From assembly GCF_006716645.1 (NCBI RefSeq), contig NZ_VFPL01000002.1, positions 248,001 to 312,000 on the forward strand: a DNA stretch of 64,000 nt, given 5' to 3'. Made by a program: the position numbers and the translations under genes. Below are positions 1 to 64,000 of this stretch, piece after piece (the first letter of the stretch is position 1; each line of letters opens with the position of its first letter). The DNA comes from Arcticibacter tournemirensis. GTDB lineage: Bacteria; Bacteroidota; Bacteroidia; Sphingobacteriales; Sphingobacteriaceae. The notes below the pieces were generated by a model. That model saw nothing but the letters and a program-made list of their open reading frames with translations. It ran no database searches and was not told the origin of the DNA.

Positions 1-384
1 CATCGTCTCCCTGAAGAACTTAGCAGCTCTTGAAGAGATGACATAGAGATTTTCGCGACGGTTGTCAGATTCCTGTTGTTCGGGCGACTGCTCAATTTCT
101 TCAATTTCTATCCGGTATTTATTCGCCAGAAACTTAAGAGCCTCAGGATAGGAGTACTTCTCATGGTCCATGATAAAGCGAAGAGAATCCCCACCCTTAC
201 CACAGCCAAAACATTTATAAATGCCCTTACCAACAGACACGTGGAAGGACGGTGTTTTCTCATCATGAAACGGACAAAGGCCTATCAGACTTGTCCCCCT
301 TTTTTTAAGGTCTACAAAATCGCCAACTACCTCTTCTATTCGCGCGGCTTCAAGTATCTTATCAACGGTTTCTTTAGCGATCAT
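1..384 (-). CDS. dnaG: DNA primase, N-terminal part (cut by window edge)
   Basis: Reading the minus strand from an ATG at 384 gives 128 codons open to the window edge. The peptide begins MIAKETVDKILEAARIEEVV and has the CHC2 zinc-finger pattern C37-x2-H40 ... C58-x2-C61 (CPFHDEKTPSF, then YKCFGCGKGGD), the DNA-binding domain of bacterial primases that make RNA primers for replication. The RNA-polymerase (TOPRIM) and helicase-binding domains would lie beyond base 1. Identity is secure from the zinc finger and its surroundings; completeness cannot be judged. Confidence 0.95.
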   Translation of the reverse strand, partial: MIAKETVDKILEAARIEEVVGDFVDLKKRGTSLIGLCPFHDEKTPSFHVSVGKGIYKCFGCGKGGDSLRFIMDHEKYSYPEALKFLANKYRIEIEEIEQSPEQQESDNRRENLYVISSRAAKFFRETM

Positions 385-484
385 AACAAAGAATCAAAAA
401 TAAGAGACATTAGCAGTATGCACAACCTTTAAGACATAATTATGAACTATCATGGGGAGCCGGCCGAATAAACAGTCTCCCGAG

Positions 485-1459
485 CTACTTCTCTTTTTTA
501 TAGCTTTTATGAAGAATCAGGAAACTGGCCCGTTCCTCTTTCTTGAAAGGAATGTCCCAGTTGCCCTGGTAACTGATTTTCGTGGGCAAAAGAGTTTCTC
601 CATCATCAAAATAACCCATTTCGATATTCATTTTAACGTCGAAATCAAAGGCAAGATTATCATACTGCATCTCTACAGATCGTCCCATAATCTGTAAAGT
701 ACGCTTATCAAATATCGTATTTAACTCTTTGATCATGAGTCCGTCCTTCGTCCAGCCTGAAAGGTCCGGCTTTACTTTAACCCTGAAGGTATAAACGGGT
801 ATAGAATCAAGATATGTTCCGCTATAAAATGAATAGTCATAGTACTGCCGCATGTTGGCGCTAAAGATCTGCGTTTTGTTTCCAATAAAAGGAACACCTT
901 TTATCGGTCGTCCGGGACTAAAAAGTAAGGTTTTAAGCTTGTCCTTATAAGATTCATTACTTCCTCCCTTTGCTTTTGTGGTAGCACCACCTGAAGCAAC
1001 AAAATCAGAATTATAAGCATTCATAAAGATGTAGTCGAACATCTCCACAGTATAAAGCTGGTACTTACCGTTCTTTTTAAGCAGCTTACCACTATCCTGC
1101 TTCACCAGGAATTGCATTTTATAAGGGCCATTATTGTTGTGAAATATCTTACGATAGATCCTTCCTTCTATCCTGTTTTTCTTATCATAGGTGAATACAC
1201 GATTTTCAGCAGTAAAGCTATATCGCTTCATCTGTCGGAAAGCTTCGTAAAAACTGGTATCACTAACAATTTTGTTTATAAATGTCTGTACGTTAATTCG
1301 CTCGGCCTTTATATTAACTGCAGAATCAAGCCTCACGGTAAGTACAGTATCCGGATTAAACCGTTTAACCTCCTGGGCCATGCCAATAACAGCAATCGTC
1401 AAAAAAAACAAAACCAGAGTCAGCAATCTTAAAGGCATAAGCTTACGGTAAATGTACAT
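485..1459 (-). CDS. Conserved secreted protein of unknown function
   Basis: 324 residues. The N-terminus has a hydrophobic segment (LLTLVLFFLTIAVIGMAQ) ending in an Ala-Gln type signal-peptidase site, so export is likely. The mature part is rich in Tyr/Phe and Lys with many short beta-like stretches (for example QYYDYSFYSGTYLDSIPVYTF) and no catalytic motif I recognise. It resembles uncharacterised outer-membrane-associated or periplasmic proteins common in Sphingobacteriaceae; no function should be assigned. ATGs at 1459 or 1438 could both start it; the second places the signal peptide right at the N-terminus. It is followed by dnaG in the same direction after 100 bp. Confidence 0.75.
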   Translation of the reverse strand: MYIYRKLMPLRLLTLVLFFLTIAVIGMAQEVKRFNPDTVLTVRLDSAVNIKAERINVQTFINKIVSDTSFYEAFRQMKRYSFTAENRVFTYDKKNRIEGRIYRKIFHNNNGPYKMQFLVKQDSGKLLKKNGKYQLYTVEMFDYIFMNAYNSDFVASGGATTKAKGGSNESYKDKLKTLLFSPGRPIKGVPFIGNKTQIFSANMRQYYDYSFYSGTYLDSIPVYTFRVKVKPDLSGWTKDGLMIKELNTIFDKRTLQIMGRSVEMQYDNLAFDFDVKMNIEMGYFDDGETLLPTKISYQGNWDIPFKKEERASFLILHKSYKKEK

Positions 1460-1589
1460 GTTATCTAAAATTATATGTCAAAGCCTAACGTCCTCATCTT
1501 TCTATTCCAATTTTGCGAGCTCCCGGCATTCTGTATCAGGCAACTGTAGCCCACGCAATTCCCGCTCTGTACATTTAGCCTTCACCCTT

Positions 1590-1632
1590 GAACATTAAAC
1601 ATTGAACCTTCAACTTTGAACTAACAATTCAC
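1590..1632. repeat. Degenerate short tandem repeat (GAACATTRAAC type)
   Basis: The spacer downstream of the amidohydrolase gene contains successive variants of TTGAACMTTNAAC (ttgaacattaaacattgaacc, then caactttgaac). This is one of several spacer repeat flavours in the window. No protein is encoded here. Confidence 0.5.
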
Positions 1633-1639
1633 ATCCCGC

Positions 1640-2824
1640 CTAGTTTCCCAATCGCTTCAAGGCAATATAAGCCATTAATCCAGTACTAATTGCAAGAGCA
1701 TCCTCGTCAATATCGAAGGTAGAAGTATGAACAGAAGAAGTGATCCCTTTAGCTTCGTTGCGTATTCCCAGCCGGTAAAAGCAGGAATCAGCCGCCTGCG
1801 AATAATAAGCAAAGTCTTCAGCCGCCATCCAGATATCCAGATCCAATACATTCTCTTTACCAAGGTAATCTTCAGCAAACCCACGGACCATGGCTGTCAG
1901 CTTTTCCTCATTCACCAAAAAGGGATAACCATTCATTATATGAAAATCGCAGCTACCGCCCATACTTTCAGCTATGCCTTCAGCGATCTTTTTCATCCGC
2001 TTATGAGCTTCAGCACGCCAGGCTTCATCCAGCGTCCTAAAGGTACCTTCAAGTTTCACCTCGTCGGGAATAACATTAGTAGCGCCATTGGCAATCACCT
2101 TTCCGAAAGACAATACCGTAGGGAGCTTTGGATCGGCAATGCGGCTAACCACCTGCTGCAGGGCCACGATGATATGAGCCGATATCAAAACCGGATCAAT
2201 ATTCTGTTGCGGCTGCGCTCCATGCCCGCCTTTACCTTTAACTGTAAGGTATAATTCATCTGTGGAAGCCATATATTTTCCCGGACGGATGCCGATCTTC
2301 CCGGCATCAATCAAGGGCATTACATGTTGACCGATGACTGCATGAGGTTTGGGATTCTCAAGTACCCCTTCTTTTATCATTATACTAGCACCTCCGGGAA
2401 GCTTCTCTTCAGCTGGCTGAAAGATCAGTTTTACAGTGCCGCCAAACTCATCCCTTACAGTCTGAAGGATCCGTGCCGTACCAAGAAGCGACGATGTATG
2501 TACATCATGCCCGCAAGCATGCATGACACCGGGGTTGATCGATTTATAGGGAACATCATTGCTTTCTGTGATCGGCAAAGCATCCATATCAGCACGGAGA
2601 GCAATTACCTCTTCCGAAGGTTTACTGCCCCTGATCAAAGCGACAATGCCCGTATCAGCCATTGACTGCCATGAAATTCCAAGCTCATCGAGATAGGCCT
2701 TCACAAAGGCTGAAGTCTGATACTCCTGAAATGACAATTCAGGGTTTGAATGCAGAAAACGGCGATGGTTTATAACATCGCCGTGTATCTTTCCGGATAA
2801 TTCCCGGATCTTATCTTTTAACAT
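1640..2824 (-). CDS. M20 family amidohydrolase (N-acyl amino acid / hippurate hydrolase type)
   Basis: 394 residues, the usual length for the M20D amidohydrolases that cleave N-acyl, N-carbamoyl or indole-acetyl amino acid amides using two metal ions. Visible motifs are LRADMDALPI, HACGHDVHTSSLLG (metal-binding His/Asp), FQPAEE (catalytic Glu and metal Glu), a central lid region (GKGGHGAQPQ) typical of the dimerisation domain, and WMAAEDFAYY near the C-terminus. There is no signal peptide, so it should be cytosolic. It lies only 4 bp downstream of secA on the same strand and is probably cotranscribed with it, although no functional link to secretion is evident. The exact substrate cannot be read from sequence. 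Confidence 0.88.
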   Translation of the reverse strand: MLKDKIRELSGKIHGDVINHRRFLHSNPELSFQEYQTSAFVKAYLDELGISWQSMADTGIVALIRGSKPSEEVIALRADMDALPITESNDVPYKSINPGVMHACGHDVHTSSLLGTARILQTVRDEFGGTVKLIFQPAEEKLPGGASIMIKEGVLENPKPHAVIGQHVMPLIDAGKIGIRPGKYMASTDELYLTVKGKGGHGAQPQQNIDPVLISAHIIVALQQVVSRIADPKLPTVLSFGKVIANGATNVIPDEVKLEGTFRTLDEAWRAEAHKRMKKIAEGIAESMGGSCDFHIMNGYPFLVNEEKLTAMVRGFAEDYLGKENVLDLDIWMAAEDFAYYSQAADSCFYRLGIRNEAKGITSSVHTSTFDIDEDALAISTGLMAYIALKRLGN

Positions 2825-2828
2825 GCTT

Positions 2829-5800
2829 TTATTCTATACCCGCACCGTGACAGTTTTTATATTTTTTTCCACTTCCGCACGGACAAGGGTCGTTTCTTCC
2901 TATCTTCTGTTCATGCCTGACAGGCATCTGTTTCTGAAGTTCACGCGTATCCTCCATTGGCACTGCCCCGCCTTCACCTGCAACTGTAGCAAGTTGTGGT
3001 TTTGATACCTTTAGTTTTGACATATCCTGTTTAGGCTGAGGCCTCGCTTCGCGTACTTCTTCAGATTGCTGTACCGGAATACCTCCCTTAAACAGGAAGC
3101 TTACGATATCTTTATTAACAGAAACCAACATCTGCTTAAACAGGTTGAAGGCTTCCATTTTATAGATCACCAGGGGATCTTTCTGTTCGTAAACCGCGTT
3201 TTGCACCGACTGCTTTAATTCGTCCATCTCACGCAGATGTTCTTTCCATGCATCATCAATCAGCGCAAGAACAACTGTCTTTTCAAACGCCCTGGATACT
3301 TCACGGCCGTTGCTTTCTACTGCTTTCTTAAGATTAGCAGCCACCTGTATAGATCTCACACCATCAGTAAACGGAACAATAATATTTTCGATAAACTCCC
3401 CTCTTTCACTGAATACCTGTTTCAATACAGGAAGCGCCTGCTGCGATATTGCTTCATTTTTACGCTGATAATATTCAGTAACCTTATCGAAAACGAGATC
3501 GGTTAGTTTCGCGATAGAGTTATCGGCGAACGTCTTTTCGTCTATCTCTGAATCTACCGAAAACACCCGTATCACTTCCAACTGAAAGCCTTCAAAGTTT
3601 CCTGTCTCTTTATATTCAGTTACAATATCCTCGGCGGTATCATAGAAAGAATTGTTGAGATCGACTTCCAGGCGCTCGCCATACAACGCATTTCTGCGTT
3701 TAGCGTATACCACAGTCCTTTGCGAGTTCATCACGTCGTCGTACTCCAGCAAACGCTTACGTATACCAAAGTTGTTTTCCTCTACTTTCCTTTGAGCACG
3801 CTCAATAGAACGGGTGATCATAGAGTGCTGGATAACTTCGCCTTCTTCAATTCCCATCCGAAGCATGATATTGGCGATCCGCTCAGAACCAAATAAACGC
3901 ATCAGGTTATCTTCCAGGGACACAAAGAACTGTGACGAACCTGGATCACCCTGACGTCCGGCACGACCACGTAACTGACGGTCAACACGGCGGGACTCAT
4001 GTCGTTCAGTGCCTACGATTGCTAAACCACCTGCTTCCTTAACGTTAGGGCCAAGCTTTATGTCGGTACCACGACCTGCCATGTTCGTGGCTATCGTAAC
4101 TGTACCAGCCAAACCGGCTTCGGCAACAATATCTGCTTCCTTCTGGTGCAATTTGGCATTCAGCACATTGTGCTTAACCCCACGCAGTTTAAGCATACGA
4201 CTTAGCAGCTCAGAAATTTCAACAGACGTGGTACCTACCAGTACCGGTCGTCCTGCTTGGGTCAATGCCGTGATTTCCTCCACTACGGCATTGTATTTTT
4301 CACGCATGGTGCGATAAACTTTATCCTCCATGTCCTTACGCGAAGTAGGGACATTCGTTGGGATCTCTACAACATCCAGCTTATATATCTGCCATAACTC
4401 GCCAGCTTCCGTTACCGCGGTACCGGTCATCCCTGCAAGCTTATGATACATTCTGAAATAATTCTGAAGTGTAATCGTAGCATATGTTTGGGTAGCATCT
4501 TCTACCTTTACATTTTCCTTCGCTTCAATGGCCTGGTGCAGTCCGTCGGAGTAGCGGCGGCCATCCATAATACGACCTGTCTGCTCGTCCACAATCTTCA
4601 CCTTTCCCTCGTCAATAATATACTCGATATCTCTTTCAAAAAGAGTATAAGCCTTTAATAACTGGTTTACAGAGTGGATCCGCTCAGACTTCACCGAAAA
4701 ATCGCGCATCAATTCGTCCTTACGTGCAATTTTCTCCTCTGTTGAAAGAGCTGATTTCTCAATTTCAGCGATCTCAGTACCAACATCGGGCATTACAAAG
4801 AAACCCGGATCCTCCCCTGAAGCAGTGATCAGCTCAATTCCTTTTTCGGTAAGCTCTACCTGGTTATTCTTTTCATCAATAACAAAGAACAGCTCAGCAT
4901 CCGCCTTAGGCATTTCCTTGTTCTGATCCTGCATATGATAGTTCTCACTCTTCATAAGGAGCTGCTTCATTCCCGGCTCACTAAGAAATTTGATGAGAGC
5001 TTTATTCTTCGGTAACCCCCGGTGTGCGCGGAGTAAAGCGAGCCCGCCTTCAGTAGGCCCTGTTTTACCTTCTTTAATAAGTTTTTTAGCCTCATTCAGC
5101 ACATTGGTAACATAGTTTCTCTGAACATTTACCAGTCGTTCAATCCGCGGTTTCAGTTCGTAGAACTCATGCTCGTCGCCTTTTGGAATGGGTCCTGAAA
5201 TAATCAGAGGAGTACGGGCATCATCAATAAGTACAGAGTCAACCTCATCCACCATCGCGAAATGCAACTTCCGCTGTACCTGATTCTCAGGTGCAAGGGT
5301 CATATTATCACGAAGGTAGTCAAAGCCAAATTCGTTATTGGTACCGAAGGTAATGTCGGCAAGATAAGCATTCCTGCGCGCCTCAGAGTTCGGCTGATGC
5401 CTGTCGATACAATCGACTGTTAACCCATGAAACTCAAAAAGAGGGCCATTCCACTCCGAGTCACGTCGTGCAAGGTAATCATTTACCGTCACGATATGTA
5501 CACCCTGTCCGGCTAAAGCATTAAGATATGCAGGTAAGGTTCCAACGAGTGTTTTACCTTCCCCTGTTGCCATTTCGGAAATTTTACCCTGGTGCAATAC
5601 GATACCGCCGATCAGCTGAACATCATAATGCACCATATTCCAGGTAACTGTATTACCTGCAGCGGTCCATGTATTATGGTAGATCGCTTTATCCCCCTGA
5701 ATCACCACATTCGGTTTGCGCGATGCAAGTTCACGATCAGCCTGGGTAGCTGTAACTTCAATAGTTTTATTTTCGGTAAAGCGCCTCGCTGTATCTTTGA

Positions 5801-6140
5801 CTACGGCAAATGCTTCCGGCAGAATTTCCATCAGCACTTTTTCGAGCTCCTTATCACGCTCCTTACCTAATTTATCTATTTGATCATAGATATCTGTCTT
5901 ATTCTGTACTGATAATTCAGGATCTTCTGCCTTTGTCTTTAAGGAACTTACTTCTGCATCTATATCTGCAAGCGCTTCTTTAATCTTGTTTTTAAAGGTA
6001 ACAGTTCTCTCCCTTAATTCGTCATTGCTTATAGCAGCCAGCTTCGCATACTCGGCTTTGATTTGCTCAACCAACGGCTGAATTAGCTTTATATCTCGCT
6101 CAGATTTACTTCCGAATAATTTACTTAAAAATCCTAACAT
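2829..6140 (-). CDS. secA: Preprotein translocase ATPase SecA
   Basis: 1103 residues from the ATG at 6140. This ATPase motor drives unfolded proteins through SecYEG. Motifs: Walker [21 protein letters not shown]-like box [13 protein letters not shown], helicase motif VI region [10 protein letters not shown], and a C-terminal SEC-C zinc site [14 protein letters not shown] that usually contacts SecB or the ribosome. At over 1100 residues it is longer than the roughly 900 of E. coli SecA, as is usual in Bacteroidota. A start at 6170 is possible, but the family begins with [12 protein letters not shown], so 6140 is preferred. It is divergent from purD; a TAATTTTG -7 box lies about 75 bp upstream. 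Confidence 0.97.
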
Positions 6141-6216
6141 TGTTTGTTCAATAAAATTCCTTTTGCTCAATAACTACGCCACCCACCCTCGAAAGACAAT
6201 TTGGCATACAAGCGAT

Positions 6217-6224
6217 CAAAATTA
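6217..6224 (-). promoter_or_regulatory. Candidate -7 box of secA
   Basis: On the minus strand this reads TAATTTTG, a perfect match to the Bacteroidota -7 consensus TAnnTTTG. It would give a leader of about 70 nt before secA. No clear -33 TTTG is seen at the expected spacing. Confidence 0.5.
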
Positions 6225-6291
6225 GTAAATTAAATAGAGAATTCGGGAGTTGATAATAGAAAAGGAGACTATAATCGCAACGATTTAACAT

Positions 6292-6299
6292 TATCTTTG
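6292..6299 (+). promoter_or_regulatory. Candidate -7 box of purD, very close to its start
   Basis: TATCTTTG matches TAnnTTTG exactly and ends 5 nt before the purD ATG. A transcript started from it would have essentially no 5' leader. Confidence 0.5.
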
Positions 6300-6304
6300 C
6301 GCTT

Positions 6305-7576
6305 ATGAATATTCTTTTACTTGGTTCCGGCGGAAGAGAGAGCGCTTTTGCCTGGAAGATAACCCAAAGTCCTCTTTGCACTGCGTTGTTTATAGCGCCC
6401 GGAAATGCCGGCACCGGAGCCTACGGAACAAATGTAAACCTGAATGTTACTGATTTTCAGGGGATCGGAAATTTCGTATTACATAATGATATCAGTATGG
6501 TTGTCGTTGGCCCGGAAGAACCACTGGTAAAAGGGATTCATGATTATTTCCTCGCTGATGAGAAACTGAAAGCGATCCCGGTTATCGGCCCCGATCAGGA
6601 AGGAGCAAAGCTTGAAGGAAGCAAAAACTATTCGAAGGCCTTTATGCGCAGGCACTTCATTCCTACAGCTGCATCCGCTTCTTTTACAGAGCATTCTATT
6701 AACGAGGGTCTTGCATACCTTGAAACACAAAAGCTTCCCGTAGTTTTAAAAGCCGACGGACTAGCTGCCGGAAAAGGTGTGCTAATCTGCCAGACTCTTG
6801 AGGAAGCTCAGGCCGAGCTTATCGCTATGCTTGGGGGCAAGTTTGGCGAGGCCAGCAGCACGGTGGTAATTGAAGAGTTCATGAGCGGAATAGAACTGTC
6901 GGTATTTGTTCTCACCGACGGCCATTCGTACAAGATCCTTCCCGAAGCTAAAGATTATAAGCGCATTGGTGAAGGTGATACAGGGCTAAATACGGGCGGA
7001 ATGGGATCTATATCCCCTGTTCCTTTTGCAGACGAAGCGTTCATGCAAAAAGTAGAAAATGACATTATCAAACCTACCATAGGCGGCTTAAAAATCGACC
7101 AAATCCATTATAAAGGATTCATCTTCATTGGTTTGATGAACGTAAATGGAGAACCTTTCGTTATAGAATATAACGTTCGTATGGGTGATCCTGAAACTGA
7201 AAGCGTTATTCCGAGAATAGAGAGCGACTTTCTCAATCTTCTTTTAGGAGTAGCCCAGGAGAACCTTGCAGAAAAAGAGTTAAAGATATCTCCTAAAACT
7301 GCTGCTACGGTGATGCTTGTAGCCAGCGGATACCCGGGAGAGTATCTTAAAGGGAACCCTATCGCGGGACTCGACAATATCCGCGATTCTCATGTCTTCC
7401 AAGCCGGAACCGTTTCTGACGGCAGTGAGATAAAGACTGCCGGGGGCAGGGTATTGGCGGTTACTTCAGTTCAGGACACGATGTTCGATGCTGTACAGCA
7501 AGCCGTAGCAGATGCAGGACGTATTTATTATGATGGCCGTTATTTCAGAACAGATATTGGCTTCGACCTGTTGTAG
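6305..7576 (+). CDS. purD: Phosphoribosylamine-glycine ligase
   Basis: 423 residues, normal for PurD (GAR synthetase), which joins glycine to 5-phosphoribosylamine in the second step of purine synthesis, using ATP. It starts with the canonical MNILLLGSGGRESAFAWK, and contains the ATP-grasp signatures VLKADGLAAGKGV, EFMSGIELSVFVLTDG and GDTGLNTGGMGSISP, and the metal-binding segment NVRMGDPETE. It stands alone rather than in a pur operon. The ATG at 6305 sits 5 nt after a consensus -7 box, suggesting a leaderless or near-leaderless mRNA. A strong hairpin follows the stop. Confidence 0.97.
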   Translation: MNILLLGSGGRESAFAWKITQSPLCTALFIAPGNAGTGAYGTNVNLNVTDFQGIGNFVLHNDISMVVVGPEEPLVKGIHDYFLADEKLKAIPVIGPDQEGAKLEGSKNYSKAFMRRHFIPTAASASFTEHSINEGLAYLETQKLPVVLKADGLAAGKGVLICQTLEEAQAELIAMLGGKFGEASSTVVIEEFMSGIELSVFVLTDGHSYKILPEAKDYKRIGEGDTGLNTGGMGSISPVPFADEAFMQKVENDIIKPTIGGLKIDQIHYKGFIFIGLMNVNGEPFVIEYNVRMGDPETESVIPRIESDFLNLLLGVAQENLAEKELKISPKTAATVMLVASGYPGEYLKGNPIAGLDNIRDSHVFQAGTVSDGSEIKTAGGRVLAVTSVQDTMFDAVQQAVADAGRIYYDGRYFRTDIGFDLL

Positions 7577-7601
7577 CTGTTTATGTTAGCCATCGCATAT
7601 A

Positions 7602-7648
7602 GTCAAAGTCAAAAGCCGCAAATGAAATTTGCGGCTTTTGACTTTGAC
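7602..7648. terminator. Bidirectional terminator hairpin, 22-bp perfect stem
   Basis: Arms 7602-7623 and 7627-7648 are perfectly complementary around a 3-nt GAA loop; the arm contains AAAAGCCGCAAAT. It lies between the convergent purD and thioredoxin genes and carries A/T-rich ends on both strands, as expected for a shared terminator. Confidence 0.85.
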
Positions 7649-7679
7649 CTCTGAACTTTCAACTCTAAACTTTCAACTC

Positions 7680-8819
7680 TTAATTCAGTACTTCTGCGAG
7701 CTTGCGTTCCAGGTCTTCCCCACGAAGGTCCGTGGCAACGATCTTACCCTGAGGGTCAATTAAAAAGTTCTTTGGTATGCTCCTAACACCATACATTACA
7801 GCCACTTCATTTTGCCAAAACTTCAGGTCAGATACTTGAGTCCATGTCAGGCCGTCATCCTTAATCGCCTTTAACCATGCATCCTTCCCGTTTTGCCGGT
7901 CTAAAGAAATACCCAGAATGGTAAAGTTCTTGTCCTTATACTTGTTAAAAGCAGTTACTACATTCGGGTTTTCCTGGCGGCAAGGCCCGCACCACGAAGC
8001 CCAGAAATCCAGTAAAACATATTTTCCTTTGAAATCCGACAGTTTTACCGGCTTACCATCGGGGTCGTTCTGCGTAAAATCCATCGCCTGACTGCCGACA
8101 GCCGTTTTCTTCAAAGCCTCCATATTTTGAATCAGCGGCTTTAGCGACGCACTGCTTTTAAGAGCGGGAGAAAGACTGTTAATTAGAGATTCTATTTCCG
8201 CAGGATTCTGCGACTGTCCAGCCACGTTTCTCAAAGCGGTCAAACTAACATAACTCGAAGGATTATCCTGAATAAATTTCTTCAACACACCATTTTGTTC
8301 TTGCATCAGGGTTTCGTAGCGACCACGCAACGCCGTCATAAATTGTTCTGACTGCTTGCTCTCAGACGATGCAGCATTATACTCGCCGTTCAGGGCTGCC
8401 ATCTTACTTTCAACCGGCTTTAACTGAGCGCTGAGCTTTTTGTTCTCTGCATTCGTTTTACCAGTCACCGTAGCTTTCGATAAAGAATCGGTACCGGATA
8501 CTGTTACATCACCTTTTTCAATATAAAAGCGAAGCACATCCGGCTGGCTTTCCGGACGAACATTCTGCAAGCCTACTCCCTTGTTATCAAGCACCAAGAC
8601 TCCGGTAACCGGCTCGGAAACCGACCCTTTAAAAGAAAACGAACCGTCCTTCAGTATGGCTGAGTCGGTAACCTGCGTTTCCGGGTTAGTTGAATACAGT
8701 AAAAACACCTTCGCCGGAGCATTATATTTCCCTACTTTGCCTTTAACCATAAAAGCGCCGTTCTGTGCAAATAACATGGCAGGAAACACCGCCATTGCAA
8801 TTAATATTGTTCGTTTCAT
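7680..8819 (-). CDS. TlpA-like thioredoxin-fold protein with N-terminal DUF4369-like domain
   Basis: 379 residues. A signal peptide (MKRTILIAMAVFPAMLFAQ) sends it to the periplasm. Residues about 20-125 resemble the DUF4369 beta domain found in Bacteroidota thiol-disulfide proteins; a helical linker follows; the last 140 residues are an AhpC/TSA-type thioredoxin fold with FWASWCGPCRQENP, active cysteines C277 and C280, and the cis-Pro region RSIPKNFLIDP. The family reduces or isomerises disulfides in exported proteins or acts in cytochrome c maturation; the partner is unknown here. It is the only gene in its transcription unit. Confidence 0.9.
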   Translation of the reverse strand: MKRTILIAMAVFPAMLFAQNGAFMVKGKVGKYNAPAKVFLLYSTNPETQVTDSAILKDGSFSFKGSVSEPVTGVLVLDNKGVGLQNVRPESQPDVLRFYIEKGDVTVSGTDSLSKATVTGKTNAENKKLSAQLKPVESKMAALNGEYNAASSESKQSEQFMTALRGRYETLMQEQNGVLKKFIQDNPSSYVSLTALRNVAGQSQNPAEIESLINSLSPALKSSASLKPLIQNMEALKKTAVGSQAMDFTQNDPDGKPVKLSDFKGKYVLLDFWASWCGPCRQENPNVVTAFNKYKDKNFTILGISLDRQNGKDAWLKAIKDDGLTWTQVSDLKFWQNEVAVMYGVRSIPKNFLIDPQGKIVATDLRGEDLERKLAEVLN

Positions 8820-8934
8820 TCTGTAAATATATTAAGCAGAAACGAAAATTGTTGAAATTTAGTGTAATAGAAGTTCCGTATATCAGTCCCTGACGAAGAA
8901 TCTTACGCTTATCGCTTCACAATCTAATTATTCC

Positions 8935-8942
8935 TATATTAG
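8935..8942 (+). promoter_or_regulatory. Candidate -7 box close to start codon
   Basis: TATATTAG is one base off TAnnTTTG and ends 4 nt before the ATG of the DUF2891 gene, again implying a very short leader. Confidence 0.35.
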
Positions 8943-8946
8943 CATT

Positions 8947-10050
8947 ATGCGTTCGTTGTCTCTCAAATTTGTCGCCATCTTTTCCTTCTCATTCATTTTT
9001 ACTCATATGTCGGAAGCGCAGGAAGCTCATTATCAGATAAGGCAAGGCAAATATATCCTGACCCCTGCAGGTGCTTCTCACCTTGCGAAACTTCCTTTAA
9101 AATGCATGCAGCAGGAGTTCCCTTATAAAACCGGCATTACTTTCACCGACAGCGCCCTTTTAGGGAAACCCGCTTCTTATCATCCTGCATTTTATGGATG
9201 CTTCGACTGGCACTCAAGCGTACATGGACACTGGATGCTGGTACGCCTGCTGAAGCTGTTTCCTGACTTGCCCGAGGCCGCCGAAGCAAGAGAAAAATTA
9301 GCTCAGAACCTTTCGACCGAAAATATCAGCAGGGAAATTAAGATCTTCCAGTCAAAGGAGAATAAAGGATTAGAAAGAACCTATGGATGGGCCTGGCTGC
9401 TTCAGCTACAAAACGAACTTCTCAACTGGGACGACCCTTTGGGCAGGCAACTGAGCATGAACCTTAATCCACTGGCCCAACAATTATCCCTAATGTACCA
9501 GGAATATCTTCCGAAGATGGTTTATCCTATCAGAGTTGGCGAACACTCTAACCTGGCATTTGGACTGCGGCTGGCGTGGGATTATGCGGAAACCACAAAA
9601 GACCACTCCCTTAAAGCAGTTATAAAAGAAACGGCTCTCCGGTTTTATAAAGACGATAGCAACGCACCCATTGCCTGGGAACCAGGCGGTTCTGATTTTC
9701 TAAGTCCCTCCCTCGAAGAAGCCGATCTGATGTGGCGTATCCTTTCTCCAGCCGAATATCACACCTGGGTCGTTAAGTTTCTGCCATCCTTATTTCAACC
9801 GGAGATCAGCCTTGCGCCCGGGCAGGTAAAAGACCGCTCTGACGGAAAACTGGTACATCTCGATGGGCTGAACTTAAGCCGCGCATGGGACTTGTATGGC
9901 ATTGCCAAGCACAGCAAAAAAAACAAGCAGGCCCTTCTTAACCTTGCAAACACTCACTTAAAGGCGGCATTACCTCATGTGGCCAGCGGTGATTACATGG
10001 GTGAACACTGGCTTGCGTCCTTTGCTGTTTATGCGCTTACCACGCAGTAA
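8947..10050 (+). CDS. DUF2891 family protein, exported
   Basis: 367 residues with a signal peptide (SLKFVAIFSFSFIFTHMSEAQ). The mature part has the conserved DUF2891 features HPAFYGCFDWHSSVHGHWML, ERTYGWAWLLQLQNEL and GEHSNLAFGL, plus further Trp-rich helices (EPGGSDFLSPSLEEADLMW). The predicted helical repeats and conserved His/Trp recall an alpha/alpha-toroid enzyme, but the family has no assigned reaction that I know of. It runs convergently into topB with only 3 bp between stops. Confidence 0.85.
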   Translation: MRSLSLKFVAIFSFSFIFTHMSEAQEAHYQIRQGKYILTPAGASHLAKLPLKCMQQEFPYKTGITFTDSALLGKPASYHPAFYGCFDWHSSVHGHWMLVRLLKLFPDLPEAAEAREKLAQNLSTENISREIKIFQSKENKGLERTYGWAWLLQLQNELLNWDDPLGRQLSMNLNPLAQQLSLMYQEYLPKMVYPIRVGEHSNLAFGLRLAWDYAETTKDHSLKAVIKETALRFYKDDSNAPIAWEPGGSDFLSPSLEEADLMWRILSPAEYHTWVVKFLPSLFQPEISLAPGQVKDRSDGKLVHLDGLNLSRAWDLYGIAKHSKKNKQALLNLANTHLKAALPHVASGDYMGEHWLASFAVYALTTQ

Positions 10051-10053
10051 ACT

Positions 10054-12183
10054 TTACTGCTTAGCCTCCTCCGTCCTGGGTGCAAATACAAAATGCACTT
10101 TACCATCCGCCAAAAGAAGTGAGGCATCAAAGCTATTGCCGGCTTTTGATTTAAAGCCTTTCAAAACTGAGGTACGCCCTTTTTCGATGAGTTCCATAAT
10201 CTGGCTATCGGTCAATTGTTTACCCGACATGGTTCGCCATATCACAAAACTGCATCCACGCTGATAGCCGTTGCAGCTTACTGCTTTATCCCCAAAACGA
10301 AGAGCGCCCTTTTTACAGTGAGGACAAATTACTGCGCCTTCTTCAGGCTCCGGCTCAGCAATAAGGCCGGAGAGGCCTCTGCCTGCTTCCAGTAACTCGG
10401 ATGTAATCGTGCGGGTATACTCCCTGATCTCATTTTTAAATTCTGCGACAGATCCGCCAGTCCTGATATCTTCGAGCCGTTTCTCCCATAGCCCGGTTAA
10501 TTCTGCCTGGGCAATTTTCTTATCCTTCACAAGCTCGTAAACGGCCAAGCCCTTCTCTGTAGGCAAGAGCAGTTTCTTTTCCCGCTTTATATAGTCGCGT
10601 TTGATCAGAGTTTCGATGATAGACGCGCGGGTAGCCGGGGTGCCAAGTCCAGAGTTTTTCATTGCCTGCCGCAGTTCTTCGTCTTCTATTTCTTTTCCCG
10701 AAGTTTCCATCGCTTTCAGCAAGCTTGCTTCATTATACAGTGCCTTGGGCTTCGTTTGCTTCTCCAGTACTTCTTTCTTTTCGATTGGAAGACTTTCATC
10801 CTTACTTACTTTAGGAAGCGTTGCATTGTCCTCATCCTCCTTTTCATCATCCTTCTGATTAAATACAGAACGCCAGCCCGGCGACTGGATGACGGTCCCG
10901 TTAGCGACAAATAAAGAACCCGATTCAATGGTGATCTTGGTGAGTTCCTTTATACACTCCTGATGAAACGCCTCCAGCATTCGACCTGCAATCAGATCGT
11001 AAACGGCCTGAAGATCGGGAGAAAGGCCCGACGGAACATTCTCTGTAGGCAACAATGCATGGTGGTCGGTAACTTTCGCTGCATTGACACTCCGCTTATT
11101 CAGTTTTGCTGTTTTCAGAAACGAAGCTTGCTTGCCGAAAAGCGGGTGATGTTCCAGATTCTCAATGAGCTGCGGAATACCCGCCAGCACATCCTCTCCG
11201 ATATAACGGCTTCCGGTTCTGGGATAGGTAATCAATTTTGATTCGTACAGCGTTTGTGCAAGACTGAGCGTCTGATCGGCCGTAAAACCCTTCCGCTTAT
11301 TGGCCTCCTGCTGCAGACTGCTCAGGTCGTGCAGCAACGGTGGCTGTTCCTTCCTTGGCTTCACTTCAACGTTTTGTATCAGTCCGCCGGCAGCATCACC
11401 TGATGCAACATCTCTTACCTTCTTAAGTACTTCGAGAGCGGTCTCTTCATCCTTAAAATTCTTTATAGAAAGCGCCCGAAAGCCGACATCATCCTTGTTC
11501 AGATAGATCGCCACCTGAAAATAAATCTGCGGCTTAAAGTTTTTATTTTCAAGATATCGGAAGCAGATCATTGCCAGAGTAGGCGTTTGAACACGGCCTA
11601 ACGACAATACCGCCCTGTTTCCGGCAGCAATACTCAGCGCCTGCGTTGCATTTAAACCTACAATCCAATCGGATTCCGACCGGCATTGGGCAGAAAAAAA
11701 CAAGGTATCGTATTCAGTGCCTGGCTTCAGGTTCCTGAAACCATTCTTTATAGCCTCATCCGTCTGCGATGAGATCCAGAGCCTTTTGAATGGCTTCTTA
11801 CATTTGAGATGGTAATAAATATAGCGGAAGATGAGCTCTCCCTCCCTTCCGGCATCCGTGGCGACAATGATCTCTGTCGCCTCATCAAAGAGTTTTTTTA
11901 TGATATTCAGTTGCTTCACTACTCCCGGATCATCTGAAGTACCTGATGCAGTCTTCTGTTGCCTTACCGCCAGTTTAAATCTTTCGGGCAACATCGGAAG
12001 GTTCTCAACCCGCCATCCTTTAAATCCGTAAACTTCAGGTGGAGCCAGCTGCACCAAATGGCCAAAAGCCCATGTAAACGAATAGCCTGGACCTTCAATA
12101 TATCCATCCTTCTTTGTCGTCTTTCCAAATACCTTTGCAAGGTCACGCGCAACCGAAGGTTTCTCCGCAATAACAACTTTCAT
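10054..12183 (-). CDS. topB: DNA topoisomerase III (type IA)
   Basis: 709 residues. TOPRIM start MKVVIAEKPSVARDLAKVFG and acidic motif VATDAGREGELIFRYI bind Mg2+; the catalytic Tyr lies in LITYPRTGSRYI. The enzyme passes single strands through a transient break to decatenate and unlink DNA. The tail has a zinc-ribbon-like segment (CPHCKKGALRFGDKAVSC ... GCSFVIW) and a final beta domain, an arrangement common in Bacteroidota and plasmid-type TopB. A TAACTTCG box on the minus strand at 12193-12200 lies 9 nt before the ATG. No conjugation genes are nearby, so this appears to be the chromosomal copy. Confidence 0.95.
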   Translation of the reverse strand: MKVVIAEKPSVARDLAKVFGKTTKKDGYIEGPGYSFTWAFGHLVQLAPPEVYGFKGWRVENLPMLPERFKLAVRQQKTASGTSDDPGVVKQLNIIKKLFDEATEIIVATDAGREGELIFRYIYYHLKCKKPFKRLWISSQTDEAIKNGFRNLKPGTEYDTLFFSAQCRSESDWIVGLNATQALSIAAGNRAVLSLGRVQTPTLAMICFRYLENKNFKPQIYFQVAIYLNKDDVGFRALSIKNFKDEETALEVLKKVRDVASGDAAGGLIQNVEVKPRKEQPPLLHDLSSLQQEANKRKGFTADQTLSLAQTLYESKLITYPRTGSRYIGEDVLAGIPQLIENLEHHPLFGKQASFLKTAKLNKRSVNAAKVTDHHALLPTENVPSGLSPDLQAVYDLIAGRMLEAFHQECIKELTKITIESGSLFVANGTVIQSPGWRSVFNQKDDEKEDEDNATLPKVSKDESLPIEKKEVLEKQTKPKALYNEASLLKAMETSGKEIEDEELRQAMKNSGLGTPATRASIIETLIKRDYIKREKKLLLPTEKGLAVYELVKDKKIAQAELTGLWEKRLEDIRTGGSVAEFKNEIREYTRTITSELLEAGRGLSGLIAEPEPEEGAVICPHCKKGALRFGDKAVSCNGYQRGCSFVIWRTMSGKQLTDSQIMELIEKGRTSVLKGFKSKAGNSFDASLLLADGKVHFVFAPRTEEAKQ

Positions 12184-12302
12184 ATTGTGCTGCGAAGTTA
12201 AGGATTAAAAGAAGCCATTCCCGAACTTCTTCAATTCTCCGTTTGAAATATAGCAATGGAAGGTGGGTCTGTAACATTACCGCCAGGGAAGAGACTGACG
12301 TT

Positions 12303-12743
12303 TTAGGGAGCAGTTCGTTTAGCCGTTACTCTTACCGCGTCAGCTTCCATCGTTTCAAAAACGATCTCGTCGTTTGCAAACTTTTTAATCAGAAAACGGA
12401 TATTCCGCGTTGTACCGCCGGGTAATTGTTCTTTATAGGATATGGTAGGATACTCAAGCTTAAAAGTACCGCGTGACAATACTTTCCCGCCCCAGATCAT
12501 CTTTAAACTGTCGCTGGCACTAAAGCTGATGGAGGGATCGTTCTCTTTTAACTCGTCTCCTGAAGTTGCATTGGGAGTTCCCTGATTCGGGTTTTCAACT
12601 TTTGTATATTTCCACGTGCCGTACAGGTCTTCCTGTTTAACGGAAGGAGTGCAGGACAGAGCCATTAACAGTAAAGCTACCAAAAAGTAGCTGATCCTTT
12701 TTTCATACCCGCCTTTTTCTTTTCGGGCTTCATTTTCCGCCAT
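12303..12743 (-). CDS. Small lipocalin-like lipoprotein, function unknown
   Basis: 146 residues. After a charged N-terminus of about 15 residues comes a hydrophobic segment and a lipobox-like MALSC with Cys31, suggesting a membrane-anchored lipoprotein. The mature part (DLYGTWKYTKVENP ... GTFKLEYPTISY ... VFETMEADAVRVTAKR) has the beta-strand pattern and opening GTW motif of small lipocalin-like Bacteroidota lipoproteins. The long N-region before the hydrophobic core is odd and the start could be misplaced. It lies 70 bp downstream of the ExbD gene on the same strand. Confidence 0.65.
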   Translation of the reverse strand: MAENEARKEKGGYEKRISYFLVALLLMALSCTPSVKQEDLYGTWKYTKVENPNQGTPNATSGDELKENDPSISFSASDSLKMIWGGKVLSRGTFKLEYPTISYKEQLPGGTTRNIRFLIKKFANDEIVFETMEADAVRVTAKRTAP

Positions 12744-12813
12744 ACTTTTTTGCTGCTTTTTTACGAACTCCCATTCAGGGATAAGCGGTTCAAGTTACAA
12801 AAAAAGATCAAGC

Positions 12814-13338
12814 CTAATAAATCCCCGACATTTTCATTTGCTGTATTTCTTCATCTGAAATATCCACAATTGCATAAGAAGGTACCTTTGTAATTTGCAA
12901 TTCGTCAATAATATCCACCACGTTCTTGTACACCGCTTTACTGCTTGGTTTCACCAGTACCACCAGGCCCTTCTTCTTACTGCCCGTGATCTTCTCTACT
13001 TCGGAAACAGCCCCAAGAAGAACCTTCCTGATTCCGTCTGCTCCAAACGATGTCAGAGCCGGAGTGATCAACGGATCTTCGAGAGTACCCATGTACCATT
13101 GAATCTGGTTATGATGACCGATACAAATAGTCATTGTCCTGCTTTCAGACAGGCCGATCGGTTCTTCATCCTGCAAAGGCATGGCTATATCCATCGCTGA
13201 TGGCTTGGCCAATGTAGTGGTAAGCATAAAAAACGTGATTAGCAGGAACATCAGATCAACCATCGGGGTGAGATCTAAACGGGGCGCATGCTTTGCTCTT
13301 CCTGAGCTACGATCATTGCGGGTAGTAAGCTCTGCCAT
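12814..13338 (-). CDS. exbD: ExbD/TolR family biopolymer transport protein
   Basis: 174 residues. One membrane segment near residues 24-45 (LTPMVDLMFLLITFFMLTTTLA) contains the conserved Asp that channels protons in ExbBD/TolQR motors; the remainder is a periplasmic domain. These proteins energise TonB-dependent uptake or cell-envelope maintenance together with an ExbB/TolQ partner. No exbB, tonB or tolQ is adjacent, so this is an orphan copy whose partner must be elsewhere. The periplasmic domain is longer than in E. coli ExbD (141 residues). Confidence 0.9.
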   Translation of the reverse strand: MAELTTRNDRSSGRAKHAPRLDLTPMVDLMFLLITFFMLTTTLAKPSAMDIAMPLQDEEPIGLSESRTMTICIGHHNQIQWYMGTLEDPLITPALTSFGADGIRKVLLGAVSEVEKITGSKKKGLVVLVKPSSKAVYKNVVDIIDELQITKVPSYAIVDISDEEIQQMKMSGIY

Positions 13339-13403
13339 GATATTAAATTTAAGTTTATATCATTGAGATGCAGAGAACAACAAATTTCCACAATGTGCCC
13401 CTC

Positions 13404-14459
13404 TTATTCCTCTTCTTTAAAATACACCTTATAATAGTTCATTGATTTTCCATCATCAAAGCCTTTTTCAATCAACTCCCTGTTCCCGTGGATATAAATG
13501 TGAAAATTACGATCAAGCTTCAGTACGCTTTTATATACACGGGCCTGTTTTTTTACAGCAGCGGATGAAATATCAAAGGAATCAGCTATTTGAGTGTCGA
13601 ACTCTTTTTCATAGTCGGACTTGAAGTTTTTGAACGACTCGATGGCCTGAGGGTTTCCAATCACTTCGTTTGAAAACTCGTCTATATCGAAACTTTCCTT
13701 TTCCTTGAAATACTTCATCGACTTATTCAGGAGATCGATCTTATCGGCTTTGTTCATTTCAAACTCCTCGTCGAGTTTCGTACTGACAAAACTCTTGTAT
13801 ACTCCCAGTGTGTTGTTGGTTTGATTAAAACTGTCGTTCCTGATCTTCAGCTTGAGGAATTCATCCTTCCAGTAAACGGCTTCCGCATTCCGGTTCGTCT
13901 GATCGGTCACCACCACCTTGTAGCCCTCTTCTTTTGATGTTCTGAATATCAGGCAGCCTTTATCCAGCTTCTGAATATTTATAGCCTCCTGTTCATATTC
14001 CATTTTGAAACCGCTCTGATCAGGATATACTTTGAAATAGGTTTCCTTTGTCTCCGATTTAAATATTCCAATAGCATCCAGAAGTTCGCCTTCTATCTGA
14101 ACATTTTTAAAGTACGCTACATACAGCTCTCCAGGTTTAATCTTGGGATGAGTGGATATTTCATACAGATACTTTGCCAGGTTCTCTGTATTTTCATGAA
14201 AGGCTTCTTCATTTTCAAACATCGCTGTAGAAAAATGAAAAGCTTCGTTCAGATCGAGATTGTCGCTGGAGTGCATGAAATGGTAAACTTCGTTCACCTT
14301 TTCAAAAGGTTTCAGAAAATACTGCAGCAGCAGATTGTTGAGGGTCTCGTCTTCCATCCGGAATGGATGTTCTGATAGAACATAAAACTCGTCCTGCGAT
14401 TTATTGCCGATCCGGTGTATTGAGAGCTGGCTTAGCGATGCTTCAAAAAAAGTAACCAT
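13404..14459 (-). CDS. Nucleoid-associated protein, NdpA/YejK family
   Basis: 351 residues from the ATG at 14459. Typical NdpA features are the opening LSQLSIHRIGNKSQDEFYVL, central ALSISTHPKIKPGELYVAYF-like strand-helix region (read here as EISTHPKIKPGELYVAYF) and C-terminal SAAVKKQARVYKSVLKLDRN. The family coats the nucleoid; its precise role is poorly known. An upstream in-frame ATG at 14516 would add 19 hydrophobic residues that do not belong to the family, so the internal start is chosen. Confidence 0.85.
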   Translation of the reverse strand: MVTFFEASLSQLSIHRIGNKSQDEFYVLSEHPFRMEDETLNNLLLQYFLKPFEKVNEVYHFMHSSDNLDLNEAFHFSTAMFENEEAFHENTENLAKYLYEISTHPKIKPGELYVAYFKNVQIEGELLDAIGIFKSETKETYFKVYPDQSGFKMEYEQEAINIQKLDKGCLIFRTSKEEGYKVVVTDQTNRNAEAVYWKDEFLKLKIRNDSFNQTNNTLGVYKSFVSTKLDEEFEMNKADKIDLLNKSMKYFKEKESFDIDEFSNEVIGNPQAIESFKNFKSDYEKEFDTQIADSFDISSAAVKKQARVYKSVLKLDRNFHIYIHGNRELIEKGFDDGKSMNYYKVYFKEEE

Positions 14460-14604
14460 ATAAATGAAAAAGGCTCGAAACATACTAAAAATAATCCGGA
14501 TATCCGGAGCCGCCACAAATCATGAGTTACCAACGGTCGAATCTTGATTGGACCCGTATTGAAAAAATGAAAGATATAACAGAGTGAAGCCATGCAATTT
14601 TGCT

Positions 14605-14612
14605 TATTTTTG
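14605..14612 (+). promoter_or_regulatory. Candidate -7 box of the AEC transporter gene
   Basis: TATTTTTG matches TAnnTTTG exactly, 63 nt before the transporter ATG. No clear -33 element was found. Confidence 0.4.
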
Positions 14613-14675
14613 CAGATGTAAAGGCATCTTATTCCTTTATGAAGCCGGAAAGCCGCTGGCTTTCTATAATATTCC

Positions 14676-15581
14676 ATGACAAATTTCATTCTGATCGCCG
14701 GATCATTGCTGGCAGGCTTAATTTTCAATTTTTCAAGAACCCTTCCGAAAGGGTCTTACAGAAGCATTAATGCCTGGGTGTTATATATCGCCCTGCCGGC
14801 ACTCTCTCTGAAATATATTCCGGCAATTGAATGGAATATGGATATGCTTTTTCCTGCTATCGCACCTGTTATCGTTTGGGTGGGAGCATGGCTTTCTATC
14901 AAGATATATGCCCGCTTTAATCCTATTAACAATGCTACAAGAGGATGCATGAAACTTAGTCTGGGCTTGTCGAACACCTCGTTCCTGGGATTTCCATTGA
15001 TCGTTGCCTATTTCAGTGAAAAGGAACTAAGCATTGCTATTATCTCAGACCAGGTAAATTTCATACTTTTATCCACTGTTGGCATTATTTCTGCACTCAG
15101 GGCTTCTGAAAAAGAGGAGCTCTCTACAAAGGTTATCCTGGAGAAAGCTATTAAATTTCCTCCTTTTATTGCCTTCATTGCGGCTCTCATCCTCCCTCGT
15201 TTCATCGATATATCACCGGTAAACCCTTTACTCGATAAGCTTATAGCAACCGTTGGCCCACTCGCTCTTTTTTCTATTGGACTACAGCTTAAGTTTTCAA
15301 AATGGAGGGCGGAAGTTAAAAACCTAAGTTTCGGATTGATTTATAAACTAATGATCGCGCCGGCATTGGTGCTGCTGGTAGCATTGCTATTCGGGTTTAA
15401 GGGCCCGGTTGCACAGATAAGTCTTTTTGAAGCGGCAATGCCGACACTTGTCACCGGAAACCTCCTGGCTGATCAGTATAAGCTGAACGCTCAGTTATCA
15501 AACTTAATGGTGGGCCTCGGCATCTTGTTTGCTTTTATATCCACCGCTTTCTGGTGGTATGTAATGCAACTCATTCTGTAA
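14676..15581 (+). CDS. AEC (auxin efflux carrier) family permease
   Basis: 301 residues, almost entirely hydrophobic with about ten predicted membrane segments in two five-helix halves, including the conserved helix-break region LGLSNTSFLGFPLIVAYF in the first half and EAAMPTLVTGNLLADQY in the second. The family exports or imports small organic acids such as malate in bacteria. No neighbouring metabolic gene points to a substrate. It is a single-gene unit with a hairpin after the stop. Confidence 0.88.
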   Translation: MTNFILIAGSLLAGLIFNFSRTLPKGSYRSINAWVLYIALPALSLKYIPAIEWNMDMLFPAIAPVIVWVGAWLSIKIYARFNPINNATRGCMKLSLGLSNTSFLGFPLIVAYFSEKELSIAIISDQVNFILLSTVGIISALRASEKEELSTKVILEKAIKFPPFIAFIAALILPRFIDISPVNPLLDKLIATVGPLALFSIGLQLKFSKWRAEVKNLSFGLIYKLMIAPALVLLVALLFGFKGPVAQISLFEAAMPTLVTGNLLADQYKLNAQLSNLMVGLGILFAFISTAFWWYVMQLIL

Positions 15582-15620
15582 GTGAAGAAGAAATAAAAGA
15601 CAGGTAGTACAAAAAAAGAA

Positions 15621-15651
15621 AAGCAGGAAACGATTTAACAATTTCCCGCTT
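15621..15651. terminator. Bidirectional terminator between convergent genes
   Basis: Stem AAGCAGGAAA (15621-15630) pairs with TTTCCCGCTT (15642-15651) with one A-C mismatch; A-rich and T-rich tracts flank it. It separates the AEC transporter from the zinc-ribbon gene. Confidence 0.6.
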
Positions 15652-15686
15652 ATCAGTATATATAGTAAATAAAAAATGAGTGCTTC

Positions 15687-15887
15687 TTAGTCGTAAAATG
15701 CAGGAACATCTTCCTCTTCTACGAAAACGCTTTCAATACGCGACCCACATTTCTCACACACAAAGAAATCCTCCTGGATCCTTTTATCATCATTTAACAA
15801 CTGTACATAATCTAATGCTGAATTGCAGCATGGACATGTAAAAACTGAATGGCTAACTCTTGAAATACAATCATTAACGTCTGTCAT
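15687..15887 (-). CDS. Small zinc-ribbon protein
   Basis: 66 residues with two CxxC knuckles, CPCC at about residues 18-21 and CEKC at about 44-47, spaced as in a zinc ribbon, followed by an acidic tail (VFVEEEDVPAFYD). Such small proteins can act as RNA/DNA-binding or scaffolding factors; function here is unknown. It stands alone, with a 236-bp AT-rich spacer before it. Confidence 0.7.
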   Translation of the reverse strand: MTDVNDCISRVSHSVFTCPCCNSALDYVQLLNDDKRIQEDFFVCEKCGSRIESVFVEEEDVPAFYD

Positions 15888-16123
15888 GGCAAAGAATTTT
15901 TGTATGACAAAAGTAGATTTCGGTGTAAAAAAACCGATTGATATAGATCACTTTATATTTTGATTGTTAACACATCTTACTGTTTGATTCTCAGGCAATA
16001 CGAAACTTTCAACAAAACCAAGAAAGCATTGATAATTTTAAAAAGTTAAGGCTCTTATCATACTAATGTCATATAAGTTCATTATCGTAATTGTAATAAA
16101 AAGATGAGTTAATTTCGCACCGA

Positions 16124-16720
16124 ATGAATATTCAATTAGATACTCAGACCCACAAGAAAACAGCCATTCTCGAAAGCACTCTTCTTCTGATTAAGGAGCA
16201 TGGTTTCCATGGCACTCCGATGAGTCAGATCGCGAAAAATGCGGGTGTGGCAGCGGGAACAATCTATCATTATTTTGAAAGTAAAGACGAATTAATCAGG
16301 GAGCTGTATATATATGTTAAAGATAAGCTTGCAGATGAAATATTAAAGACTGATGATGCCGGCAGGCCCTACAGGGACCGGTTTTTAGATTTCTGGGTCA
16401 ATCAGTGCAGCTTTTTCATCGAGTATCCTGCTATCCTTTACTTTCTTGAACAATATATTAATTCTCCTTACGCCAAGCGATTTGCAGGCAGCGAAAGCAA
16501 GCAGTTCAATACAAAGGTGAAACCTTTTGTGGCATATGGAATAGAAAATGGTTTGATACGTAAAATGGACTACGAACTGCTGGGGCCAATAGTGCACGGT
16601 AGTATCGTGGCTGCAGCAAAATTTCATCTTTCGGGTCATCATGCTTTCACCACCGACCGCCTTTATGGAATGGCAGAGGTGATATGGGACGGAATTAAAG
16701 AACAAGAGAGCAAAAAGTAG
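16124..16720 (+). CDS. TetR/AcrR family transcriptional repressor of the RND operon
   Basis: 198 residues. The N-terminal helix-turn-helix is clear (HGFHGTPMSQIAKNAGVAAG, then TIYHYFESKDELIREL), followed by a helical ligand-binding domain. TetR proteins of this kind release their operator when a drug or metabolite binds. It sits 100 bp upstream of, and co-oriented with, the three efflux genes, so it most likely represses both itself and them; the operator was not identified. A TAATTTCG box ends 6 nt before its ATG. Confidence 0.92.
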   Translation: MNIQLDTQTHKKTAILESTLLLIKEHGFHGTPMSQIAKNAGVAAGTIYHYFESKDELIRELYIYVKDKLADEILKTDDAGRPYRDRFLDFWVNQCSFFIEYPAILYFLEQYINSPYAKRFAGSESKQFNTKVKPFVAYGIENGLIRKMDYELLGPIVHGSIVAAAKFHLSGHHAFTTDRLYGMAEVIWDGIKEQESKK

Positions 16721-16820
16721 ATTGCTGAAGAATTAGGATAAATTAAATAGCTGAGAGCTAATTACTGAAAGCCGACAGCAAAATACATACTACTTATAAC
16801 TATTACACAATTTTTACACC

Positions 16821-18152
16821 ATGAGATATAATAAGCTCCTCTTACCCCTACTGGTAAGCATCCCGTTACTTGCGCCGGTTCTGCTAAAGGGTCAGCCACA
16901 ACAGGAAGAAAGAACATTGCAGAATGCTACTTTACAGCAATGTATTGACTATGCACTCAAAAACCAGCCTGAGGTAAGGCAATCTCTTATTGACGAGGAG
17001 ATTGGCGAGAGGGATATTAATTCTGCCCTTTCAGGATGGTTACCGCAGATTACGGGGACCGGGTCATACAACTACAATATTAAACAGCAGACAATTGCTT
17101 TTGGCGACCAAATCGTAACAACCGGGCAGAAACACACGTCCGTGTTAGGCGGGCAGGCAACGCAGCAAATCCTGAATGCCGGACTTATCCAGGCTTCGCA
17201 ATCAGCAAAATGGTACCGCCTGCAATATAAGCAGTACACCGAAAACAGCAGGATCTATACCGTGGTAGATGTAAGTAAGGCATTTTACGATATCCTTACC
17301 AGTAATGAGCAGCTAACTATCACAAATGAAAATATTGCAAGGCTGGAGAAACAGTTGAAAGATGCCTATGCTCAATATGAGGGTGGGATCGTTGATAAAA
17401 CCGACTACAAAAGGGCGCAGATCAGCCTTAGTAACGCCAATGCCGACAAAAAGAGAATAGTTGAAATGTTGAAGTCGAAGTACGCCAATCTTAAGCAACT
17501 GATGGGATATCCGGCGGAAAAAACATTGGATCTTTCTTTTGATAATACGAGCATGGAAAGCGCGGTCCTTCTGGACACGACTCAACAGCTCAACTACCAG
17601 AACAGGATTGAATACAGGCTGCTGGAAACGCAGAGGAAACTTCAATCGCTTAACACCGGTTACAATAAGCTATCATTCTTGCCTACGCTGTCGGGATTTA
17701 TAAATTATAATTTTAACTATTTTAACAACGACTTCGGCAGCCTCTACGACAGATACTTTCCTAACTCCGTTACTGGATTAACGTTAAGCCTGCCGATCTT
17801 TACAGGAACAAGGCGCATTCAGGAGATCAGAAAATCGCAACTTCAGGAACGCCGTATCGACCTCGATCTTGAGAATACAAAAAACCAGATCTTCACACAG
17901 TACGAAACGGCCCTTGCATCATATAAAGCAAACCTCAATGACTGGAAAACAGCAAAACAAAATGTAGAGCTGTCGCGGGATGTTTACAATACCATTAAGT
18001 TACAGTACAACGAAGGTATTAAAACGTATCTCGAACTGATGACTGCAGAGACCGATCTGAGAACGAGCCAGGTGAATTATCTCAACGCATTATATAGCTT
18101 ATTATCAAGCAAACTCGACGTACAACAAGCTTTAGGAACCATTACCTTTTAA
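16821..18152 (+). CDS. TolC-type outer membrane efflux protein
   Basis: 443 residues with a signal peptide (LLLPLLVSIPLLAPVLLKGQ) and two TolC repeats: LQQCIDYALKNQPEVRQS at the start, and long coiled-coil helices (for example VSKAFYDILTSNEQLTITNEN, NEGIKTYLELMTAETDLRT). It forms the outer-membrane channel of a tripartite pump. Spacing of 2 bp to the adaptor gene shows operon structure. No lipobox is seen, so it is not an OprM-type lipoprotein. Confidence 0.93.
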   Translation: MRYNKLLLPLLVSIPLLAPVLLKGQPQQEERTLQNATLQQCIDYALKNQPEVRQSLIDEEIGERDINSALSGWLPQITGTGSYNYNIKQQTIAFGDQIVTTGQKHTSVLGGQATQQILNAGLIQASQSAKWYRLQYKQYTENSRIYTVVDVSKAFYDILTSNEQLTITNENIARLEKQLKDAYAQYEGGIVDKTDYKRAQISLSNANADKKRIVEMLKSKYANLKQLMGYPAEKTLDLSFDNTSMESAVLLDTTQQLNYQNRIEYRLLETQRKLQSLNTGYNKLSFLPTLSGFINYNFNYFNNDFGSLYDRYFPNSVTGLTLSLPIFTGTRRIQEIRKSQLQERRIDLDLENTKNQIFTQYETALASYKANLNDWKTAKQNVELSRDVYNTIKLQYNEGIKTYLELMTAETDLRTSQVNYLNALYSLLSSKLDVQQALGTITF

Positions 18153-18154
18153 CA

Positions 18155-19306
18155 ATGAAAACTCTGATGAATAGAAATTTAGCATTTGCCTCTGTTATTA
18201 CATGCGCAACCATTATTAGCGCCTGCGGAGGATCCGACAAAAAGCAACAGGGACCACCGCCCCCCCAGGCTGTACCTGTATCTGTGTATAAGGTATCAAA
18301 AGAGGAAGTAAAAGGTGTTGACACCTATCCGGGAACTGTCGTCGCACTGAACGAAGTTGAGCTGAGAGCGGAAGTAAACGGGTATATTACCAGGATTTAC
18401 GTTCGCGATGGGCAAACTGTCTCGAAAGGACAGAAACTATACGAAATAGACCGGAGCCGTTATTCGGCGGCATACCGCTCTGCGCAAGCGCAGGTTCAGA
18501 CTGCTAAAGCAAACCTTGAGCGGACAAGGAAGGATGCCGAACGATACACCAGACTTGCACAACAGGATGCGATTGCCAAACAGCGTGTTGATTATGCACA
18601 GGCCGACCTCCAAACCGCCCAGGCCCAGGTATCGGCAGCAGAAGCTGCACTATCTACCGCTGCCACTGATTTAAGACGTTCTGTAATTGTTGCACCAGTA
18701 TCGGGAAAGGTAGGAATATCTCTTGTAAAACAAGGCAGTTTGGTTACCGCCGGATCAACGCTGATCAACACAATTTCGTCTCCGAACCCTATTGGAGTCG
18801 ACATATTTGTTAATCAGAAAGACATCCCTTATTTTGTAAAGTTACAACAGGCCGGAGCAGCAAACTTTAACATCATTCTTTCGGATCAAACAAAATATAA
18901 TGCAAGCGGAAAAATCCTTGCTGTTGACCGGGAGGTAGATCCACAGACAGGAACACTTAGGGTACGGGCCAGTTTTCCGAATACTTCGGGCCGGCTCACA
19001 GCCGGGATGAACTGTTCGGTGGAAGTTCCAAATAAACAGTCAGGAGAACAAATAGTAATTCCGTATGCTGCGGTTACTGAACAGTTGGGACAATTCTCGG
19101 TGTTTGTTGTAGGAGACAGCAGCAAGGTTTCGCAGAGGCAGATCACCTTGGGTATTAAAACAGAGGATAAAGTAGTTGTTCAGGACGGTCTGAAAGAGGG
19201 TGAGACTATTGTCAGCGCCGGCACTCAAAATTTAAAGGAAGGCACTAAAATACAGCCAACTGACCCCTCTAGTGCAAACCAGGCTCCGGCGCCCGGACAA
19301 AAATAA
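18155..19306 (+). CDS. RND efflux periplasmic adaptor (membrane fusion protein)
   Basis: 383 residues. A lipobox (IISAC, Cys24) anchors it to the inner membrane. In order: a Pro/Gln linker, the first half of a lipoyl domain (VELRAEVNGYITRIYVRDGQ), an alpha-helical hairpin rich in Ala/Gln (residues about 95-170), the second lipoyl half (VIVAPVSGKVGISLVKQGSL), then beta-barrel and membrane-proximal domains. It links the inner-membrane RND pump to the TolC channel. It is 23 bp before the pump gene. Confidence 0.94.
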   Translation: MKTLMNRNLAFASVITCATIISACGGSDKKQQGPPPPQAVPVSVYKVSKEEVKGVDTYPGTVVALNEVELRAEVNGYITRIYVRDGQTVSKGQKLYEIDRSRYSAAYRSAQAQVQTAKANLERTRKDAERYTRLAQQDAIAKQRVDYAQADLQTAQAQVSAAEAALSTAATDLRRSVIVAPVSGKVGISLVKQGSLVTAGSTLINTISSPNPIGVDIFVNQKDIPYFVKLQQAGAANFNIILSDQTKYNASGKILAVDREVDPQTGTLRVRASFPNTSGRLTAGMNCSVEVPNKQSGEQIVIPYAAVTEQLGQFSVFVVGDSSKVSQRQITLGIKTEDKVVVQDGLKEGETIVSAGTQNLKEGTKIQPTDPSSANQAPAPGQK

Positions 19307-19329
19307 TTGATTACCGTAAGAAGAATTTT

Positions 19330-22300
19330 ATGATCTCAGAAGTATTTATAAGACGTCCGGTAACCGCCATCGTCATATCCATACTGATCGTTCTGGTAGG
19401 AGCTATTGTTATCACTACCCTGCCGATCAGTCAGTATCCCAACATCTCGCCTCCAACTGTAACCGTAAACGGCAGTTATACAGGGGCAGACGCAGAAACT
19501 GTTGAAAAAACGGTCACCACCCCTATAGAGAGCCAGATTAACGGTACTCCGGGGATGATCTATATGTCATCAAACAGTACGTCTGATGGCCGCTCAAGTA
19601 TCACTGTCACCTTTGAAGTAGGGACAGATATAGATATTGCAACACTCGACGTGCAAAACCGGGTGGGCATTGCAGAACCGGCTTTGCCTGAATCTGTAAG
19701 GCGTCTTGGTGTAACTACACGTAAAGCTAACACCGATATTCTAATGGTGCTGGGGCTATATTCACCCAATGGCACATACGACCAGAAATTTATGTCGAAC
19801 TACGTGAACCTTTACATCCGTGATGCTATTTTACGCGTTAAGGGTGTAGGTGACGTACAGGCCTTCGGTCAGCCATTTAGTATGCGCGTATGGCTCGATG
19901 CCAGCAAGCTGGCTCAGCTAGGACTTACCCCGGCTGATGTTTCGGCCGCTATACAGGAACAGAACATCCGTATTCCGGGCGGTACTGTAGGTGGTCCGCC
20001 TCAGCAATCGAATCAGTCGTTTGAATTTTCGGTTGTACTTGATGGCGATCTTGAGACAGAAGAGGAATTTGGAAACATCATTGTTAAAACCGGAACCAAC
20101 GGCTCTATTGTTTATCTTAAAGATGTAGCGAGAATAGAACTGGGAGAATTTGCTTATTCTACCCGTGCGATGGTAAACGGGAAAACGGCATCCATGATGG
20201 CGATCAACCAGATGCCTGGAGGAAACGCAGTTGAAACGGCAGAGGGGATTAACAAAGCGCTGCAGGAGCTCAAGAAGTCGTTCCCCAAGGATATGGACTA
20301 TGTAGTAAGTTACGAAACTGTATCCGTAATTGAAGCGTCCATCAGCGAGGTAATACATACGTTAGTTGAGGCGCTGATCCTGGTTACGATTGTGGTGTTC
20401 TTCTTCCTTCAAAGCTGGCGGGCAACGCTCATTCCAATACTGGCCATTCCGGTATCTATCATTGGTACTTTTATATTTTTCACGCTTTTTGGTTTCTCGA
20501 TCAACACCCTTACGATGCTTGCTTTCGTGTTGGCTATCGGTATAGTGGTGGATGACGCCATTGTGGTAGTGGAAGCGGTACAGCATTACATAGACCATGA
20601 GAAGTTATCGGCTAAAGAAGCTACACGACGAGCGATGAAGGACATTACAGCTCCGGTAATTGCTATTGCCTTAATCCTCGCGGCGGTGTTTGTGCCGGTA
20701 GGATTTATTCCGGGGATGGTAGGCCAGCTGTATCAGCAGTTTGCGATAACCATCGCAGTGTCGGTGGTATTGTCGGCCTTCGTGGCACTTTCGTTAACAC
20801 CTGCTTTGTGTTCTCTGTTGCTTGTGCCAATGAACCTGAACAAGGAGTCAAAAGGTGTGAACCGTTATTTCTTTAAATTTAACGTATGGTTTCACAGGAC
20901 CACCAATAAGTACTCGGATGGCGTAAGATGGGCCATCAGAAAGGCTCCTTTAGTAATGATCATTCTTGTATGTATCTATGTAGGTGCCTTCGGACTGTTC
21001 AGAGCAAAGTCCGCCGGGTTTATACCAACCGAGGATGCAGGGATATTCCTGATGGGCGCGAGTCTTCCCGAAGGAGCATCGGGAGCCCGAACAGACGCTT
21101 TTCTGCAGAGAATCACAGAGACTATCAAAAAACAGGTTCCTGAAGTAAAAAACATAACTTCTATTGCCGGTATCAATATCCTTAACAGGGCGTTTAAATC
21201 TAATGCGGGGACGTTCTTCGTCCAGCTGGTTCCATGGGAAGAAAGAAACAGAACGGTAGCTGAAATTATAGGTCAGGTACAGGGCATGTTTGCAGGAAGT
21301 AAGGAAGGGAACCTTCTTGTTGTGTCTCCGCCGCCTATCCCCGGCCTGGGAGTGAGCGGAGGATTCAGTCTGCAGATTGAAGAACAGGCTGCAGGCGAAA
21401 TTCAAAACTTCGTAGGATCGGTCTACAAATTCTTAGGTGCAGCAAATCAGCGGCCTGAAATTGCAATGGCCTATACACTGTTTAATGCCAATACTCCAAA
21501 TTATAAGCTCACCGTCGACCGGGATCAGGCAAAGAAAATGGGAGTATCTGTTGGAAGTGTTTATAGCACGATCTCCAGTTACCTGGGCAGCAGCTATATT
21601 AATGACTTTACAAGATATGGGCGTAACTTCAGGGTAGTTACCCAGGCCGATACCACGTTTAGAAGTCACATAGAAGACCTCAATAAGTTGTATGTAAAAA
21701 ACATAAGCGGCACTAACGTTCCTTTAAGCGCGCTCGTTTCTTACAAAATGGAAGAGAATGCTTCTATTATCAACCACTATAATCTGTTTCGTTCTGTTGA
21801 GATCAGTGGTAGTGCAGCTCCGGGCTACAGTAGTGGCGATGCGCTGAACGCACTGGAGGAAGTAGCGGCTCAGACACTACCGGCGGGTTATACATATAGC
21901 TTCTCAGGTTTAAGTTTGCAGGAAAGGCAGGCAGGGAACAGTACAATTCTGATATTTGGCTTGTGTATTATCTTCGTATTCTTGCTGCTTGCCGCACTGT
22001 ATGAAAGCTGGTCGGTACCGTTCTCAATCCTGCTATCTGTTCCACTTGGTATATTCGGGGCTATCCTTGCTTTAATATTCTTGCCAAAACTGGATAATAA
22101 CATCTATGCGCAGATTGGTCTGGTAACTTTGATCGGTTTGGCTGCAAAAAACGCCATCCTGATTGTCGAGTTTGCTAAAGAACGTGTGGACTGGGGTATG
22201 GAACTCATCGCGGCGACTATCGAGGCTGTAAAACTCAGATTGAGACCAATTATCATGACCTCACTAGCGTTTATACTTGGTATTATCCCGCTAATGCTTT

Positions 22301-22530
22301 CTTCGGGCGCCGGGGCAACAGCGCGGCAAACCATTGGCTGGACTGTATTTGGAGGAATGCTTGCAGCTACTCTCCTTGCCATATTCTTTGTTCCTGTGTT
22401 ATTTGTTCTGATCACCAGATTTGCTTATGGCAAAAAGAAACTGGCAGAGCTACAGGCAAATTATCATCCCGAACAACATGCAGATACGTTGCATGTGAAC
22501 GATGATGATAAGGACGAAGGGAACATCTGA
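19330..22530 (+). CDS. RND multidrug efflux transporter, HAE1 type (AcrB/MexB-like)
   Basis: 1066 residues, usual size for hydrophobic/amphiphilic efflux RND pumps. It opens with MISEVFIRRPVTAIVISILI, has the SQYPNISPPTVTV motif after the first helix, two large periplasmic loops, and the proton-relay residues in GIVVDDAIVVVEAVQHYI (Asp pair) and GLAAKNAILIVEFAKERVD (Lys). The pump trimer exports drugs, detergents or metabolites by proton antiport. The C-terminus ends in an acidic DDDKDEG tail. Substrate range cannot be told from sequence. A terminator follows. Confidence 0.96.
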   Translation: MISEVFIRRPVTAIVISILIVLVGAIVITTLPISQYPNISPPTVTVNGSYTGADAETVEKTVTTPIESQINGTPGMIYMSSNSTSDGRSSITVTFEVGTDIDIATLDVQNRVGIAEPALPESVRRLGVTTRKANTDILMVLGLYSPNGTYDQKFMSNYVNLYIRDAILRVKGVGDVQAFGQPFSMRVWLDASKLAQLGLTPADVSAAIQEQNIRIPGGTVGGPPQQSNQSFEFSVVLDGDLETEEEFGNIIVKTGTNGSIVYLKDVARIELGEFAYSTRAMVNGKTASMMAINQMPGGNAVETAEGINKALQELKKSFPKDMDYVVSYETVSVIEASISEVIHTLVEALILVTIVVFFFLQSWRATLIPILAIPVSIIGTFIFFTLFGFSINTLTMLAFVLAIGIVVDDAIVVVEAVQHYIDHEKLSAKEATRRAMKDITAPVIAIALILAAVFVPVGFIPGMVGQLYQQFAITIAVSVVLSAFVALSLTPALCSLLLVPMNLNKESKGVNRYFFKFNVWFHRTTNKYSDGVRWAIRKAPLVMIILVCIYVGAFGLFRAKSAGFIPTEDAGIFLMGASLPEGASGARTDAFLQRITETIKKQVPEVKNITSIAGINILNRAFKSNAGTFFVQLVPWEERNRTVAEIIGQVQGMFAGSKEGNLLVVSPPPIPGLGVSGGFSLQIEEQAAGEIQNFVGSVYKFLGAANQRPEIAMAYTLFNANTPNYKLTVDRDQAKKMGVSVGSVYSTISSYLGSSYINDFTRYGRNFRVVTQADTTFRSHIEDLNKLYVKNISGTNVPLSALVSYKMEENASIINHYNLFRSVEISGSAAPGYSSGDALNALEEVAAQTLPAGYTYSFSGLSLQERQAGNSTILIFGLCIIFVFLLLAALYESWSVPFSILLSVPLGIFGAILALIFLPKLDNNIYAQIGLVTLIGLAAKNAILIVEFAKERVDWGMELIAATIEAVKLRLRPIIMTSLAFILGIIPLMLSSGAGATARQTIGWTVFGGMLAATLLAIFFVPVLFVLITRFAYGKKKLAELQANYHPEQHADTLHVNDDDKDEGNI

Positions 22531-22534
22531 GAGA

Positions 22535-22568
22535 ATTGACAATGGATAGTTGATAATGGACAATTAAT
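22535..22568. repeat. Degenerate repeat of TTGACAATGGATAGTTGATAATGG type
   Basis: Three overlapping variants of TTGAYAATGGA lie just after the RND pump stop. Similar units recur at 23724-23788 and near 24040-24060. Confidence 0.5.
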
Positions 22569-22581
22569 GGCTAATCGTATA

Positions 22582-22612
22582 GAGGGTGTCTTTTCAGGCA
22601 CCCTCTTTTTTT
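22582..22612 (+). terminator. Rho-independent terminator of the RND operon
   Basis: GAGGGTG (22582-22588) pairs with CACCCTC (22599-22605), followed by a run of seven T. It ends the tolC-adaptor-pump transcript. Confidence 0.8.
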
Positions 22613-22714
22613 ACGAATATGATAAGCTGAAAAGAGTTTCTCAGATTGCAATTCAAAAGATTATAGCAGTCTTCCAAAGACAAACAAATATCCTTTTTAT
22701 ATATTCGTATTAAA

Positions 22715-23746
22715 ATGGATCAGGTAAATCTAAAAAGGCTTGCGAAGGAATTGAACCTGGCTGTGTCGACAGTGTCGAGGGCTTTAAGCGACAGCTATGA
22801 TATCAGCATCGAAACGAAGGAAAAAGTACTATCCCTGGCTAAAAAGCTCAATTACCATCCTAATCCATATGCCCGGAGCTTGAGGAAACGTAACAGTAAT
22901 ACGATTGCTATTGTTATTCCTGAAATTGCCAATAACTTCTTTTCCCTGGCGATAGGGGGAATTGAAGAAATCGCACAAGCCAATGGCTATCATGTTTTGA
23001 TATACTTAACTCATGAAAATCATCAAAAAGAAGCTGCTTTTATTCGCCATCTTATGAGCGGGAGGGTTGATGGCGTTTTGATGTCTTTATCAAGCGAGAC
23101 CGACGACATCAGTCATCTTCATGAACTGAAAGAATATAACATTCCAATTGTTTTTTTTGACCGAATCTGCGAAAGCATAAATACTGTAAAAGTAACAACG
23201 AACGATTACGAGAGTGGATATCAGGCAACCAAACATTTAATTGAGAAAGGATGCAGAGAAATAGGATATCTCGCTTTTTCCAAGAATCTTTCTATTGATC
23301 AGAAGAGAATGCAGGGATATATGGATGCTTTGAAAGATCAAAATATCCCTGTAAACGACGACTTCATTATTCATTGCGGCAACAATTCTGAGGAGAACTA
23401 CAGCAAAATAAAATCGCTGCTGCTTTCAGAAAGAAGGCCGGACGGGATATTTGCTTCTGTAGAAGTTCTTGCGATCCTGCTTTATGAAGCCTGTAAAGAA
23501 CTGAGCCTTCGGATACCTGCTGATGTGAAGGTCATCAGCTTTTCAAATCTTCGCACAGCCTCTCTGCTTGATCCCCCGCTGACAACGATCACCCAACCTG
23601 CCTTTGAAATAGGAAAACAGGCTGCCACTGCTTTATTCGGCGCTTTAGGAAAGACTGCCTCTGAACTCAGAGACAGGAAAATTGTGCTTACATCAACTCT
23701 GATTGAGAGGGAATCGACGAGGCAATTGACAAGGGACAAGGGATAA
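22715..23746 (+). CDS. LacI family transcriptional regulator
   Basis: 343 residues. N-terminal LacI helix-turn-helix (LKRLAKELNLAVSTVSRALS) and hinge helix (YHPNPYARSLRKRNSNTIA), then a periplasmic-binding-like effector domain (VIPEIANNFFSLAIGGIEEI ... IVFFDRICE). It is convergent with the mannonate dehydratase gene, whose substrate pathway (hexuronates) is commonly LacI- or GntR-controlled, so it probably responds to a uronate intermediate; this is inference from position. A LacI-type palindrome (CGGAA-N4-TTCCG) lies before the SDR gene at 26322. Confidence 0.92.
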   Translation: MDQVNLKRLAKELNLAVSTVSRALSDSYDISIETKEKVLSLAKKLNYHPNPYARSLRKRNSNTIAIVIPEIANNFFSLAIGGIEEIAQANGYHVLIYLTHENHQKEAAFIRHLMSGRVDGVLMSLSSETDDISHLHELKEYNIPIVFFDRICESINTVKVTTNDYESGYQATKHLIEKGCREIGYLAFSKNLSIDQKRMQGYMDALKDQNIPVNDDFIIHCGNNSEENYSKIKSLLLSERRPDGIFASVEVLAILLYEACKELSLRIPADVKVISFSNLRTASLLDPPLTTITQPAFEIGKQAATALFGALGKTASELRDRKIVLTSTLIERESTRQLTRDKG

Positions 23747-23788
23747 TTGATAATGGACAGTTGACAAAGGACAATTGATAATGCATAG
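23724..23788. repeat. Degenerate tandem repeats of TTGACAAGGGACAATTGATAATG type
   Basis: Four to five imperfect units (ttgacaagggacaa, ggataattgataatgg, acagttgacaaaggacaatt) overlap the end of the LacI gene and run into the spacer. The first unit encodes the last residues of the LacI protein (RQLTRDKG), so the repeat has invaded or generated its C-terminus. Confidence 0.5.
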
Positions 23789-24052
23789 AGGGCAGTTTGC
23801 AATTGTACCCTGTGCATTATCAATTGGTCAACCCATTTCTTATCAAATGACTTGGCTAAAGCTTCCGTAAGCGCAATCTGCGGCCTTTTTCGTTGCGGCA
23901 GTGCTAAACTTCGTAAAAGCACAATATTTCAAAGCAACGAAAGCAGCCGCGAGTTTCTTTTTTGGTAGCTTTTTTCTTTGCGGTCAAAGAAAAAAGTACA
24001 TGCTCAGCCGACAGTACTGCTTGTATCAATTGTCGCTCCTAACTGTCAATTG
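23747..24052. other. Intergenic spacer, 306 bp, repeats and one hairpin
   Basis: Between the convergent LacI and mannonate dehydratase genes. It holds the repeat units noted separately, an AT-rich A/C-tract hairpin at 23969-23996, and a further TGTCAATTGTCAATTG repeat near 24041. No gene was recognised. Confidence 0.6.
23969..23996. terminator. Hairpin CTTTTTTCTTTG / CAAAGAAAAAAG
   Basis: A perfect 12-bp stem with a CGGT loop. It lies in the spacer between convergent genes and could terminate either transcript, but the surrounding sequence has the look of a dispersed element (see findings). Confidence 0.5.
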
Positions 24053-25240
24053 TCAATTGTTCAAGCTCCTGAGTATTCCAAGCTCGAGGCCTCTTAATTC
24101 CGCCAGGCCTCTTAATCGGCCTATTGCTGAATATCCGGGATTCGTCTTTTTATGGAGATCGTCGAGCATCTTATGGCCATGGTCAGGCCTGAAAGGCATA
24201 CGCAGGTCTTTACGGCCTGCAGCCTCGCGTTTTCTCTGTTCAGCAAGCAAGGCTTTCATCACAGCATACATATCTACATCACCTGCAAGATGATCTGCCT
24301 CGTGAAAGTTCCCTTCGGCATCTCGTTTTGTACTCCTGAGATGGATAAAGTGGATCCGGTCGCCTAGTCTTTCTACCATTCCCGGCAGGTCGTTGTCTGC
24401 TCTTACACCAAAAGATCCGGTGCAATAAGTGAGTCCGTTATTCGGACTGTTTACAGCTGCGTACAACTCCTGGATGTCGGCTTCCGTACTTACTACGCGA
24501 GGAAGACCCAGAATTGGATATGGCGGATCATCAGGGTGAATGCACATCAGTACTCCTGCTTCTTCTGCCGCGGGAATGACTTGCCCAAGGAAGTGGAAAA
24601 GATTTGCTTTCAGTTCTTTCGGACCAATTTCATTATATCCGGCGAGTACCTTCAAAAATTCTTCAAGGGTATAACCCTCCTCCGAGCCGGGAAGGCCAGC
24701 GATAATATTCTTAATTAACAACTGCTTGTCGGCTTCTGAAAGCTGACTTAAATACTGTTTCGCCTTTTGCTTCTGATCCTCTGTAAATGTTTCCTCTGCA
24801 CCAGGCCGTTTCAGGATGTAAAGTTCGAAAGCTGCAAAAGCTGCTGCTTCGAAACGTAAGGCTGTAGAACCATCGGGCATAGGGTAGTCGAGATTGGTCC
24901 TTGTCCAGTCCAGTACCGGCATAAAGTTATAGCAAACAATATCAATACCGCATGCTCCCAGATTAGCAAGCGTTTGTTTATAATTTTCGATGTATTGCAG
25001 ATAGCTGCCCGACCGCCTTTTAATATCCTCATGAACCGGGACACTTTCAACAACCGACCAGGTTAATCCGGCGGCCTCAACTTCTTCTTTTCTTTTTATG
25101 ATCTCTTCTACGGACCACACTTCACCATTGGGTACATGATGCAAGGCTGTTACTATACCTGTTGCTCCTGCTTGTCTGATATCTGCGAGGGAAACGGGAT
25201 CTTTGGGACCGTACCACCTCCATGTTTGTTCTAAAGCCAT
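24053..25240 (-). CDS. uxuA: Mannonate dehydratase
   Basis: 395 residues. Begins [20 protein letters not shown], followed by [20 protein letters not shown] and [12 protein letters not shown], all characteristic of UxuA, which dehydrates D-mannonate to 2-keto-3-deoxygluconate in glucuronate catabolism using Fe2+/Mn2+. Metal ligands are expected in the segments [28 protein letters not shown] and RPDHGHKM, all present. It follows the SDR oxidoreductase gene on the same strand with 152 bp between, a spacer full of short repeats. Confidence 0.95.
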
Positions 25241-25244
25241 TATT

Positions 25245-25386
25245 TAGTTATGAGATATGAGTTATGAGTTGCAGGGATATTCAGTAATCCCTCCCAAAAT
25301 AAACTACCCTTTACTACTTATTACGTATTACTTATTACTTATGATACCTTCCTGATTCTTGCATCCTGTATCTTGATACTTGATAC
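25245..25386. repeat. Repeat-rich spacer: TTATGAGATATGAG, TATTACTTATTAC and TTGATACTTGATAC units
   Basis: Between the SDR and uxuA genes three short degenerate repeats follow one another: tatgagatatgagttatgag, attacgtattacttattac, and gtatcttgatacttgatac. Their presence inside what should be an operon spacer suggests passive slippage-type growth. Confidence 0.5.
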
Positions 25387-25392
25387 TAACTC

Positions 25393-26235
25393 CTACACTC
25401 CGCTGAAGGCACTGAAGCCACCGTCAATCGGTATTACTACGCCAGTAACGAATGCCGAACCTTCTCCGCAAAGCCAGAGCACGGTGCCTGTCAGATCCTC
25501 TGGTGTGCCGAAACGACCCATTGGTGTATGCGACATAATCGTATTCCCACGATCAGTGAGACTACCATCGGGATTGGTAAGAAGGCTTCTGTTCTGGTCG
25601 GTAAGGAAGAATCCGGGGGCCAATGCATTTACGCGAATGCCTGCCTTAGAAAAATGAACGGCAAGCCATTGAGTAAAGTTAGATATTGCAGCTTTGGCTC
25701 CGCTATATGCCGGAATTTTTGTAAGCGGCCTAAAGGCATTCATCGAAGAAATATTGATTATAGTAGCTCCTTGTTTTCCTACCATATCTTTGGCGAATAT
25801 CTGTGTGGGAAGAAGCGTTCCGATAAAATTCAGATCGAATACGAACTTGATGCCCTCCGGGTCGAGGTCGAAGAAAGTCTTCAATCCCTCTTCAGTTGAG
25901 TTGAGATCTTCCGGATACAGGTGATTCTTCGATGTGGTTCCTTTGGGATGATTCCCTCCGGCGCCGTTAATAAGTATATCACAGGTGCCCAATAGTTCGA
26001 CAACTTTAGCATGTGCAGCCCTTAAGCTTTCAGCATCGAGGACGTTGCAGGCTACACCAACGGCCTGCCCTCCTGCACTGTTAATTTCTGACGCTACTCT
26101 TTCGGCTGTTTCGGCTTTCAAATCGAGAATAGCAATTTTTGCCCCCTGAGCTGATAATGCTTTTGCCATTGTACTGCAAAGCACACCGCCGCCGCCTGTT
26201 ATGACTGCAACTTTTCCTGAAAATTCTGATGACAT
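25393..26235 (-). CDS. SDR oxidoreductase, probable D-mannonate oxidoreductase (fructuronate reductase)
   Basis: 280 residues. Rossmann motif VAVITGGGGVLCSTMAKAL, NAG-like ILINGAGGNHP, catalytic Ser in IINISSMNAF, and YSGAKAAISNFTQWLAVH (Tyr-x3-Lys). An insertion around residues 105-130 (TSKNHLYPEDLNSTEEG) is typical of the SDR group paired with UxuA in Bacteroidota, where it interconverts fructuronate and mannonate with NAD(P)H. Placement directly upstream of uxuA on the same strand supports this. It is unrelated to the classical UxuB fold. Confidence 0.85.
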   Translation of the reverse strand: MSSEFSGKVAVITGGGGVLCSTMAKALSAQGAKIAILDLKAETAERVASEINSAGGQAVGVACNVLDAESLRAAHAKVVELLGTCDILINGAGGNHPKGTTSKNHLYPEDLNSTEEGLKTFFDLDPEGIKFVFDLNFIGTLLPTQIFAKDMVGKQGATIINISSMNAFRPLTKIPAYSGAKAAISNFTQWLAVHFSKAGIRVNALAPGFFLTDQNRSLLTNPDGSLTDRGNTIMSHTPMGRFGTPEDLTGTVLWLCGEGSAFVTGVVIPIDGGFSAFSGV

Positions 26236-26321
26236 ACGTTTAATCTATTTAAAACTGATGTTTGATCAGGTAAAATTGACAAAAAAAAGTGCGCCTCCCT
26301 ATGTTTCAAAGGGAATTATTT

Positions 26322-26335
26322 ACGGAAACGATTCC
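26322..26335. promoter_or_regulatory. Candidate LacI-family operator
   Basis: CGGAAACGATTCCG has 5-bp inverted arms around an ACGA core, resembling LacI-family operators that centre on CG. It lies 87 bp before the SDR-uxuA operon, close to a LacI regulator gene that has no other obvious target in the window. Confidence 0.4.
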
Positions 26336-26497
26336 GGGAAAGGTATGTTTCTTTTTCTGCTTTTACATCACGATCTACTTCCAACGGCTTCTCCCCTGCG
26401 TCTTCATATTGCCCCCATTAAGTTTGATAAAGAAACTGTCTTAACAATCTTTTATCGCAAACTTTAAAGCACACAAGGTGGGGAACTAAGCAACTAA

Positions 26498-27382
26498 TTA
26501 AAGCTGAATATTGAGGAACAAGAGAAGATCTTTAACCGTAAGAATTCTATTGTCATCCTTCTCCGATATTTCCTTTGGCACAGGGCCTGTTAAGAATATA
26601 CTGTTATCAGGTAACAGACGCTGAAGTCGTTCATAGAAAGCTTGAAAATCGGTCGAATGGATTGAATTAGTCACCCCGGTAACTACATAATCGGGCCTGC
26701 AGATATCCATTACGGCTTCAAGACTTTCGAATGGAACAGCCTGACCGAGGTAGATGGTTTTGTAGCCGCGCGCCCTTAGTGCATAGTTATAAAAAAGCAG
26801 GCCGATTTCATGCAACTCATTCTCAGGTAAAAACAGCACTACCGTTTTTGTGTCTGATTGGCTGTCAATATCCAAAGCATCAGTTGCAGCTATTAGTTTT
26901 TGCCTGATCATATTTGAAAAGAAGTGCTCCTGTGCCGGATTAATAGACCCGGTTTGCCACATAATACCTATCCGCTCGAAGAAAGGAAAGATAAACTTAA
27001 TAATAGCCTTTTCAAATCCCACTTTTATGACCATAGACATGAAGGCATGGGTGAATCTTGTCTCATTCATTTCAATCAAACTCATCAAAAGGCTCTCGTT
27101 CAATCCTTCTGTATTGTCCTTCAGCAGCATAACTGCAGAGATATGATTTAATATTTCAGAAGGAGACATTTTTGATATTGCCGAAATCTTATACCCATTC
27201 TTATTAAGAAGACTGATGTTAAGCAATTGCTTTAAGTCCTCATTGGTGTAATACCTTATATTAGTACTTGTTCTGCTAGGTCTAATTATCCCGTAACGCT
27301 TTTCCCATATCCGAATTGTATGTGCTTTAACTCCTGAGAGTTTTTCAAGATCTCTGATTGAGTAATTCTCTATAATTTTCAT
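26498..27382 (-). CDS. MerR family regulator with B12-binding domain (CarH-like photoreceptor candidate)
   Basis: 294 residues. Residues 6-75 are a MerR winged helix (YSIRDLEKLSGVKAHTIRIW, then RRYGIIRPSRT-like wing with NIRYYTNEDL). A four-helix cap domain follows with the CarH signature W142-x9-E152-H153 (MWQTGSINPAQEH), then a Rossmann B12-binding domain with E189-x-H191-x2-G194 (ELHEIG). In CarH proteins AdoB12 bound this way gives a dark tetramer repressing carotenoid genes, and light breaks it up. The gene diverges from crtB/idi across a palindromic promoter region, the classical arrangement. B12 use is inferred from the motifs; photochemistry is untested. Confidence 0.88.
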   Translation of the reverse strand: MKIIENYSIRDLEKLSGVKAHTIRIWEKRYGIIRPSRTSTNIRYYTNEDLKQLLNISLLNKNGYKISAISKMSPSEILNHISAVMLLKDNTEGLNESLLMSLIEMNETRFTHAFMSMVIKVGFEKAIIKFIFPFFERIGIMWQTGSINPAQEHFFSNMIRQKLIAATDALDIDSQSDTKTVVLFLPENELHEIGLLFYNYALRARGYKTIYLGQAVPFESLEAVMDICRPDYVVTGVTNSIHSTDFQAFYERLQRLLPDNSIFLTGPVPKEISEKDDNRILTVKDLLLFLNIQL

Positions 27383-27575
27383 CTTATATTATGAGAGATA
27401 GCATCTCATCTCCAATTTGCCATCTTTGCCTTCTTTATTGCAAACCGCTAATCCTATCTATTCCTGTTTAACTATTGCACATTCAAATGTAAACAAATCC
27501 ATTATATTCTTTTAATAAGTAGTCCAAACAACCCAACTATGGTGTAAATAAGCGGATGCGAGTTTAACAGCTTAT

Positions 27576-27617
27576 GTATTTTGTTTAATGTTTTTATAAA
27601 AACCCTAAACAAAATAC
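27576..27617. promoter_or_regulatory. 42-bp near-perfect palindrome, candidate CarH-type operator
   Basis: The left 21 nt (starting GTATTTTGTTTA) and right 21 nt (ending TAAACAAAATAC) are inverted copies with only two mismatched pairs, around a TTTTTATAAAAA core. The right edge touches the TATATTTG -7 box of the crtB promoter, so a protein bound here would cover the -33 region. The adjoining MerR/B12 gene is the obvious binder. Confidence 0.7.
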
Positions 27618-27625
27618 TATATTTG
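27618..27625 (+). promoter_or_regulatory. -7 box of the crtB-idi promoter
   Basis: TATATTTG, exact TAnnTTTG match, directly after the palindrome. No TTTG is present at -33, consistent with a regulated promoter whose upstream element is replaced by an operator. Confidence 0.6.
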
Positions 27626-27794
27626 AATATTAGGATATAACGCACCTAAGAATGGAGTCTATAAGAATATAGTTTATAAGAAACAATAAAGGCCTGGAAT
27701 GACAGACAATACATATTTAATGGCTATAAGCGGCCATGATAAGGATACAGCCAGAACTGCTTCTTTATAGTTATCAACTACAAATATTGACCAG

Positions 27795-28622
27795 ATGAAA
27801 GCTCTTTTTGACGAGATCAGCGCTAGATGCAGCAAAATGACGACCAGGGCGTATAGTACCTCCTTTTCGCTTGGCATACGTTTTCTTTCCCGGGAGATTC
27901 ATGATCCTATTTATGCGATCTATGGCTTTGTAAGATTTGCAGACGAAATTGTCGATTCCTTTCATGGCTATCCGAAAGAACAATTGCTAAAAGACTTCCG
28001 GGAGCAAACATATACAGCTATCGATCTCGGCATTAGTCTGAATCCCATTTTGAACAGTTTCCAGCAAACTGTGCATAAATATGGGATTGAAAGGGAATTG
28101 ATCGATACTTTCCTTGACAGCATGGAAATGGATCTGCATCATAACTTCTATTCAAGGCATCTGTTCGAAAGATATATACTTGGCTCGGCGGAGGTGGTTG
28201 GACTGATGTGCCTGCGGGTTTTCTGTGATAAAAATGAAGCGTTGTATGAATCCCTGAAACATCCGGCAATGAAACTAGGCTCTGCATTTCAGAAAATTAA
28301 TTTTCTGCGCGATATAAAGGCCGACAGCGAAGAACTTGGCAGGCTATACTTTCCGCAGGTGAATATTAAGAACTTTACTCACTGCGATAAAATAAAAATT
28401 GAAAATGAAATAGCCGGAGATTTCAGGGAGGCCCTTGAAGGGATAAAAAGGCTTCCCAAAAGCGCACGGAGAGGAGTATACCTTGCTTACGCCTACTACC
28501 TGGTACTGTTTAATAAAATAAAACGAGTGCCTCCGCAGAAGATCATGACAGAACGGATCAGGGTTGCTAACAGTCACAAACTGGGGATTATGCTTCAAAC
28601 GATGGTGCTTCAAAGAATTTAA
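27795..28622 (+). CDS. crtB: Phytoene synthase
   Basis: 275 residues, squalene/phytoene synthase fold. The first Asp-rich motif is RFADEIVD and the second NFLRDIKAD; AYSTSFSLGIRFL near the start and GRLYFP are also family-typical. It condenses two geranylgeranyl diphosphates to phytoene, the first committed carotenoid step. The stop is 4 nt before idi, so the two are cotranscribed: idi supplies DMAPP for the same pathway. Unlike many Bacteroidota clusters there is no crtI, crtY or crtZ next to it. Confidence 0.92.
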   Translation: MKALFDEISARCSKMTTRAYSTSFSLGIRFLSREIHDPIYAIYGFVRFADEIVDSFHGYPKEQLLKDFREQTYTAIDLGISLNPILNSFQQTVHKYGIERELIDTFLDSMEMDLHHNFYSRHLFERYILGSAEVVGLMCLRVFCDKNEALYESLKHPAMKLGSAFQKINFLRDIKADSEELGRLYFPQVNIKNFTHCDKIKIENEIAGDFREALEGIKRLPKSARRGVYLAYAYYLVLFNKIKRVPPQKIMTERIRVANSHKLGIMLQTMVLQRI

Positions 28623-28626
28623 TGTT

Positions 28627-29178
28627 ATGACGGAAGCCCACAAGAACAGCAACGCTGATCAGGTTATCCTGGTAGATAGTTCAGACCAGCAGTTAGGTAA
28701 AATGGAGAAACTTGAGGCACACCGGCAAGGGAAGTTACACCGTGCATTTTCTGTATTTCTTTTGAACAATAACAATGAGATGCTTTTGCAGCAGCGTGCG
28801 CTGGGAAAGTATCACTCAGGAGGCCTGTGGACCAATGCCTGCTGTAGCCATCCCCGACCAGGCGAGTCAACTGACGATGCCGCCTTACGACGGCTGAGAG
28901 AAGAATTGGGGATATCCTGCCCATTGACAATGTCATTTTCCTTTCTATACCACGTGAGCCTGGATAAAGGAATGTTCGAGCATGAATACGACCATGTCTA
29001 TACCGGCCGCTTCTCAGGAACGCCGGATGTAAATCCGGAAGAAGTTGCAGACTGGAAATTCACATCTTTAGAAACCATTGATGATGATCTTGAAATAAGA
29101 CCCTATCTTTACACACACTGGTTCCACATTGCTTATAGAAGATTAAGAGAGCTGCCCGGCTTTACTAACAACCTATAA
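28627..29178 (+). CDS. idi: Isopentenyl-diphosphate delta-isomerase, type 1
   Basis: 183 residues from the ATG at 28627, 4 nt after the crtB stop; an upstream in-frame start at 28564 would overlap crtB and adds non-family residues. Nudix-type fold with the active Cys in TNACCSHPRPGE, the Nudix-like LRRLREELGI, and HEYDHVYTG carrying metal and catalytic residues. It isomerises IPP to DMAPP for isoprenoid chain growth. Coupling to crtB suggests it is induced with carotenoid synthesis. Confidence 0.95.
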   Translation: MTEAHKNSNADQVILVDSSDQQLGKMEKLEAHRQGKLHRAFSVFLLNNNNEMLLQQRALGKYHSGGLWTNACCSHPRPGESTDDAALRRLREELGISCPLTMSFSFLYHVSLDKGMFEHEYDHVYTGRFSGTPDVNPEEVADWKFTSLETIDDDLEIRPYLYTHWFHIAYRRLRELPGFTNNL

Positions 29179-29303
29179 ATTCAGCAAAGCGGAACCTTCA
29201 GATAAAGAAGTCCCACGTATAACATGGCACACCTTACCTGATTCGAGGGATACAAAACTTATAGGATCAAATACCGTTTAGTACATGAAGTGATTTTATT
29301 CAG

Positions 29304-29972
29304 ATGAAACCCTACATATATTTAACACTGTGCTTAATTTTCTTTTCCTGCGGACAAACGCGCAATAGTGAAGACAAGGCGGCTCTCGACACTGATTCAA
29401 TGACGGTTAAAACTGATTCAGTTCCAGCAAACTCGAATTCCGGGACAGTTAACTCTAATCCATTGTCGGTGGAAGAGATCAAACAGAGGTATGCTATTAT
29501 AAACGACAAGCTACAGCACGGGCTATTGGATTCTATATCTTTTAAGTATGACTGCAATCAGGAAAGAAACGGAACCATTACCTACTTTTCTGACAAAGGG
29601 CAACTAGCTATGATAAAGCATAGCTACAATGAATACAGCCATTTCTCTGCTGTTGACCTGTATTTCTTAAGTAACAGCACCCTGTTCTTTGCTCACTTTA
29701 AAGGAGTAAGCTGGAGCTTTGAATCAGGACAGGCAGCCGAAGGTGCAACTAAAGATGATATCACAGAACAGCGGTTGTACATAGTCAAAGAAAAACCGCT
29801 CCTTTGTCTGGAGAAAAAATATATAAAGAGGTCGAATTCCTCCAACAATCCAAGGCCAGAAGAGGTGCAGAGCAAAGAAGTGAAATGTAAATCTATTGAG
29901 CCGGTACTAAAAGACTTCCGCAAACTAATAGATTTTAAGGGCAGCACTCAACATGATTGTTTGGAAAAATAG
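29304..29972 (+). CDS. Lipoprotein of unknown function
   Basis: 222 residues. Signal peptide ending in lipobox FFSCG (Cys16), then a Ser/Thr/Asn-rich linker (NSNSGTVNSNPLSVEE) and a globular part with beta strands (GTITYFSDKGQLAMIKHSYN ... VDLYFLSNSTLFFAHFKGVSW). This recalls small uncharacterised Bacteroidota lipoproteins. It lies after idi but a 125-bp gap makes cotranscription doubtful. Confidence 0.7.
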   Translation: MKPYIYLTLCLIFFSCGQTRNSEDKAALDTDSMTVKTDSVPANSNSGTVNSNPLSVEEIKQRYAIINDKLQHGLLDSISFKYDCNQERNGTITYFSDKGQLAMIKHSYNEYSHFSAVDLYFLSNSTLFFAHFKGVSWSFESGQAAEGATKDDITEQRLYIVKEKPLLCLEKKYIKRSNSSNNPRPEEVQSKEVKCKSIEPVLKDFRKLIDFKGSTQHDCLEK

Positions 29973-30026
29973 CGTTCCTGAAATTTTACAGAATGGTTTC
30001 TTTTCCAAAGAAATAAGACCCGCTGC

Positions 30027-30452
30027 GCTTATCGCAAAGCCTGTTTCTCCGGCTCTTTGGGTCCCGCTACTGCACAGCCCACCGACAGTCTGCAAGCACA
30101 ATTGGCCCAAAAATGGGCAAACAGTAAGACTTATACTTTGAAACTGGCAGATCTGATGCCCGAAGACAAATATGATTTCAGGCCATCGCCAGAAGAAATG
30201 ACGTTCCGGGAACAGCTGCTTCACATCGCCGATAATATGACCTGGCTTTCGTCAGCTTATCTTTTTGTTGAGGCGCCCGCAAAGCGGACATTAGGGGTGA
30301 AGTTGTCGAAGGCCGACATGTCGAAAACACTCGGGGAGGCCTATGATCTGGGACTAAAAGCACATGCGAACGTTACAGATGACCAACTGGATGAGCAGGT
30401 CAAGTTATGTTGGCTGGTAAATAATTGTACCAAGGTGCTTATCTCCATATAA
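30027..30452 (+). pseudogene. Decayed DinB-family protein gene
   Basis: The frame starting near 30027 (no Met; SLGPATAQPTDSLQAQLAQK) continues through a recognisable DinB/YfiT core: TLKLADLMPEDKYDFRPSPE, EEMTFREQLLHIADNMTWL and GEAYDLGLKAHANVTDDQLD. The signal-peptide start is missing (no in-frame start before a stop), and after DEQVKL the sequence loses similarity (CWLVNNCTKVLISI) so the last third of the domain, with its metal-binding HHRGQ, is gone. DinB proteins are four-helix metal-dependent transferases. Both ends are damaged, so it is a relic. Confidence 0.65.
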
Positions 30453-30672
30453 ATAAATACCTCGCCAAATGGCTGTAGTACTATGATCTCTGCCAGCCTG
30501 TTCAAGCACATTTTCTCATTTACAACTCGTGCGGCTGCCTCAATGGCAGCAGATTTTCTTTCATACGTCATTTGAGAAGCGTTTTGACTGATTCTGAAAT
30601 TCGATATTTGTTCTATCGAAAAGTCGAGCACTTGTTGCAACGCACAAGTAACTTTGAGGTATAAAAAAAACA

Positions 30673-31536
30673 ATGTTAAAAGAACTTAACCGGGTGATTG
30701 AATATATTGAAGATCACATAACAGATGATATTTCACTCGAAATGATCGCCGATTACGCAGGTGTATCAGACTATCATTTTCGAACAGTCTTTTTTCACCT
30801 TTCAGGATTGACACTTAGTGAATACATTAAGAACAGAAAGCTATCGGAAGCAAACAAAGACTTGTTGAACGGCGAAAGAGTAACGGATGTTGCCTTTAAA
30901 TATAGCTACCAATCTATGGACGGATTCACAAGAGCATTCAAAAAGTGGAGTGGCTGCTTACCGTCAGAGGTGTCTAAAAACAATATTGGCAGATCGTTCC
31001 CAAAATTATCATTCGTCATCACAATAAAAGGAGGAAAAACAATGGAATTTAGAATTGAAGAAAAACCAGCGTTCAATTTTGTAGGCGTAAGTAAACGTGT
31101 CCCCATGCAATTTGAGGGGATTAATAACGAAATATTGAAACTGGCCCAAAGTATAACAGAAAAACAGAGAATGGAAATGCGCGCCATTCAAAACCTGGCA
31201 CCTCTCGAAATAGTAAATGTTTCGTATAATGCCGATCATCAATTTTTAAAAGAAGAAGGAGAGCTAACACATCTAATCGGTGTATTGACTACCATAGAGG
31301 AAACAAGCAGCCAATTAGAAAAGGTGCCGGTGGGAGCTCATTCCTGGGTAGTATTTCCAAATAAAGGGCCGTTCCCTTCAATATTACAGGAAACTATGGC
31401 CAAAGCCTACGCAGAGTGGCTTCCAGCATCCGATTTCGAATTGATAAATGCGCCAACTTTTTCATTTACGAAAACCGACTCGAATAATAAGGATTGTGCC
31501 TATAGTGAGGTCTGGATTGCTGTCCGCAGAAAATAA
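30673..31536 (+). CDS. AraC family regulator with GyrI-like effector-binding domain
   Basis: 287 residues. The first ~105 residues are two AraC helix-turn-helix units (ISLEMIADYAGVSDYHFRTV; RVTDVAFKYSYQSMDGFTRA), followed after a short linker by an effector-binding/GyrI-like domain (MEFRIEEKPAFNFVGVSKRV ... VPVGAHSWVVFPNKGPFPSI ... SEVWIAVRRK). This Rob/SoxS-like layout binds small hydrophobic or cationic molecules. The domain order, DNA binding first, distinguishes it from the two AraC genes at 32.8-34.9 kb. Its target is unknown. Confidence 0.9.
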   Translation: MLKELNRVIEYIEDHITDDISLEMIADYAGVSDYHFRTVFFHLSGLTLSEYIKNRKLSEANKDLLNGERVTDVAFKYSYQSMDGFTRAFKKWSGCLPSEVSKNNIGRSFPKLSFVITIKGGKTMEFRIEEKPAFNFVGVSKRVPMQFEGINNEILKLAQSITEKQRMEMRAIQNLAPLEIVNVSYNADHQFLKEEGELTHLIGVLTTIEETSSQLEKVPVGAHSWVVFPNKGPFPSILQETMAKAYAEWLPASDFELINAPTFSFTKTDSNNKDCAYSEVWIAVRRK

Positions 31537-31551
31537 CTGCCCTGTATTAAC

Positions 31552-31580
31552 AAAGGCCATGTCGTACTAACATGGCCTTT
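31552..31580. terminator. Hairpin shared by AraC gene and tRNA-Glu (copy 1)
   Basis: AAAGGCCATGT (31552-31562) and ACATGGCCTTT (31570-31580) form a perfect 11-bp stem with a 7-nt loop. It lies between the AraC stop (+) and the 3' end of tRNA-Glu (-), so it can end both. Confidence 0.65.
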
Positions 31581-31617
31581 GCTATAGTTTCATAAAATCT
31601 GAACCCTTTCCATCAAG

Positions 31618-31689
31618 TAGCCCGTAGGGGAATCGAACCCCTGTTTCAAGAATGAAAATCTTGCGTCCTAACCCCTAGACGAACGGGCC
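31618..31689 (-). tRNA. tRNA-Glu (anticodon UUC), copy 1
   Basis: 72-nt cloverleaf on the minus strand: acceptor GGCCCGT/ACGGGCT, anticodon stem CAAGA/TCTTG with loop TTTTCAT giving UUC, T-arm with GGTTCGATTCC. CCA is not encoded. The sequence is identical, base for base, to copy 2 at 39998-40069. A near-ideal promoter precedes it. Confidence 0.95.
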
Positions 31690-31733
31690 TCTTAAATTCT
31701 ACGAACCGAAAGATATTCCGGTAAAACCGCGTG

Positions 31734-31764
31734 CAAAAATAGATTAATTATTTTTATTAGCAAA
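31734..31764 (-). promoter_or_regulatory. Promoter of tRNA-Glu copy 1
   Basis: On the minus strand: TTTG (31761-31764), 19-nt spacer, TATTTTTG (31734-31741). This is a full match to the Bacteroidota consensus TTTG-N19-21-TAnnTTTG, placed 44 nt before the tRNA. Confidence 0.8.
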
Positions 31765-31791
31765 TGGTATTTGACTTCTCTTTATATGAGA

Positions 31792-31820
31792 AGAGTGGAT
31801 CACTTTGGCTGATCCACTCT
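31792..31820. terminator. Hairpin between tRNA-Glu promoter and SDR gene
   Basis: AGAGTGGATCA and TGATCCACTCT form a perfect 11-bp stem around CTTTGGC, lying downstream of the SDR gene (31988-32755) on the minus strand; probably its terminator. 31821-31987 holds nothing else recognisable. Confidence 0.5.
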
Positions 31821-31987
31821 CTCTCAAAACCCTTTAGCTTAGTAACCTATTTCCTTACTATTGTCATAGATTAGCCTCGACCTGCACAGTCGCCTCGTTT
31901 TAATTTTACGATTAAATATATCGGACCGATGTGGTAAAATAAAACGTGTGACACTTCACCGCTATGAAATACATAAGGTACTTTTCT

Positions 31988-32755
31988 CTAAAGGCTCACA
32001 CCGCCCGATACTTCAATTCGCTGCCCGTTTATCCAACGCGCCTCTTCTGTACATAAAAATGCCACTACACCGCCGATGTCCTCCGGCAGCCCAACGCGGC
32101 CCAAAGCAGTTAAACCTGCTATCTGGTCGTTTACATCTTTGTTATCTCGCACGTGGCCATTACCAAAATCAGTTTCAATAGCGCCAGGTGCTACCACATT
32201 TGCAGCAATGCCCCGTGAACCCAATTCTTTTGCAAGGTACCGTGTAAGCACTTCTATCGCGCCTTTCATAGAGCCATAGGCCGAAGAACCCGGGTAAGAA
32301 AAACGCGCCAGTCCTGATGAAATATTGATGATACGCCCACCGTCATTTATAAAAGGTAGTGCTTTTTGGGTAAGGAAAAATACTCCTTTGTAATGAATAT
32401 TCATAATCCCATCAAATTGTTCTTCGGTAGTTTCTGCAAACTGTGCATAAAGTGCAGTCCCTGCGTTGTTAATAAGAAAATCAAAATTCGGACTACCAGT
32501 GTGCTCCTCAAGATGTTCTGTTACCTGACGAAAGAACTCGGCAAACGCCTTTACATTGCCTGTATCCAACTGAAAAGCAATGGCTTTCTGGCCAAGTGAC
32601 TGAATTTCTGCCACGGCCTCATCAGCTTTCTGCTTATTGCTGTTATAGGTGAGTATGATATCAACTCCTTTTTTCGCAAGGCTGATTGCCATATTTTTTC
32701 CCAAGCCTCGACTTCCGCCCGTTACTAAAGCGATCTTACTTTTTGTAGTTTCCAT
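31988..32755 (-). CDS. SDR family oxidoreductase (accessory cluster, left)
   Basis: 255 residues. Classical SDR: TGGSRGLGKNMAISLAKKG (NAD(P) site), NNAGTALYAQ, Ser in INISSGLARFSYPG, YGSMKGAIEVLTRYLAKELG (Tyr-x3-Lys), and INGQRIEVSGG at the C-terminus. The Arg after TGGS favours NADP(H). Substrate unknown; FabG-like enzymes of this type act on ketones and aldehydes. The regulator gene at 32861 lies 105 bp upstream in the same direction, so regulator and enzyme may be one unit. Confidence 0.9.
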   Translation of the reverse strand: METTKSKIALVTGGSRGLGKNMAISLAKKGVDIILTYNSNKQKADEAVAEIQSLGQKAIAFQLDTGNVKAFAEFFRQVTEHLEEHTGSPNFDFLINNAGTALYAQFAETTEEQFDGIMNIHYKGVFFLTQKALPFINDGGRIINISSGLARFSYPGSSAYGSMKGAIEVLTRYLAKELGSRGIAANVVAPGAIETDFGNGHVRDNKDVNDQIAGLTALGRVGLPEDIGGVVAFLCTEEARWINGQRIEVSGGVSL

Positions 32756-32860
32756 AGTTTGTTTCGTTTGTTATTTATTTGATAAACAAATGTCAGTCAA
32801 AAAGCAGAGCTCCGGTTTGCGAACATCAATCCAATTTTTACTAAAATCAAATATTGACGT

Positions 32861-33814
32861 TTAAGAACGAAACGAGAGCGGGGTAACGGCAGTTTGTTTT
32901 TTAAAAAAATTAGAAAAGTGTGCTACTTCCTCAAATCCCAGGCTGTAAGCAATTTCAGAAACATTCCAATCCGTTTGCTTCAACAGGATTTTGGCTTCCT
33001 GGAGCATCCGGCTACTTATAATCTCGGTGGTGGTTCTGCCTGTATTTTCCTTTAATACTTTATTAAGATGATTGACATGAATAGAAAGTCTTTCAGCATA
33101 TTCTTTGGCAGACCGTAACCGGAGTTTTTGGTTGGGCGATTCAACAGGGAACTGCCGTTCCAACAGCTCAATGAAAAGGGAGATGATCCGCGCCGAAGCA
33201 TTTTGGTCTGCATGTAAAGCTGTAGCCGGTTGTAGCTTCTGTCCATAATGAATGACCTCTAACACATAGTTTCGAAGCAGATCATATTTAAACTCATAGT
33301 CAGAAGCTATCTCTTTTTTCATTTTCCTGAATATCAGTCCTATTTCCTCTGCTTCTTCATCGGTAATCTCGAAGACAGGATAACCTCCTGGTTTAAAAAT
33401 CGGAAGTTCATCCAGAACTATACCACTTTTGTTTTTTATTAGAAACTCGTCTGTAAATACACAAAAAGAACCTGATTGATTTTCGTCTTGAGGCACCCAG
33501 TGATAAGGAACTTTAGGAGTAGCAAATAGCAGGGCATTCCTCTTAACATCAATAACTTTATCAGCATATTCAGCTTTGTTTCTCCCTCTGATCAGGCTAA
33601 TTTTATAATAGGCCCGCCGATTGTAAGGCATTGCCTGTTTCCTTTTTACCTCCTTTAGTGTTTCATAAATATCAAATACGTTAAAATGCCCTATCTCTTT
33701 ATTGATACCTGGAGGTAAAAGTGTAATAATATCCTTACCAGTAAAAGCCGCAGCTTCTTTGTAAAACTCTTCTAGCGATATATTCCTGATATTCTTCAAT
33801 GGACTGATTTGCAA
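32861..33814 (-). CDS. AraC family regulator (accessory cluster, left)
   Basis: 317 residues. An N-terminal cupin-like sensor region (residues about 30-170) precedes a C-terminal AraC DNA-binding domain (RLSIHVNHLNKVLKENTGRT ... EAKILLKQTDWNVSEIAYSL, GFEEVAHFSNFFKKQTAVTP). No ATG opens the frame: the listed start is TTG, and the first in-frame Met is near residue 62, so the start is uncertain. A TATCTTTG -7 box ends 4 nt before this TTG. It is a distant paralogue of the divergent gene at 33947 and probably controls the SDR gene below it. Confidence 0.85.
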   Translation of the reverse strand: MQISPLKNIRNISLEEFYKEAAAFTGKDIITLLPPGINKEIGHFNVFDIYETLKEVKRKQAMPYNRRAYYKISLIRGRNKAEYADKVIDVKRNALLFATPKVPYHWVPQDENQSGSFCVFTDEFLIKNKSGIVLDELPIFKPGGYPVFEITDEEAEEIGLIFRKMKKEIASDYEFKYDLLRNYVLEVIHYGQKLQPATALHADQNASARIISLFIELLERQFPVESPNQKLRLRSAKEYAERLSIHVNHLNKVLKENTGRTTTEIISSRMLQEAKILLKQTDWNVSEIAYSLGFEEVAHFSNFFKKQTAVTPLSFRS

Positions 33815-33818
33815 AATT

Positions 33819-33826
33819 CAAAGATA
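33819..33826 (-). promoter_or_regulatory. Candidate -7 box of left AraC gene
   Basis: TATCTTTG on the minus strand, exact TAnnTTTG match, 4 nt before the TTG start. Confidence 0.4.
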
Positions 33827-33898
33827 GCAAATTAGAACTAGCATAGAACTGTACGGAGTATTGGAGAAAGGATTTAGCCAAAAGGACTTCTCTAGCTA

Positions 33899-33906
33899 TA
33901 AATTTG
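33899..33906 (+). promoter_or_regulatory. Candidate -7 box of right AraC gene
   Basis: TAAATTTG, exact TAnnTTTG match, 40 nt before the ATG at 33947. Confidence 0.45.
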
Positions 33907-33946
33907 CTATTTTTAAATCCAACAAGGCTATCTTTTATAACTACGT

Positions 33947-34891
33947 ATGGAGAATTCAACGATCCCCCGACTGGAACTGGAGACTTTTGCACGGGAGGGC
34001 TATAAAGTTCCGATTCTGAATATAGAATATCACCCGCTCAATTCCAGATATTTTGTTATTGAGAACCGTAACAACTTTCCGATAAGAGATTATATATCAC
34101 CGCAGCGCAGAAAGTTTTATAAGGTTTTCCATATGACATCTGGCACAGGCGTACTTATCGTAGGATTACACCGGTATGAAATGGGCCCGAATGAAATTGC
34201 GTTTATTCATCCGGATGAGATCATGTCGTGGCAAACAACATCCGGAGAAACGGGCGGTCATTTTTGCCTGGTCCATCCTGAATACTTCGGTCCCGACGCA
34301 GATCACGTGCTAAATTTGTTCCGTCAATATCCGTATTTTGCGCCAGACAGAGCCGTTATCCGGCTTACAGATGAACAGTCTGCCACCATCAACGGATATT
34401 TTGAAGCGATGCTAAGCGAAGACCGCGGCGCGAATGATGATAAAAAGCAAGCTATTTTACTTCAGCTCCAGATGCTCTTGCTGGAAAGCCAACGCGCAGG
34501 AAGAAATCTCGCAAAAACGACTATTTCCGAAGAGTACGGATATATCTATCGCTTCTTATCTCTGCTTGAATCTGCATTTCAGGTTCAAAAACGTGACACA
34601 TACGCTAAATTAAAAACAGCAGCGGAATTTGCGAACGAGCTGCACGTTCATCCAAACTACCTCAACGCTTTAGTGAGGACCCAAACGGGTAAGACCTTAA
34701 GGGAACATATACAGGACCGCCTGCTCTATGAGGCTAAGTCGCTGCTGGTGCAAACGGATTGGGGAATCAATGAAATCAGTGACGGGTTGGGATTCTCAGG
34801 ACAAGCAGCGTTCACCTCATTTTTCAGAAAGAAGACAAATACCTCACCGTCTGCTTACCGGAAAAACGCGATGATACCTGTAAATATTTGA
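33947..34891 (+). CDS. AraC family regulator (accessory cluster, right)
   Basis: 314 residues with the same layout as its divergent neighbour: cupin-like sensor domain (GTGVLIVGLHRYEMGPNEIA, FIHPDEIMSW) and C-terminal AraC domain (ELHVHPNYLNALVRTQTGKT, EAKSLLVQTDWGINEISDGL, GFSGQAAFTSFFRKKTNTSP). It is 86 bp upstream of and co-oriented with the SDR gene at 34978, its likely target. The effector is unknown. Confidence 0.9.
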   Translation: MENSTIPRLELETFAREGYKVPILNIEYHPLNSRYFVIENRNNFPIRDYISPQRRKFYKVFHMTSGTGVLIVGLHRYEMGPNEIAFIHPDEIMSWQTTSGETGGHFCLVHPEYFGPDADHVLNLFRQYPYFAPDRAVIRLTDEQSATINGYFEAMLSEDRGANDDKKQAILLQLQMLLLESQRAGRNLAKTTISEEYGYIYRFLSLLESAFQVQKRDTYAKLKTAAEFANELHVHPNYLNALVRTQTGKTLREHIQDRLLYEAKSLLVQTDWGINEISDGLGFSGQAAFTSFFRKKTNTSPSAYRKNAMIPVNI

Positions 34892-34977
34892 AACTCGAAA
34901 ATTCTTCTTTGTTTTGAATAAACACCATTGTGCGAGCTATGATCAAATTTGTATCACACAAACAAATGATCATAGAC

Positions 34978-35817
34978 ATGAAAACACAAAAAGTATGGTT
35001 CGTTACAGGAGCCTCAAAAGGTTTAGGTTTAGCACTGGTAAAACGATTGCTGAGTGAAGGGTATAAGGTAGCGGCAACATCCAGAAATGCAGATGCGTTA
35101 CGAAAAGAAACGGGCGTTGAAAGTAGCGACTTTCTTCCCCTCGAAGTAAATCTAACCAATGACCGAAGTGTTAGAGAAGCCGTTTCGGAGATTATTGCCA
35201 AACTGGGCGCTATAGATGTAGTAGTAAACAACGCAGGTTACGGCCAGTTAGGCACCCTCGAGGAACTAACGGATGAGGAGGCACGCAAAAATTTCGATGT
35301 CAATGTATTTGGATCATTAAACGTGATCCGCAACGTTATGCCGCATTTTCGCGAAAAAAGATCGGGTGCGTTTTTTAACATTTCATCTATTGCAGGTTTT
35401 CTTGGAACGTTCCCTGGTTGGGGCATCTACAACGCCACTAAGTTTGCCGTGGCGGGCTTTACCGAAGCACTTTCAGCAGAAACCCAGTCGCTGGGCGTAA
35501 CCGCCACCATCGTGTATCCGGGATACTTCAAAACCAACTTCTTACTGCAGGGTTCACTCCACACAGCAGCGAACCCTATCGAAGAATATAAGGAGGCCCG
35601 CGATTTAGAGGTGATACATAGCGATCAGATCATTGGCAACCAACCGGGTGATCCTGAAAAAGCCGCCGCTGCATTTATCAAGGTGGCTGAAATGGAAAAA
35701 CGCCCTCTGCATCTTTTCCTCGGTTCTGACTCACTGGGCATGGCCCACACTAAGATAGAAGCTGTTGAGAATGATCTGACCACGTTTGAGAACATTGGCA
35801 AGTCAACTGATTTTTAG
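34978..35817 (+). CDS. SDR family oxidoreductase (accessory cluster, right)
   Basis: 279 residues from the ATG at 34978; an upstream ATG at 34930 adds 16 residues foreign to the family. Motifs: VWFVTGASKGLGLALVKRL, NNAGYGQLGTLEEL, Ser in FFNISSIAGFLGTFPG, YNATKFAVAGFTEALSAE and the following VYPGYFKTNF. It resembles the SDR group often annotated as short-chain dehydrogenase/retinol type with NADPH preference. It is not a close copy of the SDR at 31988, so the mirror arrangement did not arise by simple inverted duplication. Confidence 0.9.
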   Translation: MKTQKVWFVTGASKGLGLALVKRLLSEGYKVAATSRNADALRKETGVESSDFLPLEVNLTNDRSVREAVSEIIAKLGAIDVVVNNAGYGQLGTLEELTDEEARKNFDVNVFGSLNVIRNVMPHFREKRSGAFFNISSIAGFLGTFPGWGIYNATKFAVAGFTEALSAETQSLGVTATIVYPGYFKTNFLLQGSLHTAANPIEEYKEARDLEVIHSDQIIGNQPGDPEKAAAAFIKVAEMEKRPLHLFLGSDSLGMAHTKIEAVENDLTTFENIGKSTDF

Positions 35818-35966
35818 TCAGATCTCTTTACCTCTGTTCAATCCTGCCGTTAGGATCAATCCGATAAACGTTAATAATGTACTAAAAGAAGGGGGGCCTC
35901 AGGGAGGCAAATATGAGTACACCGCCTGACAAAGCTCTGATAAACCCCTTACCAGTGCCTCATCAT

Positions 35967-36061
35967 GTCAGCATCTCGTCAGTATCTCCTCAGCATCATG
36001 TCAGACTAAAGTCTGACGAGAGTCTGACATGATGCTGAGGAGATACTGACGAGATGCTGAC
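35967..36061. repeat. Perfect 40-bp inverted repeat with 15-nt spacer
   Basis: Arms 35967-36006 and 36022-36061 are exact inverted copies. Each arm is itself built from units resembling GTCAGNATCTC (GTCAGCATCTC, GTCAGTATCTCC, TCAGCATCAT, GTCAGAC), and the spacer holds another GTCTGAC that can pair with the end of the left arm. Related CTGAC/GTCAG units trail on both sides up to about 36092. Confidence 0.9.
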
Positions 36062-36344
36062 GAGATCAGGTTCTGGTCAGGGATTGGTCAGACATTCTAT
36101 AGGTTTTTTATAAACTTTCACCCCTCTTTTATTGGTACAAAAATGCCGTTTGTTGAAAATCACGAATTCATTGCTGCTGGTGATTACCCTAAATCATGTA
36201 TATTTTATTTCCTCAAATTATTTTGGGCGTGAGTTAAGAAAGACTTAAAACCTATTTCACCAAATTCTCCAGTGCCCGAGTTTCATTTCAGCTCCGCGAC
36301 AAAGATACCGGCGCCCGCCAATTGCCTTATTGCAATTTACGGCT

Positions 36345-36398
36345 GGTGTGGTTATGCCATTTCAGTACTTTCTTTTACATTAGTGCTGGCTTCACACC
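36345..36398. repeat. Bulged hairpin element upstream of the glycolipid-binding gene
   Basis: GGTGTG (36345-36350) pairs with CACACC (36393-36398), and inside, after an asymmetric internal loop, GCC (36356-36358) pairs with GGC (36388-36390). Just before it AATTGC-cttatt-GCAATT forms another small hairpin. The layout recalls folded single-strand recombination sites, but no attC core boxes are intact. Confidence 0.4.
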
Positions 36399-36453
36399 TA
36401 TGTACAAGTTAATGCTGTAACAACTGCAAGCCCTAACCCTCGGTAATTATAAA

Positions 36454-37077
36454 ATGACTATGCAGACTAATATACTTTGGACCGGACGGGAATATTACTC
36501 GTTAGAAAACTGTTTGATAGAAACGAAGGCAACAGGCTCAATCATTACTTCCTCAATAATTGGGTGTTATGACGAAAGTATTTACAAAGTAGCTTATCGA
36601 ATAGAAACAAACCAAAACTGGGAAACTGTATTGTTAGACCTTACTTGTCAGCATAATAGCAAGACTCAAATAATTAAACTGGAAGGCGATGGCAAGGGTA
36701 ATTGGATGAATAATAGTAAAAAAGCTAACCAGTTCAAAGGATGTATTGACGTGGATATCTCCTTAACGCCTTTCAGTAACACACTTCCCATACGCAGACT
36801 TAAACTAAAGCTCAACCAGACCCGGGAAATCATGGTGCTTTATTGCGACCTTTTGGGTGGACAAATAAAGCCCGTAGGCCAGAGATATACCTGCTTATCT
36901 AATTCTGAATATCATTATGAAAATATTCCGAATGATTTTGAAGCGACAATTCAAGTTGATGAATCAGGATTAGTGGTGGATTATCCGTCATTGTTTGTCA
37001 GAACTAAGGTATTGAAAACCAACTATCGCGGAACAGGGACAAAAGTTGTGGAGAGAAGAGTAAAAGTAAGATATTAG
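36454..37077 (+). CDS. Putative glycolipid-binding domain protein, C-terminus rewritten by an IS element
   Basis: 207 residues as it stands. The opening ILWTGREYYSLENCLIETKA, the IIGCYDESIYKVAYRI segment, and the C-terminal LVVDYPSLFVR match the putative glycolipid-binding family (PF06475). The function is poorly defined; there is no signal peptide. The older IS element begins at 37030 inside the frame. Joining the two host flanks shows that the original gene read ...TNYR followed at once by TAA: the native protein was 192 residues, and the last 15 residues (GTGTKVVERRVKVRY) come from the IS end. The gene therefore still makes a nearly native protein. Confidence 0.8.
   Translation: MTMQTNILWTGREYYSLENCLIETKATGSIITSSIIGCYDESIYKVAYRIETNQNWETVLLDLTCQHNSKTQIIKLEGDGKGNWMNNSKKANQFKGCIDVDISLTPFSNTLPIRRLKLKLNQTREIMVLYCDLLGGQIKPVGQRYTCLSNSEYHYENIPNDFEATIQVDESGLVVDYPSLFVRTKVLKTNYRGTGTKVVERRVKVRY
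37022..37029. repeat. 8-bp target duplication of outer IS, left copy
   Basis: ACTATCGC, repeated exactly at 39900-39907 on the other side of the composite insertion. Confidence 0.85.
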
Positions 37078-37095
37078 CGGGCATAAAATCCATAA

Positions 37096-37461
37096 ATGCA
37101 CGAGTCGTTTAAAGCCCTACTTCCCTTGATTATTCCTGAAGGAGTATCCGATTATTTCCAATTGACAGATCACAAAAAAGACACTAGCGGGATTCATATT
37201 TACCTGGAAGAGATCAACTCCACTCCGGTGGAATACAAGACCAGTAAGTTGCTCTCAAAGGGCTTCTTTGATGAAGTCATTCTGCAGGACTTTCCTATAC
37301 GGGGACAAGAAGTGTATTTGCATGTTAAGCGACGCAGATGGTGGAATCTGGATACAGGAAAGGTCGTTCACCGGGATTGGCGTGTTGTGGCAACAGGAAC
37401 GCGGATCACCAGTGATTTCGCGGCTTTTTTAAAAGCAATCAGCCGATACCCAGCCGCATAG
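37096..37461 (+). CDS. ISAon1-type transposase, N-terminal region protein (outer IS)
   Basis: 121 residues. The small N-terminal ORF of the split transposase: GIHIYLEEINSTPVEYKTSK, LQDFPIRGQEVYLHVKRRRW and DFAAFLKAIS are shared with the inner IS copy. The conserved basic and aromatic residues suggest DNA binding to the element ends. It ends 10 nt before the catalytic ORF, which is in the +1 frame; a TTTTTTAAAAG run at 37425-37435 marks the point where the second frame opens. Confidence 0.85.
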   Translation: MHESFKALLPLIIPEGVSDYFQLTDHKKDTSGIHIYLEEINSTPVEYKTSKLLSKGFFDEVILQDFPIRGQEVYLHVKRRRWWNLDTGKVVHRDWRVVATGTRITSDFAAFLKAISRYPAA

Positions 37462-37471
37462 TCTACAGACG

Positions 37472-38425
37472 ATGGCCTCCTTTTACGGGATCAAAGGGAA
37501 GAAGCTGCAGCGCTATTATCGCGATCAACTCAGTGAATACAAGAATTGGGAGCACTGTACCGATGCCCGTAAAGGCCTGATCTTCCCACAGAACATCGGT
37601 CCTTATCTCTCTATAGATGAGACCAGTCTTTCCCAGGGTGAGCTCTATACGGTGGTCACCAATAAAGAAGCCAGAGGCAAAAAGGGCACTCTGGTTGCCA
37701 TTATGGAAGGTACCCGTTCAGAGAACATCATTCCACTGCTTCAAAAGATCCCCCAAAGACTGCGAAATAAGGTCAGAGAGATCACCCTGGATCTGGCGGG
37801 CAACATGAGTCTGATCGCTAAAAAGTGCTTCCCTTTGGCCTCTCAGGTCATTGATCGCTTTCATGTGCAGCAGTTAGCCACAGAAGCGCTGCAGGAAATA
37901 CGGATCAAATACCGCTGGGAAGCCATTGATGCAGAGAATCAGGCTCTGGAAGAAGCCAAAGCAAGTAAAACAAACTATTCACCTGAAGTATTATCCAATG
38001 GAGATACCTTAAAGCAGTTACTGGCCAGAAGCCGCTATCTGCTCTACAAGGACCAGCAAAACTGGAGTGCTGAACAGGCAGAGCGGGCTTCCCTGCTCTT
38101 TGAGCGATATCCTTCCCTGGAGAAAGCCTATCAGCTAACCCGGGGCTTATCCTGGATATTCAGCAATACCAAAGATAAGCTCTACGCCTTTGCAAGACTG
38201 GCCCGATGGAATGAGAAGGTGGAGCAATCCGGCTTTAAATCTTTTAATGCCATTGCCAGAACCATCACGCTCCACCACAACAATATCCTGAACTACTTTG
38301 ATAACCGAAGTACAAACGCTTCGGCCGAATCGTTCAACGCCAAAATTAAAGCTTTCAGAGCCCAATACAGAGGCGTAGGAAATGTAAACTTTTTCCTCTT
38401 CAGACTCATGAAATTATTTGCTTAG
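37472..38425 (+). CDS. ISAon1-type transposase, catalytic part (outer IS)
   Basis: 317 residues from the ATG; the open frame reaches back to 37433 and the upstream codons align with the inner copy, so the working protein may be a frameshift fusion with the ORF before it. DDE candidates: Asp in LSIDETSLS, Asp in ITLDLAGNMS, Glu in STNASAESFNAKIKAF; RFHVQQLATEALQEIR is the typical ISL3-like segment after the second Asp. No internal stop or frameshift is seen, so it may be intact. Confidence 0.88.
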   Translation: MASFYGIKGKKLQRYYRDQLSEYKNWEHCTDARKGLIFPQNIGPYLSIDETSLSQGELYTVVTNKEARGKKGTLVAIMEGTRSENIIPLLQKIPQRLRNKVREITLDLAGNMSLIAKKCFPLASQVIDRFHVQQLATEALQEIRIKYRWEAIDAENQALEEAKASKTNYSPEVLSNGDTLKQLLARSRYLLYKDQQNWSAEQAERASLLFERYPSLEKAYQLTRGLSWIFSNTKDKLYAFARLARWNEKVEQSGFKSFNAIARTITLHHNNILNYFDNRSTNASAESFNAKIKAFRAQYRGVGNVNFFLFRLMKLFA

Positions 38426-38440
38426 TCCACAGGTTTTGGA

Positions 38441-38448
38441 ACAGATCC
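38441..38448. repeat. 8-bp target duplication of inner IS, left copy
   Basis: ACAGATCC, exactly repeated at 39892-39899. These 8 bp are also the right tip of the outer IS. Confidence 0.9.
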
Positions 38449-38481
38449 GGATCAAGCGGAATTCCTGGGGGGAAGGCTTTA

Positions 38482-39465
38482 TTAAGCATAAATATTAGCA
38501 AGACGGAATAAGAAGAAAGCAGTATCTCTAACACCTCTGGAGGTAGCTCTGAAAGCCTTGATCTTGGCATTGAAAGATTCAGCAGCGGCGTTGGTACTTC
38601 TGTTGTCAAAGAAGTTCAGGATATATTCGTAATGGCTTTGTACCGATCTGGCTACTGTGCTGAAAGAATCAATAGCAGAAGTTTCCACATCATTATACCA
38701 CATGGCCAGTCTTTTAAAAGCCTGTGTCTTGCTCTTACAGATGGTAAAGATGTTACTTAACCTGAGGGCTAACTGATAGGCTTTATGTAACAGGGGATAG
38801 CGGGGAAATAGGATGTCTGCACGTTCTTTTTGTGATGGAGTCCATTTGCTTTCGTGTTTAAAGAGCAGATATCTGCTTCGGGCCAGGAGCTGCTTGAGGG
38901 TATCGCCATTAGGAAGCACCTCAGGCTGATAGCTTTGTTTGGTTTTCCTGGCCTGGGCAATCCGTCCGTTCTCCTCTTCCAAAGCTTCCCACCGGTATCT
39001 GATCCTGAGCTCCTGAACAGCATCGCTGGCAAGCTTTTGTACATGGAACCGGTCAATGACCCGGCGGGCAGATGGAAAGCATCTTCGGATAGCTTTGGCC
39101 ATATTTGCAGCCATATCCAGGGTTACTTCTTTTACTTTTTTTCTCAGGCGGAATGATATACGCTCTAAAACTGCAATGATCTGATCGGCCTGAGTGCCTT
39201 TCAGCATGGCTACAATGCTCCCTTTTCTCCCTCTTGCAGCCTTATTAGTGATTATAGTATACAATTCTCCGCCAGAGAGGGCCGTTTCATCTATACTGAG
39301 GTATTCTCCCATGTTGGCCGGGAATATCATCCATTCGGCAGCATGATCTTTCTGTTCCCACTGATGGAATGTACTGATATGATCTTTATATTGTTCCTGT
39401 AACTGTTTACCGTCAATCCTAAAATAGTGTCCCAGTTGATGACAGCTTACCGGATAATTATCCAA
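38482..39465 (-). CDS. ISAon1-type transposase, catalytic part (inner IS)
   Basis: 327 codons open from a TTG; there is no good ATG near the start, which supports synthesis by frameshift from the upstream ORF that overlaps it. DDE candidates lie in LSIDETALS, VTLDMAANMA and STNAAAESFNAKIKAF. SCHQLGHYFRIDGKQLQEQY at its start aligns without gaps to the untranslated-looking codons upstream of the outer IS ATG, showing the whole stretch is coding. Confidence 0.88.
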   Translation of the reverse strand: MDNYPVSCHQLGHYFRIDGKQLQEQYKDHISTFHQWEQKDHAAEWMIFPANMGEYLSIDETALSGGELYTIITNKAARGRKGSIVAMLKGTQADQIIAVLERISFRLRKKVKEVTLDMAANMAKAIRRCFPSARRVIDRFHVQKLASDAVQELRIRYRWEALEEENGRIAQARKTKQSYQPEVLPNGDTLKQLLARSRYLLFKHESKWTPSQKERADILFPRYPLLHKAYQLALRLSNIFTICKSKTQAFKRLAMWYNDVETSAIDSFSTVARSVQSHYEYILNFFDNRSTNAAAESFNAKIKAFRATSRGVRDTAFFLFRLANIYA

Positions 39466-39811
39466 ATATTCCTTTTAAAAAAGCGGCGAATTCTGTGGTC
39501 ATCCGCGCTCCTTTCTGTACTAAATCCCAGTCTCTGGTTACTATAGTCCCTTTATCTGCTACTTCCCATCTGCGCCGTTTTATACACAAGTTTACCTTCT
39601 GGCCCCGGATAGGAAAGTCCTGAATGGTGATTTCGGGCATGAACCCCTTGGATTCCAGCTTTTGGTTGTGATATTCCTGGGGAAGGATATTCTTCTCTTC
39701 AAGATATATATGCAGGCCTGCTGCACTTTGAAGCACCTGTGTTAATTCAAAAAATTCTAAGATGCCTTTCGGTAATAATATGCTCGCTAACTGTAGGTAT
39801 GGATCTTGCAA
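39458..39811 (-). CDS. ISAon1-type transposase, N-terminal region protein (inner IS)
   Basis: 117 residues, homologous to the outer IS counterpart (AGLHIYLEEKNILPQEY, IQDFPIRGQKVNLCIKRRRW, EFAAFLKGIFG). It ends overlapping the catalytic ORF by 8 nt, again in the +1 frame, with the same TTTTTTAAAAG run near the junction. Confidence 0.85.
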   Translation of the reverse strand: MQDPYLQLASILLPKGILEFFELTQVLQSAAGLHIYLEEKNILPQEYHNQKLESKGFMPEITIQDFPIRGQKVNLCIKRRRWEVADKGTIVTRDWDLVQKGARMTTEFAAFLKGIFG

Positions 39812-39899
39812 GGGTTACTCTTTTTACGTGTTATTAACTCTCCGCAAAAAAACAACTTTTCATTGTATCCCCCAAGTATTCCGCTTGATCCACAGATCC

Positions 39900-39907
39900 A
39901 CTATCGC
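39900..39907. repeat. 8-bp target duplication of outer IS, right copy
   Basis: ACTATCGC. The next three bases are TAA, the original stop codon of the glycolipid-binding gene when the insertions are removed. Confidence 0.85.
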
Positions 39908-39959
39908 TAATTCTGGATCCGCGCAATACCTGACGTTGACTAAAAACCGACGTAAAACA

Positions 39960-39995
39960 AAAGAGGGAAGGACTCAATTGAATCTTTCCCTCTTT
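39960..39995 (-). terminator. Terminator of the tRNA-fMet/tRNA-Glu operon
   Basis: AAAGAGGGAA (39960-39969) pairs with TTCCCTCTTT (39986-39995); on the minus strand a TTTTGTTTTA tract follows. It lies directly after tRNA-Glu copy 2. Confidence 0.75.
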
Positions 39996-39997
39996 AG

Positions 39998-40069
39998 TAG
40001 CCCGTAGGGGAATCGAACCCCTGTTTCAAGAATGAAAATCTTGCGTCCTAACCCCTAGACGAACGGGCC
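39998..40069 (-). tRNA. tRNA-Glu (anticodon UUC), copy 2
   Basis: Identical in all 72 positions to copy 1 at 31618-31689, with two more identical bases on the 3' side (74 bp in total). It is cotranscribed with the initiator tRNA 44 bp upstream. Confidence 0.95.
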
Positions 40070-40113
40070 AATATTTCCTTTTTACCGAGTCATCTCGCAC
40101 GACTCTTTTTCGG

Positions 40114-40186
<73 letters not shown>

Positions 40187-40271
40187 CTATTTTTTCCTTT
40201 CCAAATTTCCCTGATTTGACCTCCTGTGAGGCTTTTTCAGCAACCCCTCATAACTTAGGGTACCGTTTGAA

Positions 40272-40310
40272 TTGGACTGCAAAGATAAATTTCGTTTCTT
40301 TGCAGTCCAA
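40272..40310. promoter_or_regulatory. Superimposed divergent promoters of era and tRNA-fMet operon in a perfect inverted repeat
   Basis: TTGGACTGCAAAGA (40272-40285) and its exact inverse (40297-40310) flank an 11-nt centre. On the minus strand TTTG (40308-40311), 20 nt, TATCTTTG (40280-40287) is a consensus tRNA promoter. On the plus strand ATTG (40271-40274), 20 nt, TTTCTTTG (40295-40302) is a weaker promoter for era. Each arm supplies the -33 of one promoter and part of the -7 of the other, so polymerase can probably occupy only one at a time. Confidence 0.7.
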
Positions 40311-40331
40311 ATCTTTTTTAAAAAAAATTTC

Positions 40332-41210
40332 ATGACGCATAAAGCCGGATTTGTGAGCATCGTAGGTAAGCCAAATGCAGGTAAATCAACCCTGATGAAT
40401 TCTCTTGTTGGAGAGAAGATGTCTATCATTACCCCAAAGGCCCAAACAACACGCCACCGTATCCTCGGAATAGTAAATGAAGACGACTATCAAATCGTGT
40501 TCTCTGATACGCCAGGCGTGATTAAACCTGCGTACGGACTTCAGGAAAGCATGATGGACGCTGTAGACGAATCGCTTGTCGACGCCGATATTATACTGCT
40601 TGTAACCGACATTAACGAACGCTACGACGAGGCAGATGTGATCGAGAAACTTAAAAATACCCTCTCGCCGGTTGCTGTTGTTATTAATAAAATCGACACG
40701 TCCTCACAGGAAAACGTTTTTGCTAAAATAGAATTCTGGAAAGAACAGCTTAATCCAAAGGCAGTTTTTGCGGTATCGGCTTTGCACGATCACAACGTAA
40801 AATCGGTAATGGAGTTCATTATAGACTACCTCCCCGAGCATCCTCCATATTACGATAAAGACACACTTACCGATAGGAACGAGCGGTTCTTTGTTTCAGA
40901 AATGATCAGGGAGAAAATATTTAAGCTCTACCAGAAAGAAATTCCATACAGCACAGAAGTTATCATAACCGCTTTTAAAGAAGAAGACAAGATAACCAGG
41001 ATCAGCGCAGAAATTATAGTTGAGCGCGACTCCCAAAAGAACATCCTCATTGGCAAAGGAGGCGAGATGCTTAAAAAGGTTGGAACCTATGCCCGTAAAG
41101 ACATGGAAGAGTTTCTTCAGAGAAAAATATTCCTTGAAATGTTTGTTAAGGTTATACCCGATTGGCGGAACAGGAAAAATTATCTGAAACAGTTTGGGTA
41201 CGACTCATAG
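40332..41210 (+). CDS. era: GTPase Era
   Basis: 292 residues from the ATG at 40332 (an upstream in-frame start at 40272 lies in the promoter palindrome). Ras-like GTPase: G1 GKPNAGKST, G3 DTPG, G4 NKID; C-terminal KH domain with ILIGKGGEMLKKVG that binds the 3' end of 16S rRNA. Era assists 30S subunit maturation. It is followed by der, another ribosome GTPase, after 116 bp. Confidence 0.97.
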   Translation: MTHKAGFVSIVGKPNAGKSTLMNSLVGEKMSIITPKAQTTRHRILGIVNEDDYQIVFSDTPGVIKPAYGLQESMMDAVDESLVDADIILLVTDINERYDEADVIEKLKNTLSPVAVVINKIDTSSQENVFAKIEFWKEQLNPKAVFAVSALHDHNVKSVMEFIIDYLPEHPPYYDKDTLTDRNERFFVSEMIREKIFKLYQKEIPYSTEVIITAFKEEDKITRISAEIIVERDSQKNILIGKGGEMLKKVGTYARKDMEEFLQRKIFLEMFVKVIPDWRNRKNYLKQFGYDS

Positions 41211-41326
41211 AAGCAAGAATTAAGAAACGAGAAAAAAATAAAACCCATAGGCGAAGCAGCATTAAGGGAACAGACATCTGATGTTACGCCCGCTCCTGTC
41301 CTATAACAATTGATCTGATAATAATT

Positions 41327-42628
41327 ATGAGTAACATAGTAGCAATAGTAGGACGGCCTAACGTAGGGAAATCCACTTTATATAACCGTCTTACCGAAAC
41401 AAGGAAAGCGATTGTAGACGACATGAGCGGAGTAACCCGCGACCGCCATTACGGATTAGCGGAATGGACAGGTAAAACATTTACTGTGGTAGATACAGGG
41501 GGTTACGTGGCCGGTTCCGAAGATTTATTTGAAATTGCCATCCGCGAGCAGGTGCTGATTGCGATAGAAGAAGCAACCGTTATCCTGTTCATGGTTGATG
41601 TTACTACAGGAGTAACCGATCTTGACGATAGCATTGCTGATCTTTTGCGCAGAAGTAAAAAACCTGTGCTGATAGTCGCAAACAAGGTAGACAATAACCA
41701 GCTTCTGAATGAGACACATCAGTTCTACAGCCTGGGGCTCGGTGAAATTTATGGCATCTCGTCTATGACGGGATCAGGAACCGGGGAATTACTTGATGAA
41801 ACAATAAAGCATTTCAATGAGGAGGAACCTGAAGTTTCGACGTTGCCGAAATACGCAATTGTGGGCCGGCCGAACGTTGGGAAGTCGTCGCTTATCAACG
41901 CTCTTATAGGTAAAGACCGTAATATTGTAACTCCTATCGCCGGTACCACCCGCGATTCCATCCATATCCATTACAACCAGTTCGGTCATGATTTTATGCT
42001 GATTGACACTGCCGGACTGCGGAAAAAAACCAAGGTAAAGGAGAATATCGAATTCTATTCGGTAATGCGAACGATTAAAGCCCTTGAAGAAGCTGACGTA
42101 AGCATCCTGATGATTGATGCCGTGGAGGGAATAGAATCGCAGGACATTAACATTTTCCACCTTGCTGAAAAGAATAAAAAGGGAATAGTGATTCTGATCA
42201 ACAAATGGGATCTGATCGAGAAAACTCATAAAACCACCAAAGCTTTCGAAGAGCAGATACGGGAGAAAATTGCGCCGTTCACAGATGTTCCGATCGTCTT
42301 TACATCGGTAACCGAAAAGCAGAGGATTTTTAAAGCAATAGAGGCCGCATCTAAGGTTTATGAAAACAAAAACAAGAAGATCCCTACTTCTAAGCTTAAT
42401 GATGTCATGCTGCCATTGATTGAAAGTTATCCTCCGCCATCACTTAAGGGTAAGTATGTAAAGATTAAGTACATCACCCAGCTGAGTGGTTCCTCTCCCA
42501 TTTTTGCGTTTTTCTGTAATCTCCCCCAGTACATTAAGGAGCCCTACAAAAGATTTCTTGAAAACAAACTAAGAGAACATTTTGACTTTAGCGGTGTTCC
42601 TATTCAGGTATATTTCCGCCAGAAGTAA
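41327..42628 (+). CDS. der: Ribosome biogenesis GTPase Der (EngA)
   Basis: 433 residues with two tandem GTPase domains ([14 protein letters not shown] at residue ~8 with [18 protein letters not shown] at ~180 with NKWD) and a C-terminal KH-like domain ([20 protein letters not shown]). Essential for 50S assembly. Next to era, as often in Bacteroidota. Confidence 0.98.
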
Positions 42629-42638
42629 CAATTATCAT

Positions 42639-42860
42639 ATGAAAACGAATTTAATAATCCTTGCACTTGCCGTTTCTGTATCTATTACAGCATGCGGGGG
42701 CAACCGTGAAGAAACTGACGACAAAGATTCAATTGAGGCTGTACGGTCTGCAGATTCTATGCTTCAGAATGAACTGAATGCCGACACATCGGCCAGCAGT
42801 CTGGATAGTGTAGACACGCTCACAGAAGACAACACCGCAACAGGAAGTAAAAACAAGTAA
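42639..42860 (+). CDS. Small acidic lipoprotein
   Basis: 73 residues from the ATG at 42639, 10 bp after der. Signal peptide with lipobox ITACGG (Cys19); the mature part is Asp/Ser/Thr-rich with no fold visible (RSADSMLQNELNADTSASSL). Probably a surface or periplasmic lipoprotein of unknown role. An upstream in-frame start inside der is unlikely. Confidence 0.65.
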   Translation: MKTNLIILALAVSVSITACGGNREETDDKDSIEAVRSADSMLQNELNADTSASSLDSVDTLTEDNTATGSKNK

Positions 42861-42870
42861 ATATCTTATA

Positions 42871-42903
42871 TCACGGTCACTTCAACAAAGCGAGTGACCG
42901 TGA
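42871..42903. terminator. Hairpin overlapping the S41 protease stop codon
   Basis: TCACGGTCACT and AGTGACCGTGA form a perfect 11-bp stem. It spans the end of the S41 gene (-) and follows the small lipoprotein gene (+), so the terminator doubles as the last protease codons. Confidence 0.6.
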
Positions 42904-44487
42904 CACTACATTATCTGTTGAATTAAGCACCTTATAGAATCCCAGCTCGCCGAAATAATAACGTGCGAGCATTGCTTTCATGTCTATATTAATATGCCTT
43001 TCAGCAACCTTAAAAAGCCCAGGGTTATACTTGATACCTTTGGCAGAAGCAAGAGCAAGGATTTGTTGATAATGCCCGGGACTTAATGTAAATGTCTTTA
43101 CAAATTCGTCGAGCGAATCGGGGGCATGTTCTCTAATAAGAGAATTATATAGAAAATCATTCAGTACTCCCTTAGCGTTAAGCGCAAAATACATCTCATT
43201 GTATCCCAACGTATCGATAGGAACGTAAACATCGGGCATTATACCTCCTCCTCCGTACATCAGCCTGCCAGAGGCTGTTTTATAAATACGCCCTTTCTTA
43301 TAAAGGCTGTCCATAAGGTGTTTTCGATCGGAATTTAGTTCGCCGTTCTTGTGCCTGTTCCATACTTCCTCAAAATAAGGACCCGGCCCCTCATCATATG
43401 GCCTTTGTATAGAACGTCCGGAAGGTGTATAATAACGGGCTACAGTTAAATTCAGCGCCGAGCCATCACCAAAATTAAACTGCTCCTGCACGAGTCCCTT
43501 TCCAAAAGATCTTCGTCCCACGATAGTTCCCCTGTCAAGATCCTGTACTGCGCCTGCAACTATTTCACTTGCTGATGCTGTATTCTCGTTAATAAGTACA
43601 ACTAATTTACCTTTTTCAAATTTCCCTTCGGGCGTGGCAAAATAATCGGTTCGTGGTTCATGTGCACCCCTGGTATAAACTATTAGTTTTTTTTCTCCAA
43701 GGAACTGATCAGACAAAGCAGTAGCAGCGCTGAGATATCCGCCACCATTTTCGCGCAGATCCAGCACAAGACTCTTCATTCCTTCCTTCTTCAGTCTTTC
43801 GAGTTCGGCAATGAAATCGTCGTCGGTATGCGCACCGAACCTGCTGATCTTCACGTAGCCAACATCCTTGGTAAGCAAGTAGGCAACATCTATGCTGCTA
43901 ACGCTTATCTTATCCCTTATCACCGAAACAGTCTTATAGGCTTTCAAGCCTGCTCTTCTGATAGTAAGCCGCACGGCAGTGCCGCGTCTGCCCCGGATAA
44001 GTTCGACTATCTTTTTGTTTGTGATATCTTTTCCTGCAATATTGTTGCCGTCGATCTGAATCACGCGATCGCCTTCGCTCAAACCTGCTTTTGCAGCCGG
44101 CCCATTCTTATTCACACCAGTTACCAATAGCGTGTCGTTCAAAAGATGATATTCAATCCCGATGCCATTGTAGTTCCCTTCAAGATCCTCGGAAAACAGA
44201 CGTGCATCAACAGGCGGCAAGTAGGCAGAATGAGGATCAAGGTTTTTCAAGAGCTCATTTATCGTCAAGTCCTGCAAGGAATCAACATTCACGGGATCAA
44301 CATAATTATCTCTGATCAGGCTAATTACCTTTTCTACTTTTCCGTCCCGGCCACCTGTTAGGAATGGAATGAACGTCCCGTTTCGCGAATTACTGTTTTC
44401 CTTTTGAAATTTCGGACCCAGGATCATTCCCAGCACTAATGTTCCTGCATAACAGCCCGCTATTAATAGATTATTCCTCGTCGACAA
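42877..44487 (-). CDS. S41 family C-terminal processing peptidase
   Basis: 536 residues from the TTG at 44487; the frame stays open to another TTG at 44550, but the family begins with a few charged residues followed by the membrane anchor (NNLLIAGCYAGTLVLGMILG), so the shorter form is preferred, with low certainty. In order: anchor, cap domain, PDZ (NGIGIEYHLLNDTLLVTGVN ... GLSEGDRVIQIDG), and the peptidase core with Ser in NTASASEIVAGA and Lys in SFGKGLVQEQF, the Ser/Lys dyad. CTPs trim periplasmic proteins such as cell-wall hydrolases. Confidence 0.9.
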   Translation of the reverse strand: MSTRNNLLIAGCYAGTLVLGMILGPKFQKENSNSRNGTFIPFLTGGRDGKVEKVISLIRDNYVDPVNVDSLQDLTINELLKNLDPHSAYLPPVDARLFSEDLEGNYNGIGIEYHLLNDTLLVTGVNKNGPAAKAGLSEGDRVIQIDGNNIAGKDITNKKIVELIRGRRGTAVRLTIRRAGLKAYKTVSVIRDKISVSSIDVAYLLTKDVGYVKISRFGAHTDDDFIAELERLKKEGMKSLVLDLRENGGGYLSAATALSDQFLGEKKLIVYTRGAHEPRTDYFATPEGKFEKGKLVVLINENTASASEIVAGAVQDLDRGTIVGRRSFGKGLVQEQFNFGDGSALNLTVARYYTPSGRSIQRPYDEGPGPYFEEVWNRHKNGELNSDRKHLMDSLYKKGRIYKTASGRLMYGGGGIMPDVYVPIDTLGYNEMYFALNAKGVLNDFLYNSLIREHAPDSLDEFVKTFTLSPGHYQQILALASAKGIKYNPGLFKVAERHINIDMKAMLARYYFGELGFYKVLNSTDNVVSRSLALLK

Positions 44488-44741
44488 AGCCTTGTTTATT
44501 TCTGTTGCTAAATTACTATAACTACAGTCATTAATAGATGAAAAATGCAAATAAAAAACAAATAGACTGTATTTTTTACATTTACATGCGCGCTGTTTTT
44601 TATAACGTGGGGAGGCAACAAAATAATGTATAAATAGTTAACTAATTATACACTCCGGCACTTGCTGCCGTGATTAAAATAAAGAAAAAAGAGCACGAGA
44701 ATAATTTATCCATAGGTTTCTCTTTAACTTTGTATTTAGAT

Positions 44742-45308
44742 ATGCATGAAATAGAACCTTTTTATCGATGGCGTGATGATTATGTAGCTGCGGAAGATGA
44801 CCGGTCTCCCTTCTATCAGACAGAGTATAGTGAGTTTGAGTTCGATAAAATGATTTACAACTACTATATCCATCCCCAGTGGGATTATTTTGGATCCCAA
44901 ACACTTTACTTAAAAATCCTTTATGCCGATTACGATAAACAGTATGCCATTATAGAATTTATCGGCGAATGGAATGACACCATTTACAACGACATTATGC
45001 TCCTCAAACGTGAGATCATAGAACTCATGATAAAGGAAGGGATTAATAAATTCATCCTGCTGGGCGAAAACATCTTAAACTTTCACTCTTCCGACGACCT
45101 GTATTATGAAGAATGGTTCCAGGACGTCGAAGACGGCTGGATTGCAGCCATAAACTTCAGGGACCATGTTATAGACGAGTTTAAAAGAAGCAACATCGAT
45201 TACTACATCAACTTCGGCGGAGAACTTGATAATATCATATGGCGAAATCTTAAGCCTGTTCAGCTATTTAAAAAAGTAGAAGAACAACTAATGAAGAGAC
45301 TGTACTGA
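44742..45308 (+). CDS. Conserved hypothetical protein, Bacteroidota
   Basis: 188 residues from the ATG at 44742; a GTG at 44670 would add 24 residues. Rich in aromatic and acidic residues (DDYVAAEDDRSPFYQTEYSE, DVEDGWIAAINFRDHVIDEF). It has no signal peptide or membrane segment, and appears a single soluble domain. I recognise it only as a conserved family of unknown function. It stands alone between the S41 gene and the metH leader. Confidence 0.7.
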   Translation: MHEIEPFYRWRDDYVAAEDDRSPFYQTEYSEFEFDKMIYNYYIHPQWDYFGSQTLYLKILYADYDKQYAIIEFIGEWNDTIYNDIMLLKREIIELMIKEGINKFILLGENILNFHSSDDLYYEEWFQDVEDGWIAAINFRDHVIDEFKRSNIDYYINFGGELDNIIWRNLKPVQLFKKVEEQLMKRLY

Positions 45309-45418
45309 ACAGTTCAAAAACCAGACATCAGATAGCAAACGTTGCATAGCCATGTCCGGAGGCCGGGCCTGGCTGCCATAATTTGCATTTCATCAAATTA
45401 TATCGCATTTTTGTAATG

Positions 45419-45528
45419 CTTATTGAGAAAGACGGAGGGAGTAGACCCTGCGAAGTCTTAGCAACCTGTGCTTACAAGGTGCTAAATTCTATTCTTTGCC
45501 AACACTATTCAGGTAAAGAGAAGATAAG
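45419..45528 (+). ncRNA. SAM-I (S-box) riboswitch upstream of metH
   Basis: The S-box core is visible: GGAGGGA followed by GACCCTGCGAAGTC, TTAGCAACC, then AAGGTGCTAAATTCT, with outer stem CTTAT (45419-45423) closing on ATAAG (45524-45528). SAM-I aptamers shut off methionine genes when SAM is plentiful. The expression platform in the next 160 nt was not resolved; an AATCC-GGA-GGATT mini-hairpin at about 45540-45552 is the only obvious structure. Confidence 0.9.
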
Positions 45529-45644
45529 TTAAAGTCAGAATCCGGAGGATTTTCGATAAGCCATTAGTAGCAAGTAGCAAGATATTAGTATCAGGAGAAG
45601 GTTACGCCAAAAGCATTAAAACCACCTCCCATTCTGATACTATC

Positions 45645-45684
45645 TAAAAGCCATATCTTGATACTTGATACCTGATACTTGATT
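45645..45684. repeat. TTGATACTTGATACC repeats before metH
   Basis: Three imperfect units (cttgatacttgatacctgatacttgatt) run to 4 nt before the metH ATG; a related stretch (tagtagcaagtagcaagatattagtatcagg) lies at about 45565-45598. So the region between riboswitch and gene is largely repeat. Confidence 0.5.
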
Positions 45685-45687
45685 CAA

Positions 45688-48600
45688 ATGGACATTAGGA
45701 AAGAATTACAAAAACGAATTCTCGTGATTGATGGCGCTATGGGAACGATGATCCAGCGCTATCAGCTTACCGAAGAAGATTTCCGTGGAGAACGGTTCAA
45801 AGATCATCCCTGCGATGTGAAAGGCAACAACGACTTGCTCAATCTGACCAGGCCTGATGTGATCAGGGAAATCCATGCAGAATATTTAAAGGCAGGTGCT
45901 GACATTATTGAAACCAACACATTCAGCACGCAGCGTATATCCATGGCTGACTACCAGATGGAGCATCTTTCCTATGAACTTAGTTATGAGGGCGCCCGTA
46001 TCGCAAAATCTGCCGCTGCAGAATTTACTGCTGCTAACCCCAACAAGCCACGATTCGTAGCGGGAGCCATTGGCCCTACAAACCGTACTGCATCCATGTC
46101 GCCCGATGTTAATGATCCGGGCTACCGTGCTGTATCATTCGACGATCTGGTCGAAGCGTATGATGAGCAGGTAAGGGGCTTGGTAGACGGCGGAGCTGAC
46201 GTCCTCCTGATCGAAACTATTTTCGATACACTAAATGCAAAAGCAGCCATTTTTGCAATTAAAGAATATGAAAAAGTGATCAAAAGGAAGCTTGAGATCA
46301 TGATTTCGGGCACCATTACAGATGCGAGCGGCCGTACTTTGTCGGGGCAGACAGTAGAGGCATTCCTCAATTCCTTAAGCCATGCAGGTCTCTTAAGTAT
46401 TGGTCTTAACTGTGCACTCGGAGCTAAAGAAATGCGTCCGCATATTGAGGAACTTTCAGTGAAAGCTCCATGCTTTATTTCAGCATATCCTAACGCCGGA
46501 CTTCCTAACGAATTCGGCGCATATGACGAAGTACCCCACGAGACAGCACATCTCCTCGAAGATTTCATTTCGAGTGGCTTTATCAATATCGTGGGAGGCT
46601 GTTGCGGTACCACCCCCGATCACATAGGTTGTATTGCGGAGAAAGCAGCAAAATATCCTCCAAGGAAGATTCCTGAAGTTGAACCCTTCCTCCGGCTGAG
46701 TGGTCTTGAGCCAGTGACAGTTACTCCGGAAACCAATTTTATTAATGTAGGTGAACGGACAAACATTACGGGCTCCCCTAAATTTTCAAAGTTGATCCTG
46801 AACGGCGACTACGAGGCTGCACTGGCAGTGGCACGGCAGCAGGTTGAAGGCGGAGCACAGGTTATTGACGTAAATATGGACGAAGGCATGCTCGACTCGG
46901 AAGCAGCCATGACTAAATTTCTTCATCTGATAGCGTCAGAACCTGACATTGCAAAACTTCCAATCATGGTCGACTCCTCCAAATGGAGTGTCATCGAAGC
47001 GGGGCTAAAGTGCCTTCAGGGGAAAGGTATCGTAAACTCTATCTCTCTTAAGGAAGGCGAAGAGAACTTTATTGCTCACGCCCGAAAGATAATGCAGTAC
47101 GGAGCAGCGGTTGTGGTAATGGCCTTTGACGAACAGGGACAGGCCGACAACTATGAGCGTCGTATAGAGATTTGCAAGCGAACTTATGATATTCTTGTTA
47201 ATGAAGTTGGATTCCCGCCGCAGGATATTATTTTCGACCCCAACATTCTTACAGTAGCTACCGGGCTCGAGGAGCACAATAATTACGCAGTCGATTTTAT
47301 AAAAGCCACCCGCTGGATAAAACAAAATCTTCCCTATGCGAAGGTAAGCGGCGGTGTTTCGAACATTTCCTTCTCCTTCAGGGGAAATAATGTAGTTCGC
47401 GAGGCAATGCATTCTGCCTTCCTCTATCACGCTATTAAGGCGGGTTTGGACATGGGCATCGTTAATGCCGGAATGCTTGAAGTGTATGAAGAAATACCCA
47501 AAGAGCTTCTCGAAAGGGTAGAAGACGTGCTCCTTAACAGAAGAGCTGATGCAACCGAAAGACTCGTTGATTTTGCCGAAACGGTAAAAACCAAGGGGAA
47601 AGAAATTGTAAAGAACGAAGAATGGAGGAATGGCAGCGTCGAAGAAAGATTATCCCACTCGCTGGTTAAAGGCCTCATAGAATACCTCGACGACGACGTC
47701 GAAGAAGCCAGACTAAAATACGATCGTCCGCTCCAGGTAATAGAAGGCCCGCTGATGGATGGCATGAACATCGTTGGCGACCTCTTTGGTGCGGGTAAGA
47801 TGTTCCTGCCCCAGGTTGTTAAGTCGGCTCGTGTGATGAAAAAAGCCGTGGCCTATCTGCTGCCATTCATTGAAGCGGAGAAGCTTAAGAATCCATTGGA
47901 TACCAGCTCCAGCTCGGCTGGAAAGGTATTGATGGCCACTGTAAAAGGCGATGTACATGACATTGGAAAGAACATCGTTGGGGTAGTACTCGCCTGCAAT
48001 AACTTCGAAGTGATCGACATGGGAGTAATGGTACCGGCGCAAAACATTATCCAGCGAGCAAAAGAAGAGAATGTTGATATCATTGGGTTAAGCGGACTAA
48101 TTACTCCGTCTCTGGATGAAATGGTTCATTTCGCGAAAGAGATGGAGCGTGAAGGATTCACCCTGCCGCTGCTGATTGGCGGAGCCACCACATCCCGTAT
48201 TCATGCCGCAGTAAAGATCGACCCGAATTATTCAGGAGCAGCGATACATGTTCTGGATGCATCAAGAAGTGTAACTGTTTGCAGCAATCTGATGAATTCC
48301 GAAACCCGCGACTCATATATTAAGGGCATAAAAGAGGAGTATGCAAAAGCCAGGGAGGCGCATTTGAACAAGCGTTCCGACAAACGCTATAAGAGCATTG
48401 ATGAAGCCAGGGATAACCGCTTTCAGATCAACCTGGATGATGTAGTTCCAACCCCGCCTTCGTTCCTTGGCACAAAGACCTTTGATAACTTTCCACTTGA
48501 AGAACTTGTTCCGTATATCGACTGGACTCCCTTTTTTCACACCTGGGAGCTCAGAGGTAGCTATCCGAAAATATTCAACGATCCGGTAGTGGGCAACGAA

Positions 48601-49368
48601 GCGCAGAAACTCTACGACGACGCCCGGGCATTGCTTGCTCGGATAGTAGAAGAAAAACTTCTTACAGCTAAAGGCGTTATCGGCTTCTGGCCCGCCAGCT
48701 CAGTAGGCGACGATATTGAGTTATTTGTTGAGGATTCCACAACCCACAACTCGCAGCCAGTCATCATCCATACCCTCCGGCAGCAGACAGAAAAAGTAAA
48801 GGGAGAGCCTTATTACGCTCTTTCCGATTTTATCGCACCAAAAGAATCGGGAATACAGGATTATTTTGGAGGCTTCGCGGTTACAGCTGGCATTGGATGC
48901 GACGAGTTGGTTGCCCGCTTCGAGAAGGATCACGACGACTATAACAGCATTATGGCGAAGGCACTTGCCGACCGTCTGGCCGAAGCATTTGCCGAGAAAA
49001 TGCATGAATTAGTACGTACCGATTATTGGGGTTATGCTCAAGATGAGAAGTTAAGCAACGAAGAACTGGTAAAAGAGAAGTACCAGGGTATACGGCCGGC
49101 ACCCGGATATCCTGCCTGTCCCGATCATACCGAAAAGCGCACCCTGTTCAGCCTGTTAAATGCTGAAGACAATGCAGGTATGCACCTTACAGAGAGTCTC
49201 GCCATGTACCCGGCAGCATCGGTAAGCGGCTTCTACTTCTCACATCCTCAGTCACGTTATTTCGGCTTAGGTAAAATAACAAAAGACCAGGTAGAAGACT
49301 ATGCCCGCCGCCGTAACGAACCCGTAGAACTTGTAGAGAGATGGCTGGGACCGAATCTGGCGTATTAA
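45688..49368 (+). CDS. metH: Cobalamin-dependent methionine synthase
   Basis: 1226 residues from the ATG at 45688. Complete four-module enzyme: homocysteine domain (1-330) with zinc Cys pair in [13 protein letters not shown]; methyltetrahydrofolate domain (about 350-620; [18 protein letters not shown]); B12 domain with cap (about 650-890) carrying the cobalt-ligand motif [14 protein letters not shown]; and the reactivation domain (900-1226) with [18 protein letters not shown] that binds SAM. It transfers methyl from 5-methyl-THF to homocysteine. Expression is set by the SAM-I riboswitch in front. metF, making its folate substrate, follows. Confidence 0.97.
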
Positions 49369-49371
49369 AAT

Positions 49372-49404
49372 TCAGTATCAAGTATCTGGTATCAGGTATC
49401 AAGA
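49372..49404. repeat. Left flanking repeat of the four-helix-bundle gene
   Basis: Three units of GTATCAAGTATC type (agtatcaagtatctggtatcaggtatcaagat). It is an imperfect inverse of the sequence at 49794-49826. Confidence 0.5.
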
Positions 49405-49405
49405 T

Positions 49406-49413
49406 TATATTTG
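49406..49413 (+). promoter_or_regulatory. Candidate -7 box of the four-helix-bundle gene
   Basis: TATATTTG, exact match to TAnnTTTG, 17 nt before the ATG at 49431. No -33 TTTG in the repeat upstream. Confidence 0.4.
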
Positions 49414-49430
49414 TAAAACATAAGTTCTAA

Positions 49431-49787
49431 ATGCATCATTTTAATGATCTAAAAGTCTGGAAGCAAAGTATGGAGCTTTGCAAACAGGTACATTATCTTG
49501 TCAAAGGATTTCCAGCAGAGGAAAAATATGTTTTAACTTCTCAGATAATGAGATCTTCCATCTCCATACCCTCGAATATTGCTGAAGGATGCGGAAGAGG
49601 AACCAATAAAGAATTGGGCCATTTCTTACAAATAAGCATGGGGTCGGCATTTGAGCTTGAAACACAGTTTATTCTGGCGCTTGAATTTTCGTATATCACG
49701 GAGGACGAGCATATTCTAATTAAGAATAAGTTATCAGAAATTCAAAAAATGATCTATGCATTTCACAAAAGCCTCAATATAAATTAA
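49431..49787 (+). CDS. Four-helix-bundle protein (23S rRNA intervening-sequence family)
   Basis: 118 residues, all helical: LKVWKQSMELCKQVHYLVKG, then the conserved SQIMRSSISIPSNIAEGCGR and GSAFELETQFILALEF. This family (once called S23) was first found in 23S rRNA intervening sequences and is related to the Avd accessory protein of retroelements; cellular role unknown. Here it splits metH from metF and has repeats of opposite orientation on each side. Confidence 0.88.
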   Translation: MHHFNDLKVWKQSMELCKQVHYLVKGFPAEEKYVLTSQIMRSSISIPSNIAEGCGRGTNKELGHFLQISMGSAFELETQFILALEFSYITEDEHILIKNKLSEIQKMIYAFHKSLNIN

Positions 49788-49793
49788 TCACCA

Positions 49794-49826
49794 TGTCTTG
49801 ATACTTGTATCTTGATACTTGCTACT
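49794..49826. repeat. Right flanking repeat of the four-helix-bundle gene
   Basis: Units of TCTTGATACTTG type (tcttgatacttgtatcttgatacttgctact), imperfect inverse of 49372-49404. It ends 7 nt before the metF ATG. Confidence 0.5.
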
Positions 49827-49833
49827 AGAATAA

Positions 49834-50787
49834 ATGAAAATCACCGAACATATCGCCGGAGCAAACGGCAAAGCACTTTTTTCATTCGAATTACTTCCGC
49901 CCGTTAAAGGGCAGAGCATACAGCAGATCTATAATGCCATAGATCCTTTGATGGAATTCAAACCTCCGTTTATAGACGTTACATACCACCGAGAGGATTA
50001 CATCTATAAACAACATCCAACGGGTTTGCTTGAGAAAGTCACGTACAGAAAAAGGCCTGGTACAGTGGCTATTTGTGCTGCTATTATAAATCGTTATAAA
50101 GTAGATGCTGTTCCACACCTCATTTGCGGAGGCTTCACAAAAGATGAAACGGAAAACGCACTCATCGACCTTCAGTTCTTAGGCATCGACAATGTCCTCG
50201 TACTGCGTGGTGATGCCCGCAAAGCCGATCCTGCGTTTATGCCAACTCCGGGCGGACATTCATATGCATGCGAACTTTTGCAGCAGGTGGTAAATATGAA
50301 TAACGGAAAATACCTGCATGAAGACCACGACTCCAACAAGACTAACTTTTGCATCGGGGTGGCCGCATACCCGGAAAAGCACTTCGAGTCGCCCAACCCG
50401 GAAACGGATTTTAAATACCTCAAGCAAAAGGTCGATATGGGAGCCGATTTTATAGTGACCCAGATGTTTTTCGACAATCAGAAATACTTCAGCTTTGTGA
50501 ATCGCTGCAGGGAAAATGGCATCAATGTGCCCATCATCCCGGGATTAAAGCCCATCACCACCTCAAAGCAGCTTATCAACCTTCCAAAGATCTTTCATAT
50601 CGACATACCCCTGGAATTGAGCGAAGCAGTGTCGGGTTGTAAGACAGAAAAAGATGTAAAAGATGCAGGCATCGAATGGATGATACACCAATGCAAAGAA
50701 CTGATAGAATTCGGCGCTCCGGTTTTGCACTTCTACACCATGGGCAATCCCGAACCGACATACAGGATCGCGAAGGAAGTTTTTTAA
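49834..50787 (+). CDS. metF: Methylenetetrahydrofolate reductase
   Basis: 317 residues, TIM barrel. FSFELLPPVKGQSIQQIYNA, VDAVPHLICGGFTKDETENA, VLVLRGDARK and DFIVTQMFFDNQKYF are typical MetF segments that bind FAD and folate. It reduces 5,10-methylene-THF to 5-methyl-THF for MetH upstream. It may be read from the metH riboswitch promoter despite the inserted gene. Confidence 0.95.
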   Translation: MKITEHIAGANGKALFSFELLPPVKGQSIQQIYNAIDPLMEFKPPFIDVTYHREDYIYKQHPTGLLEKVTYRKRPGTVAICAAIINRYKVDAVPHLICGGFTKDETENALIDLQFLGIDNVLVLRGDARKADPAFMPTPGGHSYACELLQQVVNMNNGKYLHEDHDSNKTNFCIGVAAYPEKHFESPNPETDFKYLKQKVDMGADFIVTQMFFDNQKYFSFVNRCRENGINVPIIPGLKPITTSKQLINLPKIFHIDIPLELSEAVSGCKTEKDVKDAGIEWMIHQCKELIEFGAPVLHFYTMGNPEPTYRIAKEVF

Positions 50788-50867
50788 GTATGTATTACGC
50801 CAACCGATATTATTGGGGAAAGATTCCATCGCTTGACCAGCGCCATCTGCACTCTGTGGTTACTCAA

Positions 50868-51473
50868 TTACAAAACTGAATACTGTTTCAAATCCATTTC
50901 CAGTTGCTCCGGCGACTGGAAATGAATACTCTCTATACCAAGACTTCGCGCGGCTTCGACATTGCGCAGGTTATCGTCTATAAACAGGGCCTCTTCCGCC
51001 TTTAGGTTATAGCGATCGAGTAGTAACTGGTAGAACTCAGGGAAAGGTTTCCTAAGCTTCTCGGCACCCGAAACCACCACGCCATCAAACCAGTTCAGGA
51101 ACTCAAAACGCTTTACGGCGATTGGATAGGTTTCGGCCGACCAGTTGCTGAGAGCATAGATCTTATAATTTCCTGAGTCCTTCAATCGCTTAAATATCTC
51201 TACTGTCCCGTCAATGGCTCCCGCCAGCATTTCTTCCCAACGGCCATAATACGCCCTTATATTCTCCTCCTGATGGGGAAACTCTGCAACCAGTAACTCC
51301 GTCGCCTCCTTCAGAGAACGCCCTCCATCCTGTTCCTCATTCCATGCTGATGTACAAACATTTTCCAGAAAATAATCTATATCAGCTTCGTTGCTGAAGA
51401 TCTTTTTGTAAAGATGCTTAGGGTGCCAGTCAATCAGCACTGCTCCTAAATCAAATATTATTGCTTTAATCAT
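50868..51473 (-). CDS. HAD superfamily hydrolase (HAD-IA, YihX-like)
   Basis: 201 residues. Motif I is IIFDLGAVLIDWHPK: nucleophile Asp8 is followed by Leu-Gly, lacking the usual second Asp of phosphatases, as in YihX-type and some dehalogenase-like members. Motif II ALSNWS, motif III Lys in KPFPEFYQLLL, motif IV FIDDNLRNVEAA. Likely a small-molecule phosphatase; substrate unknown. Not visibly linked to the thr genes upstream. Confidence 0.85.
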   Translation of the reverse strand: MIKAIIFDLGAVLIDWHPKHLYKKIFSNEADIDYFLENVCTSAWNEEQDGGRSLKEATELLVAEFPHQEENIRAYYGRWEEMLAGAIDGTVEIFKRLKDSGNYKIYALSNWSAETYPIAVKRFEFLNWFDGVVVSGAEKLRKPFPEFYQLLLDRYNLKAEEALFIDDNLRNVEAARSLGIESIHFQSPEQLEMDLKQYSVL

Positions 51474-51479
51474 AACATT

Positions 51480-51677
51480 AATAGTTGTGAGTTATACGTT
51501 GTGAGTTGCATGTTCCGGGTTGTAGGCTTTCTAAAAACGCCATAAAACCCTCTCCATTATACCACAACTTATTTTAATATAACCCCTGGAAATTAAACTA
51601 TCATCCTGCGCAGCCTCTCGAGTATCGCCCTGCATTCTGAGACCCGCAACCTGCACCCGCGACTTACAACTTACGAC
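51480..51677. repeat. Spacer with GTTGTGAGTT / ACAACTTAC repeat units
   Basis: 198 bp between thrC and the HAD gene. TAGTTGTGAGTTATACGTTG-like units lie at one end and acttacaacttacgacctacaactcac at the other, in opposite orientation. No gene or good terminator was seen. Confidence 0.45.
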
Positions 51678-52991
51678 CTACAACTCACTACCCATTAAAT
51701 ACTCCTTAAAACCAGCAAAATCAACTCCCAATTCCACTGACTGTTTAGGTTTCCCGAGAAGAGTTTTCACCTGTTCAGGAATAGTAATTTTGCCCGCCAT
51801 TTCACCTTCATAAACGTCCGGAAACTTACATGGATGCGCAGTTGACAGAAATACAGCAGTACTGTTGTCATCACCTGACGACTTTCTGTAATCGTTGATT
51901 GCAGCCCAGGCAATGGCGGTATGCGGACAAACAACGTAGTCGTATTCATCAAAAATCGTCTGCACGGCTTCACCTGTTTGAATATCGGTATAACTTCCAG
52001 TGCTCACAATTTTACGCAGTTCATCTAAATCGTTATTAAACAAGTTCATGATGCGGACCCAGTTACTCGGATTACCTACATCCATGGCGTTTGAAAGGGT
52101 AGCTACCGACGGCTTCGGCTCATACAGTCCCGATCTGAAAAATGCCGGGACTGTATCGTTAACATTGGTGGCAGCGATAAACTGCTTTACCGGCAAGCCC
52201 ATTTTCCATGCAAGTAAACCGGCGCCAATGTTTCCAAAGTTTCCGCTGGGAACCGAAAACACCACCTCCGTCTTTCCTGCTCTTTTTAACTGAGCGTAAG
52301 CGTTGAAATAGTAAAAAGTTTGCGGTATAAGACGTGCTATATTAATCGAATTGGCCGAAGTAAGTCTGAATTTCTCATTGAGTTCCTTATCGGTAAACGC
52401 CTGCTTCACCAAGGCCTGACAATCGTCGAAGGTTCCATTAACTTCAACGGCACGAATGTTTTGTCCATTAGTTGTGAGCTGCAGCTCCTGGATTGCACTC
52501 ACTTTTCCTTTAGGATAAAGAATAGTGACCTGGGTATTCGGTACTCCTAAAAATCCCAAAGCTACTGCGCCCCCGGTATCCCCCGACGTCGCCACCAGAA
52601 CATTGAGGGTCTTTTCGCCTTCTGTCATGAAATAGCTCATTACCCTGCTCATAAACCTTGCACCAAAATCTTTAAAAGCAAGTGAAGGGCCATGAAAAAG
52701 TTCAAGCACATAAGTTCGATCATCGAGCTTTATTACCGGAGCCGGAAAGTTAATTGCGTCCTCTATAATAGCTTTGAGTTCATTCTTCGGGATAGCTCCC
52801 TGCAAAATACTGTCAGCCACCTTAAAGGCTATTTCACTAAGAGAGTACATCTCGATATTTTCAATAAAATCTCTATCGAGCACAGGAATGCCGACAGGCA
52901 TATAAAGCCCCTTGTCCTGAGGCATACTATTGAAAACTGCCTCTTTAAAATCAACTGTTACTCCAGGGGTATTTGTACTATAAAGTTTCAT
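51678..52991 (-). CDS. thrC: Threonine synthase
   Basis: 437 residues. PLP-dependent enzyme making threonine from O-phosphohomoserine; the PLP Lys is in FHGPSLAFKDFGARF and the phosphate-binding loop in VATSGDTGGAVALGFLG. MKLYSTNTPGVTVDFKEAV and MPQDKGLYMP open the chain as in other ThrC. It lies 24 bp after thrB; the last gene of the thr operon. Confidence 0.96.
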   Translation of the reverse strand: MKLYSTNTPGVTVDFKEAVFNSMPQDKGLYMPVGIPVLDRDFIENIEMYSLSEIAFKVADSILQGAIPKNELKAIIEDAINFPAPVIKLDDRTYVLELFHGPSLAFKDFGARFMSRVMSYFMTEGEKTLNVLVATSGDTGGAVALGFLGVPNTQVTILYPKGKVSAIQELQLTTNGQNIRAVEVNGTFDDCQALVKQAFTDKELNEKFRLTSANSINIARLIPQTFYYFNAYAQLKRAGKTEVVFSVPSGNFGNIGAGLLAWKMGLPVKQFIAATNVNDTVPAFFRSGLYEPKPSVATLSNAMDVGNPSNWVRIMNLFNNDLDELRKIVSTGSYTDIQTGEAVQTIFDEYDYVVCPHTAIAWAAINDYRKSSGDDNSTAVFLSTAHPCKFPDVYEGEMAGKITIPEQVKTLLGKPKQSVELGVDFAGFKEYLMGSEL

Positions 52992-53015
52992 TCGTGTTGT
53001 ATTTGTTATTATATG

Positions 53016-53951
53016 TTATCCCAGCACCTTCGGTCCTTCACCATTTACAGGCGAAACGTAGGTCAGGCTTCCAATCTGCCGCTCTGATAAATGCTTCTGA
53101 ATGCGACTGGTGATTCTGTTAGCAGTCTCCTCGTCTCTAGCAAAAGAAAAAACCGAAGGACCTGAGCCAGAAATACCAAAGCTAACAGCACCTGCTTCCA
53201 TGGCCGTTTCTCTAAGCTTGTAAAAGTCGGGGATGAGAATAGAACGCACCGGTTCAACCAGTACATCTTTCATGCTTCTTCCAATAAGGTCAATATCCTT
53301 CATAAACAAGCCTGAAACCAAACCGGCAACGTTTCCCCACTGAATAACAGCGTCTTTCAGAAGCACCTTACTGCGGATCATTTGTCGTGCATCCCGGGTA
53401 GGGACGTCGACGTCCGGAAAGACAATCGCGCAGTATAAAGATTCGGGATACGGAAGTTTAATTAAGTCAAGAGGCTCGTAACTTCTGATCAGGACAAATC
53501 CGCCCAGCAATGCGGGTGCCACATTGTCGGCATGCCCGGAACCACAGGCAAGTTCCTCTCCTTTCATTGCAAACGGAACAAGCTCGTCGCGGGTCAACGG
53601 CTCGTCCAGCATGGTATTGATTGCAAATAAGCCGGCAACCGTACTTGCTGAGCTGGAACCGAGGCCACTTCCGATAGGCATTTTTTTATGAAGTTCTATT
53701 TCAACTCCGATATCTGTTCTCTCAATGTGTTTGAGATAGTGCTGAACGCTTGCGCTTACGGTATTTTTCGCAGCGTCCATCGGCAAACGGCCTTCATCCC
53801 CCGTAATTTTTGTAATTGTAACACCCGGTTCAGCCTTCCTTCTCATAATTACCTCATCACCCGGAGCATCAACAGCAAAACCAAGAATATCAAAACCGCA
53901 AACTACATTCGCCACGGTAGCAGGAGCAAAAACTCTTATTGTATCTTTCAT
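53016..53951 (-). CDS. thrB: Homoserine kinase
   Basis: 311 residues, GHMP kinase fold: ATVANVVCGFDILGFAVD at the start, the ATP loop KMPIGSGLGSSSASTVAG, and GISGSGPSVFSFA near the C-terminus. It phosphorylates homoserine for ThrC. Between thrA (132 bp) and thrC (24 bp) in one transcription direction. Confidence 0.96.
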   Translation of the reverse strand: MKDTIRVFAPATVANVVCGFDILGFAVDAPGDEVIMRRKAEPGVTITKITGDEGRLPMDAAKNTVSASVQHYLKHIERTDIGVEIELHKKMPIGSGLGSSSASTVAGLFAINTMLDEPLTRDELVPFAMKGEELACGSGHADNVAPALLGGFVLIRSYEPLDLIKLPYPESLYCAIVFPDVDVPTRDARQMIRSKVLLKDAVIQWGNVAGLVSGLFMKDIDLIGRSMKDVLVEPVRSILIPDFYKLRETAMEAGAVSFGISGSGPSVFSFARDEETANRITSRIQKHLSERQIGSLTYVSPVNGEGPKVLG

Positions 53952-53989
53952 ATTTAAATCCGCGTCGCGGACATTACTTCTAATTTTTT

Positions 53990-54082
53990 ACTTCAACTTT
54001 TTAACCCGTCTCAACCCTCAACCTTCAACCCATAACTCACAACCTTCAACTCACAACCCATAACCCATAATTCATAACTCCC
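53990..54082. repeat. CAACCTTCAACTCACAACC repeats between thrA and thrB
   Basis: About ten 8-9-nt variants (caaccctcaaccttcaacccataactcacaacc and so on) fill the spacer. They produce a low-complexity, C/A-rich stretch with no G on the plus strand over most of its length. Confidence 0.6.
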
Positions 54083-54083
54083 C

Positions 54084-56531
54084 CTACGCCCCTACATTTA
54101 CAATGTCTGCAAACACCCCCGCTGCAGTCACCTCAGCGCCAGCCCCCGGACCTTTAACTACCAAAGGACGCTCTTTATACCGCTCGGTGGTAAAAGAGAT
54201 AATGTTATCACTTCCAGACAGCATATAAAACGGATGAGCGTCGTCTACCATTTCCAGCGCAATGGATACATCTCCATTTTCCAGTTTACCGATGTACCGC
54301 AAAACTTTTCCGGCGCTTTCGGCCTCTGTTTTCAGTCCCTCGAAATAATCATTATTGACTTTCAGCTGCTCATAAAACTCTTCTACTGACCCTGCATCAA
54401 GGCACGACTGCGGAAGCATGTTCTCGATCTTCACATCTTCGGGCTCCAGGGTATACCCGGCATCACGAGCCAGGATCAGCATCTTCCGCATAAAGTCAGT
54501 CCCACGAAGATCATCCCTGGGATCAGGCTCCGTAAAACCCTTCTCCTGAGCCTGCTTAACGATGTCGTAAAATGAGGTATCGCCTTTAAAATTATTAAAA
54601 ATAAAAGAGATCGTACCCGACAAAATAGCCTCTATCCTGATCACCCTGTCGCCACTCATCATCAGATCTTTCAGGGTGCGGATTATAGGAAGACCAGCGC
54701 CTACATTTGTTTCGTAATAAAAGTCTACACCATGCTTTCTGGCGAGGTCACTGAACTTACGATATTGCTGATAGGAAGCCGAATTGCCGATCTTATTACA
54801 GGTAACCACAGAAATATTAGAGCGAAAAACCTCTTCATAGTAGGCAATAGGTACCTGACTGGCGGTGTTATCAACAAAAACGGCATTCGGAAGGTTCATC
54901 TCCCTCATTCTTGCTATAAAAGCGTCGAGATCGGCCGGTTCTCCCGACGAATCAAGTGTCTCCTGCCAGTTCTGCAGTGCAAGGCCACCCTCCTCAAATA
55001 CCATTTTACGCGTATTGCTGATGCCAATAACGTTCACCAGGATCCCATTTTGTCTTTGCAGAAAATCGCGATGTTGCTCCAATTGCTTAAAAAGCGTCTT
55101 TCCGATATTGCCTGTTCCCAGACAAAAAACATTGAGGGTCTTTTTAAGGTCCGTATAGAATGCATCGTGAACCGCATTTAGTGCTTTGGCAAGGTCAACC
55201 CGCGAAATAATCACGGAGATATTGTACTCTGAAGATCCCTGAGCTATAGCACGAACATTCACCCCGTTCCTGCCCAGAGCATGAAAGAGTGTACCCGAAA
55301 CGCCTGAAGTTTTCTTCATATTCTCACCAACAATGGCAAGAATAGAAAGGCCTTCTTCAATCTCAGGAACCTCTATCTTCTTCGCTTCCAGCTCCAGTTC
55401 AAATTCCTGTTCAATAAGCAGCTTCGCCTTCACGGCATCAAGCGGATTTACCGCAAATGTGATGCTGTGTTCCGACGACGACTGGGTAATAAGAATCACA
55501 TTGATCTGCTCACGCGCGAGAAGAGAGAACAGCCGGCCGCTAAAGCCAGCCTTACCTACCATGCCGCTTCCTTCAAGGTTAATGATACTGATCTCATTAA
55601 TTGAAGAGATTCCTTTAACACTATGTTCTGAAGGGCGGCTTTCATGACTTATTACTGTGCCGGGGAATGAAGGCTCAAAAGTATTGCGGATTACAATAGG
55701 AATCCTCTTCATGAACGCCGGGATCATCGTAGGCGGATAGATCACTTTGGCGCCGAAATAGGAAAGCTCCATTGCTTCTATATACGATAGCTCTTTCAGC
55801 GGGAACGCCTTCTTCACCATACGCGGATCGGCTGTCATCATTCCGTTGACGTCGGTCCATATTTCAATTTCCTCAGCATTCAGGGCAGAACCGAATATTG
55901 CAGCAGTATAATCACTTCCTCCACGGCCGAGCGTCGTGACACGTCCCTCCTCGTTACTGGCGATAAAGCCTGTAACAAACAGCATTTTTCCTTTATTCGC
56001 TTCGTAGAAATCCCTGATCAGCATATCAGTCAGTTCAGTCTGAACCTTCGCCTGACCGAAGCTGCTGTCGGTTTTAATGACATCGCAAGCATTCACATAT
56101 TCTACCGGGCCGAGAGACTGCTCTGCAATTTTGCTGACAAGAAATGTCGAACAGCGTTCGCCAAAGCTTAATACCAGGTCGTATGTTTTTGGTGTGATCT
56201 CCCTTAAACTCGAAATCCCCTGCAAAATATCTTCCAGCTGGTTGAACAGGATCTTCAACCTCGTAAATACCGGGTTTTGCTGATGAACATCGAGCAACGC
56301 TTTGATCACCTCAAAATGGCGGCTTTCCAATTCTGTGACGTAGGCCGAAAAATCTTCGCCCGCAGCAGCTTTATTAGCCATGGTCGAAAGAAGGTTCGTC
56401 ACCCCTCCCATTGCAGACAATACCACAACGGGATTCTCACCTGAAGAAGATTCATTTTTAAGGATTTCGATTATAGTACTGATACTTTTAACGGAACCGA
56501 CGGACGTGCCTCCAAATTTTAAGATTTTCAT
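54084..56531 (-). CDS. thrA: Bifunctional aspartokinase I / homoserine dehydrogenase I
   Basis: 815 residues. N-terminal kinase (MKILKFGGTSVGSVKSISTI; VTTLGRGGSDYTAAIFG), two ACT-type regulatory domains around 310-460 (ISIINLEGSGMVGKAGFSGR; LSILAIVGENMKKTSGVSGT), then homoserine dehydrogenase with NAD(P) motif VFCLGTGNIGKTLFKQL and KDLMMSGDRVIRIEAILSGT. It catalyses the first and third steps from aspartate to threonine and is likely inhibited by threonine through the ACT domains. It is first in thrABC and preceded by a leader-peptide attenuator. Confidence 0.96.
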   Translation of the reverse strand: MKILKFGGTSVGSVKSISTIIEILKNESSSGENPVVVLSAMGGVTNLLSTMANKAAAGEDFSAYVTELESRHFEVIKALLDVHQQNPVFTRLKILFNQLEDILQGISSLREITPKTYDLVLSFGERCSTFLVSKIAEQSLGPVEYVNACDVIKTDSSFGQAKVQTELTDMLIRDFYEANKGKMLFVTGFIASNEEGRVTTLGRGGSDYTAAIFGSALNAEEIEIWTDVNGMMTADPRMVKKAFPLKELSYIEAMELSYFGAKVIYPPTMIPAFMKRIPIVIRNTFEPSFPGTVISHESRPSEHSVKGISSINEISIINLEGSGMVGKAGFSGRLFSLLAREQINVILITQSSSEHSITFAVNPLDAVKAKLLIEQEFELELEAKKIEVPEIEEGLSILAIVGENMKKTSGVSGTLFHALGRNGVNVRAIAQGSSEYNISVIISRVDLAKALNAVHDAFYTDLKKTLNVFCLGTGNIGKTLFKQLEQHRDFLQRQNGILVNVIGISNTRKMVFEEGGLALQNWQETLDSSGEPADLDAFIARMREMNLPNAVFVDNTASQVPIAYYEEVFRSNISVVTCNKIGNSASYQQYRKFSDLARKHGVDFYYETNVGAGLPIIRTLKDLMMSGDRVIRIEAILSGTISFIFNNFKGDTSFYDIVKQAQEKGFTEPDPRDDLRGTDFMRKMLILARDAGYTLEPEDVKIENMLPQSCLDAGSVEEFYEQLKVNNDYFEGLKTEAESAGKVLRYIGKLENGDVSIALEMVDDAHPFYMLSGSDNIISFTTERYKERPLVVKGPGAGAEVTAAGVFADIVNVGA

Positions 56532-56635
56532 TTAGAATTGTTTGATTTTAAGGATAACGAAAGCATCATGGAGCCCTTTATCCGACCCGGTGTGTAAACT
56601 AGTGCAAGTCCGCATGATGTTTCCATAAATTAATT

Positions 56636-56673
56636 TTAAAAAAAAACGCCTTCCCTTGATGGAGGAAGGCGTT
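56636..56673 (-). terminator. Attenuator terminator of the thr operon
   Basis: AACGCCTTCC and GGAAGGCGTT (56645-56654 / 56664-56673) form a perfect 10-bp stem with a 9-nt loop, followed on the minus strand by nine T (56638-56646, the first two also pairing). It lies between the leader peptide and thrA, about 105 nt before the thrA ATG. Confidence 0.85.
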
Positions 56674-56697
56674 GTATGGTTTCTTATATTTTTAAGG

Positions 56698-56781
56698 TTA
56701 TACCATATTCGATCTTCCTCCTGAGCCCGCTGTCCCGGTGGTTGTAATCGTTGTAATAATGGTATAAATATTTTTAATCAT
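56698..56781 (-). CDS. thrL: thr operon leader peptide
   Basis: 27 codons and a TAA. The peptide starts MIKNIYTIITTITTTGTAG and has 7 Thr and 5 Ile, nearly all in the first 17 residues, as in the E. coli thr leader, where stalling at Thr/Ile codons permits readthrough of the terminator. The terminator hairpin begins 25 nt after the stop. Too short for usual gene callers. Translation was checked codon by codon. Confidence 0.9.
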   Translation of the reverse strand: MIKNIYTIITTITTTGTAGSGGRSNMV

Positions 56782-56796
56782 TGTTTTATTTCGTCA

Positions 56797-56830
56797 CTAA
56801 AATAAGCAGTTAAATTTGAAAATCGCAAAA
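56797..56830 (-). promoter_or_regulatory. Candidate promoter of the thr operon
   Basis: Minus strand: TTTTG (56826-56830), 21-nt spacer, TATTTTAG (56797-56804), one base off the -7 consensus. Transcription would begin roughly 10 nt before the leader ATG. Confidence 0.55.
56811..56818 (+). promoter_or_regulatory. Candidate -7 box of rsgA
   Basis: TAAATTTG, exact TAnnTTTG match, 43 nt before the rsgA ATG; it overlaps the spacer of the divergent thr promoter. Confidence 0.45.
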
Positions 56831-56861
56831 CTTATTGCAATATTTTTAATTTTACCAATTC

Positions 56862-57782
56862 ATGCAGGGATTAGTTATAAAGTCGACAGGTAGTTGGTAT
56901 CAGGTGGAAACAGAGGATGGAACTGTTTTGGATTGCCGCATTAAAGGTATATTCAGAACAAAAGACATTAAAACAACTAATCCGATAGCTGTTGGTGATC
57001 GTGTGGAGATAGAGTTGGAGCCCGACCAGGACACCGGGATTATAAACAAGCTGAAAGAGCGAAAGAATTACATTATCCGGAAGTCGGTTAACCTTTCGAA
57101 ACAGGCACAGATCATCGCCGCTAATTTGGATCAGGCGCTCCTTGTGGTTACCCTTGCTTCCCCGCGCACCTCACTGGGTTTCGTCGACCGTTTTCTCGTT
57201 ACTGCCGAAGCATACGACGTTCCGGCAGGAATAATATTCAACAAGCTGGATCTGTTCAGCGATGAAGGACTTGAAATACTGGCAGAGTACGAAGAAATAT
57301 ATACCAGCATAGGATATCCATGTTACGAAGTTTCAGCGCTCGAAGGAACCAATCTGGAGCAGATTACCGATGTATTAAAAGACAAGGTAACATTGATTTC
57401 CGGCCATTCCGGTGTCGGAAAATCAACTCTGATCAACAAACTGATTCCAGAAATTGAATTGAAGACCGGAGAAGTATCCGAATGGAGCGATAAAGGCCAG
57501 CATACTACAACCTTTGCCGAAATGCATCCGCTGCCCCAGGGCGGTTACCTGATAGACACTCCAGGTATCCGCGAACTTGGTGTCATCGATATAGAAAAAC
57601 AGGAGCTCGGCCATTTCTTTCCCGAAATGCGCCAACTCATGAATCAATGCCGCTTCAACAACTGCCGCCACATCAACGAACCCGGCTGCGCAGTGGTAGA
57701 AGCAGTCAACGAAGGGAGTATCAACCTTTCCAGATACGAAAGCTATCTTAGTATTTATCACGGTAATGATACAAGAAGCTGA
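56862..57782 (+). CDS. rsgA: Ribosome small-subunit GTPase RsgA
   Basis: 306 residues. N-terminal OB fold, circularly permuted GTPase (G4 FNKLDL before G1 GHSGVGKSTL, then G3 DTPG), and a C-terminal zinc site CRFNNCRHINEPGC. It checks late 30S subunit assembly. Convergent with the sugar symporter gene; the two stops are 8 bp apart. Confidence 0.96.
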   Translation: MQGLVIKSTGSWYQVETEDGTVLDCRIKGIFRTKDIKTTNPIAVGDRVEIELEPDQDTGIINKLKERKNYIIRKSVNLSKQAQIIAANLDQALLVVTLASPRTSLGFVDRFLVTAEAYDVPAGIIFNKLDLFSDEGLEILAEYEEIYTSIGYPCYEVSALEGTNLEQITDVLKDKVTLISGHSGVGKSTLINKLIPEIELKTGEVSEWSDKGQHTTTFAEMHPLPQGGYLIDTPGIRELGVIDIEKQELGHFFPEMRQLMNQCRFNNCRHINEPGCAVVEAVNEGSINLSRYESYLSIYHGNDTRS

Positions 57783-57790
57783 GACTGATA

Positions 57791-59200
57791 TCAGTTTTCA
57801 GCCATCAAAGCGTTCTTCCTTCTAAGCTCCAGGTCGCTTGTCACTTCAGCTATTTTTCCTTCACTTAATGGATACCATGAAATAAATAAAACTGAGAGTA
57901 TTGTTGCCGCTGCAGGAAAGAAACTAAGCATTAAACGAAGACCATGCTGCACTTCCTCTGTTTGAACAACGTTTGCCTTAAATCCGAAATATCCAAGCAA
58001 CCAGCCTGCCAGAGCCCCGCCCAATGACCATCCAAACTTCTGAGACATGGAAGACGACGAGAAGATTAAGCCTGTTGCACGCCGGCCTGTTCTCCACTCA
58101 GAAAAATCAGCTATGTCTGCATACATTGACCACAACAAGGGAGTAACGCTGCCGGCGCAAATGCTAACTAAAACCTGCAACGTCATAATCCATGTAATAT
58201 CATTACTACCCATGAAGTAAAACATCGTATTAAATACCGTAGCAAAAAGCATAGCGAACAAGAAACTCTTCTTCTTCCCTATCCTTCTTGAGACAGGATT
58301 TACAAGAATTATCCCAACGATATTGGCTGCCTGTCCGAGAACGAAATACAACGTAGTTAGTGTTAGAGACACATCAGCGAAGCCCAGCTGAACGACTGCG
58401 GCGTCGGCAACATAGTACTTAAAATAATAAACAGCTGCGCCATCTCTCACCGAGTTAAATATCAATGTGGCAATGCCGGCCACAAGAAGTATCCACCACG
58501 GTTTATTCTTAAAAAGATCGCTGATGTCCTGCTTTAAAGAACCACTTTCATGGAGAAGGGGCTTTACCCGTTCTTTTGTCCAGGCAAAACAAAGAATAAA
58601 AAGACTCACAGCTATTGCCGCAAAAACGATTGCCGCCATTTGCCAGCCGAATGCCAAGTCAGGAACAAGCGCATTCTTCTGCTTGCTAAAAAACTCAACA
58701 AGGGGTTCAACCAACAGGAGAACAACAATGCTTCCGATAAAGGCGAATATCATCCGGAAAGAAGACAGTTCAGTTCTTACTTTCGGATCAGCAGACATCA
58801 CGCCAAGTAGCGAAGCATACGGCACATTGATCAACGAATAGATCATCATCATCAGGGAGTAACTCACGTATGCATAAATAAGCTTGCCCGAAGCTCCAAG
58901 GCTCGGCGTTGTAAATGTAAAGACCCCGATGATTCCGAAGGGAATCGCTACATACAGAAGATAAGGCCTGAATTTGCCCCACCGCGACTTTGTTCTGTCT
59001 GTCACTACTCCTATAAAAGGATCAAGCAAGGAGTCCCAGATGCGGGTAATCAGGAACATCGTACCTACTAGTGCTGCTTCTATCCCAAAAACATCGGTGT
59101 AAAAGAACAACAGGTACATAGTAAATAGTTTCCAGAACATTGATGAAGCTGCATCACCAAAGCCATAGGCCACTTTCTCTCTTAATTTTACTTCTTCCAT
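57791..59200 (-). CDS. GPH family sugar:cation symporter (MFS)
   Basis: 469 residues with about 12 membrane segments. VKLREKVAYGFGDAASSMFW at the start and the MFS-like DPFIGVVTDRTKSRWGKFRP loop are hallmarks of the glycoside-pentoside-hexuronide family (MelB/XynB type) that import glycosides or oligosaccharides with Na+ or H+. Near the GH5 genes it probably takes up oligosaccharides they release; the sugar is not known. Confidence 0.9.
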   Translation of the reverse strand: MEEVKLREKVAYGFGDAASSMFWKLFTMYLLFFYTDVFGIEAALVGTMFLITRIWDSLLDPFIGVVTDRTKSRWGKFRPYLLYVAIPFGIIGVFTFTTPSLGASGKLIYAYVSYSLMMMIYSLINVPYASLLGVMSADPKVRTELSSFRMIFAFIGSIVVLLLVEPLVEFFSKQKNALVPDLAFGWQMAAIVFAAIAVSLFILCFAWTKERVKPLLHESGSLKQDISDLFKNKPWWILLVAGIATLIFNSVRDGAAVYYFKYYVADAAVVQLGFADVSLTLTTLYFVLGQAANIVGIILVNPVSRRIGKKKSFLFAMLFATVFNTMFYFMGSNDITWIMTLQVLVSICAGSVTPLLWSMYADIADFSEWRTGRRATGLIFSSSSMSQKFGWSLGGALAGWLLGYFGFKANVVQTEEVQHGLRLMLSFFPAAATILSVLFISWYPLSEGKIAEVTSDLELRRKNALMAEN

Positions 59201-59497
59201 ATATGAGGTTTATCTTGATTTTCCCGAAGGAACTTTACCTTTCTTGCTCTTCCTTCCCCGGGAAATGAATGCTGTAAATTTCATATTTAAACAATACCCC
59301 CACTAATACTTTTTTAACTGATTCATATACATTTTCCGGCAGTTATGATTCCAACGCTCAAAATTACCAGCCTTATTATAGCATACTGATTCCCATTGAA
59401 CACGTCATTGAAGGGTAATCGAATATTATAAACAGATAAGAAAGTCCTACATTACGATATCTGAATCAAGTTTCTTTGCATAAACCAAACACATGAT
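59201..59497. other. 297-bp divergent spacer between symporter and GH5 genes
   Basis: AT-rich, no gene. It must hold promoters for both directions; no consensus pair could be picked with confidence. Confidence 0.4.
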
Positions 59498-60586
59498 ATG
59501 AAAAAAAATGTACTGTACCCCCTGTTGGTACTAATCTTCGCTATTACAAACACTGTAAATGGTCAACCGGGTCTCCGAAGTAACGAGGTCAAAAAAGAAT
59601 GGTGGCATATAAATAAGATAAAACCGTATTCAACTGACCTGAAATCAAAAAAACTAAGTACGGTCAAAGTGAAAGGAAACTCGTTTGTAGATGAGAGTGG
59701 CAATGTTATTGTATTCAAGGGTGTTTCGATTTCAGACCCTGATAAACTGATAAAGGACGGACACTGGAACAAAAGGCATTTTGAGGTAATCAAAAGCTGG
59801 GGCGCAAACATTATCAGGATCCCGGTACATCCAATAGCATTGCATCAGCGCGGCATAGAAGAGTATGTAAAAATACTGGACGAAGCTGTTACCTGGTGCA
59901 CCGATCTAAATATTTACGTCATAATTGACTGGCATTCTATTGGTAACCTTCACACAGAAGTCCTGGCTCATGACATGCATAACACTACCCAAAAGGAGAC
60001 CTTTAACTTCTGGCGTACAATTGCAGCCCATTATAAAGGCAATTCGACAGTAGCATTCTACGAACTCTTTAATGAACCTACAACCTACGACGGGCAGTAT
60101 GGCACCTGCACCTGGGATGAATGGAAACTACTCATGGAACAAGTGATCGACATTATATATGCGCATGACAGGAACAAGATTCCGTTAGTGGCCGGCTTCA
60201 ACTGGGCATACGATCTAACTCCGGTAAGAAATAATCCAATTGCCAGAGAAGGGATAGCATATGTCACTCATCCTTACCCTGGCAAAAGAGCTGTGCCGAG
60301 AGAGCCAAAGTGGGAAGAGGACTTTGGATTTGTTGCAGATAAATACCCGGTGATAGCAACAGAAATTGGATTCATGAAAGACGACGAAGACAAAAACCTG
60401 GTAGATGACGGAGTTTACGGTCCCTCGATCATGAATTATTTTCACAAAAAAGGGATATCCTGGGTAGTCTGGGTTTTTGATCCGGTTTGGGTGCCTCAGA
60501 TGATTAAGAGCTGGAATTATGAGCCAACAGATCAGGGCATATTTTTCAGGAATGTGATGCAGGGTAAATTCAAATATTCTAAATAA
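59498..60586 (+). CDS. Secreted GH5 family glycoside hydrolase (endoglucanase-like)
   Basis: 362 residues. Signal peptide (VLYPLLVLIFAITNTVNGQ), a short linker, then a GH5 barrel: VFKGVSISDPDKLIKDGHWN, GANIIRIPVHP, IIDWHS, acid/base Glu193 in YELFNEPTTYDG, YVTHPYPGKR, nucleophile Glu289 in VIATEIGFM, and VVWVFDPVW. Retaining enzyme of beta-1,4-glucan or mannan type; exact activity cannot be read. It ends convergently with the SGNH-GH5 fusion. Confidence 0.92.
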   Translation: MKKNVLYPLLVLIFAITNTVNGQPGLRSNEVKKEWWHINKIKPYSTDLKSKKLSTVKVKGNSFVDESGNVIVFKGVSISDPDKLIKDGHWNKRHFEVIKSWGANIIRIPVHPIALHQRGIEEYVKILDEAVTWCTDLNIYVIIDWHSIGNLHTEVLAHDMHNTTQKETFNFWRTIAAHYKGNSTVAFYELFNEPTTYDGQYGTCTWDEWKLLMEQVIDIIYAHDRNKIPLVAGFNWAYDLTPVRNNPIAREGIAYVTHPYPGKRAVPREPKWEEDFGFVADKYPVIATEIGFMKDDEDKNLVDDGVYGPSIMNYFHKKGISWVVWVFDPVWVPQMIKSWNYEPTDQGIFFRNVMQGKFKYSK

Positions 60587-60598
60587 TAGAAGATAAAG

Positions 60599-60640
60599 AT
60601 TTCCAGATGCCTGCAACGCGATGTGCAAGCGTCTGGAAAT
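60599..60640. terminator. Bidirectional terminator between two GH5 genes
   Basis: ATTTCCAGATGC (60599-60610) pairs with GCGTCTGGAAAT (60629-60640), one G-T pair, in the 58-bp gap between convergent stops. Confidence 0.75.
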
Positions 60641-60644
60641 TCCC

Positions 60645-63008
60645 TTATTTACATCCGCTATCTGCAGTTTGATATTTAACCAAAACAGGCATCTGAGGCC
60701 TGTCAATACCATTTACTGGCTCTATTGCCAGCTTATATTTATGCCACCATGGTCCTGCAGACCAATATGCGCCACCGATACAATTAGATTTCAGATAATT
60801 CAGAAAGTTATCAAGTGTCACTAACCAGCGGGGATCATCATCAGGCACCCCGTATTCACCTACAAACCCTCTCAGTTTGTTCATCTTCAACCATTTTACA
60901 AACGGTTCTGCTCTCGTAATCCCTGTCGATGGAGTTGTCCCTTCTTCATCGTAAGAACGCTTATATGCCCCCGAAGCATCTTTATCAAAATAAATATGCG
61001 ATTCAAATATTAAATTGTTAGAAGGATCAACAAGGTTCTTTAAATTATCGCTGAAAAGCGGCCATCTTTCTGCCGAACTCCAGCTGTCTCCTCCAACCAT
61101 TATTGGTGTTTTTGAATCAACAGATCTGATCTTAGTTATAATACTCTGGGCAATCTGAAACCATGGAGTAGCGGGCAACATATCATGCGGCTCGTTCATT
61201 ATACCATAAGCCCAGATGTTTTCTTTTGATTTAAATTCGCGTACAATTTTCGCCCATGCGTCAGCCACATGGTCAATCGAAACCAGAGGAGACCCAATGA
61301 GCTCATTGTTGCCATTGATATGTCGTCGTCCATAGTTGTGCATATCCAGAATAACCCAAAGATTTCTTTCACGGGCAGCATCAACAAAGGCCATCATCCT
61401 CGATAGTTCATCTTTATTCAATTCTCCCCCCAGTTCATTCTGAATCCTTTCCCATAAAAACGGCATCCTGAACAAAGTAAGACCCTTTGACTTAAAATAA
61501 TCGAGCTGCACAACGGTAGGATAGGTATAATTTTTATTATAAATTCCGGGAGAAGTATGAGGAGCAAATTCAGCTCCCGAAGCATTGGTGCCAAACGGCG
61601 CTACATTGCGGTCGGGCATTGCCAGATCGGCTTTACTGATCTGATAAGTGTGTTCAGTAAGCTTGCTGGCAGCGAAAATAGAATCAGGAAGTGCTATAGC
61701 TTGCTGCTCGAGCTCTTTTTCTTCCGGCTTCTTGTCCAGGTAGGCATCAAACTGGGTCTTCATAGCAGGATATCTTGCATCGTTTGCAGATTGCAGAAAG
61801 GCCAGATAGTTTTCCGAAAACTTCTTTATTTCTGTAAAATCCGCGTTCCATAACTTTTCAGGCAGATAACTGAATTCAATAAATTTGAGATCTCTTAGTT
61901 TACGTTGAACATTGCGGTATTGTATCGCCTGCTGCATTACTTTTAATGCTTGCTTATATTGAGGGGTGCTTTTTATCCCCGCTATATTTAAACCATTTGC
62001 CAATTGCTGGCTAGTAAAATTACCTATGAAAACGCCGTCAATAGTAAGAGTATATTTCCCCTCAGCAAGAGCATTTACTTTCAGTAACTGTACATTGAGC
62101 TCTTCAGCAAATGGGACAAGTGATAAGGCCTGTTCAGCCTCTGCCGGCACCGGAAAAGGCAGACTTTGCTCTTTTAGCTTGAATCCAATGTTATCCTTGC
62201 TTACATTGAGGTCGCTGAGAGCGCAATTTTCAAAATGCTTCAAGGCGCCGTTTTCTATCTCTACCAAAGAAACGTATTTTGGTGCATTTGTGGATTTCAG
62301 AAATTGATAGGCCATGATCATATTTCCAACAGGCCCCGGATGTACCCGATCATTACCAATAATGGTTGCTTTTGGATCTTTGATCTGAAGTCTGGTATTC
62401 AGATCATTCATGATCGTATAATAATCAATAACCTGAAGCTTATACTTTTTCGCTAAACCATCTATTATCTGTGTGCATTTTTTCAGGGCGTCATTAACGC
62501 CTACCAGATTAGGAGCCGGCAAATCACCCGTCTGGTCATAGATACTTGGTTTTTGGAGAATAATTTTCGTTTTAGATTTCTGCAGTCGTTGGATTACAGA
62601 TTCTAAATATCCCTCATAATCACTTAATGCCCTTCGTTTTCTTTCCTCTGTTTCGGGCTGAGATTGCAAAGCTGGTGCATATAAACTCCTGTTCACGTCA
62701 TTCATTCCTGCCATAACAACAGACCAGTTTGCCTTGCGGGGCAAGATATCTGCGTCCATCCGGCGAAGGAAGCTGTTGGCGTTATCGCCTTTAATACCGC
62801 AATTATAAAACGCTACCTTCTGGTTCGGAAAACGGGTGGCGTAATACATCAGAATGTAATGATGGAAGTCACCGCTATGTGTGATACTATTCCCTATAAA
62901 ATTAACCTTGTCGCCATTCTTAAAAAACGAATCTTCTCTGTTCTGCCCAAAACAGTAGCTTATAACACCTGTTAATAAAAACAGAACTATTATTGACTTT
63001 CCTCTCAT
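60645..63008 (-). CDS. SGNH/GDSL hydrolase fused to GH5 glycoside hydrolase
   Basis: 787 residues with signal peptide (IIVLFLLTGVISYCFGQ). Residues about 30-240 are an SGNH hydrolase: VNFIGNSITHSGDFHHY (block I Ser), KGDNANSF, AGMNDVN (block III Asn) and NDRVHPGPVGN (block V Asp/His). A linker region of about 200 residues with a helix bundle follows. Residues about 470-787 are a GH5 barrel: FRMPFLWERIQNELGG, WVILDMHNYG, acid/base Glu606 in YGIMNEPHDM, ESHIYFDKDASG, nucleophile Glu718 in GFVGEYGVPDDDP. One chain thus could remove an acyl group and cut the glycan. Next to a second SGNH protein in the same direction. Confidence 0.88.
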   Translation of the reverse strand: MRGKSIIVLFLLTGVISYCFGQNREDSFFKNGDKVNFIGNSITHSGDFHHYILMYYATRFPNQKVAFYNCGIKGDNANSFLRRMDADILPRKANWSVVMAGMNDVNRSLYAPALQSQPETEERKRRALSDYEGYLESVIQRLQKSKTKIILQKPSIYDQTGDLPAPNLVGVNDALKKCTQIIDGLAKKYKLQVIDYYTIMNDLNTRLQIKDPKATIIGNDRVHPGPVGNMIMAYQFLKSTNAPKYVSLVEIENGALKHFENCALSDLNVSKDNIGFKLKEQSLPFPVPAEAEQALSLVPFAEELNVQLLKVNALAEGKYTLTIDGVFIGNFTSQQLANGLNIAGIKSTPQYKQALKVMQQAIQYRNVQRKLRDLKFIEFSYLPEKLWNADFTEIKKFSENYLAFLQSANDARYPAMKTQFDAYLDKKPEEKELEQQAIALPDSIFAASKLTEHTYQISKADLAMPDRNVAPFGTNASGAEFAPHTSPGIYNKNYTYPTVVQLDYFKSKGLTLFRMPFLWERIQNELGGELNKDELSRMMAFVDAARERNLWVILDMHNYGRRHINGNNELIGSPLVSIDHVADAWAKIVREFKSKENIWAYGIMNEPHDMLPATPWFQIAQSIITKIRSVDSKTPIMVGGDSWSSAERWPLFSDNLKNLVDPSNNLIFESHIYFDKDASGAYKRSYDEEGTTPSTGITRAEPFVKWLKMNKLRGFVGEYGVPDDDPRWLVTLDNFLNYLKSNCIGGAYWSAGPWWHKYKLAIEPVNGIDRPQMPVLVKYQTADSGCK

Positions 63009-63047
63009 TTTTGCTTTTTGCTGTTTATAATTTTTAATCTGTGACTA

Positions 63048-63761
63048 CTAACGAAACCAACGAAATATTTCTTCAGCGATCACATTGTGTCCCTTCTGGT
63101 TGGGGTGGTTGACATGCGACATTAGCTCCTTGACTGAGCCCTTATTAACTGCTATTTTTTTAAATTCAGCGAAGGGATCCGCCAGTCCCACCTTATACTT
63201 TGCAGCTAAGTCTCTTATCTGTGCAGCATGTAATGCCAGCTCGCTTTTGGGATCAGTTATATCCTGTCGCTGGTCGGGTGAGGGAGTGACCAAAACCACT
63301 TTGATATTTCTGGATAACGCTTCCTCTATCATCTTGCTCCATGCTACTTTTGCTCTTTCCAGTCCGATGCCCATATCATTTAACGCATAATCAATAAATA
63401 ACACATCGGGCTTATGAGGAAGAACATCAGTGGTAAATCGCGTTTGTCCTTTTTCACTCCACTCTCCCCCGATAGATGTTAATATGATGTTAATTACAGC
63501 ATACGGATAAATCCCCTTCAGCTTCCCCAACAATAAGTTGGGATATGAATCTAAGGTGTGTACTTTAGATTCTGCCCAGTATCCCGACGGCACAGAATGT
63601 CCATGGAAGACAAGATTAATCGTACGATTTTTAGGAAAAACTGTCTTAAGTTCTTTCTTAACCCCCGATAAGTATTCTGAGGTTGAAGGAATCTGCCGGT
63701 CTTGAGCTGCTATCGCCAAAGACAGTAAAATCCCAAATGTTAAAAATGCTATTTGTTTCAT
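63048..63761 (-). CDS. Secreted SGNH/GDSL-type hydrolase
   Basis: 237 residues with signal peptide (IAFLTFGILLSLAIAAQ). SGNH features: LVFHGHSVPSGYWAE where block I Ser appears as GHS, the block III region FIDYALNDMGIG, and HVNHPNQKGHNVIAEEIF with the final catalytic Asn/His-Pro motif. Likely an acetyl or other ester hydrolase acting on polysaccharides. It lies 39 bp upstream of the fusion gene and in the same transcription unit. Confidence 0.85.
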   Translation of the reverse strand: MKQIAFLTFGILLSLAIAAQDRQIPSTSEYLSGVKKELKTVFPKNRTINLVFHGHSVPSGYWAESKVHTLDSYPNLLLGKLKGIYPYAVINIILTSIGGEWSEKGQTRFTTDVLPHKPDVLFIDYALNDMGIGLERAKVAWSKMIEEALSRNIKVVLVTPSPDQRQDITDPKSELALHAAQIRDLAAKYKVGLADPFAEFKKIAVNKGSVKELMSHVNHPNQKGHNVIAEEIFRWFR

Positions 63762-63776
63762 CTCCTTAATGTCGGT

Positions 63777-64000
63777 TTACCACGATACCACTAATTCGCC
63801 TGTCACATCTTTCACCATATAGTTATTCCCAAACTGCTCCTCCCCTTTTGAAAACGGCAGCTTTCCATCCTTCCATGGATAGGTAGTATTCAGATAAAAA
63901 TGTATGGAACTTTCTGTCGTGTTATCGTTAGGAAACACCCGTACAGTGGCATTCTTTAGACCAGAAATTTGCAGGCGTCTCGAAATGCCAAGTTCTCCGG
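63777..64000 (-). CDS. 3' end of an unknown gene (cut by window edge)
   Basis: The minus strand has an open frame from the window edge to a TAA at 63777-63779, about 74 codons, ending ...GNNYMVKDVTGELVVSW. It is rich in beta-forming residues (TVRVFPNDNTTESSIHFYLN) and its stop is 15 nt before the ATG of the SGNH gene, so it belongs to the same glycan operon. The family could not be recognised from this tail. Confidence 0.7.
   Translation of the reverse strand, partial: GELGISRRLQISGLKNATVRVFPNDNTTESSIHFYLNTTYPWKDGKLPFSKGEEQFGNNYMVKDVTGELVVSW

Follow-up and report, generated by a model that had tools for sequence, protein, structure and literature searches.

Does the long palindrome between a CarH-like regulator gene and a crtB-like gene in Arcticibacter tournemirensis serve as the operator of that regulator and, if so, is it an operator of the kind described for other CarH proteins? 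The locus lies in the window, which is the whole 64,000-nt stretch that was analysed (assembly GCF_006716645.1, contig NZ_VFPL01000002.1, positions 248,001-312,000 of the forward strand). Here, carH (26498..27382, - strand) encodes a 294-aa CarH-like regulator with a MerR DNA-binding domain and a B12-binding domain. It is divergent from a gene for a 275-aa crtB-like phytoene synthase (27795..28622, + strand; Pfam SQS_PSY, 7e-46), which is followed by idi, the gene for isopentenyl-diphosphate delta-isomerase (28627..29178, + strand; NCBIfam PRK03759, 170.3 bits, cut-off 127). The gap between the two divergent genes measures 412 bp.

In two papers, the CarH operators described consist of 11-bp direct repeats in tandem, with the form nnnnTnnACAn; Thermus has three of them and Bacillus four. 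Degenerate repeats serve too in several myxobacteria, and the reading of direct repeats sets CarH apart from MerR proteins, whose sites are palindromic (PMC9304148, PMC8156234). Among the literature matches listed, none dealt with a CarH operator from Bacteroidota. Light-induced carotenoids have been described in Chryseobacterium, where car or lit operon genes were reportedly not found (PMC7064467), and a MerR-family gene has been named in a flavobacterial carotenoid cluster (PMC11855829).

Two candidate operators in one intergenic gap

The palindrome (27576..27617) consists of two arms, 27576-27596 and 27597-27617. The first-pass annotation had described 21-nt arms with two mismatches that run into a perfect -7 box, and both points were confirmed: 19/21 pairs are matched (90% complementary) without a loop, and the putative crtB -7 box TATATTTG that follows directly (27618..27625, + strand) is the gap's sole exact TAnnTTTG on the + strand. 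If this box is placed as in the promoters of Flavobacterium psychrophilum, where it spans -12 to -5 (PMC9723704), transcription of crtB would start near 27630 and the palindrome would cover about -54 to -13. At the -33 position of this promoter TTG is missing, the sequence at about 27594-27600 reading TTATAAA. The 42-bp extent given to the element holds for the palindrome itself and not for the part that relatives conserve, which is a core of only 30-31 bp. In the window this core, here called O1, is an exact TGTTTA-N18-TAAACA in front of crtB (27582..27611), a position that would suit the blocking of the crtB promoter.

A palindrome of this kind might be a coincidence of AT-rich sequence or a structural element such as a terminator or a cruciform, and the gap is indeed 69% A+T. 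Nevertheless, this explanation is hardly credible, given that the palindrome scores 16.0 against a mean of 6.7 and a maximum of 13.5 in dinucleotide shuffles of the gap (0/1000 as good) and that relatives conserve it with coordinated changes in its arms. A terminator at the palindrome was rejected, the gap's lone terminator-like match lying elsewhere (27707-27692, - strand); both genes read away from the palindrome, and Rfam returned nothing at the gathering threshold across 27200-29400. When loops of up to 4 nt are allowed, the palindrome is the second best of the window. The best is a near-perfect, terminator-like inverted repeat at 7602-7648.

The first-pass annotation overlooked a second site in the gap. 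This site, O2, is an exact TGTTTA-N19-TAAACA (27465..27495) over the likely carH promoter, and it contains the putative carH -7 box TACATTTG (27484..27491, - strand), the gap's sole exact TAnnTTTG on the - strand and likely the promoter box of carH. The centres of O1 and O2 are 116.5 bp apart. Exact pairs at N18/19 occurred in 0/5000 shuffles of the gap, and in the whole genome of 5,655,817 bases there are three, two of them in this gap and the third within a long open frame (reversed-pattern control 0). When up to 3/16 mismatches were accepted, 126 matches were counted in the genome versus 106 in the reversed control, so there is no clear excess that would indicate a wider regulon. Tandem 11-bp direct repeats were also looked for in the gap and rejected, as no same-strand TnnACA pair 11 bp apart is present.

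The regulator and the light signature of CarH

The regulator matches Pfam MerR_1 (5e-18) and B12-binding_2 (4.5e-7) above their cut-offs and PF02310 below it (22.0 vs 32.1). Its nearest PDB sequences are 3whp (1.4e-19) and TtCarH 5c8d (1.7e-19), with W142, E152-H153 and H191 aligned. An AF2 model of the protein (pLDDT 84.8, pTM 0.78, from a 19-row alignment) found the TtCarH structures 5c8e and 5c8d as its top Foldseek matches. Against 5c8e, the DNA-bound form, the values were E 6e-15, 25% identity and TM 0.56-0.58, with an rmsd of 11.8 over both domains; structures of the B12 domain alone gave a TM of about 0.76.

The regulator had been credited with the full set of CarH motifs, and all but one are there: GxxW, Wx9EH (W142, E152-H153), ExHxxG (the axial H191, with G194) and GxxxP are present, but GxxH reads NxxH (N188). 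Measured against the light signature published for CarH, which comprises GxxW, EH, GxxH and GxxxP (PMC11796333), the protein has three of the four motifs. CarH model NF052513 is the best-scoring NCBIfam family, at 105.9 bits and thus under the curated cut-off of 400. As a CarH, the regulator remains below the score of the curated model, and it has Wx9EH, the axial His and the predicted fold. The genome also encodes a member of the cobalamin-adenosyltransferase family.

A possible second light input was noted near one of the related carH genes. In locus L218, a frame for a PAS-domain histidine kinase (4962-6569) carries GRNCRFLQ, presumably a LOV-type motif, and a response-regulator-like frame lies between it and carH (6937-7821).

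The altered GxxH and the score below the CarH cut-off leave room for a regulator that binds the sites without light control of its own, either as a B12-independent or metabolite-sensing repressor or as the effector of another photoreceptor. The kinase frame of L218 agrees with this, and a short LOV protein reportedly acts through a class II LitR (PMC9758184). We regard this reading as unlikely. Among 164 aligned rows, in which the window appears twice, 162 retain W142, 159 E152, 156 H153, 154 H191 and 150 P217, whereas GxxH begins with G in 58 rows, with N in 56 and with D in 27, which indicates that this position varies freely. Moreover, the LOV pattern occurs in no frame of at least 100 aa in the window.

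Linkage, spacing and coordinated changes among relatives

For the comparison, 201 genomes of the host family were searched, of which 124 matched at E 0.001, many through the MerR domain only; strong matches in G147 C10, G148, G128 and two G010 fragments were left out. Together with a phylum sample (the best 80 of 552 relatives) this gave 170 loci and 163 distinct upstream regions, 83 from the family and 80 from the phylum. Seven loci were dropped, two for want of a usable CarH start and five as duplicates of another row over the first 120 upstream bases, four of the latter being second copies of a locus already included.

In 26 of the 83 family loci carH and crtB are both in the sequence analysed, on the same strand in 22 and divergent in four, namely the window and the relatives L003, L004 and L009. 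The regulators of these three relatives are 61%, 58% and 48% identical to that of the window, respectively. The first-pass annotation proposed to check whether the palindrome is kept in relatives while the flanks vary, and this was found in all three: the gaps differ in length (182, 257 and 128 bp vs 412 bp in the window) and in flanks, and the equivalent of O1 is an exact N18 pair in L003 and L004 and an N17 pair with one mismatch in L009. By eye, the operator and the -7 box are equally far apart in the window and in L003 (TATGTTTG) and, with one mismatch in the box, in L004 (TAGGTTAG); L009 has no good -7 box at the corresponding place. Inspection by eye alone also suggested degenerate O2-like sites in L003 and L004, and showed an idi-like frame after crtB in all three.

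Within the family, the element tracks the CarH-like genes that are linked to carotenoid genes. With up to 2/14 mismatches, the operator was found in 47/48 crt-linked and 1/35 unlinked CarH-like loci (Fisher 5.5e-21, only indicative since the rows are related and not independent), and with exact hexamers in 34/48 and 0/35. The sole linked miss is L009, with its N17 pair, and the sole unlinked match is L015, with two mismatches. Three loci (L208, L210, L213) had entered through a pattern search; without them, 44/45 crt-linked loci have the operator.

This tracking bears on the question of whether the palindrome is read by another transcription factor instead of the CarH-like protein encoded next to it. 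Some exact sites do lie near non-carotenoid genes, and the half-site could suit other MerR paralogues. Against this, the element follows crt-linked CarH-like genes almost completely in the family and occurs at carH's own promoter, its half-sites fit the published CarH TnnACA, and its coordinated variation is confined to nn, which makes a different reader highly improbable.

The spacing of the half-sites is constrained as well. Upstream of the family CarH-like genes there are 41 exact inverted hexamer pairs, 35 of them at N18 (25) or N19 (10), and everted pairs (12) and direct pairs (6 and 6) have no comparable spacing peak; in the phylum sample (best 80 of 552 relatives), 9/11 inverted pairs are at N18/19. 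Among the crt-linked loci, N18 was counted 29 times and N19 11 times with at most one mismatch, and any other spacing in N8-35 at most four times. At two mismatches the peak is less exclusive, with N8/9 (12 and 15 of the 48 loci), N22-24 (9-14) and N33 (9) counting as well; control spacings of N24/25 then gave 16/48 linked and 5/35 unlinked loci, and N13/14 gave 1/48 and 2/35. Three tandem 11-bp TnnACA repeats occurred in none of the 83 family or 80 phylum regions (best 80 of 552 relatives) and two tandem repeats in four of each, only exact TnnACA being counted. Two Pontibacter loci (L067, L074) have inverted TGTTTA/TAAACA upstream of carH at N11, perhaps another spacing class.

The arms were also found to change together. 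In the distant carHB clade, TGTCTA/TAGACA replaces the usual pair in L166, L176, L186 and L203, and TGTATA/TATACA does so in L196; in these five loci both arms are altered, solely at nn of TnnACA. A TGTnnA/TnnACA pair at N17-19 is present in 45/48 crt-linked loci of the family; it is symmetric in 39 and asymmetric in six, whereas shuffling of the right arms gave a mean of 31.0 symmetric pairs and never reached 39 (0/20000). If a locus offered more than one candidate pair, preference went to the symmetric one, a choice that matters in at most two loci. From the tree, we judge that at least two independent events of coordinated change took place, shared ancestry lowering the number. In 18 carHB-clade loci with N18, whose regulators are at least 53% identical to that of L189, the columns of the two arms have conservation values of 0.98 and 0.97, compared with 0.84 for the columns that separate the arms and 0.58 for the 45 nt upstream.

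The element accompanies several gene arrangements. It precedes a divergent crtB in the window and in L003, L004 and L009; it precedes carH-crtB and touches the start codon in L170, L189 and L213, with idi next in L189; and it precedes carH and is repeated before crtI in L205, L207 and L208, and also in L040, a MAG labelled Chryseobacterium. These positions are relevant to the possibility that the regulator is an activator at crtB. The centre of O1 would be at about -33.5. The -33 TTG is missing, and a promoter that lacks this box would depend on a bound activator; activators are common among MerR proteins (PMC9478572). However, O2 extends over the -7 box and the start of carH, and the carHB-clade element touches the start codon, both repressor positions, whereas MerR activator sites sit between -35 and -10. 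In addition, the described CarH proteins are repressors (PMC8156234). Activation at crtB is thus very unlikely.

Two further loci have two operators each (L219:4076-4173, L111:2205-2291) upstream of a sigma-factor frame of the ECF kind, with sigma-70 regions 2 and 4, near carotenoid genes, which suggests a cascade through the sigma factor. In a quick tree of 162 regulator sequences (SH-aLRT), with the operator label set at no more than two mismatches and N17-19, the operator is present in 11/11 rows of the window's clade (support 95) and in 38/38 rows of the carHB clade (support 100), which lies far from it. Elsewhere in the tree the operator is scattered, and the label needs 16 changes. Outside the family (best 80 of 552 relatives), only 2/23 crt-linked loci have the element (L040, L111), a result by which phylum-wide generality was rejected, and unlinked loci have it in 17/57 cases at two mismatches and in 6/57 with exact hexamers. 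The linked loci outside the family and the scattered label together indicate that the element extends beyond one lineage without being universal in the phylum.

The pattern TTTGTTTA-N17-19-TAAACAAA occurs in 108/400 genomes of the order versus 31 for the reversed control (counted from the listing). Of 30 pattern-match loci that were laid out, 11 have relatives of carH, crtB, crtI or the sigma gene and 19 do not. Exact N18 operator-like sites with differing interiors lie upstream of DUF892 (PF05974) frames in three genomes (L238:1995, L240:1973, L241:2038), and L234 has an exact site between a Ku frame and a frame that we take to be UbiB/ABC1-like. A one-mismatch operator is located downstream of carH and ahead of a response-regulator frame in L216 (9714-9745).

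A probable inverted variant of the CarH operator

The first-pass annotation likened the site to the operators of Myxococcus and Thermus, a comparison that had to be revised, as those consist of tandem direct repeats and the element described here is an inverted TnnACA pair at N18/19. The resemblance to the CarH systems of Thermus thermophilus and Bacillus megaterium extends to the architecture, the predicted fold, Wx9EH and the axial His of the regulator, to the TnnACA half-site, to an operator over a promoter and to the linkage with carotenoid genes. TAAACA in the window and TAGACA and TATACA in relatives all fit the published half-site. Those systems have tandem, direct half-sites; here the half-sites are inverted, with 18-19 bp between them, and one gap holds two separate operators. 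For the CarA/CarH operator at the crt promoter of Myxococcus, which is read by the same DNA-binding family, an inverted repeat has been noted as well. That repeat is degenerate or missing in relatives in which the promoter continues to be bound, and the current view of the site is one of direct repeats (PMC9304148); here, unlike there, the inverted pair is conserved and its arms change together. The element shares two-fold symmetry and a MerR-type domain with classical MerR-family sites. Those sites lie between -35 and -10, but the centre of the element is close to -33 or on the -7 box, and its core measures 30-31 bp, compared with 21-22 bp for the sites of metal-resistance regulators (PMC5045206). 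Judged by sequence, regulator and sites would function together in the manner of a CarH repressor and its operator, and the operator would be a variant that differs from the CarH systems described in the cited papers.

It is likely, in our judgement, that the neighbouring CarH-like regulator uses O1 and O2 as its operators, each an inverted TnnACA (TAAACA) pair with 18-19 bp between the half-sites, and that they serve a repression released by light. The sequences show the two sites, their rarity, conservation, fixed spacing and coordinated arm changes, and their linkage to CarH-like and carotenoid genes; binding and repression are what we infer, and control by B12 and light is suggested by the protein only. 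In the dark, the AdoB12-bound oligomer would set one DNA-binding domain on each half-site. At O1 it would lie over the crtB-idi promoter, devoid of a -33 box, from about -48 to -19 and block RNA polymerase. At O2 it would lie over the carH promoter from about -16 to +15, the start of transcription being predicted near 27479 on the - strand, and result in autorepression. Light would break the cobalt-carbon bond and dissociate the oligomer, both genes would be expressed, and phytoene synthase and IPP isomerase would be raised above the supply from a second crtB-crtI pair.

That second crtB, 53% identical to the one in the window, is on the genome's other contig (C1) next to a CrtI-family gene (432.5 bits vs a cut-off of 238.1). 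The pair, represented by L148 and L214, is without the operator at up to 2/14 mismatches in L148 and up to one in L214. The crtB of the window passes no NCBIfam cut-off and scores best, below cut-off, on HpnD, a presqualene diphosphate synthase (113.6 of 278.6 bits), so its phytoene product is assigned by context, crtB homologues adjoining crtI. All five congeners have a single crtB, 53-55% identical to that of the window, and in all five the CarH-like regulator and a second crtB are absent, which keeps the congeners out of the conservation check and indicates that the module is accessory in the genus. The module probably adds a phytoene synthase, which would be light-gated, and an IPP isomerase to a basal pathway.

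Because described CarH proteins read direct repeats, an inverted site needs another arrangement of the DNA-binding domains. The chances seem about even that, in a Bacteroidota branch of CarH, an oligomer that senses light spans two TnnACA sites arranged as mirror images at a distance of 24-25 bp, and here maybe also loops O1 to O2 (116.5 bp being about 11 helical turns) so that both divergent promoters are shut. CarH has been called unusual among MerR proteins for its reading of direct repeats (PMC8156234). If the proposal is true, a clade that inverted a kept half-site would mean that the geometry of an operator can change without loss of the B12 light switch. The light control of carotenoids would then be predictable from sequence in part of the Bacteroidota, and gene control by green light would gain compact symmetric operators in a phylum that has a promoter type of its own.
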